DNA of 64,000 bases from assembly GCF_900070355.1 (NCBI RefSeq), contig NZ_LN849456.1, forward strand, positions 186,001 to 250,000, in the 5' to 3' direction. Under the pieces are notes generated by a model that searched no databases, was not told the DNA's origin, and saw only the letters and a list, made by a program, of their open reading frames with translations. This document shows, piece after piece, positions 1 to 64,000 of this stretch. Both the position numbers and the translations under genes were made by a program. Origin of the DNA: Devriesea agamarum. GTDB taxonomy: Bacteria; Actinomycetota; Actinomycetes; Actinomycetales; Dermabacteraceae. Numbering within the stretch: the stretch's first letter is position 1; every line of letters starts with the position of its first letter.

Positions 1-3
1 GGC

Positions 4-702
4 ATGATGCGTGCGGACATGGATAAACGGCCTTTCGATGTTGCCCGGATGTTTGACCAGGTGGCATCCCGATACGACCTCTTGAACGACGTTTTAGCTG
101 TCGGGCAAGTCAGGAGATGGCGTCGGAGCATGGTGCAAGCATTGGCTTTGCCTGCTGGCGCCCGGGTGTTGGATCTGGCGGCTGGGACGGGAACCTCAAC
201 GGCTGCTCTGCGTGCTGCTGGGTTTGACGCGGTGGCTGCAGATTTTTCTCCCGGAATGATTAAAGAGGGGCGGCGTCGCAACCCCGGCATCGAATTTGTT
301 CAGGCCGACGCCACGGCTCTCCCGTTCGAGGATGCGAGTTTTGATGCGGTCACCATCAGTTTTGGCTTGCGCAATGTGGTGCGTCCGCGCGCGGCCCTCG
401 CGGAGATGGCCCGGGTAGTCCGCCCCGGAGGTCCAGTGCTGATCTGTGAATTCTCAACTCCGACCTGGCGACCGTGGCGCACTGTCTATTTCGAGTACCT
501 GGTTCGGGCCATGCCTAAGGTGGCCCGCTTGGTTTCGTCGAATCCGGCTGCTTACGACTACTTGGCAGAGTCGATCATGTCGTGGCCAAATCAAGCCGAA
601 CTGCGGGAGTGGATGCTTGAGGCTGGGTTGCAGCGGTGCCAATACCGGAACTTGAGCGGCGGCATTGTTGCCCTTCACCGGGGCTATGTAGGGGTTATGT
701 AG
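4..702 (+). CDS. menG: Demethylmenaquinone methyltransferase (MenG/UbiE)
   Basis: SAM-dependent C-methyltransferase that converts demethylmenaquinol to menaquinol, the respiratory quinone of actinobacteria. The 232-residue protein has the usual family length. Class I SAM motif [10 protein letters not shown] is at about 55-64, the acidic [11 protein letters not shown] segment at 100-110 and the UbiE-type GLRNV stretch at 121-125. The N-terminus ([19 protein letters not shown]) matches the family start, so ATG at 4 or 7 is credible. Bases 1-3 are all that is seen upstream, so promoter and upstream neighbour are outside the window. An rRNA operon follows after about 520 bp. The family is clear; menaquinone rather than ubiquinone is inferred from the actinobacterial context. 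Confidence 0.95.
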
Positions 703-863
703 CGAGGTCTTTTGAGAAGGAGGCTCTCTCAGCGGGTTCCAATGCCTGGCGCCAGCGAGGATGCTCTCGGAATTTCCGCAGGTCAAAGGAGGTTTCGGAG
801 CGTTAACAGTCCCACTGGAGAGCCCCTGTGGCCCAGAACACGCTTGAAAAACCTGCTTTCGGC

Positions 864-892
864 TTGACGGGGCCCAGGGATCCCCGTAGATT
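864..892 (+). promoter_or_regulatory. rrn promoter P1 (distal)
   Basis: TTGACG at 864-869 and TAGATT at 887-892 are separated by exactly 17 bases, a strong housekeeping-sigma arrangement. The spacer contains an inverted repeat, CGGGG (868-872) and CCCCG (882-886), that partly overlaps the -35 box. It lies about 335 bp upstream of mature 16S. Assignment is by pattern only. Confidence 0.6.
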
Positions 893-1015
893 TATTCCTC
901 GTGCCCGGCCAAACGGTGAGGGAGCGACGAGAGGAATCTCGGCGTGACCTGCTGAAAGGCGTAACGGACGCATAGGATTCCTCGAAGAGCGAGATGCGGA
1001 TCACACCGGATCGAG

Positions 1016-1044
1016 TTGACAAGAGAGATTCGACAGCGTAAGTT
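1016..1044 (+). promoter_or_regulatory. rrn promoter P2 (proximal)
   Basis: A consensus -35 TTGACA (1016-1021) is followed after 17 bases by TAAGTT (1039-1044), a -10 form common at actinobacterial rRNA promoters. Transcription would start near 1051, leaving a leader of about 175 bases before mature 16S. Together with P1 it gives the tandem promoter layout usual for rRNA operons. Confidence 0.75.
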
Positions 1045-1100
1045 ATAAGGGTTGCCTCGGACGGAAGAACGGGAAACCGAACGGAAGTTTGAGTGCGCGT

Positions 1101-1129
1101 GTTGTTTGAGATCTCAATAGTGTGCTTGT
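1101..1129 (+). promoter_or_regulatory. rRNA leader antitermination element (boxA-like)
   Basis: The stretch GTTGTTTGAGATCTCAATAG holds the 12-bp palindrome TTGAGATCTCAA (1106-1117). A near copy (GTTGTTTGAGAACTACATAG) occurs in the 16S-23S spacer at 3029-3048. Conserved elements of this kind precede both large rRNAs in actinobacteria and are taken to load the Nus antitermination complex and to help pre-rRNA folding. Function is inferred from position and duplication. Confidence 0.55.
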
Positions 1130-1226
1130 TTGTTGATGCCGAATATTTTTGTTGGTAGTCAACATCATTTTTTAATGGACAGCTAGATGCTAGTTGTTTG
1201 TTGTCTGCCGGGATTGTTTTCATTTT

Positions 1227-6170
<4,944 letters not shown>

Positions 6171-6282
6171 TTTTCTTGGTGTTGTGTGGTTGTTGTGTGT
6201 TCGCGTCTGCTGTGTGGTTCTTGGATTGCACTTCCTGGTTGCTGGCCTGTGGGTTGGTGGTGGGGTGTGGTTGTGTATAGTG

Positions 6283-6402
6283 TTACGGCGGTCATAGCGT
6301 TGGGGAAACGCCCGGTTCCATTCCGAACCCGGTAGCTAAGCCTGATTGCGCCGATGGTACTGCACTCGGGAGGGTGTGGGAGAGTAGGTAGCCGCCGGAC
6401 TT
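6283..6402 (+). rRNA. rrf: 5S ribosomal RNA
   Basis: About 120 nt starting TTACGGCGGTCATAGCG and closing with GCCGCCGGAC, so the two ends form the terminal helix. The internal CATTCCGAACCCGG loop B/C segment and AAGCC are typical. It follows 23S by 112 bp, completing the order 16S-23S-5S. End positions are approximate. Confidence 0.95.
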
Positions 6403-6559
6403 CTTTTTTGGGGAGGGGTGTGGGGTGTGGGATCCTGGAGAGGGTTTTGTGCTTCATGCTCCTTTTCTTTTTGTGTGGGGTGTGGGGGTGGAGACACCCT
6501 CACACACCGGCCTAAAAGCCACAAGTGTGCTGTTTCAACGCGAGCTCTCTGGTAATCGA

Positions 6560-6590
6560 CCGCATCTCATGATCTGAGGTGCGGTTTTTT
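6560..6590 (+). terminator. Rho-independent terminator of the rrn operon
   Basis: A 10-bp stem, CCGCATCTCA (6560-6569) with TGAGGTGCGG (6575-6584), has a TGATC loop and is followed directly by six T (6585-6590). One G-T wobble is the only imperfection. A second, G-rich hairpin without a T tract lies just before it (6479-6490 with 6495-6508) and may help processing. Confidence 0.85.
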
Positions 6591-7272
6591 ATTGCTTTAC
6601 ATCGAATAGGGGTGGGCGCTGTCGCTCCAGTAGCCCTATTTCCTGCAGACACAATACGCACGGCGCAAAGCTAGATGTGAATATCTGAAAATAGGTCTAA
6701 ATAGCCGCAGAGCAACGATCTCTACACGGTTAGGCCAATTACACCTTCACATCAATCCTGCGTGATCGACCTCGCTCGGACTATACGTCGTCCTCCAGTT
6801 TTCCCGTAATCGCACAGTACGTTCTCTTCGGTCTCGATAGTGCGTCCACTTGGGTCGCGATAGTGCATCCAGGTCAGCCTCGATTGAGCCCAGGCTCCGG
6901 TGGTTCGGTACCGCGTCAAACAATGGCACCCAGCACCCAGCACCCAGCACCCAGCACCCAGTACCCAGCACCCAGGACTCAGGACATAGCGCACGGCATA
7001 TAGCGATCTGCCGCACGTCGACGCACAGGCGTCAGATCGCGATGCGCAGGTAGCCGCGCTCGACTCGATCATCCATCTCTATTCGCGCTCGGTTCCCTAG
7101 GTGTTGCCTAGAACACCCCAAAGATGTCCTCGCGTGGCCCACATCGCGCCCTCAAGGTGAATGCTGTCACCAAACCGCCGCGAAGGTGCTAGGGGCATCC
7201 CCACATGGCTTAGCGTTGAACTAAAGACTCGAATAGCGAAAAGGTTGGCCAGTAGGCCACGGGGGAGGACAC
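6591..7272. other. Non-coding stretch between rrn and the TPR-protein operon
   Basis: About 680 bp with no convincing gene on either strand. Small open frames on both strands run through a heptamer repeat and have no family resemblance. It contains the CACCCAG array at 6927-6982, a 14-bp imperfect direct repeat (CGATAGTGCGTCCA near 6835 and CGATAGTGCATCCA near 6858), and the ribosome binding site of the next gene at 7261-7268. I see no clear promoter, although one must lie here. Confidence 0.6.
6927..6982. repeat. Heptamer tandem repeat (CACCCAG)n
   Basis: Eight head-to-tail 7-bp units: five exact CACCCAG copies (6927-6961), TACCCAG, another exact copy (6969-6975) and a degenerate GACTCAG. 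The period is strict. On the other strand this reads CTGGGTG repeats. It lies outside any supported gene and could vary in copy number by slippage. Confidence 0.95.
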
Positions 7273-10200
7273 GTGACGTACGACCACGACGCAGCCGCGT
7301 CGAAAGGCCAAGGCGACCTTGGGTCGAGACACCCTCAACGATCAGGAAAACCCTATCGGAATAACGACCGCGACGGTTGGCGAGCGGGTGATCAAAAACG
7401 CGGCGGACGTGATGACTACCGCGGTCGTAAAGGATCGTTTGCGGGTGAAGAATCAAAGGAGCGCCGCACCTGGTCCAGCCGTGATGAACGAGGCCAAGGC
7501 AATCGGGACCGTCGATATTCCGACCCTGGAAACAGGAATGAAGGGCGTTCATCGGATCGAAATGATCGCGGTTATGGCCGGGACCAGCGGGGATCATATC
7601 GCGGAGATTCCTCATACGACCGCCGCAGTGGTTCGTACGACCGTCGAGGACGTTCGGGGGAGCGGGGAACCCAGCACAATAACCGGTTCGGGAATTCCAG
7701 GTATGGGGCAGATGATGGCCCCAAAAACGAATCCCGTAACCACAACTGGGCCAATGATCGCCGAGACTCATCATCGCGTTCAGACTCTAGCTATCGTCGC
7801 GATGACCGTCGCTACTCGGGCGAGAAACGAGACTTTGAACAGTCTCGCGGCGATCGGAACCAAAATACGTACCGGAATGATCGCGGTGAGCGCACAGAAC
7901 GGTATGGACGTTCTGAACGAACCCGCGGTGAGGGGCATGGTTTCGCACGGGGTTGGAATCATGACTCGTCGCAGAGCCCCCGATCTCATCGTGATGTGAA
8001 TAACGAACGAGGGGATCGACGAGGCTCCTGGCGAGACTCGGATCGACAGAACGGTCGTTCTTTCCGTGCCGGGAAAACTCGCGACTTCGCTAAAGACTCC
8101 CGAAGTGGGGAATATCGAGACCGCCAATGGGGTCGTGATGACTCGCGCCCACAGAATCGATACGGCAGCAAAAACGACCGTCGTTTTAGCGGCGAAGATC
8201 GTCCGCGGTATGGCGGACGTGAATGGGATCGCCCGTACGGTGATCGGCGCGAGCGGTCCGGCTACGGTGATCGTGGCCGCCAGGAGGATCGCTCAAAGCG
8301 ACAAGATCGTGATAATCGGTATGGCCAGCGTTCTGATGATGACCGGTCGCGAGGAGGATTCCGTGACCGTGAGACAGGGCGCACCTGGACTAAAGGCTCC
8401 CAGCAGAACTCTCCCGGACCTCGTTCCTTTGATGCCCGTCAAACCCGTCCAGATGGGGCCCGGGACTGGGAAAAGCGGTCTCGTGATGATCGGGCCGCAA
8501 GGCGCGACAACCGGACGGCAACTCCGGACCGAGCAGCGCATCAAGATCACGATAAAGCGCCGTACGAGAATGATCGGTTTTCGTCGAAAGATCAGCGTTT
8601 CTCTGAGCGGCCTAATTCAGCTAGCAACTCCGACGAGGCGTATACCTCTGAAGAGTCACCTCAGGGAGCCGATAAGCCGGTTCAACGGGTCGATCAACCC
8701 GATAAAACCGCGCAGAATGAGAGCGCTGTCACCTCACCCTCGCAAAATGACGGGGCCACAAGTAGTTCCGAGGCATCCTCACCGGATGACACCCGACATG
8801 GCGATGACCGCGATGTGAAGCACTCTCAGGACGATCAGGAATCAAAATCTCGCGAGTTTAGACATGACTCACGAGAGCGCTGGTCGGATCGCTCGCGTGG
8901 AACGGCTCATCTGTCTCGAAGGCCTGATCACTCGCATGGATCTGATGGCGTCCGCGGATCGGATCGTCCATCTCGAGGGTCGGATTATTCGCATGACTCG
9001 GATCGCTCGCGTGGTTCAGGTTATTCGCGCGGTTCGGACCGCACCCAGAGATCGGACCGTCCCTGGGGATCGGGCCGCTCGCATGGCAGAGACGACCAGG
9101 ACGGTCGTGATCGGTACCGAGATCGAAGCGAAGATAACCGTCGAGGCCGATTCCGCGATGACTCCTCGCAGAGCAGGCCGGGTCAGCGACGTCGGATGGC
9201 ACGTCCGGATGAACCACTTGTTGATGAGGCGATTACCGGTCGGGAGCTCGACGGTGTTATCCGCGGCGAGCTGAGGGCATTGAGCAAAGAAACCTCGGAA
9301 CGGGTTAGTCGGCACCTGGTGGCGACCTCCATGTACCTTGCCGACGGCAAATTCGAGGAGGCTTTCCAGCATTCACAGTTTGCGACCCGTCTGGCGGGGC
9401 GCGTGGGCGCTGTGCGAGAAATGCATGGCATTGTCTGCTATCAACTGGGTGAATACAGCGCTGCGCTGAAAGAACTGCGCACCGCGGTTCGGATCACCGG
9501 ACGGCATGACCTCACCCCTATGATCGCGGACTGCGAGCGAGGTTTGGGGCGACCCGAACGCGCTTTAGACGTTGCGGCATCTGACGGCGCGGAAAAGCTG
9601 GATGCGGATGCCACGATCGAGCTGCTTGTCGTCGTGGCGGGAGCATATGCGGACATGGGTGACCTCGAAACAGCGTTGAAAACGCTTGAGGTGCCCGCGC
9701 TGCGCCATAAAGTCGATGGACAGTGGAAAGTGCGACTTTGGGTTGCCTACGCGAAATTATTGAAGGTCGCAGGTCGGCACGATGAAGCGCACAAATGGCT
9801 CACCCTCGCGGCTGATGCGGACACCGATGGGCTGACCGATGCCGCCGTCCAACTAGGCCGCCCTGCCCCCGAAATTCCGGATGTTCCGTGGCTGGACGAC
9901 GAGCGGATATCGGTCCTCGACGTCTACGAGGATGAACCGACGGAGGATGACTGCGCGGAAGACGAGGGTTTGGAGGACACCTCTTCCCACGCTGAAGCCT
10001 CGGAGGTCGACGAAACCCCAGAAGACTCGGCATCGGAAGACGAGCCTTCGCAGGTTGAGGCCACGGATAAGGCATCAGAAGATGTGTCTTTAGACGGTGA
10101 GACGCTGGAAGAAGAGGACATCACCGGACGCTCTTTGTCGGACGAGGATATGTCGGATGCCGAAATCTGTGACAAAGAGAACGCCTCAGACGGCGAGGTG

Positions 10201-10653
10201 ACGGACGCCCATACCCCCGACTACGTCGAAGCTGAAGAAAACGCTTCCGCTGATGAACCTCATCATCTCGATGAGGACGGATGCGGAGAGGCCGAGAAGG
10301 ACTTGTCGGATCAAGATGCGCCCGAAGCCGAAGCCGAAGCCGAAGCCAAAGTTGAGGCTGACGCCGAGGTCGAAGCTGCTGCTGAAGCCAAGGCCGAGGT
10401 ACATGCTGCCGTCGCCCGCGACGAGGTTGCCCCCGACGATATCTCTGAAGCCGCCGCTACAAAGTCCCAGGATGATGCGGCGGGTAGCTCAGATCACCAT
10501 GACATCATGAACGCGGACAACGGCCCTTCAGACGGTGATCACACGACCTCGCTACACAATCGTCACGACGTAGCCGATGGTCTGGAAGCAGCCCAGGAGC
10601 CCCCTAGCCCCGGTCCTCAGGCCGTGCAACAGCGCAAGGAGATGGATGCATGA
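7273..10653 (+). CDS. Giant disordered TPR-like protein, Arg/Asp/Ser/Gly-rich
   Basis: Function unknown. The 1126-residue protein has three parts. Residues 1 to about 645 are low complexity, dominated by R, D, S, G, Y, N and Q with many RGS, YDRR and DRSRGS-type motifs; about 425-525 is richer in S/E/D/P/Q. Residues 650-875 form the only folded part, all-helical with TPR-like pairs (motifs ITGRELDGVIRGELRAL, ADCERGLGRPERALDVA). Residues 876-1126 are strongly acidic and end in A/E repeats (about 1017-1046). From memory, Micrococcales carry a shorter homologue (RD-rich N-terminus plus this helical domain) upstream of HAD phosphatase and tlyA. The start is GTG with a strong GGGGGAGG site at 7261-7268. 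It overlaps the next gene by ATGA. Long open frames in other frames here follow from the biased codon pattern. RNA or ribosome association is my inference. Confidence 0.85.
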   Translation: MTYDHDAAASKGQGDLGSRHPQRSGKPYRNNDRDGWRAGDQKRGGRDDYRGRKGSFAGEESKERRTWSSRDERGQGNRDRRYSDPGNRNEGRSSDRNDRGYGRDQRGSYRGDSSYDRRSGSYDRRGRSGERGTQHNNRFGNSRYGADDGPKNESRNHNWANDRRDSSSRSDSSYRRDDRRYSGEKRDFEQSRGDRNQNTYRNDRGERTERYGRSERTRGEGHGFARGWNHDSSQSPRSHRDVNNERGDRRGSWRDSDRQNGRSFRAGKTRDFAKDSRSGEYRDRQWGRDDSRPQNRYGSKNDRRFSGEDRPRYGGREWDRPYGDRRERSGYGDRGRQEDRSKRQDRDNRYGQRSDDDRSRGGFRDRETGRTWTKGSQQNSPGPRSFDARQTRPDGARDWEKRSRDDRAARRDNRTATPDRAAHQDHDKAPYENDRFSSKDQRFSERPNSASNSDEAYTSEESPQGADKPVQRVDQPDKTAQNESAVTSPSQNDGATSSSEASSPDDTRHGDDRDVKHSQDDQESKSREFRHDSRERWSDRSRGTAHLSRRPDHSHGSDGVRGSDRPSRGSDYSHDSDRSRGSGYSRGSDRTQRSDRPWGSGRSHGRDDQDGRDRYRDRSEDNRRGRFRDDSSQSRPGQRRRMARPDEPLVDEAITGRELDGVIRGELRALSKETSERVSRHLVATSMYLADGKFEEAFQHSQFATRLAGRVGAVREMHGIVCYQLGEYSAALKELRTAVRITGRHDLTPMIADCERGLGRPERALDVAASDGAEKLDADATIELLVVVAGAYADMGDLETALKTLEVPALRHKVDGQWKVRLWVAYAKLLKVAGRHDEAHKWLTLAADADTDGLTDAAVQLGRPAPEIPDVPWLDDERISVLDVYEDEPTEDDCAEDEGLEDTSSHAEASEVDETPEDSASEDEPSQVEATDKASEDVSLDGETLEEEDITGRSLSDEDMSDAEICDKENASDGEVTDAHTPDYVEAEENASADEPHHLDEDGCGEAEKDLSDQDAPEAEAEAEAKVEADAEVEAAAEAKAEVHAAVARDEVAPDDISEAAATKSQDDAAGSSDHHDIMNADNGPSDGDHTTSLHNRHDVADGLEAAQEPPSPGPQAVQQRKEMDA

Positions 10654-11705
10654 AAGCTCAGTCGCTCCCGATCCTTACGGAATACGACGCCCTGCTCCTG
10701 GACCTCGACGGATGCGTGATGCATGGATCGCGGCCCATCGACGGCGCAGCGAGCGGAGTTGCTAAAGCCCGAGAGGCTGGCCGACACATTGCATTCGTCA
10801 CAAACAATGCCTCTCGCACCCCTGATCAGGTAATCGCCCACCTAGAAACGGTTGGCGTGATCGGTACCCCTGATGAAGTGACCTCCTCGCCACAGGTTGC
10901 CGTTCACATTTTGCGTGAACAGCACGGCGACGGGGCGCGAGTGCTGGTGATCGGTGGTGACTCGCTCGCTAGCGAACTGTCCGCTGCCGGACTGGTTCCC
11001 GTGCGCAGTGCCGATGAGCAGCCGGTCGCGGTAGTGCAAGGCTGGTCCGCCGACGTCGATTGGGCGCAGCTTGCCGAAGGTGCCTACGCGATTGGGGCCG
11101 GAGCGTCCTATGTCGCTACCAACACCGACCTCACTTTGCCAACCGAACGGGGAATGGCGCCCGGTAATGGTTCCCTGGTGGCTGCGCTGCGAGCAGCCAC
11201 CGGTAAAGATCCGATTGTCGCGGGCAAGCCGCAACCTGAGATTTTCCGGGTGGCGGCCTCACGATGCGGCGCCCGTTCACCGCTGATCGTCGGGGACCGA
11301 CTCGACACCGATATTGAGGGTGGCCAGCGGGCAGACATGGATTCTGCCCTAACGCTCACCGGGGTATCGACCATTCTCGACGCCTTATATGCCCTGCCTA
11401 TTCAACGGCCTACCCACCTCATCCAAACCCTCGATGAGCTGCATACCGCGATTCCGCGCCCGGTGGTCACGGAGAATAGGGCGGTGTGCGGAGCCGCCTC
11501 AGCACTCCTCGTCGATGAGCACACCATTGAACTCAGTGGGGCCGATTTTTACCCAGCGCAGGGATCAGCTTCTGAACCGGTTCCGGGTATGTCAACTGCG
11601 CGTGCCACCCTCGCCTTAATTGCCAGCCAGTTCCCCCACCGTGCGTTTGTCGGTCGGCTCGTGGATGCCCAGGGGCGCGAGGTGACGGCTTTTCACGGAA
11701 ACTAG
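10650..11705 (+). CDS. HAD-IIA (NagD-like) phosphatase
   Basis: Haloacid dehalogenase superfamily hydrolase, subfamily IIA, probably cytoplasmic and acting on small phosphorylated metabolites (pNPPase/NagD type); the substrate cannot be read from sequence. Motif I is DLDG with D18 as predicted nucleophile and D20 as acid/base, motif II is VTNNAS (T51), and the late acidic motif VGDRLDTDIEGG holds the Mg-binding aspartates. The 351-residue protein carries about 90 residues after the HAD fold (from about 260), ending LVDAQGREVTAF, which is longer than NagD. The start overlaps the stop of the TPR gene (ATGA), so the two are translationally coupled. tlyA follows. Confidence 0.9.
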   Translation: MKAQSLPILTEYDALLLDLDGCVMHGSRPIDGAASGVAKAREAGRHIAFVTNNASRTPDQVIAHLETVGVIGTPDEVTSSPQVAVHILREQHGDGARVLVIGGDSLASELSAAGLVPVRSADEQPVAVVQGWSADVDWAQLAEGAYAIGAGASYVATNTDLTLPTERGMAPGNGSLVAALRAATGKDPIVAGKPQPEIFRVAASRCGARSPLIVGDRLDTDIEGGQRADMDSALTLTGVSTILDALYALPIQRPTHLIQTLDELHTAIPRPVVTENRAVCGAASALLVDEHTIELSGADFYPAQGSASEPVPGMSTARATLALIASQFPHRAFVGRLVDAQGREVTAFHGN

Positions 11706-11736
11706 GTGATCTTGACACCATGAGGTGGGATCGGGC

Positions 11737-12591
11737 ATGAGACTAGATAAAGCCCTCGCGGAGCAGGGCTATGCGCGGTCGCGCAGCCATGCCCAGCAGA
11801 TCCTTGCCGAAGGGCGGGTGCGGGTGGATGGAGCCGTCATCACTCGCGCAAGCACGAAGGTGGCACCTGGATCCGTGCTAGACGTGGTCGATGTTCCGGA
11901 CGGAATTGAGTACGCCTCTCGCGGCGCGCACAAGCTTCTTGGAGCACTCGAGCTGTTTCACGTCGATCCGTCGGGCCGCGTGTGCGCCGATGCTGGAGCC
12001 TCCACCGGAGGTTTCACTGATGTTCTCCTGCGGCGTGGAGCCCGGCGTATTCATGCTATCGACATAGGACACGATCAGCTCGATCCTAGGGTGCGCGCCG
12101 ATACTCGGGTCGTGGTGCACGACGGTATCAATATCCGGGGCCTTCACCAGGATTCGCTCGGAGAATTGGTGTCACTGGTGGTCGCCGACCTATCTTTCAT
12201 CTCATTGACGCTAGTACTTAAGCCGTTGACAAATCTCTGCGCACCCGGTGCAGATCTCCTCTTGATGGTCAAACCGCAATTTGAAGTGGGGCGGGAAAGC
12301 ATCGGTCGCACCGGTGTCGTCACAGATCCGCAACGGCAATGCGAAGCAGTCACCGCAGTGGTGCATGCAGCAGAGAGCGTTGGACTGCACATGCACGGCA
12401 TCGGAAGCAGCCCGCTTCCCGGGCAGGACGGGAACCGAGAGTTCTTTCTTCACCTCATCGAGCCCACTATGCACAGTGAAGCGGGTTACCCTCGAATGTC
12501 GGCTCGGTATGACATGATCACCGATGTGGTCTTCGGTCGGAGACCGGTTGACATCCTGGACGACGGGTTGAGAAGGGGAGAAGTGCGGTGA
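11737..12591 (+). CDS. tlyA: TlyA 2'-O-ribose rRNA methyltransferase
   Basis: SAM-dependent methyltransferase that modifies the ribose of a cytidine in helix 69 of 23S rRNA (C1920) and, in type II enzymes, also C1409 of 16S rRNA; loss gives capreomycin resistance in mycobacteria. An S4 RNA-binding domain (1-55) is followed by SRGAHKL (61-67) and the FtsJ-like SAM motif DAGASTGGFTD (85-95), then VADLSFISL and VKPQFEVG. I start at ATG 11737, which begins MRLDKALAEQGY like the family and has AGGTGGGA six bases upstream; a GTG at 11725 is in frame but adds no conserved residues. It overlaps nadK by GTGA. The local 16S copy has A at 1409, so only the 23S site is available on this operon. Confidence 0.95.
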   Translation: MRLDKALAEQGYARSRSHAQQILAEGRVRVDGAVITRASTKVAPGSVLDVVDVPDGIEYASRGAHKLLGALELFHVDPSGRVCADAGASTGGFTDVLLRRGARRIHAIDIGHDQLDPRVRADTRVVVHDGINIRGLHQDSLGELVSLVVADLSFISLTLVLKPLTNLCAPGADLLLMVKPQFEVGRESIGRTGVVTDPQRQCEAVTAVVHAAESVGLHMHGIGSSPLPGQDGNREFFLHLIEPTMHSEAGYPRMSARYDMITDVVFGRRPVDILDDGLRRGEVR

Positions 12592-13529
12592 GGCGTTTTC
12601 TGCTGTATGCCCACACGGGTCGGGAAGCCGCACTGCGGGCGATGGCGACGGTCGTCGCAGAAATGCAAGCCCGCCAGATCCAGCCCATTTTGATTGACAC
12701 CCAGGCTGACGATATTAGAGAAGCATGCTGTGGCTTACAGCTGTCCGGTCTGCGCGAAGCTCTTGAGGACGGCACCATCGACGTGGTGACCGCTCCCCAC
12801 GCCTCTGACCTCGTGGAGCTCGCGATTGTGCTCGGCGGGGACGGCACGATTTTGCGTGCGCTCGAAGTGGTGCGGCGTGCTGATATTCCCGTGCACGGCG
12901 TTAACCTCGGCCATGTCGGGTTCCTCGCCGAAAGCGAAGTGAAAGACCTCCGTGAGACTGTACGACGAATGATCGACGGAGCCTACGAAATCGAAACCCG
13001 CACCACCCTAGATGTGCAGGTGTTTGATCGTGGGGGGACTGTCAGGACGGAATGGGCGCTGAACGAGGCCGCGCTTGAAAAAGCTGACCGGCAAAAAATG
13101 GTCAGCGTCGTGCTCGAAATCGATGGCCGTCCCGTCAGCTCCTTTAACTGCGACGGTGTTTTACTGTCCACCTCTACCGGATCGACCGCGTACGCCTTCT
13201 CTGCCGGAGGGCCCGTGATCTGGCCGGATGTCGATGCGTTCGTTGTGGTTCCGTTGGCTGCACATGCGCTGTTTGCTCGACCCCTGGTGCTCGGCCGTTC
13301 CTCCCAGGCAGCCGTTGAGCTCACCGACGACAACACCACCGGTGCCATGCTCACCTTGGACGGGCGCCGAAGCATCCCCATCTGCAACGGCACCCGGGTC
13401 GAAACCAAGATTTCTGATGTGCCGGTACGCCTCGTCCGTCTAAGTCCTAAGCCATTTGCTGACCGCCTCGTGTCAAAGTTCAAACTGCCGGTAGCGGGTT
13501 GGCGAGGGCGGATCGCGGAGGGGACCTAA
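12588..13529 (+). CDS. nadK: NAD kinase
   Basis: Phosphorylates NAD to NADP using ATP or polyphosphate, in the cytoplasm. The 313-residue protein has the GGDGT motif at 83-87, NLGHVGFLAE at about 105-114 and the conserved STGSTAYAFSAGGP segment, all diagnostic for the family. The GTG start overlaps the tlyA stop (GTGA) and has GAAGGGGAG upstream. It shares a TAATG junction with recN, keeping the tlyA-nadK-recN order that is standard in actinobacteria. Confidence 0.97.
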   Translation: MRRFLLYAHTGREAALRAMATVVAEMQARQIQPILIDTQADDIREACCGLQLSGLREALEDGTIDVVTAPHASDLVELAIVLGGDGTILRALEVVRRADIPVHGVNLGHVGFLAESEVKDLRETVRRMIDGAYEIETRTTLDVQVFDRGGTVRTEWALNEAALEKADRQKMVSVVLEIDGRPVSSFNCDGVLLSTSTGSTAYAFSAGGPVIWPDVDAFVVVPLAAHALFARPLVLGRSSQAAVELTDDNTTGAMLTLDGRRSIPICNGTRVETKISDVPVRLVRLSPKPFADRLVSKFKLPVAGWRGRIAEGT

Positions 13530-15370
13530 TGCTTGCGTCCCTCAGAATCCGTGGCATCGGAGTTATAGACGATGCCACACTCGAGTTTGGTCCGGGGTTT
13601 ACAGCGCTCACCGGTGAAACAGGCGCGGGAAAGACCATGATCGTCACCGGTCTTGCCATGCTGCTGGGTGCGCGTCTCGATGGCCGCCGAATGCGTGGCG
13701 GCAGCAGCGTAGAAGGCAGAATCCGCCTGGATGCAGCGGCGCTCACGCCCCAGGCCGAGCCATCGTCAACGAAAGCTGAACCATCGTCAACGCCAACTGA
13801 CCCATCGGCAGCGAAGGCTGAGCAACCTACATCACAGGCCGAGAACGTCGAGGCACAGGGCGGGCAATCGTCACTGAACGGCATGGCGCTTATGCAGTGG
13901 TTGGACGAACTCGGGGCTCAGCTCGACGACGATGAACTCCTGGTATCTCGACGCGTCACGCGCGAAGGGCGATCCCGAGCCCATATTGGCGGTGCATCCG
14001 CACCAGTCGCCACGCTCGGCACCCTTCTCAACGGGTTGGTTACCCTCCATGGTCAGGCTGACCAAATGCGGCTGCGAGATGCTGACCAGCAACGAGACCT
14101 ACTCGACGCCTACGCGGGGCCCAGTGCTCTTCAGCTGCGTAAAAACCATGCGGCGGCCCATCAGCGGTTGCGAGCACTCAGCTCTGAACGCGCTCGACTC
14201 GAGGACGTTATGGCACGCCGAGCCGACAGAAGCGCCATCTTGAGGTCAGCTCTCGACCGGATGGAAAAAATCGGTGCGGTGCCCGGTGAAGTGGCTGACC
14301 TCGAACGCGAAGCACGTAGGCTGACCCATGCGGTGGACCTGACTGCCGACGCCGCCCTTGTCGCTGATCTTCTGGTTGCCGATGACGGCCCATGCATTGC
14401 AAGCCATGTCGACCAGGCGGTTGACCGCGCTCGGGCAGCGGCCCAGATGGATGAGGCCTTCATCGACATCGCCGACCGTCTCGAAAGTATGCGTGTTGAG
14501 GTATCTGACCTCGCCTCGACGGTGCGGCGTTTGGGCGAGGACGTGGAGGCATCTCCGGGGCGACTGGATGACGTCAACGAACGGCTGCACGATCTATCCG
14601 TGCTCGTGCGCGACCTTGGACCACTGTTCGGCGGCAGCTCCGACCTTGACTCACTGCTCGCCGCGTCCGGCGATGCCGCTATCGAGCTCGCCACCTTGGA
14701 TGACGCGGATAAAGACCTTGAACGGGTCAACGCTGATCTCGATGCCACGCGAGAAGAACTAGATCGCATTGGTGGGGAGCTGCACGATGTGCGTCGGGAC
14801 GCTGCCGACCGGTTAGCAACGGCTATCCAAGATGAGTTAGCGATGCTGCTGATGCCCGACGCTAAAGTCACCATCGCCGTGGACGAAGGACCAGTGCGTG
14901 AGCATGGGCGCGATACGGTAACGCTTTTACTCGCCCCGCATCCAGGAAGCGAGGCGATGCCGGTGTCGGCAGCGGCTTCCGGTGGCGAGCTATCCCGAGT
15001 CATGCTCGCTATGGAAGTGGCGCTCGCCGGAGCAGCGCACCGAGACGGTCACCAGATGCCGGTGTTTGTATTTGACGAAATCGACGCCGGAATCGGTGGA
15101 CGAGCAGGCCGCGCTGTGGGGGAAAGACTCGCCAGACTCGCTCATCACGCCCAGGTCATCGTCGTCACCCACCTTCCGCAGGTGGCGGCATTCGCTGATA
15201 CCCACCTGCGCATTGTTAAGCATTCGGCTGGTGAGCACACCGCATCCACCGTCGAACCCCTAAGCACCGAGGAACGGGTCGAGGAGCTCGCCCGGATGCT
15301 CGCTGGGGATGCTGCCTCCGATGCGGCACTGACCCATGCGCGCGAGCTCTTGCAGGAGGCCACAGCATGA
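13529..15370 (+). CDS. recN: DNA repair protein RecN with a repeat insertion
   Basis: SMC-like ATPase that helps recombinational repair of double-strand breaks. The 613-residue product starts at ATG 13529 (TAATG overlap with nadK). Walker A GETGAGKT is at 29-36; near the C-terminus come the signature SGGELSRVMLAMEVAL and Walker B VFVFDEIDAGIGGR, with coiled-coil arms between. Unusual is a low-complexity stretch at about 75-117 in the head domain, before LMQWLDEL, built from 21-bp tandem units (consensus AEPSST plus one residue). Most RecN proteins lack it; in E. coli the two flanking segments are nearly contiguous. It overlaps steA by ATGA. Confidence 0.95.
   Translation: MLASLRIRGIGVIDDATLEFGPGFTALTGETGAGKTMIVTGLAMLLGARLDGRRMRGGSSVEGRIRLDAAALTPQAEPSSTKAEPSSTPTDPSAAKAEQPTSQAENVEAQGGQSSLNGMALMQWLDELGAQLDDDELLVSRRVTREGRSRAHIGGASAPVATLGTLLNGLVTLHGQADQMRLRDADQQRDLLDAYAGPSALQLRKNHAAAHQRLRALSSERARLEDVMARRADRSAILRSALDRMEKIGAVPGEVADLEREARRLTHAVDLTADAALVADLLVADDGPCIASHVDQAVDRARAAAQMDEAFIDIADRLESMRVEVSDLASTVRRLGEDVEASPGRLDDVNERLHDLSVLVRDLGPLFGGSSDLDSLLAASGDAAIELATLDDADKDLERVNADLDATREELDRIGGELHDVRRDAADRLATAIQDELAMLLMPDAKVTIAVDEGPVREHGRDTVTLLLAPHPGSEAMPVSAAASGGELSRVMLAMEVALAGAAHRDGHQMPVFVFDEIDAGIGGRAGRAVGERLARLAHHAQVIVVTHLPQVAAFADTHLRIVKHSAGEHTASTVEPLSTEERVEELARMLAGDAASDAALTHARELLQEATA
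13754..13837 (+). repeat. 21-bp tandem repeat inside recN
   Basis: Four in-frame units of 21 bp (13754-13774, 13775-13795, 13796-13816, 13817-13837), diverging with distance, followed by a fifth partial one beginning GCCGAG. Units 1 and 2 share the run CCATCGTCAACG. They encode AEPSSTK, AEPSSTP, TDPSAAK and AEQPTSQ. Being in frame and a multiple of three, unit gain or loss would keep RecN intact. Confidence 0.9.
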
Positions 15371-16545
15371 CCGTGGCTGTGCGGGGTGTGGCCCGAGTCG
15401 GCCGTCGCACCAAAGACCTCACCTCACGGGTGGCGGCGGGTGACATTGTGGTGATCGACCACGAAGACCTCGACCGGGTTGCCGCCGAGGCACTGGTAGA
15501 ACGCGCCCCCACTGCGGTATTAAACGCGTCCCGTTCGATCTCCGGCCGCTACCCCAACCTCGGCCCGAAGATTCTGGTTGATGCAGGGATCCTCCTGCTC
15601 GATCACCTCGGACCAGACGTGATGACAGCTATCCCCGATGGCGCCACCGTGGACATTAACGGACAGACTGTGCTGGTCGATGACACCCCGATTGCCAGTG
15701 GCACCGTCATGGACCTACAGGACGTTGAGCAGGCTATGGAAGATGCTCGGGCTGGCCTCAACCATCAGCTTGAGCTTTTTGCCGAGAACACCATGTCCTA
15801 CATGCTCAAAGAACGGGATCTTTTACTCGACGGAGTTGGTGTCCCGGATATCCGTACCCCGCTCAAAGGGCGGCAAGTTCTTATCGTGGTGCGCGGTTAC
15901 CACTACAAAGAAGATCTCCACGCGCTGCGCTCGTACATCCGGGAAAACCGCCCTGTGGTGATCGGGGTCGATGGCGGCGCCGATGCTGTGGTGGAAGCCG
16001 GTTACCGGGTCGACATGATTATCGGAGACATGGATTCGGTTTCTGATCGCACTCTTGCCTCCGGCGCAGAACTCATTGTTCACGCCTACCGGGACGGACG
16101 GGCGCCGGGACTCGAGCGCTTAGAAAGCCTCGGGGTTGCTGAGCAGGCGGTTATCTTCCCCGCGTCGGGAACCAGCGAAGACATCGCCATGTTGCTCGCT
16201 GACGAAAAAGGCGCGACCGTTATTGTCGCGGTCGGCACCCACGGCACACTCGTAGAATTCCTCGACAAGGGGCGGGCGGGAATGTCCTCGACGTTCCTGA
16301 CGCGTCTGAGGGTAGGCTCCAAACTGGTGGACGCTAAAGGAGTATCCCGTCTGTATCGTCAGCGAATCTCGACGGCGCAGCTGACGATGCTCGCCCTCGC
16401 GGGGCTTTTGGCACTGCTCGTGGCGCTATGGTCCACCCCGGGAGGGCAGGCTCTGTTCCAGATTCTGGGCGCCCGGGTAGATGACATCGTCAATTTCTTT
16501 ACGTCTCTGTTCGCTGCACACATCAACTCCTCATTGGAGGTCTAA
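15367..16545 (+). CDS. steA: SteA-like septum protein with thiamin-pyrophosphokinase-like domain
   Basis: Homologue of corynebacterial SteA, which works with SteB at the septum to support cell separation. The 392-residue protein has a central domain related to thiamin pyrophosphokinase (VDGGADAVVEAG at 201-212, GDMDS at 220-224) and one C-terminal membrane helix at about 338-356 (QLTMLALAGLLALLVALW) with a short tail. The kinase-like fold is not known to make thiamin diphosphate here. It overlaps recN (ATGA), and steB begins 6 bp after its stop with GGAGG just upstream. The steA-steB pair downstream of recN is the usual actinobacterial order, which supports the name. Confidence 0.88.
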   Translation: MTVAVRGVARVGRRTKDLTSRVAAGDIVVIDHEDLDRVAAEALVERAPTAVLNASRSISGRYPNLGPKILVDAGILLLDHLGPDVMTAIPDGATVDINGQTVLVDDTPIASGTVMDLQDVEQAMEDARAGLNHQLELFAENTMSYMLKERDLLLDGVGVPDIRTPLKGRQVLIVVRGYHYKEDLHALRSYIRENRPVVIGVDGGADAVVEAGYRVDMIIGDMDSVSDRTLASGAELIVHAYRDGRAPGLERLESLGVAEQAVIFPASGTSEDIAMLLADEKGATVIVAVGTHGTLVEFLDKGRAGMSSTFLTRLRVGSKLVDAKGVSRLYRQRISTAQLTMLALAGLLALLVALWSTPGGQALFQILGARVDDIVNFFTSLFAAHINSSLEV

Positions 16546-16551
16546 TAGCCC

Positions 16552-17667
16552 GTGATTGACTTTCGCTACCACGTGGTCTCGCTGATCTCCGTTTTTCTCG
16601 CGCTCGCTGTCGGCATCGTGCTCGGCGCTGGGCCACTGAAGGAATCGCTCGGGGCTCAGCTTGCCCAACAGGTTGAACAGTTGCGCACAGAAAAAGAGAC
16701 TCTGCGGGCGACTGCCGATCAGCGCACCCGCGAAAATGATGCAATGTCCAGCTTCATCGTCAAGTCTGGGCCGCAGCTCCTCGGGGATCGGCTCAATGAC
16801 CAGACCGTGGTGCTGGTGGCGGATGATCAGTCGATTCGCAAACCCGTCGACGAAATCGACACCCTCATTCAAGGAGCGGGCGGTCGGGTACCAGTCCGTC
16901 TGGTTGTCACCCAGAAACTGTGGGATCCAGCTCAGGAGTCTGCGCGCACCTCTGCTCTGGCATCCATCCATCAGAAAGTACCGAGTCTTTCCCTCCCTTC
17001 TGATTCAACCTCGAGAGCGCTCGCCACGGCCATTGGCATTGCGTTAGGCGGGGGCACAGCAATTGATCTTCCGACCCGGCAGAGCATTCTCAATACCCTC
17101 GCGGAACAGGGCATGGTTGCGATCGACGGCAACTTAACCGGGATACCTGATGGGGCGGTGTACGCGACGGCTGATCCCGCACAGTTTCAAGTGCCCGGGG
17201 ATGACTCGCAGACCGCAGCGAAGCGAGCGTCCTCCCTGGGACTAGTGCAAACCTCCCTGGTTACTCGGCTATCAACGGACCGGCACCCCCTTGTGGTGGC
17301 GGGTGTGTCACCGGCATCAGACGATGTGGGTCTGTTGCGCACGTTGCGCACGGATGAAACCTACATCGGAGTCAGCACCGTCGATGGCTTAGACCGCGCT
17401 GACGGCCAGGTGGTCTCCACGATGGCGCTGGTGGAGCGGCTGCGTGGACGCGCCGGAGACTACGGCACATCCACCGGTGCCCGTGGACGGCTACCCGATC
17501 TCGCAACGCTGCCGGCACCGTCAAACCATCCTGATGCAGACAAGAGCCAACCCAATCCCCGGGGCGAGGATGGCAAAGCTCAGGACCGAACTGGCGGAGA
17601 GAACCCGCCCGGATCAGCTGAACCGTCTGGACATGGAACCGGCGCGACATCGGGGACGACGCCGTGA
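16552..17667 (+). CDS. steB: SteB/MctB-like envelope protein
   Basis: Member of the family annotated as copper transporter MctB in mycobacteria and SteB in corynebacteria, the partner of SteA in cell separation. One N-terminal membrane helix at about 9-27 follows the conserved start MIDFRYHVVSLISVFLALA, then a coiled coil at about 33-65 and an extracytoplasmic domain. The last 45 residues are P/G/D/N/T-rich and disordered. The GTG start has GGAGG 12 bases upstream, within the end of steA. The septum role fits this context better than copper transport. It overlaps the next gene by GTGA. Confidence 0.85.
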   Translation: MIDFRYHVVSLISVFLALAVGIVLGAGPLKESLGAQLAQQVEQLRTEKETLRATADQRTRENDAMSSFIVKSGPQLLGDRLNDQTVVLVADDQSIRKPVDEIDTLIQGAGGRVPVRLVVTQKLWDPAQESARTSALASIHQKVPSLSLPSDSTSRALATAIGIALGGGTAIDLPTRQSILNTLAEQGMVAIDGNLTGIPDGAVYATADPAQFQVPGDDSQTAAKRASSLGLVQTSLVTRLSTDRHPLVVAGVSPASDDVGLLRTLRTDETYIGVSTVDGLDRADGQVVSTMALVERLRGRAGDYGTSTGARGRLPDLATLPAPSNHPDADKSQPNPRGEDGKAQDRTGGENPPGSAEPSGHGTGATSGTTP

Positions 17668-18539
17668 GCGCATCCCGCCGGAGCACCGCCACCGCGATAG
17701 TCATAGCGTCCCTCGCCACCGCGGGACTTCTCGCTGCTAGTCGTCACATGCCCCGGCGTGTGAAGAAACTGCTGACCAGACGCAACCATGCGGGGGAGTC
17801 TGTCACCCTGACTGAGGGCGTGGCCGTGGCTGCTGCCGGTCCGGTTGCGCTCGCTGCCAGTGGCCGCATGATTGAAGCGTTTACTGTCGGGGCAACCGGT
17901 GCACTCGGGCTCATCGATGACGTTGTCGAATATGAACTCGTCCAACGCGGACGCCATCGCGCTCAGAAGGGGCTGGCCGGGCACCTCGGTGCGATCCGTC
18001 GGGGATCTTTGACCACAGGTGGACTTAAAGCAATTGGTATCCCGGTGCTGTGCATGGTTGCGGCGAGTGTTCGTCCTCAGCGGCGGTGGCGCTACGTTCT
18101 GTTGGATGCGGGCGTGATGGCCGGTATGGCGAACTGCGCCAATCTTTTTGATCTGCGTCCGGGTCGTGCGCTTAAGGTCATGCTGCCGCTAGCTGCCCTC
18201 ACACTCGGGGGTCGGGCCACGCCTGATAGTGACCCTCGGCGAACAGACGCAGCTGCGATTGTCCTCGGTACGGGGCTGACGGTGTGTCCGATGGATATAC
18301 GCGCTCGTGGAATGCTTGGCGATGCCGGGGCGAACACTCTCGGTGCTCTCACCGGCCTCGGCGTTGTCGATCGTCTCGGTCCGCGCGGCCGGGCGGTGGT
18401 GCTGGCGGTGCTAGTCGCGATCACGATTGCGAGCGAAAAGGTGAGCTTCAGCGCGCTGATAGAGTCCACGCCGTGGCTGGCGCGCTTGGATGCCTTGGGG
18501 CGCCCCACCCCGCCGTCCTCGAACGGGTCACAGACGTGA
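17664..18539 (+). CDS. MraY/WecA-family phosphoglycosyltransferase-like membrane protein
   Basis: Divergent member of the polyprenyl-phosphate phospho-sugar transferase family (COG0472 type), function unknown. Visible hallmarks are the tandem aspartates in GLIDDVVE (D85, D86), TTGGLKAIG (117-125), NLFDLRPGRALK (N160, D163) in place of the MraY NxxNxxDG motif, and MLGDAGANTLG (G219, D220). At 291 residues it is shorter than MraY (about 360), with several hydrophobic helices. True MraY lies in the dcw cluster, so this is probably a paralogue. It sits between steB and murJ with start/stop overlaps on both sides (GTGA), implying obligate co-expression. Whether it loads a sugar onto undecaprenyl phosphate is inference; the catalytic aspartates look intact. 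Confidence 0.7.
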   Translation: MSASRRSTATAIVIASLATAGLLAASRHMPRRVKKLLTRRNHAGESVTLTEGVAVAAAGPVALAASGRMIEAFTVGATGALGLIDDVVEYELVQRGRHRAQKGLAGHLGAIRRGSLTTGGLKAIGIPVLCMVAASVRPQRRWRYVLLDAGVMAGMANCANLFDLRPGRALKVMLPLAALTLGGRATPDSDPRRTDAAAIVLGTGLTVCPMDIRARGMLGDAGANTLGALTGLGVVDRLGPRGRAVVLAVLVAITIASEKVSFSALIESTPWLARLDALGRPTPPSSNGSQT

Positions 18540-20412
18540 GACAGGGGCCAGATTCCTCTGCGGCGACAACGGCTGCATCCAAGATGGAGGGTGATACCTC
18601 AGCCCCGGCCCGCATGGAGGAAACGGCGCAAAACGATCAGACCGAGCGGGCTGATAAGACGGCCCATGAGGCTGCTGTCTCTCGATCTGGTGACCGCAGG
18701 CGGGTGCTGCTCGGTTTGGTCGGAGCTGCCGGTTTAGTAGCCGCGGTAACCCTGCTTGCTCGGATCGCGGGACTCGCACGCTACCTGGTCTTTGGAACCA
18801 GCATCGGTGCTGGCCCGGTCGGTACGGCCTATTCGTCGGCAAATCTCCTCCCGAATATTCTGTTTGAAGTTGCTGCCGGGGGAGCGCTAGCGGCCACGGT
18901 CATTCCGCTGGTCGCGACGACTCTGGCGCACCCCAATCAACGCCCCGCACACGACGTTGAAACCAGCGCACCCAAGCGGACCCGGGGCGCATGGACTGCT
19001 ACCGACCAAACCATGTCCGCCCTGCTGACCTGGATGCTGGCCCTGCTCATCCCACTGGCTGCCATCATGGACATGTGTGCGGGACCCCTTTCACGTCTGG
19101 TGCTCGGGACGGGAACTGACACCATCGACGATGCGTCAACTGTTGCACTTGGCGCCCGGCTGATCGCAGTGTTCTCCGTCCAGCTTCCGCTGTACGGCAT
19201 ATCCGTGCTCCTCGGCGCATACCTACAGGCCAGACGGAAATTTTTCTGGCCTGCGCTGGTGCCACTGCTATCGTCATTGGTGGTGATGGCGACCTACCGT
19301 TTCTACGCTGCGACGGCAGCTGCTGGAGCAAGCCCAGCCACTTTGAAACCTGCTGCGGAGTTTTGGCTCGGATGGGGTACGACCGCGGGGGTGGTGGTTC
19401 TCGCGGTGCCGTTGATTGTTCCGGCTTGGCGCAGCGGCTTGCGGGTGCGTCCGACGTTGCGGTTTCCTCAGGGGTTCGCGCGTCGTGCGGTGCGTCTTGC
19501 GACGGCGGGGCTCGGGGCGGTGGTTGCGCAGCAGGGCGCCACCATGGTGGTGTTGATGCTTGCTATGCGCGCCGGAGGGGTAGGAACCCTGCCGGTGTAT
19601 CAGTACGCGCAAAGCGTGTATCTTCTGCCCTACGCCATTTTGATTGTTCCGCTGTTGACCAGTGTCTTTCCCCATTTGTCATCGCTAGCTGCGCGCAGTG
19701 ACACGGTTGAGTTTGCACGCACCGGTGGCGCCAGTGTGCGCATTGCGCTTGGGCTGGGGGCGCTCGGCATGGCGGCGCTGGTCGGTGCAGCCCCGGCAGT
19801 CGAACAGTTTTTCCATCGCATCGACCGCGACGGCGCAGTCGGGGTGGGCGCGGCGCTGGCTGCACTGGCTCTCGGTCTCATCGGGTACGGGTGCGCTATG
19901 ACCTGCACTCGGATTCTGGCCGCGGTGGATCGTACTAATGATGCCCTGCTGGTTGGATCTATCGGTTGGGTGATAGGCGCCGTGCTGATTTTGTTGCTCG
20001 TCTTGCCCTCACCCGGACGTCAGCCCGCAGGTGCCGCGGTGGCGTTTGGTCTGTGTTTGAGCATCGGCATGATGGTGGCAGGTCAGGTGGGTATAGCGCG
20101 GGTTAAGGATGTGCTCACTGTGCCGGGGGTTAATCCTCGGCTCGGTCGAGCGGTGTTTGCTGCATGCGCAGCTGCTGTGGTCGGTGCGGTTGCCGGCTAC
20201 GCGGTGAGCAGGCCTTTGATCAGTGCGGCGACTCAGCTGCCCGCGAGTATTGCGGTTGGGATTTTGGCTGGCCTTGCCTCCTTGATCTGTGCCACCGGGG
20301 TTTTATTGCTGATTGACCGCCGCCTCGCAATGGCTGTGGTGCGGCGGGGTGTCGATGGCCCATCCCGTTCGCTTTCGCGCCGCAGAGCTACCCGGGATCG
20401 AGTCGCATCGCG

Positions 20413-20416
<4 letters not shown>
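18536..20416 (+). CDS. murJ: Lipid II flippase MurJ (MviN family)
   Basis: Polytopic membrane protein of the MOP superfamily that moves lipid-linked saccharides across the cytoplasmic membrane. From the GTG at 18536, which overlaps the upstream stop, the product is 626 residues. About 60 hydrophilic, charged residues precede the first helix (LLGLVGAAGLVAAVTLLARI), followed by the MurJ-like RYLVFGTSIGAGPVGTAYSS loop and about 14 membrane helices. The N-terminal tail and a loop near 140-165 (after ATTLAH) are low complexity. No good ribosome site precedes 18536, so translation probably depends on coupling. Actinobacteria often have a second MurJ near the chromosome end, so this copy may serve another lipid-linked substrate. 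Confidence 0.88.
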
Positions 20417-23558
<3,142 letters not shown>

Positions 23559-23567
23559 GACGGCAAG

Positions 23568-24326
23568 ATGGCTAAGGACAACGTGCACGCAAATCACAAC
23601 AGGCCAGAGCGTGACAGGGCAGCCGACAAAGACAGCGGGCATAGCGTACCTGGTGATGCAGAACGCAAGCACAACACTTACGATCTGCGCGACCAATTGG
23701 GCAGGCGTCCCGTTTCCTCCCATGACCTCGTATTCCGGGGTGTGATCTGGGACATTGTCCGTGATCGCGTGGACTTTGCACCGGGTGTGAGGTTCACCCG
23801 CGAATACATGCGTCACACCGGTGCGGTCAGCGTGCTCGCGCTCGACGTGCGCGAGGGCATCGATCATGTTCTGTTGATCCGCCAATACCGGCACCCGGCG
23901 GGAATGACTTTCTGGGAACTTCCCGCCGGCCTGTTAGACATCGGCGGAGAAGCTCCCCATCTAGCGGCACGTCGAGAACTGCGTGAAGAAACCGGGCATG
24001 ACGCCGACACTCTGCATGTTCTGCTGGATGTGTTCCCGACTCCGGGCGGCAGCGACGAGGCGATCCGTATTTTCCTTGCCACCGGAGTCATCGAAGCATC
24101 CGAGGACGGGTTCGAGCGTCGTGACGAAGAGTCGGAAATCGAGGTTCGCTGGTTCCCACTCCAGGATGTGGTCAGTGCAGCGTTGAGGGGAGACCTCGCG
24201 AACGGGACGATGTCGTCGGCAGTGCTCGCGCTCGCCGCGGTCAGAGCTCGGGGGATGTCATTCGATGATCTGCGCCCGGCAGATGCGCCTTGGGACCAGG
24301 CTCCTCGAATTCGGGGTCTGGCCTGA
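23568..24326 (+). CDS. Nudix hydrolase, ADP-ribose pyrophosphatase type
   Basis: Predicted to cleave ADP-ribose to AMP and ribose 5-phosphate. The Nudix box spans about 121-143, with REL-EE core R136-E141 and the ELPAGLLD lead-in typical of ADPRases. The first 45 residues are hydrophilic and low in structure, longer than most homologues. It lies 9 bp after pyrG, the same neighbour as in many actinobacteria (Rv1700 next to pyrG in M. tuberculosis), and is the last gene of the operon. A nested hairpin follows. Confidence 0.9.
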   Translation: MAKDNVHANHNRPERDRAADKDSGHSVPGDAERKHNTYDLRDQLGRRPVSSHDLVFRGVIWDIVRDRVDFAPGVRFTREYMRHTGAVSVLALDVREGIDHVLLIRQYRHPAGMTFWELPAGLLDIGGEAPHLAARRELREETGHDADTLHVLLDVFPTPGGSDEAIRIFLATGVIEASEDGFERRDEESEIEVRWFPLQDVVSAALRGDLANGTMSSAVLALAAVRARGMSFDDLRPADAPWDQAPRIRGLA

Positions 24327-24443
24327 GCTTAGGGTGCACTGGCCCGAACCCACCATGCTTAAAATCCACGGTGCCCACCGGCCTGAGCCGCAATGGCTGC
24401 TGGGTATCGGCTAGATCCACTGGGGACGGGCATCTGATGCGGC

Positions 24444-24494
24444 TTGGGCCCGGCTACCCTGGGCTGGACATAGCCCGGGACTAGCCCGGCCCAA
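24444..24494. terminator. Nested hairpin between convergent genes
   Basis: Outer arms TTGGGCCCGGCTA (24444-24456) and TAGCCCGGCCCAA (24482-24494) pair with one mismatch; inside, CCTGGGCT (24458-24465) pairs with AGCCCGGG (24472-24479). It sits between the stops of the Nudix and RNase D genes and is nearly symmetrical, so it could end transcription from both sides, although no T tract follows. Confidence 0.5.
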
Positions 24495-24499
24495 TCTGA

Positions 24500-24533
24500 A
24501 TTTAGTCAGGCGGTGTGGATTTAGTCAGGCGGT
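24500..24533. repeat. 15-bp direct repeat at the 3' end of the RNase D gene
   Basis: ATTTAGTCAGGCGGT occurs at 24500-24514 and again at 24519-24533. The second copy contains the stop codon of the minus-strand RNase D gene (24525-24527). A local duplication would explain it; no function is evident. Confidence 0.85.
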
Positions 24534-26009
24534 AGCGGGATGCTCGTCGCTACGGTGCGGGCCTTTAGCCTTCCCACTGCCGGGCAGGTCTTCGTCAGTC
24601 GGTGCTGCCTGTATCGCCTGATCGATAACCGGGGCTGCAATAGCTACCTGCCATGGACGCGCCCCCAGAGCATCGAGGGTGGTAGCAATTGTGTGCTCCG
24701 CCTGCGGTAAGGAATTCAGCTCGGTGCCATGCTCCCAGATCAGCGAGCGGACGATGGCCGGCGGGATCAGGTTCTCCTGCGGAAGGTTGAGCTTTTCTGC
24801 TTCAGCAGTAATCGCAGCACGCACCCGCGTCAAAATCTGAGCGCGTTCAGGATGTTTGCGTCCCCACAGCTTCGGCGGAGGCGGCACGACCGGCTCGGCT
24901 TTACCAGGCCAATGACAGGCAGGTAAATCCAAAGCTGACCGGATAGTGCGCCACCACACGTCAGCTCGAGAAAGCCGCTTCCCGATGCCCGACCCAAATT
25001 CCTCGCGAGATGCTGGCGGACGCGACGCGATGGCGATCAGCACGCGGTCATGTAAAACCCTATGCGGCGACAAATCTTCTGCACGGGCAATATCGTCGCG
25101 GCGAAGCCACAGTTCGCGCAGGACGGCAAGCTGCTGGGGCGAGACGAGCTTAGTGATCCCCTTGACATGTCGCCAGGCATCTGGTTTTGGAGCCTGGATA
25201 CGGGCCCCATGGCGGACGAGGTGATCAAACTCCTGACGTGCCCATTCGTCTTTACCGGCCTGAATGAGGCGCTCTGCGAGCACGTTGCGCACCTTGACCA
25301 GAAGTTCCACGTCGAGTGCGGCGTAAGCCAACCATGGCTGGGGAAGCGGGCGACGCGACCAGTCCGCCGCTGAATGCTCTTTGGCGAGGCTCACCCCGAT
25401 CGTGTCTTCCACCACGGCTCCCAAGCCCACCCGCGGCATCCCCAGCAGCCGCGCGGCAAGCTCGGTGTCGAACAGGGACGTAGGTACCAGATCGAGTTCG
25501 GCAAGGCAGGGAAGATCTTGACTTGCCGCGTGCAGAACCCACTCGCGTCCGGAAAGAACCCGGCGCAGCGTTGACGGTATAGCAAAGGCGAGGGGGTCAA
25601 TGAGAGCGGTGCCAGCGCTGTCTGTGCGCAGCTGAATGAGATAGGCGCGGTGGCTGTAACGGAAACTGGATGCGCGTTCAGCGTCAATCGCGACGGGCTC
25701 GTCTGGCACTTTCTCAGCGGCTGCGCACCACTCCAGCAGAGGCTGAATGCGGTCGATCACCGGGGGAATCCCATCAGCGGGCTGCCGTAAATGGGGAAGC
25801 TCTATGGGTGCCGATGCAGTCGGCGAGTGGATGTCGGTGCGGTCGCGTGAAGGTTCAGAGCTTAGGTTCGGTGCTGTTGCCGAGACAGAACCGGATCGGT
25901 ACGGTCCTTGACGGGCAGTTCCCGTGTTACGGATTCGTGTTCGCCGCGAGGGACGCTCAACGATGTGTGCGGGCTCTGGCGATGGTGCGGGGGGAGTGGG
26001 CGCAGGCAT
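24525..26009 (-). CDS. rnd: RNase D-like 3'-5' exonuclease with HRDC domain
   Basis: DEDDy exoribonuclease of the RNase D family. Catalytic residues visible: D109 and E111 (AIDAERASSFRY), D165 (HAASQDLPCL), Y229 and D233 (YAALDVELL). A HRDC nucleic-acid-binding domain follows (about 290-370, LAVLRELWLRRDDIAR). The first ~75 residues are P/S/R-rich and disordered, longer than E. coli RNase D. It starts 3 bp after the DUF3000 stop, so both genes share one transcript; the DUF3000-RNase D pair is a standard actinobacterial arrangement. The substrate is probably tRNA or small stable RNA 3' ends, by family. Confidence 0.92.
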   Translation of the reverse strand: MPAPTPPAPSPEPAHIVERPSRRTRIRNTGTARQGPYRSGSVSATAPNLSSEPSRDRTDIHSPTASAPIELPHLRQPADGIPPVIDRIQPLLEWCAAAEKVPDEPVAIDAERASSFRYSHRAYLIQLRTDSAGTALIDPLAFAIPSTLRRVLSGREWVLHAASQDLPCLAELDLVPTSLFDTELAARLLGMPRVGLGAVVEDTIGVSLAKEHSAADWSRRPLPQPWLAYAALDVELLVKVRNVLAERLIQAGKDEWARQEFDHLVRHGARIQAPKPDAWRHVKGITKLVSPQQLAVLRELWLRRDDIARAEDLSPHRVLHDRVLIAIASRPPASREEFGSGIGKRLSRADVWWRTIRSALDLPACHWPGKAEPVVPPPPKLWGRKHPERAQILTRVRAAITAEAEKLNLPQENLIPPAIVRSLIWEHGTELNSLPQAEHTIATTLDALGARPWQVAIAAPVIDQAIQAAPTDEDLPGSGKAKGPHRSDEHPATA

Positions 26010-26012
26010 AAA

Positions 26013-26729
26013 TCAGCGGGCCTCCCCGTCGGTGTGGGGTGCGCGTGCGCGGTGTGTCGGAGTCAGCGGTTTAATTCCGGGTGGAAGCGGAGGCAGACCC
26101 CCTGCGGCGCACAGTAGAGCTGACCACGCCTGGAAGTGAGCGCTCAGATCCGGGGCCTCATAGGTGCGTCGCCTGGAACTGGCATGCGGAGCCGCTTCAT
26201 TATGGTCAGTGGTTCTGGCTGCCAGGGACGCATCGGATCGTTGATCTGCGTCGGGAACAGGCCTGAGCTCGGGTGTCCACGAGGCCCGCAGCTCAACGTC
26301 AACGCTAGCGGGCCTAGAGGCCAGGGAACCGTAGCTTTGAGACACTACGCGGGTGACAGTGCAGCCAAGTTCGTGCGCTACCGCGTTATACAGTTCGAGC
26401 GATTCGGTGACCCAGGACCAGGCGACATCTCCCAGCATTGATTCCACGGCGAACTCCGGTTCCAACTGGGCCTGAACCAAGGCTACAAACCGGTGCGTGC
26501 CTGCCCAGGTCTCCTGACCGGCTGGGTCGTAGAGAAGGATAAGGCGTCCGCTGGCGACTTGCTCGTGGTGAAAGGTCACCTCTCCTGACACGGCATGGGT
26601 ATGCGGAGCAAGTTTTGGGGGTGCGGGGATCTCCTGCCAGCTCACCTCGGGTCGAATGGGGGCTGAGGTCATGTGCACGACGCTTGCGTAGAAGCCATCG
26701 CGGATCGAGGGAAACTGGCGCACAACCAC
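26013..26729 (-). CDS. DUF3000 family protein
   Basis: Conserved actinobacterial protein of unknown function. The family pattern RPEV-x5-EIPAPPKLAPH, the GRLILLYDPAGQE-W-GTHRFV segment and the C-terminal VELRASWTP motif are all present in the 238-residue product. I keep the GTG at 26729 because a -10 box TACGCT lies exactly six bases upstream, as at other leaderless starts in this window; an ATG at 26672 is the alternative. Family members sit upstream of RNase D, as here. The last ~80 residues hold a polar low-complexity stretch. Confidence 0.88.
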   Translation of the reverse strand: MVVRQFPSIRDGFYASVVHMTSAPIRPEVSWQEIPAPPKLAPHTHAVSGEVTFHHEQVASGRLILLYDPAGQETWAGTHRFVALVQAQLEPEFAVESMLGDVAWSWVTESLELYNAVAHELGCTVTRVVSQSYGSLASRPASVDVELRASWTPELRPVPDADQRSDASLAARTTDHNEAAPHASSRRRTYEAPDLSAHFQAWSALLCAAGGLPPLPPGIKPLTPTHRARAPHTDGEAR

Positions 26730-26735
26730 CTAGCC

Positions 26736-26741
26736 AGCGTA
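26736..26741 (-). promoter_or_regulatory. -10 box of DUF3000-rnd, leaderless start
   Basis: TACGCT on the minus strand, then six bases (GGCTAG), then the GTG start at 26729. With the usual 6-7 base distance from -10 to +1, transcription begins at the start codon. Confidence 0.55.
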
Positions 26742-26805
26742 TATGTGTCAGAGCATCGATGGTGGTTGCCGCGCCGTAGCCCGCAGACCTTAGTCGACAG
26801 ATAGA

Positions 26806-27306
26806 TCACGTCGGCCCAGGTGATCCCGGGTTGAGGGAGTCGTCCGAATGCACCAGACAGATCGAATTGATGCAGAATCGTTCATCGGTGGGGGTCTGAT
26901 ACCCCTCACCGGTGAAGACATGACCCAAGTGGGAGTCGCACCGTGCGCATCGCACTTCGGTACGGCGCATGCCGTGGGAGTTATCCTCACGCAGCACCAC
27001 GGCATCGTCGCCGGCAGGTGCCCAAAATGCTGGCCAACCGCAGTGAGCCTGGAACTGTTCGTGCGCTGTAAAGAGCACCTGTCCGCACGCTTTACACGCG
27101 TAGGTTCCCGCAGCGCGGGGAGAGACATATGTGCCGGTGAACGGATGCTCGGTGCCGCCTTGGCGCAACACGGAGTAGGCCTTAGGTCCTAGTCGCTTTA
27201 ACCAGCCAAGTTCCGAGGTCGGTACATCGCCGGGTTGAGATTCTGTCTCAATGCCGGGGGTGTCCTTGGCGCAGGTCATGTCAGGATGTCCCGATGCGGT
27301 CTTCAC
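26806..27306 (-). CDS. msrB: Peptide-methionine (R)-S-oxide reductase MsrB
   Basis: Repairs oxidised methionine (R-sulfoxide) in proteins using thioredoxin. The 166-residue protein has two zinc-binding pairs, C71/C74 (CKAC) and C120/C123 (CARC), the HCGWPAF motif with the likely resolving C89, and the catalytic C145 in RFCINS. All key residues are intact. The first 30 residues are variable; a start at M10 is possible. It overlaps the upstream UspA-like gene by 26 bp, so the two are co-transcribed. Confidence 0.95.
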   Translation of the reverse strand: MKTASGHPDMTCAKDTPGIETESQPGDVPTSELGWLKRLGPKAYSVLRQGGTEHPFTGTYVSPRAAGTYACKACGQVLFTAHEQFQAHCGWPAFWAPAGDDAVVLREDNSHGMRRTEVRCARCDSHLGHVFTGEGYQTPTDERFCINSICLVHSDDSLNPGSPGPT

Positions 27307-27796
27307 CCGGGTACAGGTGCAGCACTGTCGCCTGAAGGTGGTCTTCTACCTGGTGGGCCCAGTCCTGTTGGAAGGTTTCTTCAAGAAGCTGTGGTTCAGA
27401 AAAGACCACGACAGTCTGAGTTTCGCACCCGTCTTCGAGGAGGCGGCGCACAAGCGGCAGAGGATTGCCTGCTGCGATGTCACCACTGACCTCGCAGCCC
27501 ACGCAGCGAAAAGCTTTGGTGACCGAGGCGAGGATGGTCTCGGCCGGGATGTTCGCTGGACGTGAGCGCAGCCGCTGGATCACAGCATCCCAGGCTGCCT
27601 GGAAATCGAGCAATCCAAGATCGTCGATCACTTCAGCAATTAGGGACCGACCGGTATCTGCCGGCACCACCACGCTGACGTGCGGGGTGGAATCGTCGTG
27701 ATCCTCACCAGTGCCATGGCCAAGGTAGTGGAGGGCGCGCATCGCGTCCTTGGGTTCGAGGACGGTCTCGGACAGGACGACGAACGTGTTGCTCAT
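27281..27796 (-). CDS. Conserved hypothetical protein, UspA-like
   Basis: A 171-residue soluble protein with no motif I can assign firmly. The order beta (FVVLSETVL), helix, beta (HVSVVVPAD), long helix (SLIAEVIDDLGLLDFQAAWDAV trimmed by eye), then a C-terminal VVVFSEPQLLEETF-x-QDWAHQ and VLHLYP suggests the Rossmann-like universal stress fold. The conserved tail is familiar from Micrococcales proteins near msrB, by memory. It heads a two-gene unit with msrB and is divergent from the alpha/beta hydrolase gene. Its start has a -10 box exactly six bases upstream. Confidence 0.75.
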   Translation of the reverse strand: MSNTFVVLSETVLEPKDAMRALHYLGHGTGEDHDDSTPHVSVVVPADTGRSLIAEVIDDLGLLDFQAAWDAVIQRLRSRPANIPAETILASVTKAFRCVGCEVSGDIAAGNPLPLVRRLLEDGCETQTVVVFSEPQLLEETFQQDWAHQVEDHLQATVLHLYPGEDRIGTS

Positions 27797-27802
27797 GCGA
27801 GG

Positions 27803-27808
27803 ATCCTA
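27803..27808 (-). promoter_or_regulatory. -10 box of UspA-like gene/msrB, leaderless start
   Basis: TAGGAT on the minus strand, a 6-base gap (CCTCGC), then ATG at 27796. No Shine-Dalgarno is present. It is one half of a compact 72-bp divergent promoter region. Confidence 0.6.
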
Positions 27809-27856
27809 CGCCTGCCCGGACCTCGGCACAGGTCCAGTGTGCACGAGTGTGATGCC

Positions 27857-27862
27857 TACGAT
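27857..27862 (+). promoter_or_regulatory. -10 box of the alpha/beta hydrolase gene, leaderless start
   Basis: TACGAT, six bases (TGAGGC), then ATG at 27869. The GAGG is too close to the start to act as a normal ribosome site. It is the other half of the divergent region with the UspA-like gene. Confidence 0.6.
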
Positions 27863-27868
27863 TGAGGC

Positions 27869-29284
27869 ATGGTCGAACCCCGTCGGCATCCGCATGGAAA
27901 TTCGCGTCCGTCTTGGAGCTGGTACCGCTATGGCCGCGGCCTGACCCGGGTGGGGAAAGGGCTAACCACCGCAGCGATGATTGCGGGAGGTAGCGCCGTG
28001 GCCACCTCTGCTCTTTTTGCCGCAGGTGCCCGATTAATAGCGCGCGCCCCCATCGTCCCAGTGCGAAGACTGCGACCTGATACCACGGTGGTGGAGGTTA
28101 GCGCGGATCACGTGGTGCTCGCGGTAGCTGAGCACACGACGGCTCCTGGTCTTGCGGGAATTCTCCAGGGTGAAAGTGGCGGTGCGTCGGAGGTGTGTTG
28201 GAAGCTCGGTCCGCCGCTGCGACCGGCAGGCAGGCGGACTGTTGTGCGTCCCATCTTGGCTCGTGATGCGGGGCAACTGCGACTGGGCCCGGCGCGGTGG
28301 AATGGGTTTGTGTACGAGGGTGACCCCACGTCGGCACTCGGTTTGCCGTTTGAGGAGGTGGAGGTGCAATCCCCGGTTGGCGTGATGCCAGCGTGGCAGG
28401 TTCTGTCACCGGCCTGTTTATCGTCTGTGTCATCGCCCTCAACGCCCGGGTCAGCCCACGACGTACCTGACTGCACCGGAGGCCAAGCTGCCGAGGATTG
28501 GGTGATCCTGGTACACGGACACGGCTCACGGCGCCAAGAGGCTTTGCGTGCCCTTCCTCTGCTTCATGCGCTGGGCTTGCAGTGTTTGGTGGTCACCTAT
28601 CGAAATGATCGGGAGGCTGCACCGTCGCGCGACCGCCTGTACCATCTTGGCGCCAAAGAATGGGAAGACATTGAGGCGGCGTGTCAGTATGCGCTGGACC
28701 AGGGCGCCCGCAGGCTCGTGATTGTCGGCTGGTCTATGGGCGGCGGAATTGCGCTCAGGCTGGCGGAAAAAAGCGCTGTTCGCGACCGTATCGCAGGGTT
28801 GGTTCTGGACGGTCCGGCGGTGGATTGGCAAGACATCCTCTCCTATCACGCTGGAGCGATGCACGCGCCCGGGCCTCTCCAGGCTGCGGCCATGTGGATG
28901 CTGACCTCGCCCATAGGTTCTCGGGCGGTGGCCTTACGTGAACCTATTGCGCTGGCGGAGATGACGCGTGACTATCATGCCGATCACCTCGTTCACCCGA
29001 CTCTGCTGATCCATTCTTTGGACGATACGTATGTGCCGCCGGGGCCGAGCCGAGATCTCGCCGGTCGGCGCCCAGATTTGGTGCGCTTTGTTCCGTTTGA
29101 TGGCGCCTTACATACCCGGGAATGGAATGTCGATCCGGTTCGGTGGGAACGCGAAGTCGCCGGATTTATGACCCGGGTGCTGGGCTTATCTTCGGAGGTT
29201 GAAGAGCGTGCGCTCACACGCCCGGCGGGGCCACTTGGACCACTGTGGTTTGCACACGATGTACGCCCCGGCCCATCGGCTTGA
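27869..29284 (+). CDS. Membrane-anchored alpha/beta hydrolase
   Basis: Serine hydrolase of the alpha/beta fold, substrate unknown. A membrane helix at about 33-53 (TTAAMIAGGSAVATSALFAA) anchors it, so the enzyme domain is probably outside the cell. The oxyanion-region LVHGHGS, nucleophile elbow GWSMGG (S289), acid in HSLDDTYVP (D385 or D386) and H415 in GALHTREW form a complete triad. A 30-residue S/P/G/D-rich linker near 190-215 precedes the HGHG motif. 471 residues. It stands alone, convergent with a reductase gene. Confidence 0.85.
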   Translation: MVEPRRHPHGNSRPSWSWYRYGRGLTRVGKGLTTAAMIAGGSAVATSALFAAGARLIARAPIVPVRRLRPDTTVVEVSADHVVLAVAEHTTAPGLAGILQGESGGASEVCWKLGPPLRPAGRRTVVRPILARDAGQLRLGPARWNGFVYEGDPTSALGLPFEEVEVQSPVGVMPAWQVLSPACLSSVSSPSTPGSAHDVPDCTGGQAAEDWVILVHGHGSRRQEALRALPLLHALGLQCLVVTYRNDREAAPSRDRLYHLGAKEWEDIEAACQYALDQGARRLVIVGWSMGGGIALRLAEKSAVRDRIAGLVLDGPAVDWQDILSYHAGAMHAPGPLQAAAMWMLTSPIGSRAVALREPIALAEMTRDYHADHLVHPTLLIHSLDDTYVPPGPSRDLAGRRPDLVRFVPFDGALHTREWNVDPVRWEREVAGFMTRVLGLSSEVEERALTRPAGPLGPLWFAHDVRPGPSA

Positions 29285-29395
29285 GTCCTTAAACCTGATC
29301 GGCTCCGGAGGTTTGGCGTTCATTGCTAGTGTGACCAGCTCCATCGGTGTGAGCTGAATGCCGCATGCCATGGCATCCGCCAGGATTACCTGGTG

Positions 29396-30163
29396 TCACC
29401 GGTTCTCATCGGCTTTGCCTGCACCGGAGCACTGGTAGCGCGCAATGCTTGCTTCGGCTCCGACGATGAGGGAAGTCAACTCCCACGATGCGGAGTGATG
29501 CTCTCCGGTCATCAACCGAGACCCGCTTCCGCTGACTGTGCGGTGTGTTGTGGTGAGGCACAGTTCATCGAGCACCTGTGCTGCCGCTAGCCGTCCGAGT
29601 AAACTCGGCCCACCCTCGCATTGAATGCCTCGGTAGCCCCGATCAATTAAGGCCCGAATGGCTTGCTGGGGAGTATCTGCGGCGAGGACCTGCTCTGCCG
29701 GTGCGCCGGTGCGGTGACGGACAGCTGAAACCTCAGCGGATGGGACGATCAGATAGGTCGGCCAATCCCAGCCCAGGGATGGAGGAAGGTCCCCGGTCCG
29801 GGTCATGATGGCCAGAGCAGGTAGCTCGCTGCCCGTTGGGCGCCAGGAGAGTTCGCGCACGGCTCGTCGACCGGTGGGGCGGCGATAGTCTTCGACGCGT
29901 ACCGTATGTGCCCCGACTAGCAGAACATCGCAGAGCGCGCGTAGCACGCCGAACACGAATGAGTCTTCGGCGCAGTGAATTGATCCGCTGGTTCCGTCCT
30001 CACCCGCGACAGCTCCGTCGAGAGTCGCGTTCATCATCGCCCGCACCCGAACTTGGTCGACCGGGAACCGGTACAACTCAGCTAGTTGCCGGGCGCCGTG
30101 GTCATCGCGAGAGATAGATACCGCGGGTTCGAGGACTTGCCGGTCGCGTACGAGAAGGTGCAT
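29396..30163 (-). CDS. RibD C-terminal-like pyrimidine reductase family protein
   Basis: Dihydrofolate-reductase-fold protein of the RibD C-terminal group. Visible motifs are MMNATLDGAVAG with SGSIHCAEDSFVFGVLRALCDVLLVG (first 19 only diagnostic: the A-D-LLVG core), RPTG, and the NADPH-binding CEGGPSLLGRL. It lacks the deaminase domain of RibD, so it is a stand-alone reductase whose substrate need not be the riboflavin intermediate. I start at ATG 30163: it has TACCCT seven bases upstream and leaves a 124-bp divergent promoter region. The longer frame to GTG 30388 would overlap zapE by 100 bp and adds only low-complexity sequence. Confidence 0.8.
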   Translation of the reverse strand: MHLLVRDRQVLEPAVSISRDDHGARQLAELYRFPVDQVRVRAMMNATLDGAVAGEDGTSGSIHCAEDSFVFGVLRALCDVLLVGAHTVRVEDYRRPTGRRAVRELSWRPTGSELPALAIMTRTGDLPPSLGWDWPTYLIVPSAEVSAVRHRTGAPAEQVLAADTPQQAIRALIDRGYRGIQCEGGPSLLGRLAAAQVLDELCLTTTHRTVSGSGSRLMTGEHHSASWELTSLIVGAEASIARYQCSGAGKADENR

Positions 30164-30275
30164 GCGGGTAAGGGTATCGGGTCCGTAAGACAGACGAGGC
30201 GTCCTGGATGACTCGTGGGGTTCATCGAGGTCAGGGAATGTCCGCTGAATGTCCGATGGTGACGGCGCCAGATCG

Positions 30276-30281
30276 TAGACT
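30276..30281 (+). promoter_or_regulatory. -10 box of zapE, leaderless start
   Basis: TAGACT, six bases (GACGCG), then GTG at 30288. There is no Shine-Dalgarno. The -10 is identical to strong mycobacterial rRNA promoter -10 boxes. Confidence 0.6.
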
Positions 30282-30287
30282 GACGCG

Positions 30288-31319
30288 GTGACCGATGCTT
30301 TAACCGCTCGCCATCCCGCCCCCTCGCTCGACCGTCTGGTCGCTGATTTGGTGCCGCCACCGCGATTCGCACAAGCTCGGCTCGGCACGTATCAGCCCGA
30401 TCCGGCCTATCCCTCACAGGCTGAGGCAAAGGATCGTATCCAGCTATTTGCGGATGAGCTTGTGCGTCGCAGCGCCCCACGTACCGGGCTGCGAGGTCTG
30501 TTTGGTGGCCGACGTCCGGCCACTGCTCACGGTATATATCTGGACGGTGGGTTCGGGGTCGGGAAAACGCATCTGCTGACGTCTTTGTTTCACATTGCGC
30601 CGGGCCGTCCCGTCTACGGCACCTTTGTGGAATACACGAATCTGGCGGGGGCACTTGGTTTTACCAAAGCGGTGGAACTGCTGTCGGGGGCGTCAGTGGT
30701 CTGCATTGATGAATTTGAACTGGATGACCCGGGTGACACCCTGATGATGACTCGCATGATCAGGGAGTTGTCTGATCGTGGGGTCGCCATTGTCGCCACC
30801 TCTAATACCTTGCCCGATGCTCTAGGCGAGGGACGGTTCGCTGCGCAGGATTTCCTGCGTGAAATCCAAGCAATGGCGGAGAGATTCGATGTGCTGCGGA
30901 TCGACGGCGAAGATTACCGGCGCCGCGAGGTCGACATGACTGTGCTCGAACTGGACGATGAGCAGGTGCGCCAGCACGCGAACCGCACACCTGGAGCAAG
31001 CCTCGATAGTTTCGACGAATTATTGGCCCACCTGGCCACGGTGCATCCATCGCGGTACGGGGCGCTGGTGGACGACATTGCGTGCGCTCACCTCACGGGG
31101 GTGCATGCGGTGTCGGATCATCACGCTGCGCTACGGCTCGTGGTGTTGGTGGACCGCCTGTATGACCGGGAAATCCCGGTGCTTGCGTCGGGTACGGAGA
31201 CCGACACCCTATTTACCGATGACCTCCTGCGCAGCGGGTACCGGAAAAAGTATTTCCGGGCCCTTTCTCGGCTGACCTCATTGACCCGAGACGGGGCGGC
31301 AGTTTTGGCGCGTGAATAG
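30288..31319 (+). CDS. zapE: Cell division ATPase ZapE (AFG1-like)
   Basis: AAA-type ATPase of the AFG1/ZapE family, 343 residues. Walker A GGFGVGKT is at 87-94 and Walker B VVCIDEFELDDPGD at about 140-150, with an arginine-containing ATSNT sensor. In E. coli it modulates the Z-ring under stress; a role in actinobacterial division is inferred from the family. The GTG start at 30288 carries a -10 box six bases upstream. It is divergent from the reductase and convergent with the trehalose operon. Confidence 0.9.
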   Translation: MTDALTARHPAPSLDRLVADLVPPPRFAQARLGTYQPDPAYPSQAEAKDRIQLFADELVRRSAPRTGLRGLFGGRRPATAHGIYLDGGFGVGKTHLLTSLFHIAPGRPVYGTFVEYTNLAGALGFTKAVELLSGASVVCIDEFELDDPGDTLMMTRMIRELSDRGVAIVATSNTLPDALGEGRFAAQDFLREIQAMAERFDVLRIDGEDYRRREVDMTVLELDDEQVRQHANRTPGASLDSFDELLAHLATVHPSRYGALVDDIACAHLTGVHAVSDHHAALRLVVLVDRLYDREIPVLASGTETDTLFTDDLLRSGYRKKYFRALSRLTSLTRDGAAVLARE

Positions 31320-31369
31320 CTAGTGTCGCGACGGCATGGAGGTTGAGGTCTTAGTAGCTGCAGGTCGGT

Positions 31370-33190
31370 TTATATCGCCGCATCGGCCTTACGACGTGGC
31401 GTATCCCCGCGGATAATCGCGACCGACGGCGCCTCTAAACGCAGGTGCTGTGCGGATAGTGTGGGCGGGGACGCCGGGGTGAAGGTTGCGAGCACCTCTA
31501 GAGCGTCGCCCGCCGCAGGCTCCATCTCAAACTCGCACGAAGAGCCAGCCGGGCCTAGCGCGCACAGCAGCGTGATCCCACCCCGGCGAACTACTAATCC
31601 GTGCTCACCCATGGTCTGCACCGATATTGACTGCAATAACGGATCGCGCAACTCAGGTTCGCGACGCCGCAACGCGATGAGGGTGCGGTACCAATCCAAC
31701 ATCCGGGCATGCCCCGCTTCATCCCGTTGTGACCAGTTCAATGATGAGGCGTGGAACGTCGAGGCCAGTTGGGGGTCCGGCACGGCATCGTCCCAACCCA
31801 TAGCGGAAAATTCCTGCGTCCGCCCCTGGGACACTAGCGGTCCCAGGTCGGCGTCGTGATCGGAAAAGAAACAAAACGGAGAACTACAGGCCCACTCCTC
31901 GCCCATAAAAAGCATCGGGGTGAAGGGCGAACAGAGAATCAGCGCAGCTCCGATGGCATGTAGCCCGGGCGATATCCCGTGGTGGATGCGATCACCTGCG
32001 GCGCGATTGCCGACCTGGTCATGGTTTTGCAGCGAGACCACAAAACTGTGACCGTCATAGTCGCTACTCGTGGGATCGACGGGTTCACCCCAGGTGCGAC
32101 CGCGGAAGGTGGAGAAATTCCCGTCATGAATAAAGACACGCGTGAGCGCCTTAGCGAGGGTCGTCAGGGAACCGAAATCGCAGTAGTACCCCTGGCGTTC
32201 GCCGGTTAAGACGGCATGAACAGCATGGTGAACATCGTCGGCCCATTGGGCGTCCATGCCCAGGCCTCCGCCGGCGGTCGGGGTGATGGTCCGAGGCTGA
32301 TTCTGATCCGATTCCGCGATCAGAGTCAGGGGCCTACCGAGGTCCTGCTCCCAGGTGGCGACGGTATCGGACAGCTCAGCCAAGATATGCCGGGAGGAGT
32401 CGTCGCGCAGCTCATGTACCGCGTCCAGCCGCAGACCGTCGCAACGAAAATCGATCAGCCATTGCCGTGCATTAGCGATGAGAAATGCCCGCACTTCGTG
32501 ACAGCCGTCGTCATCGAGATTGATGGCCCGACCCCATGGTGTCTCGTGTTTATCGGTGAGATACGGGCCGAACTTGCCGAGGTAATTTCCAGCAGGCCCT
32601 AAGTGGTTGTACACCACGTCCAGTACGACCGCGAGTCCATGCCTGTGGCAGGCGTCAACGAAGCGTGCGAATCCTGTGGGGCCGCCGTAGGGGGCGTAAG
32701 CGGAAAAGAGATCGACGCCGTCATAACCCCAGCCGCGCTGTCCCGGAAACGACGCGATAGGCATGACTTCCACCGCGTCAATCCCCAAATCCACCAGGTA
32801 GGGCAGCTGGTCTATGGCCGCATCAAACGTTCCCTCGGGGGTGAAGGTCCCAATATGTAGTTCGTACAGAACTGCTCCGCGCAGATCTTTGCCCATCCAA
32901 TCGGCGGTCCAGGTGAACGTCCCCGGATCAACGACTTCGCTCAGGCCGTGAACGCCATCGGGCTGGGCGAGGGAGCGAGGATCTGGCAGTGGCCGGTCTG
33001 TGGAGTCGGGTGAGGAATCGAGCAGGAAACCGTACCGGTCTCCGGGACGAGCTGGCCGCTCACGCCACCGGTACCAACCGCCCTCCTCAGCTGCCATCGG
33101 GTACTTGCATCCGTTGACCTGAATGGTGCACGCGCTCGCCGACGGCGCCCACACCTCGAACAAACTGTACTGGCGCGGTGTCGCCCTCAT
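31370..33190 (-). CDS. treZ: Malto-oligosyltrehalose trehalohydrolase TreZ
   Basis: GH13 enzyme that releases trehalose from maltooligosyl trehalose, the last step of the TreXYZ route. 606 residues: an N-terminal CBM48-like beta domain (FEVWAPSASA), the (beta/alpha)8 barrel with nucleophile aspartate in DGLRLDAVHEL, acid in LIAESDQN, and the third carboxylate in SLQNHDQVGNR, then a C-terminal beta domain. The ATG start overlaps the end of treY by 4 bp. No terminator with a T tract is visible in the 50 bp before zapE. Confidence 0.95.
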   Translation of the reverse strand: MRATPRQYSLFEVWAPSASACTIQVNGCKYPMAAEEGGWYRWRERPARPGDRYGFLLDSSPDSTDRPLPDPRSLAQPDGVHGLSEVVDPGTFTWTADWMGKDLRGAVLYELHIGTFTPEGTFDAAIDQLPYLVDLGIDAVEVMPIASFPGQRGWGYDGVDLFSAYAPYGGPTGFARFVDACHRHGLAVVLDVVYNHLGPAGNYLGKFGPYLTDKHETPWGRAINLDDDGCHEVRAFLIANARQWLIDFRCDGLRLDAVHELRDDSSRHILAELSDTVATWEQDLGRPLTLIAESDQNQPRTITPTAGGGLGMDAQWADDVHHAVHAVLTGERQGYYCDFGSLTTLAKALTRVFIHDGNFSTFRGRTWGEPVDPTSSDYDGHSFVVSLQNHDQVGNRAAGDRIHHGISPGLHAIGAALILCSPFTPMLFMGEEWACSSPFCFFSDHDADLGPLVSQGRTQEFSAMGWDDAVPDPQLASTFHASSLNWSQRDEAGHARMLDWYRTLIALRRREPELRDPLLQSISVQTMGEHGLVVRRGGITLLCALGPAGSSCEFEMEPAAGDALEVLATFTPASPPTLSAQHLRLEAPSVAIIRGDTPRRKADAAI

Positions 33191-35781
33191 GACGGTTCCC
33201 CATCCGCAGGGATCTCCCGACAGGCAGGTGCGTTATCGGTGGCCCGATCCGCATCGGTCAGAATTTTAGGATCACGCACCAAGAGCGCAACCGGTGATGC
33301 GTCCAGAACCCGGGAGATTGGCACACTGCCCCCGGTGATCGACCGGCCGGACAGGGCGTCAAACCAGTCTCCCTCCGGCAAGACAATCCGATGCTCGCCC
33401 CAGCCTCCGCGGTGGGCCAGTCCCATGGGCAACCGTGTGACGACACTGATGACCTGCGAGGATGGTCGTGTGCTGAGGTTCGAGCAGGTTCGGGCGAAAG
33501 CGAATGCATGTCCGCTGGTGGTGGCGATAGGGGTATACCCGGCTGCCTCGGACATGAATGCGTCAGGAAGGGCGCGGCGAACCCCCAGCGCACGATGAAC
33601 CAGCCACAGTTTTTCATCCGCCAGTGACTCCGGCCCCGCTCCTTCCCGCATGCGACGCAAACGTTCGGCATGACGATTGTGGTCGACGCTGCGGCGGTTA
33701 TCGGGATCCACCAGGGAGAAATCTAGCCACTCCTGTCCCTGGTAGACATCTGGAATCCCCGGAGCGGTGAGCTGCACGAGTTTCTGGCCAAGAACAACCG
33801 CTCGGGTTGCGGGAAGAGTGCGTTGTGTCCACTCCCGCAGCAGTTCATGGACTCGCGTTGATGACAACGCGGTCCGAGCCAACGTCATCACCTGGTGTTC
33901 GTAGTTTTGGTCAGGGTCGGTCCAGCAGGTATGCAGCTTGGCCTCACGCACTGCTTTTTCCACGTAGCCGATGAGCCGTTCCTCGGAAATCCGAGGAATA
34001 AGCTCATGCCCGCTGTGATCCGGATATGCCCACGTGCCTGCGAGGGTCTGCCACAGCAGGGCGCGGGTGGCTCCATCCACAGCGCTGGACTCTTCAGCTG
34101 TTGCATCGTTGAGCTCATGCACCAGAAAGGCCCATTCATGGGGCAATTCGGTCAGGGCCGCTAGCCGGGCGCGGACATCTTCGCTGCGCTTGGTGTCGTG
34201 GGTGGACAGAGTCGTCATAGTGTGCGGCCAGGTGCGGATCGTCCGCTGGAAATGCTCGTGCACATCATCGGGGTCAACCCCGACCACGGCGGGATCGGCG
34301 CCGACTTCGCACACCGGCAGGAACCGGTGATAGCGATAGAACGCGGTGTCTTCCACGGCCTTTGCCCGCACCGGACCGCAGGTCTGTGCGAAACGGACCA
34401 TGAATTCTGTGCGCTGCGGCGCATCCGTGCGCCCCGCACTTCCCGCTTCATCCCCGCAGGCCAAAGCCAAAATGAGGTCCAGGGTGTCGTGTTCATCCGG
34501 GTCCAGGGTGGCGGCGGCGCGTTCAGCAGCGGCGGTGAGCACCTCCCGTTCGTGCCCGGGCACCGGTTCACCCGCGACGGTGTACGCCCGGTAGCGGTCC
34601 ATTGCGCACAGTAAGGCGGTAATCGCTCGCGCAAGGTGACGCCGAGTGTGGTCGCGCAACCGGATGTCGTCTTGGCATATTTCGCATGCGATAGACGTCA
34701 GTCGATCCACCTCGGCGAATAGGCTGGTGGTGACAATTTCCTTTTTCGCCTGGGTGATGACATCCGCGATCCCTAGGCGCTGGCCTGACATGCTTTCCCA
34801 CCATCGGGTCAGCGGTTCTGTTCCTCGCGGATCGTGAAACAGCCCAGTGATCCGCCATGCCGCGTCGTATCCGGTGGTGCCCGAGCACGCGAAGTCATGC
34901 GGAAGAGTTTCGGAGCCCTCTAAAATCTTTTCGATCACCACCCATGCGCCGTCGGTGGCGCGCTCAAGATCGCGCAGGTATTGGCGAGGATTTGCTAATC
35001 CGTCGGGGTGGTCAATGCGCAGGCCGTCAATGGTGCCGTCGTGCAGGAGCCGGCGCAGCGTCGCATGGGTGGCTTCAAACACCTCGGGCACTTCGACTCG
35101 AATCGCGGCCAAGGTGTCGACATCGAAAAAGCGTCGATAGTTGAGTTCGTCGTCGGCCACTTTCCAATAAGCCAGCCGGTACCACTGGCGGTCGAGAAGA
35201 TCAGTCAGGGGTAGAGAGCGCGTACCGGCTGCCACGGGAAAGACGTGATCGGCATAGCGCACCACGTCTTCAACCCGCTCCCCAGATATCGGATCAGGGA
35301 TGCTAATGGACTCCACTGAGATATCGCCGCGGCCTAGAACGGTCCCGATTTTGTCGCCGAGTACCGGCATGAGCAACGGTGGTCCTGATTCCACGTCGAT
35401 GTCGAACCAGTTGGCGTACCTGGACGTGGGGCCATCGCGCAGCAGAGACCACAGAGCGTGGTTGTGCCACAGCGGAGATGGAATCGCCATGTGGTTGGGC
35501 ACCACATCCGCGATCAGACCCATACCGTGAGCGTGGGCGATATCCGCGAGTTCACGCAGACCTTCTTCACCGCCCGCTTCCTGTGAGATCCGTTGATGAT
35601 CTACGACGTCATAACCGTGGGTTGAGCCAGGGGCCGCCTGCAAAATGGGCGCCAGATATAGGTGGGTGATGCCGAGCTCGTGGAGGTATGGCACCAGGCC
35701 TGCGGCGTCGTGGAAGGTGAAGGCGCCGTGAATTTGCAGACGGTAGGTGCTAGTCGGGACGATGCTCGAGGACCGTATCAC
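33187..35781 (-). CDS. treY: Maltooligosyl trehalose synthase TreY
   Basis: GH13 intramolecular transglycosylase that turns the reducing end of a maltodextrin into an alpha,alpha-1,1 (trehalose) linkage. The N-terminus PTSTYRLQIHGAFTFHDAAG and YLAPILQAAPGSTHGYDVVD are family hallmarks; the catalytic Asp is in LRIDHPDGLANP and the Glu in VIEKILEGSE. 864 residues, slightly longer than typical (about 780-830) with polar loops. The GTG start at 35781 has GAGGTGA upstream. It lies between treX and treZ in one operon. Confidence 0.95.
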   Translation of the reverse strand: MIRSSSIVPTSTYRLQIHGAFTFHDAAGLVPYLHELGITHLYLAPILQAAPGSTHGYDVVDHQRISQEAGGEEGLRELADIAHAHGMGLIADVVPNHMAIPSPLWHNHALWSLLRDGPTSRYANWFDIDVESGPPLLMPVLGDKIGTVLGRGDISVESISIPDPISGERVEDVVRYADHVFPVAAGTRSLPLTDLLDRQWYRLAYWKVADDELNYRRFFDVDTLAAIRVEVPEVFEATHATLRRLLHDGTIDGLRIDHPDGLANPRQYLRDLERATDGAWVVIEKILEGSETLPHDFACSGTTGYDAAWRITGLFHDPRGTEPLTRWWESMSGQRLGIADVITQAKKEIVTTSLFAEVDRLTSIACEICQDDIRLRDHTRRHLARAITALLCAMDRYRAYTVAGEPVPGHEREVLTAAAERAAATLDPDEHDTLDLILALACGDEAGSAGRTDAPQRTEFMVRFAQTCGPVRAKAVEDTAFYRYHRFLPVCEVGADPAVVGVDPDDVHEHFQRTIRTWPHTMTTLSTHDTKRSEDVRARLAALTELPHEWAFLVHELNDATAEESSAVDGATRALLWQTLAGTWAYPDHSGHELIPRISEERLIGYVEKAVREAKLHTCWTDPDQNYEHQVMTLARTALSSTRVHELLREWTQRTLPATRAVVLGQKLVQLTAPGIPDVYQGQEWLDFSLVDPDNRRSVDHNRHAERLRRMREGAGPESLADEKLWLVHRALGVRRALPDAFMSEAAGYTPIATTSGHAFAFARTCSNLSTRPSSQVISVVTRLPMGLAHRGGWGEHRIVLPEGDWFDALSGRSITGGSVPISRVLDASPVALLVRDPKILTDADRATDNAPACREIPADGEPS

Positions 35782-35826
35782 CGGAACTCACCTCATAGGT
35801 TCAGGGCTGGAAAGAGAGGTTAACTG

Positions 35827-38010
35827 TTAAGCCGTGGCAGCGGGGGAGGGAAGCTGAGAGGCAATAGAGCTGGTCACGGAATCCTCTTCGCCGGTGCTTC
35901 CACGGTGAGAGCGCCCCAGCCACAGCACGCTGTGGGCGGGCCGAACCAGCGTGCTGCCTGCCTGAATCTGCTCTCCAACGGTATGCGTTGCCGCGGTGCC
36001 GAGGACCACGGTCCATTCCTCCCCGAACTCGGCCGGGGGCATGGTGAACTCCACATCTCCGCCTGAGGCGTTGAATAGGAACAGTGCACAGTCATCAAAA
36101 ACGCGCTCGCCGCGTTCATTGGGTTCTGGAATGCATGAACCGTTGAGGAAGACGGTGACGCACTTGGAATCGGCGTTCGTCCAGTCGGTTTCTTCCATTG
36201 CTCGTCCGTCGGTGGAGAACCAGGCGACATCGGGAAGGTCGGAGCCGGAGCCAGGGCGAACCTGTCCGAGCAAAAAGCGACGGCGGCGCAAAATGGGGTG
36301 GGTGCGCCGAAGCCGGATCATGTCTCGGGTGAAGTCGAGAATTTCGCGCGCGGTGGCGTCGAGATCCCAATTCACCCAGGAGATTTCGTTGTCTTGGCAG
36401 TACGCGTTGTTATTACCTGATTGTGAGCGAGCAATTTCGTCGCCGTGGAGCAGCATGGGAACTCCTTGCGACGCCAGGAGAGTCATCAGGAAATTCTTGT
36501 GTCGACGCAGGCGCAGTTCATTAATGGACTCATTATCCGTAGGGCCTTCTGCGCCGCTGTTCCAGGAACGGTTGTGGCTTTCGCCGTCAGCTCCGTCTTC
36601 GCCGTTCGCTTCGTTGTGCCGGTCGTTATAGGAGACCAGGTCGTGCAGGGTGAACCCGTCGTGTGCAGTCACGAAATTAATGGAAGCGACCGGGGTGCGC
36701 CCGGTGTGCTGATAAAGGTCCGACGAACCGCTGATCCGGTTGGCGAAATCTGCCAGAGCGCCGGGCTCGCTGCGATGGAAATCCCTCACGGTGTCGCGGT
36801 ATTTGCCGTTCCATTCGCACCACAGAGGCGGGAATCCGCCCACTTGGTAGCCACCTTCTCCGAGATCCCAGGGTTCTGCGATCAGTTTGACCTGAGAAAT
36901 AATCGGGTCTTGCTGGATAATGTCGAAAAAGGCGGAGAGGCGATCAACTTCGTGTAGCTCGCGCGCCAGCGTAGAGGCGAGGTCGAAACGGAAACCATCG
37001 ACGTGCATTTCCGTCACCCAATAGCGCAGCGAATCCATGATCAGCTGCAACACGTGCGGGGTCCGCATGAGCAGGGAGTTGCCGGTGCCGGTGGTGTCGT
37101 AATAGTGGGCGCGGTCATCCTCAACCAGTCGGTAATAGGCGGCGTTGTCGATGCCACGGAAACATAGGGTTGGTCCGAGATGGTTTCCCTCGGCAGTGTG
37201 GTTGTAGACCACGTCGAGAATGACTTCGATCCCCGCCTCGTGAAGGTTCTTCACCATTTGCTTGAACTCTTGCACCTGTTGGCCTGTTTGGCCGCCGTAG
37301 GCGTATTCATTGTGCGGGGCGAAGAAACCGATGGTGTTGTATCCCCAGTAATTTCGCAGCCCCTTCTTAAGCAGGTGGCCGTCTTGAACGAACTGGTGAA
37401 CGGGCATGAGTTCGACAGCGGTGATGCCCAGGTTTTTGAGGTATTCGATCATCACCGGATGACCCATGGCCACATAGGTGCCGCGGATGTCTTCTGGGAT
37501 GTCGGGATGGCGCATCGTTAAGCCTTTGACGTGCGCTTCGTAGATGATGGAGTCGTGGTATTCGTGGGCCGGGGGATGATCGTTTCCCCAGTCGAAATAC
37601 GGTGAGACGACAACAGACAGCATTGTGTGTGCGGCGGAGTCTTCCTCGTGGCGCTGTGTGTGGTCTTCAAAGTCGTAGGAGAACAGCGACGGGTGGTCAG
37701 ATGCCATCCCTACGATTGCTTTCGCGTAAGGGTCTAGCAATAGCTTTGAGGGGTCGCAGCGGTGTCCGGCAGACGGGTCGTACGGGCCGTGCACCCGGAA
37801 TCCGTAGCGCTGACCCGGTTGGACGGATGGCAGGTAGACGTGCCACACGTAGGCGTCGACTTCGGTGATTTCAATTCTCTGCTCAGAGCCGTCTTCGGCG
37901 ATCAGGCACAGGTCAACGCGGTCTGCGATTTCCGAGAAGAGGGCAAAATTTGTTCCGCTCCCGTCGAAGGTTGCACCGAGGGGATAAGAGTGTCCGGGCC
38001 AGATCTGCAT
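35827..38010 (-). CDS. treX: Glycogen debranching enzyme TreX/GlgX
   Basis: GH13 isoamylase-type debranching enzyme that cuts alpha-1,6 branches of glycogen and feeds linear dextrins to TreY/TreZ. 727 residues: N-terminal CBM48 (GHSYPLGATFDGSGTNFALF), catalytic barrel with nucleophile in FRFDLASTL, acid in KLIAEPWDLG and the AHDGFTL aspartate, C-terminal beta domain. It is first in treX-treY-treZ (45-bp gap to treY). The ATG has a -10 box exactly six bases upstream. Trehalose made here would protect against osmotic and desiccation stress; glycogen synthesis genes are not in the window. Confidence 0.95.
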   Translation of the reverse strand: MQIWPGHSYPLGATFDGSGTNFALFSEIADRVDLCLIAEDGSEQRIEITEVDAYVWHVYLPSVQPGQRYGFRVHGPYDPSAGHRCDPSKLLLDPYAKAIVGMASDHPSLFSYDFEDHTQRHEEDSAAHTMLSVVVSPYFDWGNDHPPAHEYHDSIIYEAHVKGLTMRHPDIPEDIRGTYVAMGHPVMIEYLKNLGITAVELMPVHQFVQDGHLLKKGLRNYWGYNTIGFFAPHNEYAYGGQTGQQVQEFKQMVKNLHEAGIEVILDVVYNHTAEGNHLGPTLCFRGIDNAAYYRLVEDDRAHYYDTTGTGNSLLMRTPHVLQLIMDSLRYWVTEMHVDGFRFDLASTLARELHEVDRLSAFFDIIQQDPIISQVKLIAEPWDLGEGGYQVGGFPPLWCEWNGKYRDTVRDFHRSEPGALADFANRISGSSDLYQHTGRTPVASINFVTAHDGFTLHDLVSYNDRHNEANGEDGADGESHNRSWNSGAEGPTDNESINELRLRRHKNFLMTLLASQGVPMLLHGDEIARSQSGNNNAYCQDNEISWVNWDLDATAREILDFTRDMIRLRRTHPILRRRRFLLGQVRPGSGSDLPDVAWFSTDGRAMEETDWTNADSKCVTVFLNGSCIPEPNERGERVFDDCALFLFNASGGDVEFTMPPAEFGEEWTVVLGTAATHTVGEQIQAGSTLVRPAHSVLWLGRSHRGSTGEEDSVTSSIASQLPSPAATA

Positions 38011-38016
38011 GGCCTC

Positions 38017-38022
38017 AGCGTA
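38017..38022 (-). promoter_or_regulatory. -10 box of treXYZ, leaderless start
   Basis: TACGCT on the minus strand, six bases (GAGGCC), then ATG at 38010. The same hexamer precedes the DUF3000 gene. The GAGG is too close to the ATG for a usual Shine-Dalgarno. Confidence 0.55.
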
Positions 38023-38170
38023 ACGACCCTGCGCTGGAAGAGGGCGGTTCGGTGGTATCAGCGCTGGTTAGGGCGCTGTGGCGAGGTGCGCGGTGAGGCT
38101 CCAACCATCTGCCGTAGAAACAGAGCGATACCGCGAGGTGTCAATGGTGGACGCTGGATTGAGGTACATG

Positions 38171-38202
38171 CCAAAACAGAACTAGGCCCAAAACAGAACT
38201 AG
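38171..38202. repeat. Two direct copies of CCAAAACAGAACTAG upstream of treX
   Basis: Exact 15-bp copies at 38171-38185 and 38188-38202, period 17 bp, in the region between treX and a tRNA-Val gene, about 160-185 bp upstream of the treX start. Could be a regulator site or a chance duplication. Confidence 0.8.
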
Positions 38203-38246
38203 ATGCCAGATGAGAACCACGTCGTGCCGCTCTGGATAAGTCTGTG

Positions 38247-38321
38247 TGGTGGGCGATACTGGGATCGAACCAGTGACCTCTTCCGTGTGAAGGAAGCGCG
38301 CTACCGCTGCGCCAATCGCCC
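38247..38321 (-). tRNA. tRNA-Val (CAC)
   Basis: Minus-strand cloverleaf beginning GGGCGATTGGCGCAG. Anticodon stem CTTCC/GGAAG encloses TTCACAC, anticodon CAC. T arm GGTTCGATCC is present, and a 3' CCA is encoded (38249-38247). It is almost the same as the plus-strand tRNA-Val at 38814 apart from the anticodon loop. A promoter-like TTCGCA-17-TAACCT lies upstream on the minus strand (about 38360-38330). Confidence 0.95.
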
Positions 38322-38598
38322 GTAGGTGCCCGACAAGGTTACAACACCTGAGAGGTGCTGCGAACCGTTCTGGGCACTTGACGGCTAATTGTGGGCTAGG
38401 TCATGGGTTGCGGCTAGGCTTTGGGTGCTGCGACCGCGTCTCGGCGGGTTGATTGTGGCCTCAATGTTTGCTGTGCCACACAGGGGTCTTTCGATTTGCA
38501 GGGCGTGCAGGGCTCGGGTAATGTCTACTGACGCAAGCCACCGAGGAAATCGGTTCGACTGAAGAAGTCGGGTGAAAATCTCGGTAAGGTAAGCAATA

Positions 38599-38671
38599 TG
38601 CGGACGTGGCTCAGTTGGTAGAGCATCACCTTGCCAAGGTGAGGGTCGCGGGTTCGAGTCCCGTCGTCCGC
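38599..38671 (+). tRNA. tRNA-Gly (GCC)
   Basis: 73-nt cloverleaf, GCGGACG/CGTCCGC acceptor, D arm GCTCAGTTGGTAGAGC, anticodon loop TTGCCAA (GCC), T arm GGGTTCGAGTCCC. No CCA is encoded. First of three plus-strand tRNAs. Confidence 0.96.
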
Positions 38672-38701
38672 TCTGAGAGGAAGCGCAAGCTTGTCTCACA
38701 C

Positions 38702-38772
38702 GGTGGGTTGGCCGAGAGGCGAGGCAACGGCCTGCAAAGCCGTGTACACGGGTTCGAATCCCGTACCCACCT
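38702..38772 (+). tRNA. tRNA-Cys (GCA)
   Basis: 71-nt cloverleaf, acceptor GGTGGGT/ACCCACC with discriminator T as usual for tRNA-Cys, anticodon loop CTGCAAA (GCA), T arm GGGTTCGAATCCC. It lies 30 bp after tRNA-Gly. Confidence 0.96.
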
Positions 38773-38813
38773 CGCAAACCTGGAAGCAAGCGTGTGACCG
38801 GGTGCAACATCCC

Positions 38814-38888
38814 GGGCGATTGGCGCAGCGGTAGCGCGCTTCCCTGACACGGAAGAGGTCACTGGTTCGATCCCAGTATCGCCCACCA
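38814..38888 (+). tRNA. tRNA-Val (GAC)
   Basis: Acceptor GGGCGAT/ATCGCCC, anticodon loop CTGACAC (GAC), T arm GGTTCGATCC, encoded CCA (38886-38888). It ends the Gly-Cys-Val cluster and is an inverted near copy of the minus-strand tRNA-Val. Confidence 0.96.
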
Positions 38889-38890
38889 TG

Positions 38891-38923
38891 AAAACCCCTG
38901 CACTGTACTGGTGTGGGGGTTTG
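38891..38923 (+). terminator. Terminator of the Gly-Cys-Val tRNA cluster
   Basis: AAACCCCTGCAC pairs with GTGTGGGGGTTT around a short loop (TGTACTG), directly after the CCA of tRNA-Val. The stem ends in TTT then GTTGT, a weak T tract. Confidence 0.6.
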
Positions 38924-39143
38924 TTGTATATGCCAATGATGATCGCACCTCACGACTGAGTCGATGCCGCCACTGCAGGCAGCCTTCGCGCAATTTCGTT
39001 GATCGATGCCATCGATACCTTGATCGCTGTCAATGCCTCGATCGGCGGGTGTCTGCGTCCCCTTTTGGCATCCTTGTGCGTCCGTATACCCATAGGCGAT
39101 GTACCTATATGCGATTTTAGGACCCGCGAGCGCCGCGGCGACC

Positions 39144-39149
39144 TAGCAT
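39144..39149 (+). promoter_or_regulatory. -10 box of ppk2, leaderless start
   Basis: TAGCAT, six bases (GTGCAT), then ATG at 39156; no Shine-Dalgarno. This geometry favours ATG 39156 over the in-frame GTG at 39150. Confidence 0.6.
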
Positions 39150-39155
39150 GTGCAT

Positions 39156-40028
39156 ATGTCCAGTCATGACAATGAACTCAAGATCGGTAGACCGGCAAAA
39201 CTCGACAAAGTGCGCTACGAGAAAGAACTCGAACGCCTCCAAGCCGAACTGGTCGCAATGCAGCAGTGGGTGATCGAAAAAGGTGAACGCATCTGCCTGA
39301 TTTTCGAGGGACGTGATGCCGCAGGCAAGGGGTCCGCGATCAAGCGCATCACCCAGTATCTGAACCCACGCCACTGCCGGATCGTTGCGTTGCCCGCCCC
39401 AACCGAGCGGGAAACAACCCAGTGGTATTTCCAGCGGTACGTTCAACATTTGCCCGCAGCGGGGGAGATCGTGATCTTCGATCGCTCCTGGTATAACCGC
39501 GCCGGGGTCGAACGCGTCATGGGATTTTGCACCGATGCCCAGTACCACCGCTTCTTGCGACAGGCTCCAGACTTTGAACGGATGCTGGTCGAAGACGGTA
39601 TCCGGGTTCTGAAGTACTGGTTCTCGGTGTCCGATGAGGAACAGGAAGCGCGCTTTCGCTCACGGGCGCAGGACCCTATGCGACGCTGGAAACTCTCACC
39701 CATGGACGTACAGTCCATCAGCAGATGGGAAGACTATTCGCGAGCTAAGGATGCAATGTTCGCGGCGACGGACACCCCGTGGGCCCGGTGGTATACGGTC
39801 GAGAGCGAAGACAAGAAACGCTCTCGGATCAACGTGATCCATGACATCCTCACCCGGATTCCGTGGACCTGGGTTGAGCAGCCCAGCATTGATATTCCGC
39901 CGCGCCCCGCAGAAAAGGGATATGAACGGCCTGATCGCGACGACTACATTTACGTCGACGATGTGGCATCCGCCCTCGAGAAAACTCGAGGGAAGGCTCA
40001 CGGGGGTGCGAAGAAAAGCAAAGGCTAG
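39156..40028 (+). CDS. ppk2: Polyphosphate kinase 2 (PPK2 family)
   Basis: Transfers phosphate between polyphosphate and nucleotides, mostly making GTP/ATP from NDP and polyP. 290 residues, the single-domain class I size. Walker A GRDAAGKG is at 52-59, Walker B/lid motif [18 protein letters not shown] follows, and [11 protein letters not shown] and the DKKRSRIN segment are typical. It stands alone, between the tRNA cluster and thrS. Preferred nucleotide cannot be read from sequence. Confidence 0.93.
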
Positions 40029-40135
40029 CTGAGCGGGTGGCGGTGGGGGCGAATTCAGTGTCGGTTCCCCCGGTTACCATGGTGACCAGAACCGGCACGG
40101 TAGGTCGGTTCACCCCAACGCACAAGGAGATCACA

Positions 40136-42133
40136 GTGCCCGCGCTGAACATTACCCTCGATGGACGTTTGCACCAGATCGAGGAGGGCACCACCGGTAC
40201 GGACCTTTTCACCGGGCGTAAAGAAATCGTGGCGCTACGGATTGATGGTGAACTTCGCGATCTCGACACGCAGCTGGCGGACGGTCAGGTCGTTGACAGC
40301 GTTGCTATCACCAGTGACGACGGTCTGAGCATTCTTCGGCATTCAGCCGCCCACGTGTTGGCCCAGGCTGTTCAGCAGATCAACCCCGATGCCAAACTCG
40401 GTATCGGCCCGCCCATCACCGATGGTTTCTATTACGACTTTGATGTTGAGAAGCCGTTTACGCCTGATGATCTCAAAGTCCTGGAAAAAGCGATGGCCAG
40501 GATCATTCGGGAGGGGCAGAGCTTTGCGCGGCGTGAGGTTACCGATGAGCAGGCGCGTGAGGAAGAACGCGATGAGCCCTACAAGCTGGAGCTAATCGGG
40601 CTGAAGTCCTCGGCGTCGGATGCCGATGGTGCCAGCGTCGAGGTCGGCGAGGGTGGCCTGACCATGTATGACAATGTGCGCCGCGGCGGCGAGGTGGTGT
40701 GGACCGATTTGTGTCGGGGACCGCACCTGCCGTCGACGAAGCTGATCGGCAACGGGTTTGCTCTGACTCGCTCTGCTGCGGCTTATTGGCGTGGCAGCGA
40801 AAAAAACCCGATGCTGCAGCGCATTTACGGCACGGCGTGGGCGAGTAAAGACGATTTGAAGGCTTATCAGCAGCGCATTGCTGAAGCTGAACGGCGTGAC
40901 CATCGGCGGCTCGGCAATGAGTTGGATCTGTTCTCATTCCCCGACGAAATCGGTTCCGGTCTGTCGGTTTTCCATCCCAAGGGTGCGATGATCCGGATGG
41001 AGATGGAGAACTACTCCCGTAAACGGCATGTCGAGTCGGGCTACTCCTTCGTGTATACGCCTCATATCACCAAGGGGCAGCTGTTTGAGACCTCCGGGCA
41101 TCTGGATTGGTATCGCGATGGAATGTATCCGCCCATGCAGATGGATGAAGAACGCGATGCCGACGGCAACGTCACGAAGCAGGGGCAGGATTACTACCTC
41201 AAGCCCATGAACTGCCCGATGCACAATCTGGTGTTCCGCTCGCGCAGCCGTTCTTACCGTGAGTTGCCGCTGCGGCTGTTTGAATTCGGTGCGGTTTACC
41301 GCAACGAAAAGTCTGGGGTGGTGCACGGTTTGACCAGGGCGCGCGGCTTCACCCAGGACGACGCCCATATTTATTGCACGCGCGACCAGATGCGCGATGA
41401 GCTCTCGACTCTGCTCACCTTTGTGCTCGACCTGCTTAAGGACTACGGGCTGGACGACTTCTACCTCGAATTGTCGACCAAGAATCCGGAAAAGTTCATC
41501 GGCGACGACGACGTGTGGGAGGAAGCGACCCGCACACTGGAAGAGGTCGCAACGGCTTCCGGGCTAGATCTTGTGCCCGATCCGGGCGGTGCGGCCTTCT
41601 ACGGTCCGAAGATCTCCGTGCAGGCCAAAGATGCGATTGGTCGGACCTGGCAGATGTCCACCATTCAGTTGGATTTCAACCTGCCCGAACGGTTCGACTT
41701 GGAGTACACCGCAGCGGACGGGACCCGTCAGCGTCCGGTTATGATCCATCGTGCCCTGTTCGGTTCGATTGAACGGTTCTTCGGCGTGCTGGTTGAGCAC
41801 TATGCTGGCGCGTTCCCGGTCTGGCTGGCGCCGGTGCAGGTGGTCGGAATTCCCGTGGCCGCTGAATATGTGCCCTACCTCGAACAGGTTGCGCAGAAGC
41901 TGCGAGCGCGAGGCGTTCGGGTTGAGGTCGATGCTTCCGATGACCGGATGCAAAAGAAGATCCGCACCCACACCAAGGACAAGGTGCCTTACCTTTTGAT
42001 TGCCGGAGGGGAAGACCGCGATAAGGGAGCGGTGTCCTTCCGTATGCGCGATGGAAGCCAGGACAACGGCATCCCGGTGGACGAGGCAGTTGAACGCATC
42101 GTCCATGCGATCCAAACCAGGGCGCAAGTGTGA
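40136..42133 (+). CDS. thrS: Threonyl-tRNA synthetase
   Basis: Charges tRNA-Thr. I start at GTG 40136, seven bases after AAGGAG (40123-40128), and the protein then begins with the TGS domain (about 1-62), followed by the HxxxH editing domain ([11 protein letters not shown]), class II core with motif 2 [18 protein letters not shown], zinc residue C in MNCPMHN, and the anticodon-binding domain. 665 residues. An upstream in-frame GTG at 40037 is less likely. Its stop overlaps the HIT gene (GTGA), heading the thrS-HIT-pgsA-patA-pimA operon known from mycobacteria. Confidence 0.97.
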
Positions 42134-42723
42134 ACACGCTGGCGCAGGACGAACAACCGGGAGACGATGCCGCAGGAGGCGAACCCCAGTGGGACGATGC
42201 GGCATCGCACCCCGGCGAACCCGACGGGTTTGAACGGCTCTGGACTCCCCACCGGATGGCTTACATCCAAGGGGAGTCCAAGCCTGCCGATGCACAACCC
42301 GGCGATCAGTGCCCGTTTTGCAGGGCACCGGGAAAGAGCGACGAGGACGCACTCATCGTGCACCGCGGAAATGTAGCGTTTGTTCTGCTCAACCTGTTTC
42401 CCTATAACTCAGGGCACCTTTTGGTGTGTCCGTATCGGCACGTGGCTGACTACACGGACTTAACCGAGGAAGAAACCGCCGAAGTTGCGGATCTGACCCG
42501 CACCTCCATGCGGGTGGTACGCGCCGTCTCCAACCCCGCTGGTTTTAACATCGGCATGAACCAAGGGGCGGTCGCGGGAGCGGGAATTGCTGCGCATCTG
42601 CACCAGCACGTGGTACCGCGCTGGCTCGGTGATGCGAACTTCCTACCCATCGTGGCGCGCACTAAAGCGCTTCCGATTCTGCTGTCTGACACACGCGACG
42701 CGTTTGCGAAGGCGTGGGGTTAA
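42130..42723 (+). CDS. HIT-family hydrolase (Ap4A phosphorylase-like)
   Basis: Histidine-triad nucleotide hydrolase or phosphorylase acting on dinucleoside polyphosphates such as Ap4A, which synthetases like ThrS make as a by-product. The HIT motif [10 protein letters not shown] is at 156-165, a CPFC zinc knuckle half at 61-64 and the conserved [17 protein letters not shown] at 88-104. The 30-residue acidic N-terminus is not conserved. GTG start overlapping thrS; TAATG overlap with pgsA. Homologue of Rv2613c by context. Confidence 0.92.
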
Positions 42724-43370
42724 TGCTCGGTGCTCGTAAGCCACGTGAGGTTATTAGCCATGCATTTGGCCCGGTTGCACGAACACTAGCCCGGCTCGGG
42801 GTGGGGCCAGATGCGATGACCTGGGTCGGTACAATTCTCACGGTGAGCGCGGCACTAGGCCTGCTGATCCCCGGTTACTTTGTGGTGGGTCCTTTGGTTG
42901 TGGCTGCGTGTGCGTTGATCGACAGCATTGATGGTCTAATCGCTCGTTTAACGGGGACGAGTAGTTCGTGGGGAGCTTTTCTCGATTCCACGCTGGATCG
43001 TATCGGAGATGCGGCGGTCTTTGGTTCTCTCTGCCTGCACTTCCTCGTGCTAGCTGAGCCTTCTGGGCTGGTTGAGGTCGCCATTGGCGTACTCGCCTTA
43101 ATCGCCCTGGTGGCCGGTATGGTCACGAGCTATGCCAAAGCCCGGGCACAATCCCTCGGCTTTACCTGCGAAGGTGGGTTGATGGAACGGGCGGATCGCC
43201 TGGCCGTGGTTCTGCTCGGCACCTGGCTGACCGGACTGTTCGGCGCGTGGTGGGGGGCTTGGCCTCTTCTGGTGGCGCTGATTGTGCTGGTTGCGGCGTC
43301 GGCCTGGACGGTTGCACAGCGCATTGCGATCGTCGCGCGGCAGCGGCATTCTGCGACGGACGCTTTGTGA
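42723..43370 (+). CDS. pgsA: Phosphatidylinositol phosphate synthase (CDP-alcohol phosphatidyltransferase)
   Basis: Integral membrane enzyme that joins CDP-diacylglycerol and inositol phosphate, first step to phosphatidylinositol and PIM lipids. The full CDP-alcohol motif is present: D67, D70-G71, A74-R75, G84, D88 and D92. About six membrane helices, 215 residues. I start at ATG 42723 (TAATG overlap with the HIT gene), which gives the normal N-terminus [10 protein letters not shown]; a GTG at 42714 adds three residues. The gene symbol follows mycobacterial usage (pgsA1). patA follows directly. Confidence 0.93.
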   Translation: MLGARKPREVISHAFGPVARTLARLGVGPDAMTWVGTILTVSAALGLLIPGYFVVGPLVVAACALIDSIDGLIARLTGTSSSWGAFLDSTLDRIGDAAVFGSLCLHFLVLAEPSGLVEVAIGVLALIALVAGMVTSYAKARAQSLGFTCEGGLMERADRLAVVLLGTWLTGLFGAWWGAWPLLVALIVLVAASAWTVAQRIAIVARQRHSATDAL

Positions 43371-43371
43371 A

Positions 43372-44493
43372 GTGCAGGTTCCCGGTCGAGAGCGCGTGAG
43401 CTGGCGAGATACGATCCGGCGGCGACGGGACCGCAGCGTGAGCGGTAGCTGTGCGCTAGATAAAAACCAGCTGGCAGCTTTAGGGATGCGCGCGGCCTGG
43501 CGCATCGCGCCGCACCTGCCTGAACCCGTGGTCTATGCGCTATCCCATCGGGCCGCAGATCTCATGCCATTGCTCACGCCGGATAAAGTGCGAACTTATC
43601 GCGCTAATCTCCAGGCGGCATGGCCCAATGCTCATGAAGGAATGATTGTGCGCTGGGTTCGGGACGGCTTGCGCGCTCATATGCGGTATTACGCGGATCT
43701 TTTCCGCCTGGATGCCTGGACCCCGGCAGAGTTTCGAGACCGCGTTCGCACGCGCGGTATTGCCGTATGTCATCGTGCGCTCGCCGAGCAAAAACCGGTG
43801 ATCTTTGCACTCGGACACGTGGGGAACTGGGATGTTGCCGCGGCATGGGCAGGACATTTTCTAACCCCGGTGAGTGCCGTCGCCGAACGCTTATCGCCCC
43901 CGGAGCTATTCGATGCCTTTGTCAGACACCGGGCTCGGCACGGAGTGCACATCGTCGGTCTTGATCACGGGTTTCGGATTGTCCGTTTACTTGTGGGAGA
44001 ACCCGGGCGAATACGGGCCGTGTGTTTACTGTTTGACCGTGATCTCACAGGAGATGGCATAGAGACCCCGTATATGGGTGGGTACACCCGGATGGCGCCT
44101 GGGCCAGCCGCCCTTACGATTGCCGCGGGTGCGGCATTGGTGTTTGCGGGTATTTCGAGCTTCAGTGCCCCCTACGCCACAAAAACTCTGAGCGGACGCT
44201 ACCGGTTACGTCGTCGCTGGTGTGCTCTGATTGAATTCGCTGAGGTCGATGAGCGCATTGACGGTGATAGCTGTGATCACAATGGAGGCAAATCTAATTC
44301 TGAGCGCCGTGATGAGTGTGGCAATGATGCCGGCTCGGAGAGTCGGGGCCGTGTACCTCGCACTCGGGTGCAGGCTCTGACCAGGGAACTTGCTCGGCGC
44401 GCGGAACGGCATGTGAGGACCCACCCCACAGATTGGCATCTTCTGGTTCCGGTCCACGATGCCCGGCTGGCAGAGCGGATGACTACACGGTGA
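43372..44493 (+). CDS. patA: Phosphatidylinositol mannoside acyltransferase PatA-like
   Basis: LPLAT-type acyltransferase that acylates a mannose of PIM1/PIM2 on the inner membrane face. The HX4D-type catalytic motif GHVGNWD is present near the middle of the first half; the late motif HPTDWHLLVPVHD matches the family C-terminus. 373 residues from GTG 43372; GTG 43396 is an alternative and the start is uncertain. Between EFAEVDE and TRVQALTREL lies a 40-residue D/S/N/G/C-rich insertion absent from most homologues. It overlaps pimA (GTGA). Confidence 0.88.
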   Translation: MQVPGRERVSWRDTIRRRRDRSVSGSCALDKNQLAALGMRAAWRIAPHLPEPVVYALSHRAADLMPLLTPDKVRTYRANLQAAWPNAHEGMIVRWVRDGLRAHMRYYADLFRLDAWTPAEFRDRVRTRGIAVCHRALAEQKPVIFALGHVGNWDVAAAWAGHFLTPVSAVAERLSPPELFDAFVRHRARHGVHIVGLDHGFRIVRLLVGEPGRIRAVCLLFDRDLTGDGIETPYMGGYTRMAPGPAALTIAAGAALVFAGISSFSAPYATKTLSGRYRLRRRWCALIEFAEVDERIDGDSCDHNGGKSNSERRDECGNDAGSESRGRVPRTRVQALTRELARRAERHVRTHPTDWHLLVPVHDARLAERMTTR

Positions 44494-46226
44494 GTCACAC
44501 TGGTTCTCGTGCGCTGCGAGTTGGTCTCGTGTGCCCGTATTCCCTCGATGTCCCCGGCGGTGTGCAACGCCATGTTCTCGATCTCGCCGAGCACCTGCGT
44601 GCACGAGGCCACGTTCCCAATGTGCTCGCGCCTGCGACCAAGCCTGTCGATCAGGAGCTCGTGACCTCCGCAGGGCGGGCGGTGGGCGTGCCGTTTAATG
44701 GATCGATTGCGCGCATCAACTTCGGCCCCAGGACCCGACGGTTAGCACGACAATGGCTGGAGGCGGGCAAGTTTGACATCGTCCACGTGCACGAGCCCTC
44801 CACTCCGAGCCTGTCCTTGATCGCGCTGCAGGACAGTACGGCGCCGGTCATCGCCACGTTCCACACGGCCTTACGCGACTCCCGCCTGCTACGCGGCACG
44901 TACAGTTTGTTAGGCGGAACGTATCGTCGCCTTGCTGCGGGTATCGCTGTGTCTGCTGAGAGTCGTCGCACGGTGGTGGAGCACCTGGGAGGTGATCCAA
45001 TTGTGGTGCCAAATGGTGTGTCGATTCCCCAGGTGCAGGTCAGTGTCGATGGAAAACCACGGCAACTTAGTCGTAGTCGATCCGAGTGGCAGGGTACACC
45101 CGACCGTCCAACCATTGCTGTTTTAGGCAGAATGGATGAGCCGCGTAAAGGATTGAACGTTTTGCTCACTGCGCTACCAGCTCTTCGACATCTGGTACCT
45201 GGCGTTCGGGTTTTGGTGGCTGGTGAGGGCCACGAGAAGTTCCAGCGCCGGCACCGCCGCGAGTTTGCGGGCACGGTGGAGGTGTTAGGCCGTCTGAATG
45301 AACCAGATAAATACGCCTTGCTTTCCTCGGTCGATCTGCTGGTCGCTCCGCATACCGGTGGCGAGAGTTTCGGAATTGTGATCGTAGAAGCTCTAGCGCA
45401 CGGCGCCCGCGTGGTGGCGAGTGCCTTGGACGCTTTTGTCGATGTGCTGGGGGAGCACACAGACAGCGTGATGGTGCCGGTTGGGGATGCGCAGGCGCTT
45501 GCTTTAGCGGTGGCCAGTGCCCTGCGTGAAGAGCATGCCCGCTCTGCCGAGGAGAGATCTGCGGCGCGAGAGGCTAGGCGACAAGCAGCTGAGGCGTACC
45601 GGTGGGATGCAGTAACGGATTGCGTTGAGAGCGTGTACCACCTCGTTGTGGAGTCGGCGTGGTACCCGCCTGGCTTGTGGGGGCAGTTCACACAAGCTGT
45701 GGTGAAAAGGGCCGAGATTATCGGCGCATGGGCTCGGCAGATAGCGACCAAAGAGATTCTGGTTCCCACAACGCCAAGCGATGAGGACAGACTGCTGGCC
45801 GTTATACGCCGCGCCGAATTATCTGCTCGCCTGGCGTGGCCCATCCCGACGGGGATATCGCCTATAAGCTCTGTAGGAAGGGCCGAGTCGAATCTGCTGG
45901 CCGCAAGATGCCAGTCCATGCAAGCCGAGCAGTTGCGGCACCGTGAGGACCTAGAGAGTGCCTTGAGCTCGGACCTACGCTGGTTGGTAGAACACACTGA
46001 CAGCGAGGAAGAAATATTTCGCCGGGCTCGGCGCGCAGCGTGGGATGTTCACGTTCTCAGGCGCATGGTCAATCACTCGCTTTTGACATGTGCGCAGGGT
46101 ACGCCACGGGTTGGGGTAGGAACTGGGCGTTGTTTGAGCGGGTCTCGAGAATGGGGCGGGATGCCATTCACCGTAAACTTTGATGACTTCATCGATCGCC
46201 GCGACGGCTGGCGCGCTTACCGGTGA
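44490..46226 (+). CDS. pimA: PimA-like GDP-mannose phosphatidylinositol mannosyltransferase with C-terminal fusion
   Basis: GT4 enzyme that adds the first mannose to phosphatidylinositol. Family signs: N-terminal CPYSLDVPGGVQRHVLDLAE (15-34), HEPSTPS (101-107), LGRMDEPRKGLNVLL, and the PHTGGESFGIVIVEAL region with the EX7E pair. The GTG at 44490 overlaps patA. Mycobacterial PimA is about 380 residues; this product has 578. The extra ~190 residues (from about 386) are helical and end in FTVNFDDFIDRRD, resembling from memory the LemA-like membrane protein often encoded just after pimA in Micrococcales, here without its membrane helix. No stop or frameshift signs separate the parts. Confidence 0.88.
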   Translation: MSHTGSRALRVGLVCPYSLDVPGGVQRHVLDLAEHLRARGHVPNVLAPATKPVDQELVTSAGRAVGVPFNGSIARINFGPRTRRLARQWLEAGKFDIVHVHEPSTPSLSLIALQDSTAPVIATFHTALRDSRLLRGTYSLLGGTYRRLAAGIAVSAESRRTVVEHLGGDPIVVPNGVSIPQVQVSVDGKPRQLSRSRSEWQGTPDRPTIAVLGRMDEPRKGLNVLLTALPALRHLVPGVRVLVAGEGHEKFQRRHRREFAGTVEVLGRLNEPDKYALLSSVDLLVAPHTGGESFGIVIVEALAHGARVVASALDAFVDVLGEHTDSVMVPVGDAQALALAVASALREEHARSAEERSAAREARRQAAEAYRWDAVTDCVESVYHLVVESAWYPPGLWGQFTQAVVKRAEIIGAWARQIATKEILVPTTPSDEDRLLAVIRRAELSARLAWPIPTGISPISSVGRAESNLLAARCQSMQAEQLRHREDLESALSSDLRWLVEHTDSEEEIFRRARRAAWDVHVLRRMVNHSLLTCAQGTPRVGVGTGRCLSGSREWGGMPFTVNFDDFIDRRDGWRAYR

Positions 46227-46424
46227 TCATGATCGAGTGCTGACGGGCACTTTGGCATCTATAAGGAACCGTATCGGACATCGCCGGATTAGAATCCTGG
46301 AGCCCGCTATGCCGTAGATGGTTGTTACGATGCCAACGTCTCATGTCATAAACCGGGCCTCTCACTATCACGCTCAACTGCGCGAAGGACTGAGAGGAGG
46401 TGCCGCTGCGAAAGGGGTGATCGC

Positions 46425-47894
46425 ATGGTCACACCGACGAATACTCGATACGACTATACCTACGGTCGTCCAGGCGAGACCACAGCTCGTCGGCCTGAGG
46501 TTGAGAAGAATTCTGAGGAACCCTCTAAGCGCACTGTTATTTTTCGTATAGCCCAAAAAATCTCGAAAGCGAACCCATCCTCTGTCCTTGTGCGATGGAT
46601 ACTTTCTCTGGGATTTTTTATATTCGCTTGGATCGTCACGGTGCTCCAGCTTGCGTCCGAGGCAGGATTAGGGGTCGCAATGGCAGCGGCTGCTGCAGCC
46701 GCGTTTCCCTTCGCCTTTGTGCTACTCGTAATATACTGGATAGATTATTTGATTCCGGTACCTAATGCCTCGAAGTTTTTCGCTCTTAGCTGGGGTCTGA
46801 GCTGTCCCATGCTGATAATCGCCTTTATGGTCGTGACGGGACTGGACGCCAAAATGAGGCCCGTGGCAGGAAGTTTAGGTCTTTCGTCATCCTATTCGGT
46901 TTTACAAGCACCGATTCAAGAGGAAATTTTCAAGGCTGCCGGATTAGTTATACCTTTACTGTTAGGGCGCAAGTTCATTAGCGGAGCCAGGGTTGGCCTT
47001 ATTTGTGGAGCCTTGATAGGGGTGGGCTTTTCTTACAGCGAAGACGTTGTGTATTTCGTGAAACCCCTGGTGGCTGCGCAGGCGACAGGTGATGCTGCCG
47101 ATTTTTGGGAAGTGTTTGTGGCACGTAGTCTCACCCCCTTTGGTCACTCGGTATATACGGGGATAACCGGTCTTGCATTAGGTTTGGCGGGGGCGCGGCG
47201 CTCTATTCCTTTATGTCTATGCTGGGGGCTTGGGGGATTAAGTGTGGCGGTGGCGCTCCATGCACAATGGAATGGTTCCACTTATGTACCAGTGTTGATT
47301 GCTAAAAATTTACATAGCGGGACCGGCTTTGCCTCCGTCTGGCTTATCTTAATGATAACCTCTAAAATTTTACTGATGGGTGGGATAGTCATTTGGGTCC
47401 GGTGGCGAGAGCGGACCATTATTGACCGATATCTTTCCCACTATGGGAGAGCTGGATGGTTTAGCCCCGATGAGGTTTCTATGCTTAGGTCCCATCGTGC
47501 ACGATCTCGAGCGAGGCGGGTAGCTGCTGAGCGCGGGGGAATCGTAGCGAAGCTGGCAATGCGTGACTTTCAATATGCTGCCGTGGCGCTTGCCGATCAC
47601 CGTAAAAGACTTGTCGAAGAGTTGCCGCTCACCCCGCAGCGAAAATCTATGAAGAAAATCGAGCGAGACCTTCTTCATCAGATCACCTGTGCCCGCCGCT
47701 TACTCAGTGCGGTGATTTTGCCTGTTGTGGACGTTTCGGAGAGAGGCCGGGGGCGGGCACATTACAATGGTGAGGCGTGTCCGCCCGCTCCCGGGCGTGA
47801 CCCGGGACCCGGACGTAGGGCCGATCCCGTATCTGAGCCACCAATCGAGGAGACACATGTCGGGTCACTCCAAGTGGGCGACGACCAAGCATAA
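46425..47894 (+). CDS. PrsW-family intramembrane protease-like protein
   Basis: Polytopic membrane protein with the PrsW/CPBP-type motifs: EExxK (E166, E167, K170 in [13 protein letters not shown]), the [11 protein letters not shown] segment, [10 protein letters not shown] and LHAQWNG histidines. B. subtilis PrsW cleaves an anti-sigma factor; the target here is unknown. About eight or nine helices span roughly 55-330; a cytoplasmic basic/helical tail follows (330-489). AAAGGGGTG precedes the ATG by six bases. The coding sequence is visibly more AT-rich than its neighbours and lies where pdxS/pdxT usually are, suggesting insertion or exchange. The 3' end overlaps yebC by 38 bp. Confidence 0.85.
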
Positions 47895-48612
47895 AAAAGC
47901 TGCGATCGACGCCAAACGCGGCAAGCTATTCGCCAAGCTCATTAAGAACATCGAGGTTGCGGCAAGGACGGGTGGACCGGATCCGGCAGGGAACCCCACC
48001 CTGTTTGACGCCATCCAAAAAGCCAAGAAAATGTCGGTGCCTAACGACAATATCGACCGTGCTGTCAAACGTGGCGGCGGTTTAGACGGTGGCGGCGTCG
48101 ACTATCAAACCCTGATGTACGAAGGCTATGCTCCCGGTGGCGTCGCGGTCCTCGTCGAATGCCTCACCGACAACAAAAATCGTGCAGTCAGTGAAGTGCG
48201 AGTAGCGTTTTCCCGCAACGGCGGCTCCATGGCCGAATCTGGCTCGGTGTCCTACCTCTTCCACCGCAAGGGCGTGGTCACACTTCCAAAGGAAGGGCGC
48301 AGCGAAGACGACCTGCTTGAAGTCGTGCTCGATGCCGGCGCCGAAGAGATCAGCGATGAAGGCGACACCTTCGAGATTCTTTCTGAGCCGACCGACGTGG
48401 TTGCGGTTCGCACCTCGCTGACGGACGCGGGAATTGACTATGACGCAGCTGAGGTTCAGTTCGTTCCGTCGATGAAAGTCGAGGTCGATCTGGACGGTGC
48501 TCGAAAAGTCCTGCGTTTGCTGGAGGCGTTGGAAGACAGCGACGACGTGCAGAACGTGTACTCCAACCTCGACATCCCAGAGGACGTTGCTGCCCAGCTC
48601 GGCGAGGACTGA
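47857..48612 (+). CDS. yebC: YebC/PmpR-family regulator
   Basis: Family of DNA- or ribosome-associated regulators; recent work on YebC homologues points to relief of ribosome stalling at proline runs, older work to transcription. 251 residues with the strict N-terminus [20 protein letters not shown], and the conserved NIDRAVKRG and [14 protein letters not shown] segments. ATG 47857 has GAGGAG just upstream. The frame is open further 5' but is not conserved. A TACAAT -10 candidate is at 47763-47768 inside the prsW gene. ruvC follows after 6 bp. Confidence 0.95.
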
Positions 48613-48618
48613 CCTCGG

Positions 48619-49203
48619 ATGCGGGTGCTCGGAATTGATCCGGGTCTTACCCGGTGCGGTTTCGGTGTCATAGACGCTGGAACCGGGCGGAGCGCCCGTC
48701 TCGTCGACGTCGGAGTTGTGCGGTCGCCATCGACCGATTCCATCGATCAGCGGTTGCTCGTGGTTTCTCGGGGACTCACCGAGATTATTGAGCGGTACGC
48801 CCCGGATGCGGTCGCGGTGGAGCGGGTGTTTTCCCGCGGCGAAGTCTCCACGATTATGGGCACGGCCCAGGTTTCTGGCATCGCCCTTTTGCTCGCGGCC
48901 GAACGCGGTATTCCGGTGGCTATGCACACCCCCAGTGAGGTGAAACTGGCCGTGACCGGTGATGGCCGCGCGGGGAAAGCCCAGGTGCAGACGGCGCTCG
49001 TGCGCCTGCTTGGGCTCCCCGCTGCGCCGAAACCTGCCGATGCGGCGGATGCATTAGCTATCGCGCTGACTCATCTGTGGCGCGGTCCGGGCCCAGTCCG
49101 CAAGGACCGGTCCGGCGCTGCCCGCACCTCGGCTCAAGCGCAGTGGGCCGAGGCGGAGCGGAAAGCTCGTCGAGCAAAAACGGCGGGCACTTCTGTGTGG
49201 TGA
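48619..49203 (+). CDS. ruvC: Holliday junction resolvase RuvC
   Basis: Cuts Holliday junctions during recombination, with RuvAB. 194 residues. Catalytic acids: D7 in MRVLGIDPGLTRCGFG, the Glu in VAVERVFSRGE, and the aspartate pair in PADAADALAIALTHLW. It lies 6 bp after yebC, the usual order. A 269-bp gap with its own ribosome site separates it from ruvA, so ruvAB may have a separate promoter; I see no clear one. Confidence 0.96.
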   Translation: MRVLGIDPGLTRCGFGVIDAGTGRSARLVDVGVVRSPSTDSIDQRLLVVSRGLTEIIERYAPDAVAVERVFSRGEVSTIMGTAQVSGIALLLAAERGIPVAMHTPSEVKLAVTGDGRAGKAQVQTALVRLLGLPAAPKPADAADALAIALTHLWRGPGPVRKDRSGAARTSAQAQWAEAERKARRAKTAGTSVW

Positions 49204-49472
49204 TGCTCGTCTGCCCGGCCCTGCCCTGCGCTGGCCTGCCTTGCGCGGTGACGATGGTCTTCGGACGGGCATGAGCGGCCTATTCGTACACATGTTCTAT
49301 GCTTGTGAGAGGTGCCGGGCGCGCCTGTCGCGTTTGTGATATTGCCGCATTGTTATGTCGTACTTACTGCTGGCTTACTGCCGGACGGGTCGCATTGCTG
49401 TGTGGACTCATCGCTGTAGGTGGCGTTGACACCCTTGCTCTGCCCGACTCGCTCTGACACCAAGGAGACCTT

Positions 49473-50111
49473 GTGATCTCAACTCTGACCGGAACGGTGA
49501 CGTCAATCGGGCTCGACAATCTCGTACTCGATATCGGAGGCGTCGGTTTCTCGGTGAGAACCACCCCGGGCACACTCGCGTCGGCACGCCATGGAAATAC
49601 GCTCACCCTGCACACTGAACTGGTAGTCCGGGAGGACTCGTTAACCCTTTTTGGATTTGCCACCCCGGACGAGGTCGATGTTTTTCGTACGGTGCAGTCC
49701 GTATCCGGTATTGGCCCTCGAATCGCGTTGGCAGCGCTGGCGGTGCTCGGCCCCGATGGGATACGCAGGGCTGTGGCCACGGAGGACGTCAAAGCTATTA
49801 GCCGTACGCCCGGGATCGGGCCGAAGGTAGCCAGCCGCATGATCCTGGAACTGCGCGGAAAACTTCCGGTTCTCAGTGACCCCGAGGAATCCGTAGAGGC
49901 GTCCGCCAATGTCGACGCAGCAGCCGACGCCAACCAGGGTCGGATCGATGATGTGGTTCTGGCTTTGGTGGGACTCGGATGGCCGGATGCGGCGGCATCC
50001 AAAGCAGTTGACAAGGCGAGGGCAAAGCTTCGCGACATTGATCCGTCAGCAAAGCCCAGTAATGCCACGGTGTTGCGCGAGTCCTTGCGTGAACTCGGGG
50101 GCCGGCGATGA
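49473..50111 (+). CDS. ruvA: Holliday junction branch migration protein RuvA
   Basis: Tetrameric junction-binding partner of RuvB. 212 residues: OB domain ([20 protein letters not shown]), helix-hairpin-helix repeats ([29 protein letters not shown]), and C-terminal RuvB-binding domain after an acidic flexible linker (about 140-155). GTG start with AAGGAG at 49462-49467. Overlaps ruvB by ATGA. Confidence 0.96.
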
Positions 50112-51226
50112 TGACCCAGCTGGACCCGGACCGTGAGGAACAGCCAGACAATCCGCGTTTGATGCAGGGCCGGGATGATGCGGCTGATATGGCAGGTTCC
50201 CCTGCGGAGCGTGTCGTAGGAGAAAATGCGGGAGCCCTAGAGCGGTCTGCCGAAGCAGCGCTGCGCCCGCGCCGGCTCACAGAATTCGTTGGCCAACAGA
50301 CTGTTCGCGACCAGCTATCCCTTGTTCTCAACGCGGCTCGGGCGCGAGGGAGGGCTCCCGAGCATGTGCTGCTGTCTGGCCCGCCAGGACTGGGGAAAAC
50401 AACGCTGGCCATGATCATCGCGGCTGAGCTTGGCAGTGCGCTGCGCATTACCTCGGGGCCCGCTGTTCAGCATGCAGGAGATCTCGCGGCGATCCTTTCC
50501 TCCCTGGAAGAGGGGGAAATTCTCTTCATTGACGAAATTCATCGGCTCGCCCGGCCCGTTGAAGAAATGCTGTACATGGCAATGGAGGATTTCCGCGTGG
50601 ACGTAGTGGTAGGCAAAGGAGTCGGTGCCACCGCCATCCCCCTGGAATTGCCACCTTTTACCGCGGTCGGGGCGACGACGCGTGCGGGATTATTGCCGGC
50701 GCCGCTGCGTGACCGGTTTGGATTCACTGCTCACCTTGACTACTACGCGCCGCAGGAGCTGTGCCGGGTCCTGCATCGTTCTGCGCAGCAGCTCGATATT
50801 GAGATGACTGCGGACGCTGCTGTGGAAATTGCGGGGCGGTGCCGGGGAACCCCTCGTATTGCCAATCGTTTGATCCGGCGGGTACGTGACTACGCCCAGG
50901 TGCACGGCGATGGGGTCATCGACCTTCCCGCGGCGCAGGCGGCCTTAGCTCTCTACGAGGTCGATGCCAAAGGTTTGGACCGGCTGGACCGCGCGGTGTT
51001 GACGGCTCTGTGCACCCGTTTCGGGGGCGGCCCCGTGGGATTGTCGACGCTTGCGGTCGCCGTCGGTGAAGAAACAGAGACCGTGGAGACTGTTGTCGAA
51101 CCATTCCTGGTGCGGGAAGGTCTGCTCGGGCGAACCCCACGGGGACGCATCGCAACCCCCTTAAGTTGGGAGCATCTGGGCCTGGAAGCGAACACAATGC
51201 CATCCGCGGGTGGACGCTTCGGATGA
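50108..51226 (+). CDS. ruvB: Holliday junction branch migration ATPase RuvB
   Basis: AAA+ motor for branch migration. 372 residues: Walker [12 protein letters not shown], Walker [10 protein letters not shown], sensor GATTRAGLL and C-terminal winged helix with TPRGR. The N-terminal ~35 residues are polar and not conserved. A second ATG lies at 50111; both are in frame. It ends the ruvAB unit; 278 bp follow before yajC. Confidence 0.97.
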
Positions 51227-51504
51227 GCTCCCTGTAAAGAGACCATAATCGTGGGCGAGGACCTGTCAGCACCCCGTATCTCGTCACCTCGCCATCTCGA
51301 TCACCATTTCAGGACATGGGCGCGGTAAGTCGTCATGATGATCTCATCGGATCACATTGTTGGCTTCCGCAGCAGCCGTCACGAGGCGAAGGCGGTAGAG
51401 TGTGCGGGTACTGTGTCGCTCCGTCCTCGCATCTGCCGCATTCACCATGTCCGGCTCTGACGATCCGGGGCCGTGCACCCCGCACCCGAAAGGATCTACT
51501 CCAC

Positions 51505-51867
51505 GTGGACCCCATGATTTTCCTGCTGGTCATTTTCGCCGTGATGATGATTCCGATGTTTTTGATGTCGAGTCGTCAGCGCAAGGCACAGCGAGCCCAC
51601 GCCGAGATGGTTGCGTCCCTCGGCATTGGAGATGAGGTACGCACGCACTCCGGTTTCTACGGGCTGATCGTCGACGAGTACGACGACGTCGTGATTCTTG
51701 AGACCGAATCCGGTGCTCAGACCAAGTGGGCGCGTCAAGCCATCGCCGGTAAGGTCGAGCCGACCACGGATGACACGGAGGCCGCCGAGGTATCGGAGTC
51801 CTCTGAGCAGATCACCGGCACCTCCGGAGACGTTCCCGGCGTGACCACGAACAACGAACGGTCCTGA
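51505..51867 (+). CDS. yajC: Preprotein translocase subunit YajC
   Basis: Small membrane partner of SecDF. From GTG 51505 (AAAGGAT 10 bases upstream) it has 120 residues: a membrane helix at about 4-20 (MIFLLVIFAVMMIPMFLM), the SSRQRKAQRAH stop-transfer, the YajC domain (GDEVRTHSGFYGLIV) and an acidic disordered tail. An upstream in-frame start at 51316 is not conserved. TAGAGT at 51396-51401 is a candidate -10 box. First gene of yajC-secD-secF. Confidence 0.92.
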   Translation: MDPMIFLLVIFAVMMIPMFLMSSRQRKAQRAHAEMVASLGIGDEVRTHSGFYGLIVDEYDDVVILETESGAQTKWARQAIAGKVEPTTDDTEAAEVSESSEQITGTSGDVPGVTTNNERS

Positions 51868-51882
51868 CGACTTTCACTATCT

Positions 51883-53652
51883 ATGGCATCGACCAAACAC
51901 CCCGGACGGTCCGCACTCGTCCTCCTACTCGTCATCCTTATTCTGCTCGGCGGTGGTATCGCCGCGGCAGTTAAATGGGGCACCTGGCAGGCGACGCCGA
52001 AGCTCGCCCTCGACCTTGAGGGCGGCACCCAGGTCATCCTGTCTGCCAGCACACCGGATGGATCCCCTGTTAAACAGGATCAGCTAAACCGCGCAATCCA
52101 GATTATGGGCCAGCGCGTCAACGGTCTCGGCGTCGCCGAAACTCAAATCACTGCCCAGGGCGGCAACAACATTGTTGTCGATATTCCGGGCAGTTTGGAT
52201 CAGCAGACAGCGGACGCCCTGCGCCGAACCGCGCTCATGGAGTTCCGACCGGTTCTGCTGGTGGGGCCGCCGCAAGCCGAAGGTCAAGGTAAAGCAGACC
52301 AGGCGGGCGATAAAGCCAAGGAGCGGGATCCCAACGCAGGTGCTCCTGGGGCGGATAAGAAACTGCCTCCGACTTCAACGGAATGGCTGACTCCCGCTAT
52401 CCGCCACGAGTTCAACCAGCTCAATTGCACCGATCCCAAGGTGCTTGGCACGCCTCGGGATAAAGACCCGAACAAACCGCTGGTGACCTGCGCCGAAGAC
52501 GGGCACGAAAAATATGTGCTCGGACCGGCAGCAGTGAGGGGGGACGAAATCACGTCCGCCACGGTCAGTAACGAGACCACCGGCGGCGGGCAGATCACAA
52601 ACTTCTACCAGGTCAACTTGAGCTTCAACCCGACCGGGGCCAAAGCCTTCGGTGATATCACCACGACCCTTTTTAACTCCCAGGGCGACAACCGGCGATT
52701 CGGGATCGTGCTGGATGGGTTTGTGGTCTCCGCGCCCGCCGTCGACCAAGGTCCGCTGACCGGCGGAACCGCATCCATCCACGGTTCCATGACGCAAAAG
52801 CAGGCGGAGCTACTAGCTAACCAGCTTCGCTTCGGCGCCTTACCATTGAAGTTCCAAGTGCAGAGCGAACAGCAGATTTCGGCCACTCTTGGCACTGATC
52901 AGCTTGAAAAAGGTCTGATCGCTGGTGCGATCGGCATGCTGCTGGTGATGGCCTACTCGGTGCTGCAATATCGTGCTCTTTCGATGGTGACCATCGCGTC
53001 GCTGGTTGCGGCATCTGCGCTGACCTACGGCGTTATCACCGTGATGTCTAATCTTCCCGACATCGGATTCAGGCTCTCCCTGGCTGGTGTGGCCGGTTTG
53101 ATCGTCGCTATCGGATTCACCGCTGACTCATTCATCGTCTATTTTGAGCGCGTCAGAGATGAGCTGCGCGATGGACGCGGGCTTAGCAGCGCGGTGGAAC
53201 ACGGATGGAGACGCGCCCGTCGAACCATTCTTGCTTCGGATGCCGTGAACTTCATTGCCGCCGCCGTGCTGTATGTGCTGAGTGTCGGCAGCGTCCGCGG
53301 TTTCGCCTTCACTCTCGGTTTGACCACCCTTATCGACTTGGTGGTTGTCTTCCTCTTCACGCATCCGATGCTCCAAGTGTTGGCGCGTACGCGATTCTTC
53401 GGACACGGTCATCGCTTCAGCGGCCTCGACCCGCGCCAGCTAGGCCGGTCCGCTCCGATCTATGCCGGACGAGGGCGAATCCGCGGCGCCGAAGAACGAG
53501 GCGAATCCCTGGCCGAGCGCAAAGCGAGGCTCGCGCGGGAGCAAGCTAAACGCGACCAGAACTCCTCTGGAGGCTCTGATAAGCACCGCGGATCCGTTGA
53601 CCACAGCGCCACCGGGGACAACACGGGGGGAGACCATTATGGCGATCGGTAA
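51883..53652 (+). CDS. secD: Protein translocase subunit SecD
   Basis: Drives late steps of Sec export with SecF using the proton gradient. 589 residues: one N-terminal helix (about 10-31), a large periplasmic-type domain beginning LALDLEGGTQVILSA, an inserted polar P/D/K-rich stretch around 130-165, and five C-terminal helices starting GLIAGAIGMLLVMAYSVLQY with the GFTADSFIVYFERVRDE segment. The last ~70 residues are charged and disordered. It overlaps secF by 14 bp. Confidence 0.96.
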   Translation: MASTKHPGRSALVLLLVILILLGGGIAAAVKWGTWQATPKLALDLEGGTQVILSASTPDGSPVKQDQLNRAIQIMGQRVNGLGVAETQITAQGGNNIVVDIPGSLDQQTADALRRTALMEFRPVLLVGPPQAEGQGKADQAGDKAKERDPNAGAPGADKKLPPTSTEWLTPAIRHEFNQLNCTDPKVLGTPRDKDPNKPLVTCAEDGHEKYVLGPAAVRGDEITSATVSNETTGGGQITNFYQVNLSFNPTGAKAFGDITTTLFNSQGDNRRFGIVLDGFVVSAPAVDQGPLTGGTASIHGSMTQKQAELLANQLRFGALPLKFQVQSEQQISATLGTDQLEKGLIAGAIGMLLVMAYSVLQYRALSMVTIASLVAASALTYGVITVMSNLPDIGFRLSLAGVAGLIVAIGFTADSFIVYFERVRDELRDGRGLSSAVEHGWRRARRTILASDAVNFIAAAVLYVLSVGSVRGFAFTLGLTTLIDLVVVFLFTHPMLQVLARTRFFGHGHRFSGLDPRQLGRSAPIYAGRGRIRGAEERGESLAERKARLAREQAKRDQNSSGGSDKHRGSVDHSATGDNTGGDHYGDR

Positions 53653-54853
53653 ATTCGCAGCCTTCGGCAACGACCTGCACTCCGGTGCACGATCCTTCGG
53701 CATAGTCCGCACCCGTCGTTATTGGTACCTGATCAGCCTGGCCGTTCTGATTATTCTCGGGTCGATCACCGCTGTGCGCGGGGTCAACCTCGGTATCGAG
53801 TTCACCGGTGGTAGCGAGTTCCAGGTGACCGGGGCAAAAACTCTGAACCAGTCGCTCGCACGGGACGCCGTTCACCAGCTGGTGCCGGAAAACGTTCCGC
53901 ACGTGACGGTTGTGGGCTCAGACACCATTAGGGTGCAGACCGAGCAACTTGGGTCAGATCGCACAGAAGCCCTGCGGACCTCCCTGGCGTCGGCATACGG
54001 CGTGGATTCCTCGCAGGTCACCAGCTCATTTATTGGTCCTAGCTGGGGTCAAGACGTCACCGGAAAAGCCATTAGAGCGGTGATTGTATTCACCGTGTTG
54101 GTGGCGATTGTGCTCGCCCTGTACTTCCGCAATTTAAAGACCTCCATTGCCGCGGTCATGGCCCTGGCTCATGACCTGCTGCTCACCGCAGGTACATACG
54201 GCGCGGTGGGTTTTGAGATCACTCCGGCGGCAGTGATCGGGTTTTTAACGATCCTCGGCTACTCGCTGTACGACACCGTGGTGGTGTTCGATAAGGTCCG
54301 TGAAAATACGGTCGGCATAGCGCATCGCGATGACATGACGTATGCAGGTGCCGTCAATCTCGCGGTGAACCAGACCCTCGTGCGGTCAATCAATACCTCC
54401 GTCGTCGCGTTGTTGCCGGTCGGCTCCATCTTGTTCATTGGTGCTTTTGTTCTGGGAGCAGGAACGCTCAAAGATATTTCGCTCGCGCTATTTGTTGGCA
54501 TCTTGGTCGGCACGTACTCTTCCGTGTTCCTTGCCCCTTCCTTCTTGGTCGATCTGCGCCGCCGCGAACCTGCGTTGCGGGCTCAGGAGGCCCGGCTGAA
54601 AGAACTCAAGCAGCGTCAGGACCGTGAGGCATCTGGCAGTGAAGGAGAGACACAGCCCCATCGCTCGGGGAGCGTGGAAAGCGACGAGCTGACCGCTGAT
54701 GACCGTGTCCGCGGACATCAAGGCCTGGACGAGGACGCGCAGACAGCCTCGGCACTCAGCTCCTCCCGGGCAGAGCTCGGATCGGCTGATGGTTCCCGCA
54801 ATGTAGGACAGCGCCCGCAGCCTCGACGAACACCCCGTCGCCGTCGAGGCTGA
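53639..54853 (+). CDS. secF: Protein translocase subunit SecF
   Basis: Partner of SecD. 404 residues from ATG 53639, preceded by GGGGGGAG; the open frame extends further 5' inside secD but without family residues. Helix 1 YWYLISLAVLIILGSI, then GVNLGIEFTGGSEFQV, a periplasmic-type domain, and five helices with the TILGYSLYDTVVVFDKVREN signature trimmed to its core. A 100-residue charged, R/Q/E/S-rich tail follows the last helix. Confidence 0.96.
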   Translation: MAIGKFAAFGNDLHSGARSFGIVRTRRYWYLISLAVLIILGSITAVRGVNLGIEFTGGSEFQVTGAKTLNQSLARDAVHQLVPENVPHVTVVGSDTIRVQTEQLGSDRTEALRTSLASAYGVDSSQVTSSFIGPSWGQDVTGKAIRAVIVFTVLVAIVLALYFRNLKTSIAAVMALAHDLLLTAGTYGAVGFEITPAAVIGFLTILGYSLYDTVVVFDKVRENTVGIAHRDDMTYAGAVNLAVNQTLVRSINTSVVALLPVGSILFIGAFVLGAGTLKDISLALFVGILVGTYSSVFLAPSFLVDLRRREPALRAQEARLKELKQRQDREASGSEGETQPHRSGSVESDELTADDRVRGHQGLDEDAQTASALSSSRAELGSADGSRNVGQRPQPRRTPRRRRG

Positions 54854-54889
54854 GCCGTCCGGAGCTGACTCTTTTTATAAAGGAATGGC

Positions 54890-55450
54890 ATGAGCACTGA
54901 TCTTGTAACCGCCGAATCAATCCATGACCTGCTGACACAGCGTATTGCCGAATATCCGGATTTCCCGGAGCCTGGAGTCCTGTTCAGAGATATCAGCCCA
55001 TTGCTCGGCGATGGCGCTGCGTTTCGTCAGGTCATTGAGTACTGGGCTGGACTCCTCCCGTCGGGGATCGACCACATCGTCGGCGCGGAAGCCCGGGGAT
55101 TCGTTCTAGGAGCTCCGCTGGCGTATCACCTAGGGGTGGGTTTCGTGCCGGTGCGGAAAGTAGGCAAACTGCCCGGCACGCCCCGTTCGGTGAGCTACTC
55201 CCTGGAATATGGGACCGCGACGGTAGAAATACCGGAGAATGCGCTTGAACCGGGTGAAAAAGTTGTCGTTATTGATGATTTGCTGGCCACTGGGGGAACT
55301 GCCTGCGCAACCTGTGAATTGGTGGAGACATCCGGCGCGGAGCTTTTGGCGGTGTCATTCTTAATGGAATTGGTTGGACTCGGCGGGCGTGAAAAACTCG
55401 TGGCAGAGGTCAGCGCCCCGATTCTTCCGGTGTTTTCCGTTCAGAACTAA
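54890..55450 (+). CDS. apt: Adenine phosphoribosyltransferase
   Basis: Salvages adenine to AMP with PRPP. 186 residues: YPDFPEPGVLFRDISPLL near 25-42, the FRQ-x-GIDHIVGAEARGFVLG segment, and the PRPP-binding VVVIDDLLATGGTA. AAAGGA lies upstream of the ATG. Order secD-secF-apt-rel is standard in actinobacteria. Confidence 0.97.
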   Translation: MSTDLVTAESIHDLLTQRIAEYPDFPEPGVLFRDISPLLGDGAAFRQVIEYWAGLLPSGIDHIVGAEARGFVLGAPLAYHLGVGFVPVRKVGKLPGTPRSVSYSLEYGTATVEIPENALEPGEKVVVIDDLLATGGTACATCELVETSGAELLAVSFLMELVGLGGREKLVAEVSAPILPVFSVQN

Positions 55451-55732
55451 ACTGGCTCTTTAAACCCGAGTTTCTGCTGAGGGTCGGTTTAACGTCTAGG
55501 CCTGGCCGGCTATGGATGAAAGTTGGGCCTGTGGAGAGGGATTGGTGTCAGCGCAGCCGATCTGGTCCGGAGCATGGTTCTCGCCGCGTAGACTAGGCGG
55601 ATCCCCGGCTTTGCGGGTCTGCCGATGTGTATCAGATAGATACCCGCTAGGTGGTTATCGAATAGGTGCTCATCGAGTTGATCTATCTAGGTCGGGGAGC
55701 GTCAGGCATACAGCAGCGGGCGGGAGGATTCT
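55451..55732. other. apt-rel intergenic region with inverted repeats
   Basis: 282 bp. A weak hairpin follows apt (TAAACCCGA at 55461-55469 with TCGGTTTA at 55484-55491). AGATAGAT (55634-55641) and ATCTATCT (55681-55688) form a spaced 8-bp inverted repeat 45-99 bp upstream of rel. The ribosome site GGGAGG is at 55722-55727. No promoter can be named with confidence. Confidence 0.5.
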
Positions 55733-58180
55733 ATGGGATCGCAGCATGAGGCCCGAGATCGCCAAGCGGTAATGCCCGGACCACCGCGCGATGTGACGGC
55801 TGTCTTGGCAGAGAACTCCTCGGGCCGATCACCCGCAACAGAAGCGTCCCGGAGCGTGGGAAACACTCCTGCCCCTCCGGTTCCCCGGAACGACACAGGA
55901 CCTTTACCGTGGGGACGACGGCCGCGACTAGCATTTTTCGGGGCCAAGCCGTCGGCTGTGGACCCCATACTGGAACCGCTGCTTCAAGCCGTACGGGCAG
56001 TGCGGCCTAAAGAAGATCTCTCGCTTTTAACGCGTGCGTTCCAGACAGCTGAACGCGCTCACAGGGGTCAGCAGCGGCGCAGCGGGGACCCGTACATCAC
56101 CCATCCGGTATCGGTGGCCACGATTCTTGCCGAACTGGGATCGCCAATTCCGGTTCTGGCGGCCGCGTTGCTGCACGACACCGTTGAGGACACTGACTAC
56201 ACACTCGATCAGTTGCGAGCAGACTATGGCGAAGAAATCGCCATTCTGGTCGACGGCGTGACCAAACTCGACAAAGTCACCTACGGGGATGCAGCCCAAG
56301 CTGAAACCGTCCGCAAGATGATCGTGGCCATGAGCCGCGATATTCGGGTGCTTATGATCAAGCTCGCGGACCGTTTACACAATGCGCGAACGTGGAAGTA
56401 TGTACCCACAGCTTCGGCGGAACGCAAAGCTAAAGAAACTCTTGAAATCTATGCCCCGCTGGCTCATCGCCTAGGTCTGAACACGATTAAGTGGGAGCTT
56501 GAGGATCGCTCTTTCCAGGTGCTGTATCCCAAGGTGTATGACGAGATTGTCGCCCTGGTGGCAGATCATGCTCCGGCCCGGGAAAAGTATCTTGCGTCGG
56601 TGACGAAGCAGATCAATAACGATCTGCATAATGCCCGGATTAAAGCTACCGTCACCGGACGCCCTAAGCATTACTATTCGATCTATCAGAAAATGATTGT
56701 CCGTGGCCGCGACTTTGCCGATATCTACGATTTAGTGGGTATTCGGGTTCTGGTGGATTCTGTCCGCGATTGCTACGGGGTGCTCGGTATTTTGCATTCC
56801 CGTTGGTCGCCGGTACCTGGCCGTTTCAAAGACTATATTGCGCTGCCAAAATTCAATCTTTACCAGTCGCTCCACACCACCGTGATCGGCCCCACTGGGA
56901 AACCGGTTGAGGTGCAGATCCGCACCTGGGAGATGCATCGACGGGCTGAATACGGGGTAGCGGCGCACTGGAAATATAAGGCACGCGCCGGGGAAGCTGA
57001 CCGCGGTCCCGCAGGTGGGCAGGACATTTCCTGGCTCCGCCAGTTGATGGATTGGCAGCAGGAAACCGCTGACTCGGGTGAGTTCTTAGAATCTTTGCGC
57101 TTTGAGATGGGAAGCCAAGAGGTCTACGTCTTCACTCCCAAGGGTGATGTGTTGGCGTTGCCGCAGGGATCCACGCCGGTGGACTTTGCGTACTCCGTGC
57201 ATACGGAGGTTGGGCACCGGACGATGGGGGCGAGGGTTAATGGCCGACTCATTTCCCTAGATACTCCGCTCAGCACAGGTGATGTGGTGGAGGTGTTTAC
57301 CTCTAAAGCCGAAGGTGCTGGTCCTAGTCAGGACTGGCTCGCCTTTGTGAAGTCGCCGCGAGCTCGCACCAAAATCAGGCAGTGGTTTACTAAGGAACGT
57401 CGAGAAGAAGCACTCGACCGTGGGCGCGATGAACTCGGCAAAGCGTTAAAGAAACAGAACCTGCCGCTTCGGCGTCTGCTGACCCATGACTCGTTGACTG
57501 CGGTGGCATCCGATTTACGTTATGCCGATGTGGATGCTCTCTATACCGCTATCGGTGAGGGGCACGTCAGCGCGCAGTCTGTCTCGCAGCGGCTTGTGCA
57601 GAGCTTCGGGGGAGCGGCTGGGGCGGAAGAGGATCTGGCCGAGACAACCCTCCCCTCAAAGGTGCATCGTCCCCGCCAATCGGGTTCTGGCAATCCCGGC
57701 ATCGTGGTGGATGGCGAGGGTGACCTGTGGGTGAAGCTTGCGAAGTGCTGTGCCCCGGTGCCTGGCGATCCCATCATCGGTTTTGTGACGCGAGGCAGCG
57801 GAATATCGGTGCACCGGACGGACTGTACGAATGCGGCACAGCTAAAGACAGAACCGGATCGACTAGTTGAGGTGACCTGGTCGGGCCGCAGTACGAGCGC
57901 GTTTTTGGTGCATGTGAAAGTGGAGGCGTTGGACCGTTCGCACCTGCTCAGCGACTTGGCGCAGGCGATTGCTGACCAGCATGTTCCGATCCAGGCGGCA
58001 TCGTGTCACTCTCATCGTGACCGTTTAGCCACGGCGTCGTTCAGCTTTGAATTGGCGGACCCCGCTCATCTCAGCCATGTGTTGAAGCAGATCCGCCGGG
58101 TTGAAGGGGTCTACGACGCGTATCGGGTCAACGGTGATGGCCGGCCTGTTAATACCCGCACAGGTCAACTTTCCAGCTGA
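55733..58180 (+). CDS. rel: Bifunctional (p)ppGpp synthetase/hydrolase Rel
   Basis: Makes and degrades the alarmone (p)ppGpp in the stringent response. 815 residues: about 85 non-conserved N-terminal residues, HD hydrolase domain ([15 protein letters not shown]148-D149 in LLHDTVED), synthetase domain ([36 protein letters not shown]), TGS domain (about 463-525, VYVFTPKGD), the zinc-finger-like [20 protein letters not shown] and C-terminal ACT domain. HD residues look intact, so both activities are expected. ATG 55733 has GGGAGG five bases upstream. Confidence 0.96.
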
Positions 58181-58238
58181 CGTACGTTCGCGTAGGGACG
58201 CCATGACCCGCTCATCACCGCGCCGGATGGGCAGACCG

Positions 58239-58874
58239 TTAGACGGCGAGGTCAGTCAGAAGCGTAAGAGCGCGGGTGCCATGGGGCCGCTTCCGGATGC
58301 GCTGGATTTCCCGGCTGAGATCGGGTATAGACAGATGTCCGGAGGCAATAAAGGCGCGGACGGTCTGAATAGCCTGATATGACGGCGCCAATCGGAGCAA
58401 GTCGGTGGCCGTGCGCACCGGAATGGTCACTGGGCAGCCGCCAATTCTCTCTACGTGTTCGGGCGGCAGATCACGGGAGTGCCGGATTCTCATCCCGCGT
58501 CGAGAAGCTGGTCTGAGGGCCGTCACGAACGATCCCGATGTCGATTCCGGTGGACCCAGCACAACCCAGGCGGCGGCATCATCAGCTATGACGTAGTCCC
58601 CTCGCAGCATAGAGCCGAGCATGATTCCTAGCGCAACGGCCCTACCCGCTGGACCGATCTGATGTGTGCCAGGTAGATAAAGCTCGCCCACGACGTGCGT
58701 GATAAGCCCGTCGGTTTCCATCACCGCTGTTGCGGGCGAGGACGGCAGACGAAGAAGAACTTGTTCGAGATCTTCCGCCAGCATCCCTGCGTGGGCCGAC
58801 CACACTGTGCACGGGTGAGTCGATATGGAAGGTAGGAGTGCGGTATGGCAGGAGCTGAACGCAGGCGCAGGCAT
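58239..58874 (-). CDS. AbiEi-like conserved hypothetical protein
   Basis: Up to 211 residues; start uncertain (M1 at 58874, GTG 58805 or ATG 58784). The pattern (helical N-terminus, LYLPGTHQIGPAGRAVALGIML, YVIADDAAAWVVLG, then HVERIGGCPVTIPVRTATDLLRL) resembles the antitoxin-like AbiEi family proteins common in actinobacteria, whose C-terminus carries a V-T-x-PxRTAxDLLR motif. No AbiEii nucleotidyltransferase toxin lies beside it, so it appears solitary. It is convergent with rel across 58 bp. Family assignment is moderate and from memory; no catalytic site is visible. Confidence 0.6.
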   Translation of the reverse strand: MPAPAFSSCHTALLPSISTHPCTVWSAHAGMLAEDLEQVLLRLPSSPATAVMETDGLITHVVGELYLPGTHQIGPAGRAVALGIMLGSMLRGDYVIADDAAAWVVLGPPESTSGSFVTALRPASRRGMRIRHSRDLPPEHVERIGGCPVTIPVRTATDLLRLAPSYQAIQTVRAFIASGHLSIPDLSREIQRIRKRPHGTRALTLLTDLAV

Positions 58875-59062
58875 TCATTTAGCCTGCGCTCACTGACCGC
58901 ACACCGCCAGAGCCAGGCGGGCCTTGTGGATAACTCATATCCGCGGTTGTCGTACCGTCGGCGCAGTCCGAGAACGCTTAGCTGCATGGATCAGCCTCGG
59001 AAATGGCTCTGCTTGTCGGTCAGAGAGTAACTAGCGGGCAGTAACTAGGTGCGGAAGCCGAA

Positions 59063-59111
59063 CCAAAACCCCAGCCTCTGAGGTCGGTAACTTTAGAGCC
59101 TGGGGTTTTGG
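59063..59111. terminator. Strong hairpin after the DUF349 gene
   Basis: CCAAAACCCCAG (59063-59074) and CTGGGGTTTTGG (59100-59111) form a perfect 12-bp stem, extended inside by CTCT/AGAG. It lies 47 bp beyond the stop of the minus-strand DUF349 gene, and the stem contains T/A runs on both strands, so it probably ends that transcript. Confidence 0.7.
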
Positions 59112-59157
59112 TCTGCGCGGTTGTAACCCACGCAGTTTAGCCTTAGAGCTGCTGGCC

Positions 59158-60606
59158 TCAGCCCAAATCCTGTGCGGAGCGTTCGATCACGGCGAGCCAC
59201 TGCTGACGGGCAGTCAGAGCAGCTTCAGCTTCGGCGATCCGGCGGGCATCACCGCTGCGTCGAGCCTTCTCCAAGGCTTCCTCATAGCTTGCGATAGCGG
59301 CCTGAAGCTGGCTCGAGGCTCCCTGAACCCTAGCCTTGGTTCGCGGATCCGTACGACGCCATTCAGCCTCTTCTGCCTCACGGACCTGACGCTCAACATC
59401 GCGCAGACCATCCTCAATCCGGCGCAGATCAGAACGCGGAACCTTCCCCGCGTCCTCCCAGCGGTCCTGAATTGAACGCAGAGAGCGTTTGGTCGCGTCG
59501 AGGTCAGAAATCGGCAGTAAGGCCCGGGCTTCGGCGAGCAGAGCCTCCTTAACGACCAAGTTTTGCTTCTGTTCAGCTTCGGACGCTTGGAGGTCAGCGT
59601 TCCTGGCGGCGAAGAAGTGATCCTGGGCAGCCTTGAAACGCGACCACTGGGCGTCGTCGGTCTTGCGCTGGCCGCGAGGGGCGGAGCGCCATTCGTCCAT
59701 GAGTGAGCGATAGGCGCGAACCGTCGGGCCCCAATCGGTGGAATCCTTCATGGCCTCTGCGCGGTGGATCAGACTTTCCTTGATTTCTTTGGCTTCGGCA
59801 TGGCGCTTGTCAAGATCAGCGAAATGGGCGCGACGCATCCGATCAAAGGATGACCGAGCAGCCGACAGGCGCTTCCACAGGCCGTCTTCGACGCTGCGGT
59901 CTAACGCAACATCTGCTGACTGCATTTCTTTCCATCGCTGAACCATGGTGCGCATGGTCTCAGTTGCACTCCGCCACTGGATACGGTCGGGCTCGGCAGC
60001 AACCAGTTCCTCAATGGAGCGCACAAACTCTTCCCGCCGGGCCGTTGCCTGTTCCTTCGCGGCAATGCGTTCTTGCTCAACAACGGCAAGCGCCGCTTTC
60101 GCCTGTTCACGCAGCTGAGTTCCGCGCTCGCGCAGTGCGGCGAGATCCCCGACCACTGCCGGTTCCTTTAGCTTTTTGCGTAGCTGTTCGAGGAGCCGAT
60201 TGAGCTCAGCTTGGGTGAGGTGGCCAACGCTGAGCTTTTGCTCGGTGAGATCAAGGAATGCGACCAGGTCGAGGTATGCGTGTACGAATGGGCGCAGTGC
60301 AGCTTCATGGTCGGTTCCCTCGGCGGTGCCGATCTCACGGGAGCCAGAGCCATCCTTGACACTGATTGTGCCGTCCTCGGCAATGGAACCGAAGGTTAAT
60401 GCTTCGCGAACCTTATCCTCGGGGTACTCGGTCACCGTGGGTGCGGCCGGAACAAGAGCGGGGCGATGCTGACGGTCGGCTAGCCGGGCAAGCTGAGCAG
60501 GCGACGGCATTGCGCGGGGCCGTGGAGTGGCGGGAGTGGACGGCGCAGTGCTGGCCGGGGCCGTTTCCGTCTGCGCATCCGGCTTGACGTCGTGCGACTC
60601 GCTCAC
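59158..60606 (-). CDS. DUF349 domain protein
   Basis: 482 residues, charged and almost wholly helical, with several ~75-residue DUF349 repeats (for example WKEMQSADVALDRSVEDGLW, YRSLMDEWRSAPRGQRKTDD and IQDRWEDAGKVPRSDLRRIE). An A/P/T-rich N-terminus (1-55) is disordered. I start at GTG 60606, preceded on its strand by AGAAGGAG; the frame runs on to 60687 without conservation. Family function is unknown; members are found near rel/MBL/hisS in actinobacteria, as here. Confidence 0.88.
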   Translation of the reverse strand: MSESHDVKPDAQTETAPASTAPSTPATPRPRAMPSPAQLARLADRQHRPALVPAAPTVTEYPEDKVREALTFGSIAEDGTISVKDGSGSREIGTAEGTDHEAALRPFVHAYLDLVAFLDLTEQKLSVGHLTQAELNRLLEQLRKKLKEPAVVGDLAALRERGTQLREQAKAALAVVEQERIAAKEQATARREEFVRSIEELVAAEPDRIQWRSATETMRTMVQRWKEMQSADVALDRSVEDGLWKRLSAARSSFDRMRRAHFADLDKRHAEAKEIKESLIHRAEAMKDSTDWGPTVRAYRSLMDEWRSAPRGQRKTDDAQWSRFKAAQDHFFAARNADLQASEAEQKQNLVVKEALLAEARALLPISDLDATKRSLRSIQDRWEDAGKVPRSDLRRIEDGLRDVERQVREAEEAEWRRTDPRTKARVQGASSQLQAAIASYEEALEKARRSGDARRIAEAEAALTARQQWLAVIERSAQDLG

Positions 60607-60855
60607 GAGAACTCCTTCTATTCCTACCGCTGGTTTGCGGGCTTTTGTCACCGCAGTGACGAAACGATTGCAGGGGCGTGACAGCATGACCTATCACCCA
60701 CCGCGCCACTTTACCGTCCCCGGGGCATAACGTGCGCATCGGATCGTGTCGTTGGAGATGAAACCGGGTGTTCGTTGTGATGAACGGTGAGGGGCAGCAT
60801 CCGGAAACCTGTCGGGAAGCGTCGTGGATGCGCGCGAAATCGTGAGGATCGGCGG

Positions 60856-60861
60856 TAGGGT
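60856..60861 (+). promoter_or_regulatory. -10 box of the MBL-fold gene, leaderless start
   Basis: TAGGGT, six bases (CGAGGC), then GTG at 60868. No usable Shine-Dalgarno. Confidence 0.5.
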
Positions 60862-60867
60862 CGAGGC

Positions 60868-61776
60868 GTGATCCGGATTCATACGCTCGTCTCGCCGTTT
60901 CTCGGCGCCAATTGCTACATCCTGAGCGCCCACCAACGGGCCGAGGCTCAGGACATTGAAAATACAGCGCCGTCCGATGCCGGGGACAACACATCTCATA
61001 CGACCTGGTCTCAGGCTAATCCGTCTCATGAGGTCACCGCCGTGGTGATCGACCCGGGATGGGACACCACGGATCGCGTCGTTGACTATGTGCAGAGCAT
61101 CAGAGCGACCCGCGTGAATATCGTGGCCACGCATGGGCATCTCGACCACATTGCAGATCTCGGACTTCTGTGCGAGCGCATCTCGGCGATCTGTGGAGAG
61201 GTGTCGATTGGTTTGAATGACCAGAGCCGGCTCGATGACCCTATTGAGGATCTTCCCGAAATGTTTACGACGCAGCTGCGCCCGATCTGGCAGGTGCGCG
61301 GATGGACGCGTCCCGCAGATGCCCGGCTGCTTCGAGAAGGGGATGAGATTGAGGTTGCTGCCGGCGCTGCGCTTCGGGTGATTGACGCACCAGGCCATAC
61401 GGAAGGTTCGGTGCTTTTGCAGCTAGTTAAGGGTGGATCTGACGTGGCGGGTGACACAAGTGACGCAAAAGAAAAAGAAGATGCCTCTGTTGTGCCCGCG
61501 GTACTGACCACAGAAGATTCTTCCCGCAGCCCGGGCGGTCGCCGGGAATGGCATCGTGGCGTTGTGTTTACCGGAGACGTTTTATTCGCCGGTGGGGTGG
61601 GGCGCACCGACCTTCCGGGAGGAGACATGAAAGCGATGCACCGCTCTTTGGCTCGGTTCGCCGAGCTTCCTGGAGACTTTTTGATTCTTCCCGGGCACGG
61701 TCCGTCCAGCACCATTAGGCATGAGCTGACGAACAACTGGTACCTGCGCGAGGCATGCCAGGGACACCTTGCTTAA
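60868..61776 (+). CDS. Metallo-beta-lactamase-fold hydrolase (glyoxalase II-like)
   Basis: 302 residues. Binuclear metal site: H89, H91, D93, H94 in THGHLDH, then the His in DAPGHTEGS, the Asp in FTGDVLF and the His in LPGHGPSST. This is the glyoxalase-II/YcbL group; substrate unknown. Two low-complexity insertions distinguish it: about 18-50 (after NCYIL) and about 192-228 (D/A/E/S/T-rich, before the GVVFTGD strand). Homologues lie between rel and hisS in mycobacteria (Rv2581c), matching this position. Confidence 0.88.
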   Translation: MIRIHTLVSPFLGANCYILSAHQRAEAQDIENTAPSDAGDNTSHTTWSQANPSHEVTAVVIDPGWDTTDRVVDYVQSIRATRVNIVATHGHLDHIADLGLLCERISAICGEVSIGLNDQSRLDDPIEDLPEMFTTQLRPIWQVRGWTRPADARLLREGDEIEVAAGAALRVIDAPGHTEGSVLLQLVKGGSDVAGDTSDAKEKEDASVVPAVLTTEDSSRSPGGRREWHRGVVFTGDVLFAGGVGRTDLPGGDMKAMHRSLARFAELPGDFLILPGHGPSSTIRHELTNNWYLREACQGHLA

Positions 61777-61893
61777 TTGGTCGCAGCAAACCGCCCCGGA
61801 ATGCACTGATAATCCTTCGATACCCTAAGAACAGTTCGCTAGTTTGCGCCGCCCTGGGAAAGGGTTGGCCTTAATGAATGGAGATGCCCGCCC

Positions 61894-63264
61894 ATGGCGA
61901 AAATCGCTCCCCTGTCCGGATTTCCTGAGTGGCTACCATCTGAGCGTGCGGTGGAGAGCCATGTCATGGATATCTTTCGGCATGTCAGCGAATTGCACGG
62001 GTTTAGCGGTATTGAAACTCGCGCGGTGGAGCCCATGTCTCAGCTGCTGCGCAAAGGGGACATAGATAAAGAGGTCTATGTTCTGCGGCGTCTGCATGCT
62101 GACCCTGACGAGGCTGAGGAGAATGCGCTCGATCGACAGCTCGGCCTGCATTTCGACCTCACCGTGCCATTAGCTCGGTATGTGCTTGAGCATCGCTCGG
62201 GTCTTTCGTTCCCGTTCCGCCGCTATCAGATTCAGAAAGTCTGGCGGGGTGAGCGGCCTCAGGATGGACGTTTCCGAGAGTTTTACCAGGCCGATCTCGA
62301 CGTGGTGGGGGAGAACACTCTGCCTGCCCACGTGGAGGCCGAGGTGGCGGTGGTGATGGCAGACATCCTTGCCCGCCTGCCTCTGCCTGGATTCACCATC
62401 CACGTCAATAACCGCAAACTGTCCCAAGGGTTCTTTGAAGCCCTCGGCTTGAGCGACGTGGGAGCGGTTCTTCGCTGCCTCGATAAACTCCCCAAAATTG
62501 GTGCCGACGCGGTAGGCACCTTGCTCGCCGACGAGGCCGGAGCCAGTGAATCTCAAATCGCCCTGTTGCTTGAGTTTGCGGCTATCCGCACGCCCGGAAC
62601 CGAGTTCGTCGATCGGGTGCACGCGCTGGGAGTGTCTGGTGAGCTGCTGGACGAGGGGCTGGCCGCTCTGTCTGCGACGGTATCGGCCATTGATGAGGCG
62701 GCGCCGGGGGTTTGCGTGGCAGACCTGTCTATTGCCAGGGGTCTGGATTACTACACCGGAACGGTGTACGAGACCTTTATCCATGGACATGAAGATCTCG
62801 GCTCGATCTGCTCAGGTGGACGCTATGACCAGTTAGTCAGCGACGGCAGCCGGACCTACCCGGGGGTGGGGCTATCCCTTGGCCTTTCCCGACTGGTCTC
62901 GCGGATTCTGAAGGCTGATCTTGCGGCGGCGTCCAGGCCCGTTCCAACCTGTGTTTTGGTTGCCGTCACGAGCGAGGAGGAACGACCCCGCTCTGCCCGG
63001 GTAGCCACGATGCTGCGCTCGCGTGGAATCCCGGTGGAGGTTGCCCCGACGGCGGCGAAATTCGGCAAACAAATTAAATACGCGGACCGCCGTGGTATCC
63101 CGTTCGTCTGGTTCCCGGCTGCGGTCGATGCAGAGGCCGATGCCGCCGACGAGGTTAAGGATATTCGCTCCGGCGAGCAGTTAGCGGCCGATGCCCAATC
63201 CTGGATGCCTCCCCAGGAGGACCTCCATGTTCGCATTGTGGCGAAGCAAAATCAGGAGCACTGA
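61894..63264 (+). CDS. hisS: Histidyl-tRNA synthetase
   Basis: Charges tRNA-His. 456 residues: class II motif 1 region, motif 2 YQIQKVWRGERPQDGRFREF, HisA motif 2 SIARGLDYYTGTVYE, and motif 3 GVGLSLGLSRL, then the anticodon-binding domain (VLVAVTSEEE). The ATG has GGAG about nine bases upstream. It lies 117 bp after the MBL gene, the usual order. Confidence 0.97.
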   Translation: MAKIAPLSGFPEWLPSERAVESHVMDIFRHVSELHGFSGIETRAVEPMSQLLRKGDIDKEVYVLRRLHADPDEAEENALDRQLGLHFDLTVPLARYVLEHRSGLSFPFRRYQIQKVWRGERPQDGRFREFYQADLDVVGENTLPAHVEAEVAVVMADILARLPLPGFTIHVNNRKLSQGFFEALGLSDVGAVLRCLDKLPKIGADAVGTLLADEAGASESQIALLLEFAAIRTPGTEFVDRVHALGVSGELLDEGLAALSATVSAIDEAAPGVCVADLSIARGLDYYTGTVYETFIHGHEDLGSICSGGRYDQLVSDGSRTYPGVGLSLGLSRLVSRILKADLAAASRPVPTCVLVAVTSEEERPRSARVATMLRSRGIPVEVAPTAAKFGKQIKYADRRGIPFVWFPAAVDAEADAADEVKDIRSGEQLAADAQSWMPPQEDLHVRIVAKQNQEH

Positions 63265-63321
63265 GGTCTACTTCACGTACGATCGGGAACAACGGAACCT
63301 TTAAAAAACGTTAGGACTTAC

Positions 63322-63702
63322 ATGAGCACCATCACTCTCACTAAAGAAAACCACGACGAGACCATCAGCTCGGGGATCGTCCTCATCGACTTCTGGGCGT
63401 CTTGGTGCGTTCCGTGTCAGCGTTTCGGACCAGTTTTTGAGAAGGTCTCCGAGGCTCACCCCGATATCACCTTCGCCAAGGTCGATACCGAGGACCAACA
63501 GGAGCTCAGTGCAAAGTACGGCATCACCTCGATTCCGATGCTGGTGGCCTATCGCGATGGTGTGCTGGTTTACGGCCGGCCCGGCGCGATGAAAGAGTCT
63601 GATCTGGAAGACCTTGTGACTCGCATTGAGTCTTTGAACATGGATGAGGTTCGTGCCGCCTACGCCAAGGCCCAGCAGGAGCAGGACGGCCAGGCTAAGT
63701 AG
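63322..63702 (+). CDS. trxA: Thioredoxin-like protein, active site WCVPC
   Basis: 126-residue thioredoxin fold. The active site is W28-C29-V30-P31-C32 where canonical thioredoxins have WCGPC; the cis-proline is in TSIPM. KVDTEDQQELSAKYGI and FRDGV-type strand YRDGVLVYGRPG are typical. It could reduce MsrB encoded elsewhere in this window, or be a specialised variant. AGGA precedes the ATG by five bases. Confidence 0.92.
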   Translation: MSTITLTKENHDETISSGIVLIDFWASWCVPCQRFGPVFEKVSEAHPDITFAKVDTEDQQELSAKYGITSIPMLVAYRDGVLVYGRPGAMKESDLEDLVTRIESLNMDEVRAAYAKAQQEQDGQAK

Positions 63703-63728
63703 ATCTCCCCGCGTGATGCGGTTACGCG

Positions 63729-63762
63729 AAAGGGCCTCCACCTCATGAGGTGGAGGCCCTTT
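63729..63762. terminator. Bidirectional terminator between trxA and the helicase gene
   Basis: A perfect 34-bp palindrome: AAAGGGCCTCCACCTCA (63729-63745) and TGAGGTGGAGGCCCTTT (63746-63762), followed by another T. The A run on one side and T run on the other make it usable for both convergent genes. Confidence 0.9.
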
Positions 63763-63803
63763 TCATGCGCTGGTATCAGCCGTGAGCGGTAAGGAAACTA
63801 GGT

Positions 63804-64000
63804 TTAATACCGTTTACGGCTAAAACGGTCTCGGCCGCCATCGCGGCCTTCGCGGTCGTGCCCCTTATCTCGGCGGGGGCCGGTGTCCCGGGCGATGCGC
63901 AGCATGCGTCCACCGATTCGGGCTCGTCCGATGCGGTCAGCGACCTCAGGGGCGATTTCTCCACGCACCTCTACCAGGGAAAACGTGCTGAAAATGTCGA
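63804..64000 (-). CDS. DEAD-box RNA helicase, C-terminal fragment
   Basis: Partial gene cut by the window end; only the last 65 residues are visible. They read FSTFSLVEVRGEIAPEVAD, then RIGGRMLRIARD, matching the DbpA/CsdA-type RNA-binding domain at the end of DEAD-box helicases, and finish in a basic R/D/G-rich tail (RRDKGHDREGRDGGRDR). The stop is TAA at 63804-63806. The helicase core lies beyond 64000, so identity rests on this domain and tail. Likely role: RNA remodelling, ribosome assembly or cold response. Confidence 0.75.
   Translation of the reverse strand, partial: DIFSTFSLVEVRGEIAPEVADRIGRARIGGRMLRIARDTGPRRDKGHDREGRDGGRDRFSRKRY

Follow-up and report, generated by a model that had tools for sequence, protein, structure and literature searches.

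A long form of an actinomycete TPR protein encoded beside an rRNA operon in Devriesea agamarum

The gene directly behind an rRNA operon of Devriesea agamarum encodes a long protein with an arginine-rich arm, a helical core and an acidic tail, and the question is what this protein does and whether its place in the genome is a clue to its role. The window is the whole stretch of 64,000 nucleotides that was analyzed (contig NZ_LN849456.1, positions 186,001 to 250,000). Its relevant features, in window coordinates, are the following.

1227..6400, + strand: 16S-23S-5S rRNA operon (rrn), directly upstream of the TPR gene; its 5S gene is one of two in the genome
6558..6586, + strand: terminator-like hairpin with a T run, between the 5S rRNA and the TPR gene
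7273..10653, + strand: whole TPR gene, 1126 aa with a GTG start, encoding disordered arm, TPR core and acidic tail
7273..9207, + strand: Arg/Asp/Ser/Gly-rich disordered arm, residues 1-645 (composition, charge-hydropathy; composition kept in relatives)
9214..9900, + strand: conserved TPR core (residues 648-876) that begins with the ITGREL motif (Pfam, AlphaFold2, class-wide search)
9907..10650, + strand: acidic A/D/E-rich disordered tail, residues 879-1126, net charge -72 (composition, charge-hydropathy)
10650..11705, + strand: HAD-IIA hydrolase, whose start overlaps the TPR stop (ATGA)
11725..12591, + strand: TlyA-type rRNA methyltransferase, named from gene order as a conserved neighbor

The best explanation of the gene is that it encodes a core protein of actinomycetes in its long Dermabacteraceae form. 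For its function, the preferred reading, to which a probability of roughly 45% is assigned, is that of an RNA-associated TPR adaptor whose arm would act, by analogy, as the RNA-binding insert does in actinobacterial Rho.

Architecture of the window protein

The TPR gene is preceded by a strong ribosome-binding site (GGGGGAGGA, 7261-7269) that ends 3 nt ahead of the GTG start. An earlier reading of the DNA, made from the sequence alone, had placed in this open reading frame a low-complexity arm of about 645 residues, a TPR core at 650-875 and an acidic tail of about 250 residues. All of these were found, and the three-part design is confirmed, with the N- and C-terminal regions falling on the disordered side of the charge-hydropathy plot and the core on the folded side. 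A wrong-frame artefact was ruled out by the ribosome-binding site, the retention of the arm across the family and the many synonymous Arg and Ser codons. The sequence-only reading had also called the protein charge-segregated, which holds at the scale of whole domains (delta50 z 21 for the whole chain at the 50-residue scale) but at that scale only, as the charges within the arm are better mixed than in shuffled sequences (delta5 z -4.2). Its suggestion that the tail neutralizes the arm is borne out in the sign of the charge but not in the amount: the 248-residue tail over-compensates the arm (-72 against +33), and the whole protein has a net charge of -51. The tail contains a tandem CCGAAG-type DNA repeat at 10322-10376. 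A histone-deacetylase Pfam match on the tail (E 0.038) was rejected as a sub-cut-off composition artefact.

The full-length protein stays below the Pfam TPR cut-off, but the core scanned alone exceeds it for TPR_2, TPR_12, TPR_14 and TPR_19. An AlphaFold2 model of the core built from four sequences (pLDDT 80.9, pTM 0.74) is an all-helical repeat, and residues ~648-876 are predicted with confidence to form a TPR solenoid of tandem two-helix repeats. In a comparison of the core with PDB structures the best match is TTC0263 (VIA Z 16.8), with dozens of unrelated TPR proteins within 2 units, and a PDB profile search returned only designed or generic TPRs, including a match to the PknG TPR at E 0.064. 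Because so many unrelated TPR proteins score alike, the fold of the core transfers no function. The core has the highly conserved motifs ITGREL, RHLVAA, ADCERGLGRPE and VRLWVAYA, and carries the ITGREL / RHLVAA / CERGLGRPE / VRLWVAYA signature of the Rv1691-type family; residue conservation of this strength would be expected for a core with a fixed partner. Pfam, NCBIfam and PADLOC hold no description of the family beyond TPR. It is so far known only as an unnamed TPR protein, of which the window protein is a long variant with an ordinary fold. No PADLOC model matched the window protein, which was not assigned to anti-phage defence.

The arm (residues 1-645) consists of 21% R, 3% K, 14% D, 14% S, 11% G and 4% Y, with 5% ILVMFW in total, and so has the Arg-rich, low-hydrophobicity character of the N-terminal arms in the actinomycete arm-TPR (Rv1691-type) family. 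Its 136 Arg and 19 Lys leave it mildly basic (net +33, NCPR +0.05), apart from residues 441-520, which are poor in Arg and slightly acidic, and it includes 24 Tyr. RGG occurs at the frequency expected from the arm's composition (2 observed, 1.7 expected), so that the arm lacks the motif enrichment of RGG-box proteins, while DR (33 versus 19 expected) and YG (8 versus 2.7 expected) are enriched. A search of the arm for tandem DNA repeats found none, which ruled out an origin by repeat expansion for the window protein; some relatives do have near-perfect repeats.

Arm statistics were collected from 110 distinct relatives whose 5' end is closed, although a few arm lengths, such as the 4 aa of L046, are artefacts of automatic start-codon choice. 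The median length is 214 aa (10th-90th percentile 87-435, longest 801), and all arms but one carry a net positive charge (109 of 110). Arms are Arg-rich both in genomes with ~50% GC (L114-L117, L131) and in high-GC ones; Arg lies far above Lys in nearly all of them and is preferred to Lys even at ~50% GC, and GC-driven arginine was ruled out by the lack of correlation between arm Arg content and GC (rho -0.01). Since this composition recurs in ~110 relatives independently of GC, it is more than chance. The arm evolves faster than the core, keeping its composition rather than its sequence: in one pair of close species the arm is 59% identical over an alignment with 161 gap columns and the core 93%, and large indels occur in the arm even between close species. 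All 64 tails of at least 20 aa are acidic. Across the 110 relatives the net charges of arm and tail anticorrelate (rho -0.64) and their lengths correlate (rho 0.59), both by statistics that ignore phylogeny.

Distribution and gene order

The sequence-only reading had named a shorter relative in Micrococcales and had proposed searching the core alone and comparing arm lengths. Shorter relatives do exist, but throughout the class rather than in that order alone: the core was found in 337 of 360 good genomes of the class (~94%), as a rule in single copy and in a few genomes in two. It is present in 55 of 56 good genomes of relatives, among which the closest named ones are Brachybacterium (63-64% core identity), and in 58 of 140 genomes of a phylum-wide draw. 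Among 36 family genomes, no open frame is longer than that of the window protein (1138, the next being 856). Other families hold open frames of 1331, 1269 and 1154, which makes long arms recurrent and not unique to the window protein. The locus had been put forward as undescribed biology, a description that fits it as an uncharacterized conserved protein and not as something peculiar to this genome. Relatives within the family have the arm, so that it is neither absent nor broken there, and on this point the earlier interpretation was not refuted. Further afield the arm is reduced to ~42 aa in genomes of the mycobacterial type, and only ~10-30 aa of it are left in the TPR-HAD fusions described below, so that the core function does not require it in every lineage. 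The core has no match in two near-complete genomes that rank among the smallest of the class (G178 and G208 of genus g107, 1.2 Mb); their neighbors with genomes of 1.3-1.5 Mb keep the core with an arm of 58-111 aa.

The adjacency to the rRNA operon, noted before for this locus, proved far wider than had been claimed. Among the 91 loci with enough sequence, 85 are preceded on their own strand by rRNA genes no more than 5 kb away, in most cases at most 0.5 kb from the TPR open frame, and the pattern is phylum-wide (18 of 19 family loci, 55 of 58 other class loci and 12 of 14 from other classes of the phylum). In the window, transcription of the operon probably stops at the hairpin 6558-6586, which lies in a region with 6 terminator-like sites against 0.8 expected in shuffles. 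With this hairpin between the 5S rRNA and the TPR gene, simple co-transcription is unlikely; it was not assumed in general either, as a strict scan placed terminators in 22 of 85 loci. The same intergenic region contains seven head-to-tail copies of GCACCCA (6926-6975).

Downstream, the TPR gene is the first of a HAD-tlyA-nadK-recN run, in agreement with its earlier description as the head of a tlyA-recN operon, and it has the position of the Rv1691-type family, immediately behind rrn and/or ahead of HAD-IIA/tlyA. As a control, the upstream side of the operon was considered, where tyrS was found in 28 of 40 non-family loci (one assignment being checked with Pfam). The ancestral order across the phylum is tyrS-rrn-TPR-HAD-tlyA-nadK-recN (for example L106, L114, L164 and L166). 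In Dermabacteraceae, a ubiE/menG-type methyltransferase gene (window 4-702) replaces tyrS upstream of the operon. In M. tuberculosis the order is reported as tyrS (Rv1689), lprJ (Rv1690), Rv1691, Rv1692, with no rRNA operon at that place (PMC2764107, PMC3072309), and in mycobacteria that have a second operon (rrnB), this operon lies downstream of tyrS (PMC10218544). In one genome (G157; L165, L168) there are two TPR gene copies, each directly downstream of an rRNA operon, and gene and operon seem to have been duplicated together.

The age of the tyrS-to-recN block weakens the rRNA adjacency as a functional argument. An alternative is that linkage and arm length are mostly historical, with an old syntenic block, a drifting, weakly constrained arm that serves solubility alone and a core that has an unrelated housekeeping job. 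The retention of tyrS on the far side of the operon fits such a history, as do arms of up to 801 aa with their large indels between close species. Several observations nonetheless make it a rather unlikely account: the preference for Arg and the sign of the charge are kept in essentially all lineages independently of GC, in several families the rrn-TPR pairing persists although the link to tyrS (Dermabacteraceae, L120-L122) or to tlyA is gone, and one genome has two linked copies.

Candidate functions

The closest functional lead other than RNA comes from the HAD-IIA gene. It is directly next to the TPR gene in 21 of 21 family loci and in 21 of 50 other class loci (within 2.5 kb in 34 of the 50), and in the window the two reading frames overlap. 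Three genomes of a single genus carry the TPR core fused in frame to the HAD-IIA domain (L145 in G182, L218 in G273 and L219 in G192), with open frames of 579-660 aa in which the arm is almost lost. The neighboring M. tuberculosis protein Rv1692 is a glycerol-3-phosphate phosphatase (PMC12722247). Fusion and overlap are real evidence for a joint function, and a protein that mainly regulates or scaffolds the phosphatase, with the arm as an accessory tether, is the strongest rival or complement to an RNA role. As the main function it is possible yet on balance unlikely, since the HAD gene is not near in about one third of the non-family class loci, which still have the rRNA operon nearby, and since it leaves unexplained both the Arg-rich arm and a co-purification with RNA polymerase. 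Phosphatase partnership and RNA association could both hold.

This co-purification concerns M. smegmatis MSMEG_3754, which was recovered with cross-linked RNA polymerase beta and whose own pull-down gave no DNA (PMC7092591), a result that fits contact with RNA or protein rather than with DNA. The list that includes it holds 275 proteins (PMC7092591), which counts against the RNA reading. MSMEG_3754 also appears in the ClpC1 interactome (PMC10433963), and the literature on the function of Rv1691 offered nothing beyond such AP-MS lists.

TlyA is an rRNA methyltransferase, and this neighbor, the rRNA operon linkage, the GC-independent Arg-rich arm that is nearly always net positive and the anticorrelation of arm and tail charge together point toward the RNA-associated adaptor. 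The composition of the arm, which had been said to resemble that of RNA-binding, phase-separating proteins, is in line with an RNA role: its cosine similarity is 0.956 to the insert of Rho from the same genome, 0.914 to a DEAD-box tail and 0.841 to RNase E, compared with 0.772 for a control tail from a non-RNA protein. Against the same reading stand the only mildly basic charge of the arm, its shortness in mycobacterial-type genomes and near absence in the fusions, the inclusion of the rRNA adjacency in an older tyrS-containing block and the terminator between operon and gene. In the proposed mechanism, the arm would hold RNA loosely and multivalently, much like the N-terminal Rho insert of actinobacteria, a protein partner would sit in the TPR groove, and the acidic tail would compete with RNA for the arm so that binding is tuned. 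The likeliest site of action would be nascent or immature RNA, such as rRNA, or RNA polymerase or ribosome complexes.

Two stronger versions of an RNA role involve assembly. In one, which we regard as improbable, the protein would be an rrn-encoded RNA condensate or ribosome-assembly scaffold, where the arm collects pre-rRNA as it is made, enzymes of processing or modification are brought in by the TPR core and the tail sets the threshold; this would make it a nucleolus-like factor in bacteria, with its gene next to the operon that it serves. In the other, more doubtful still, a condensate scaffold would gather around rRNA operons or pre-ribosomes, in line with the ribosome-linked or recombination-linked condensates suggested by the sequence-only reading. 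The Arg/Tyr/Gly/Ser composition of the arm, its multivalent mixed charges facing an oppositely charged tail and the rRNA linkage are in keeping with a condensate, but the good mixing of charges in the arm weakens complex coacervation, mycobacterial-type genomes make do with short arms, and where a gene lies does not decide where its product is active.

Overall, the interpretation made from sequence alone is partly supported. What emerges is a normally single-copy, uncharacterized protein that ~94% of the good actinomycete genomes encode and of which M. tuberculosis has an apparent relative, with three testable leads in its conserved Arg-rich arm, its old bond with the rRNA operon and its natural fusion to a phosphatase. 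Should the RNA role prove true, the family would represent an overlooked RNA or ribosome factor of the whole lineage.

Comparison with known systems

Generic TPR adaptors such as TTC0263, MamA, YrrB and LGN resemble the window protein in the fold of the core (VIA Z up to 16.8) at ~10-20% identity. The window protein is an apparent relative of Rv1691 and MSMEG_3754, which occupy the same place beside a HAD gene in the lprJ-recN operon (PMC3072309) and share the TPR annotation (PMC7092591), a likeness of position and annotation and not of aligned sequence. Mycobacterial-type loci have the same core with adjoining HAD and rRNA genes, but their arm of ~42 aa and lack of an acidic tail differ from the 645-aa arm and 248-aa tail seen here.

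RNase E and the DEAD-box helicases of this genome likewise carry Arg-rich low-complexity arms on RNA proteins, although they have catalytic cores and RNase E reaches a cosine of only 0.84. The nearest parallel is Rho of the same genome (L207), whose disordered N-terminal insertion domain of ~220 residues has nearly the same amino-acid composition as the arm; the arm shares the disordered, Arg-rich character of this RNA-binding region. The corresponding inserts of Micrococcus and M. tuberculosis Rho are disordered and raise RNA affinity (PMC8828861). The likeness is one of composition and not of homology, with the insert of Rho placed on an ATPase and the arm of the window protein on a TPR solenoid.
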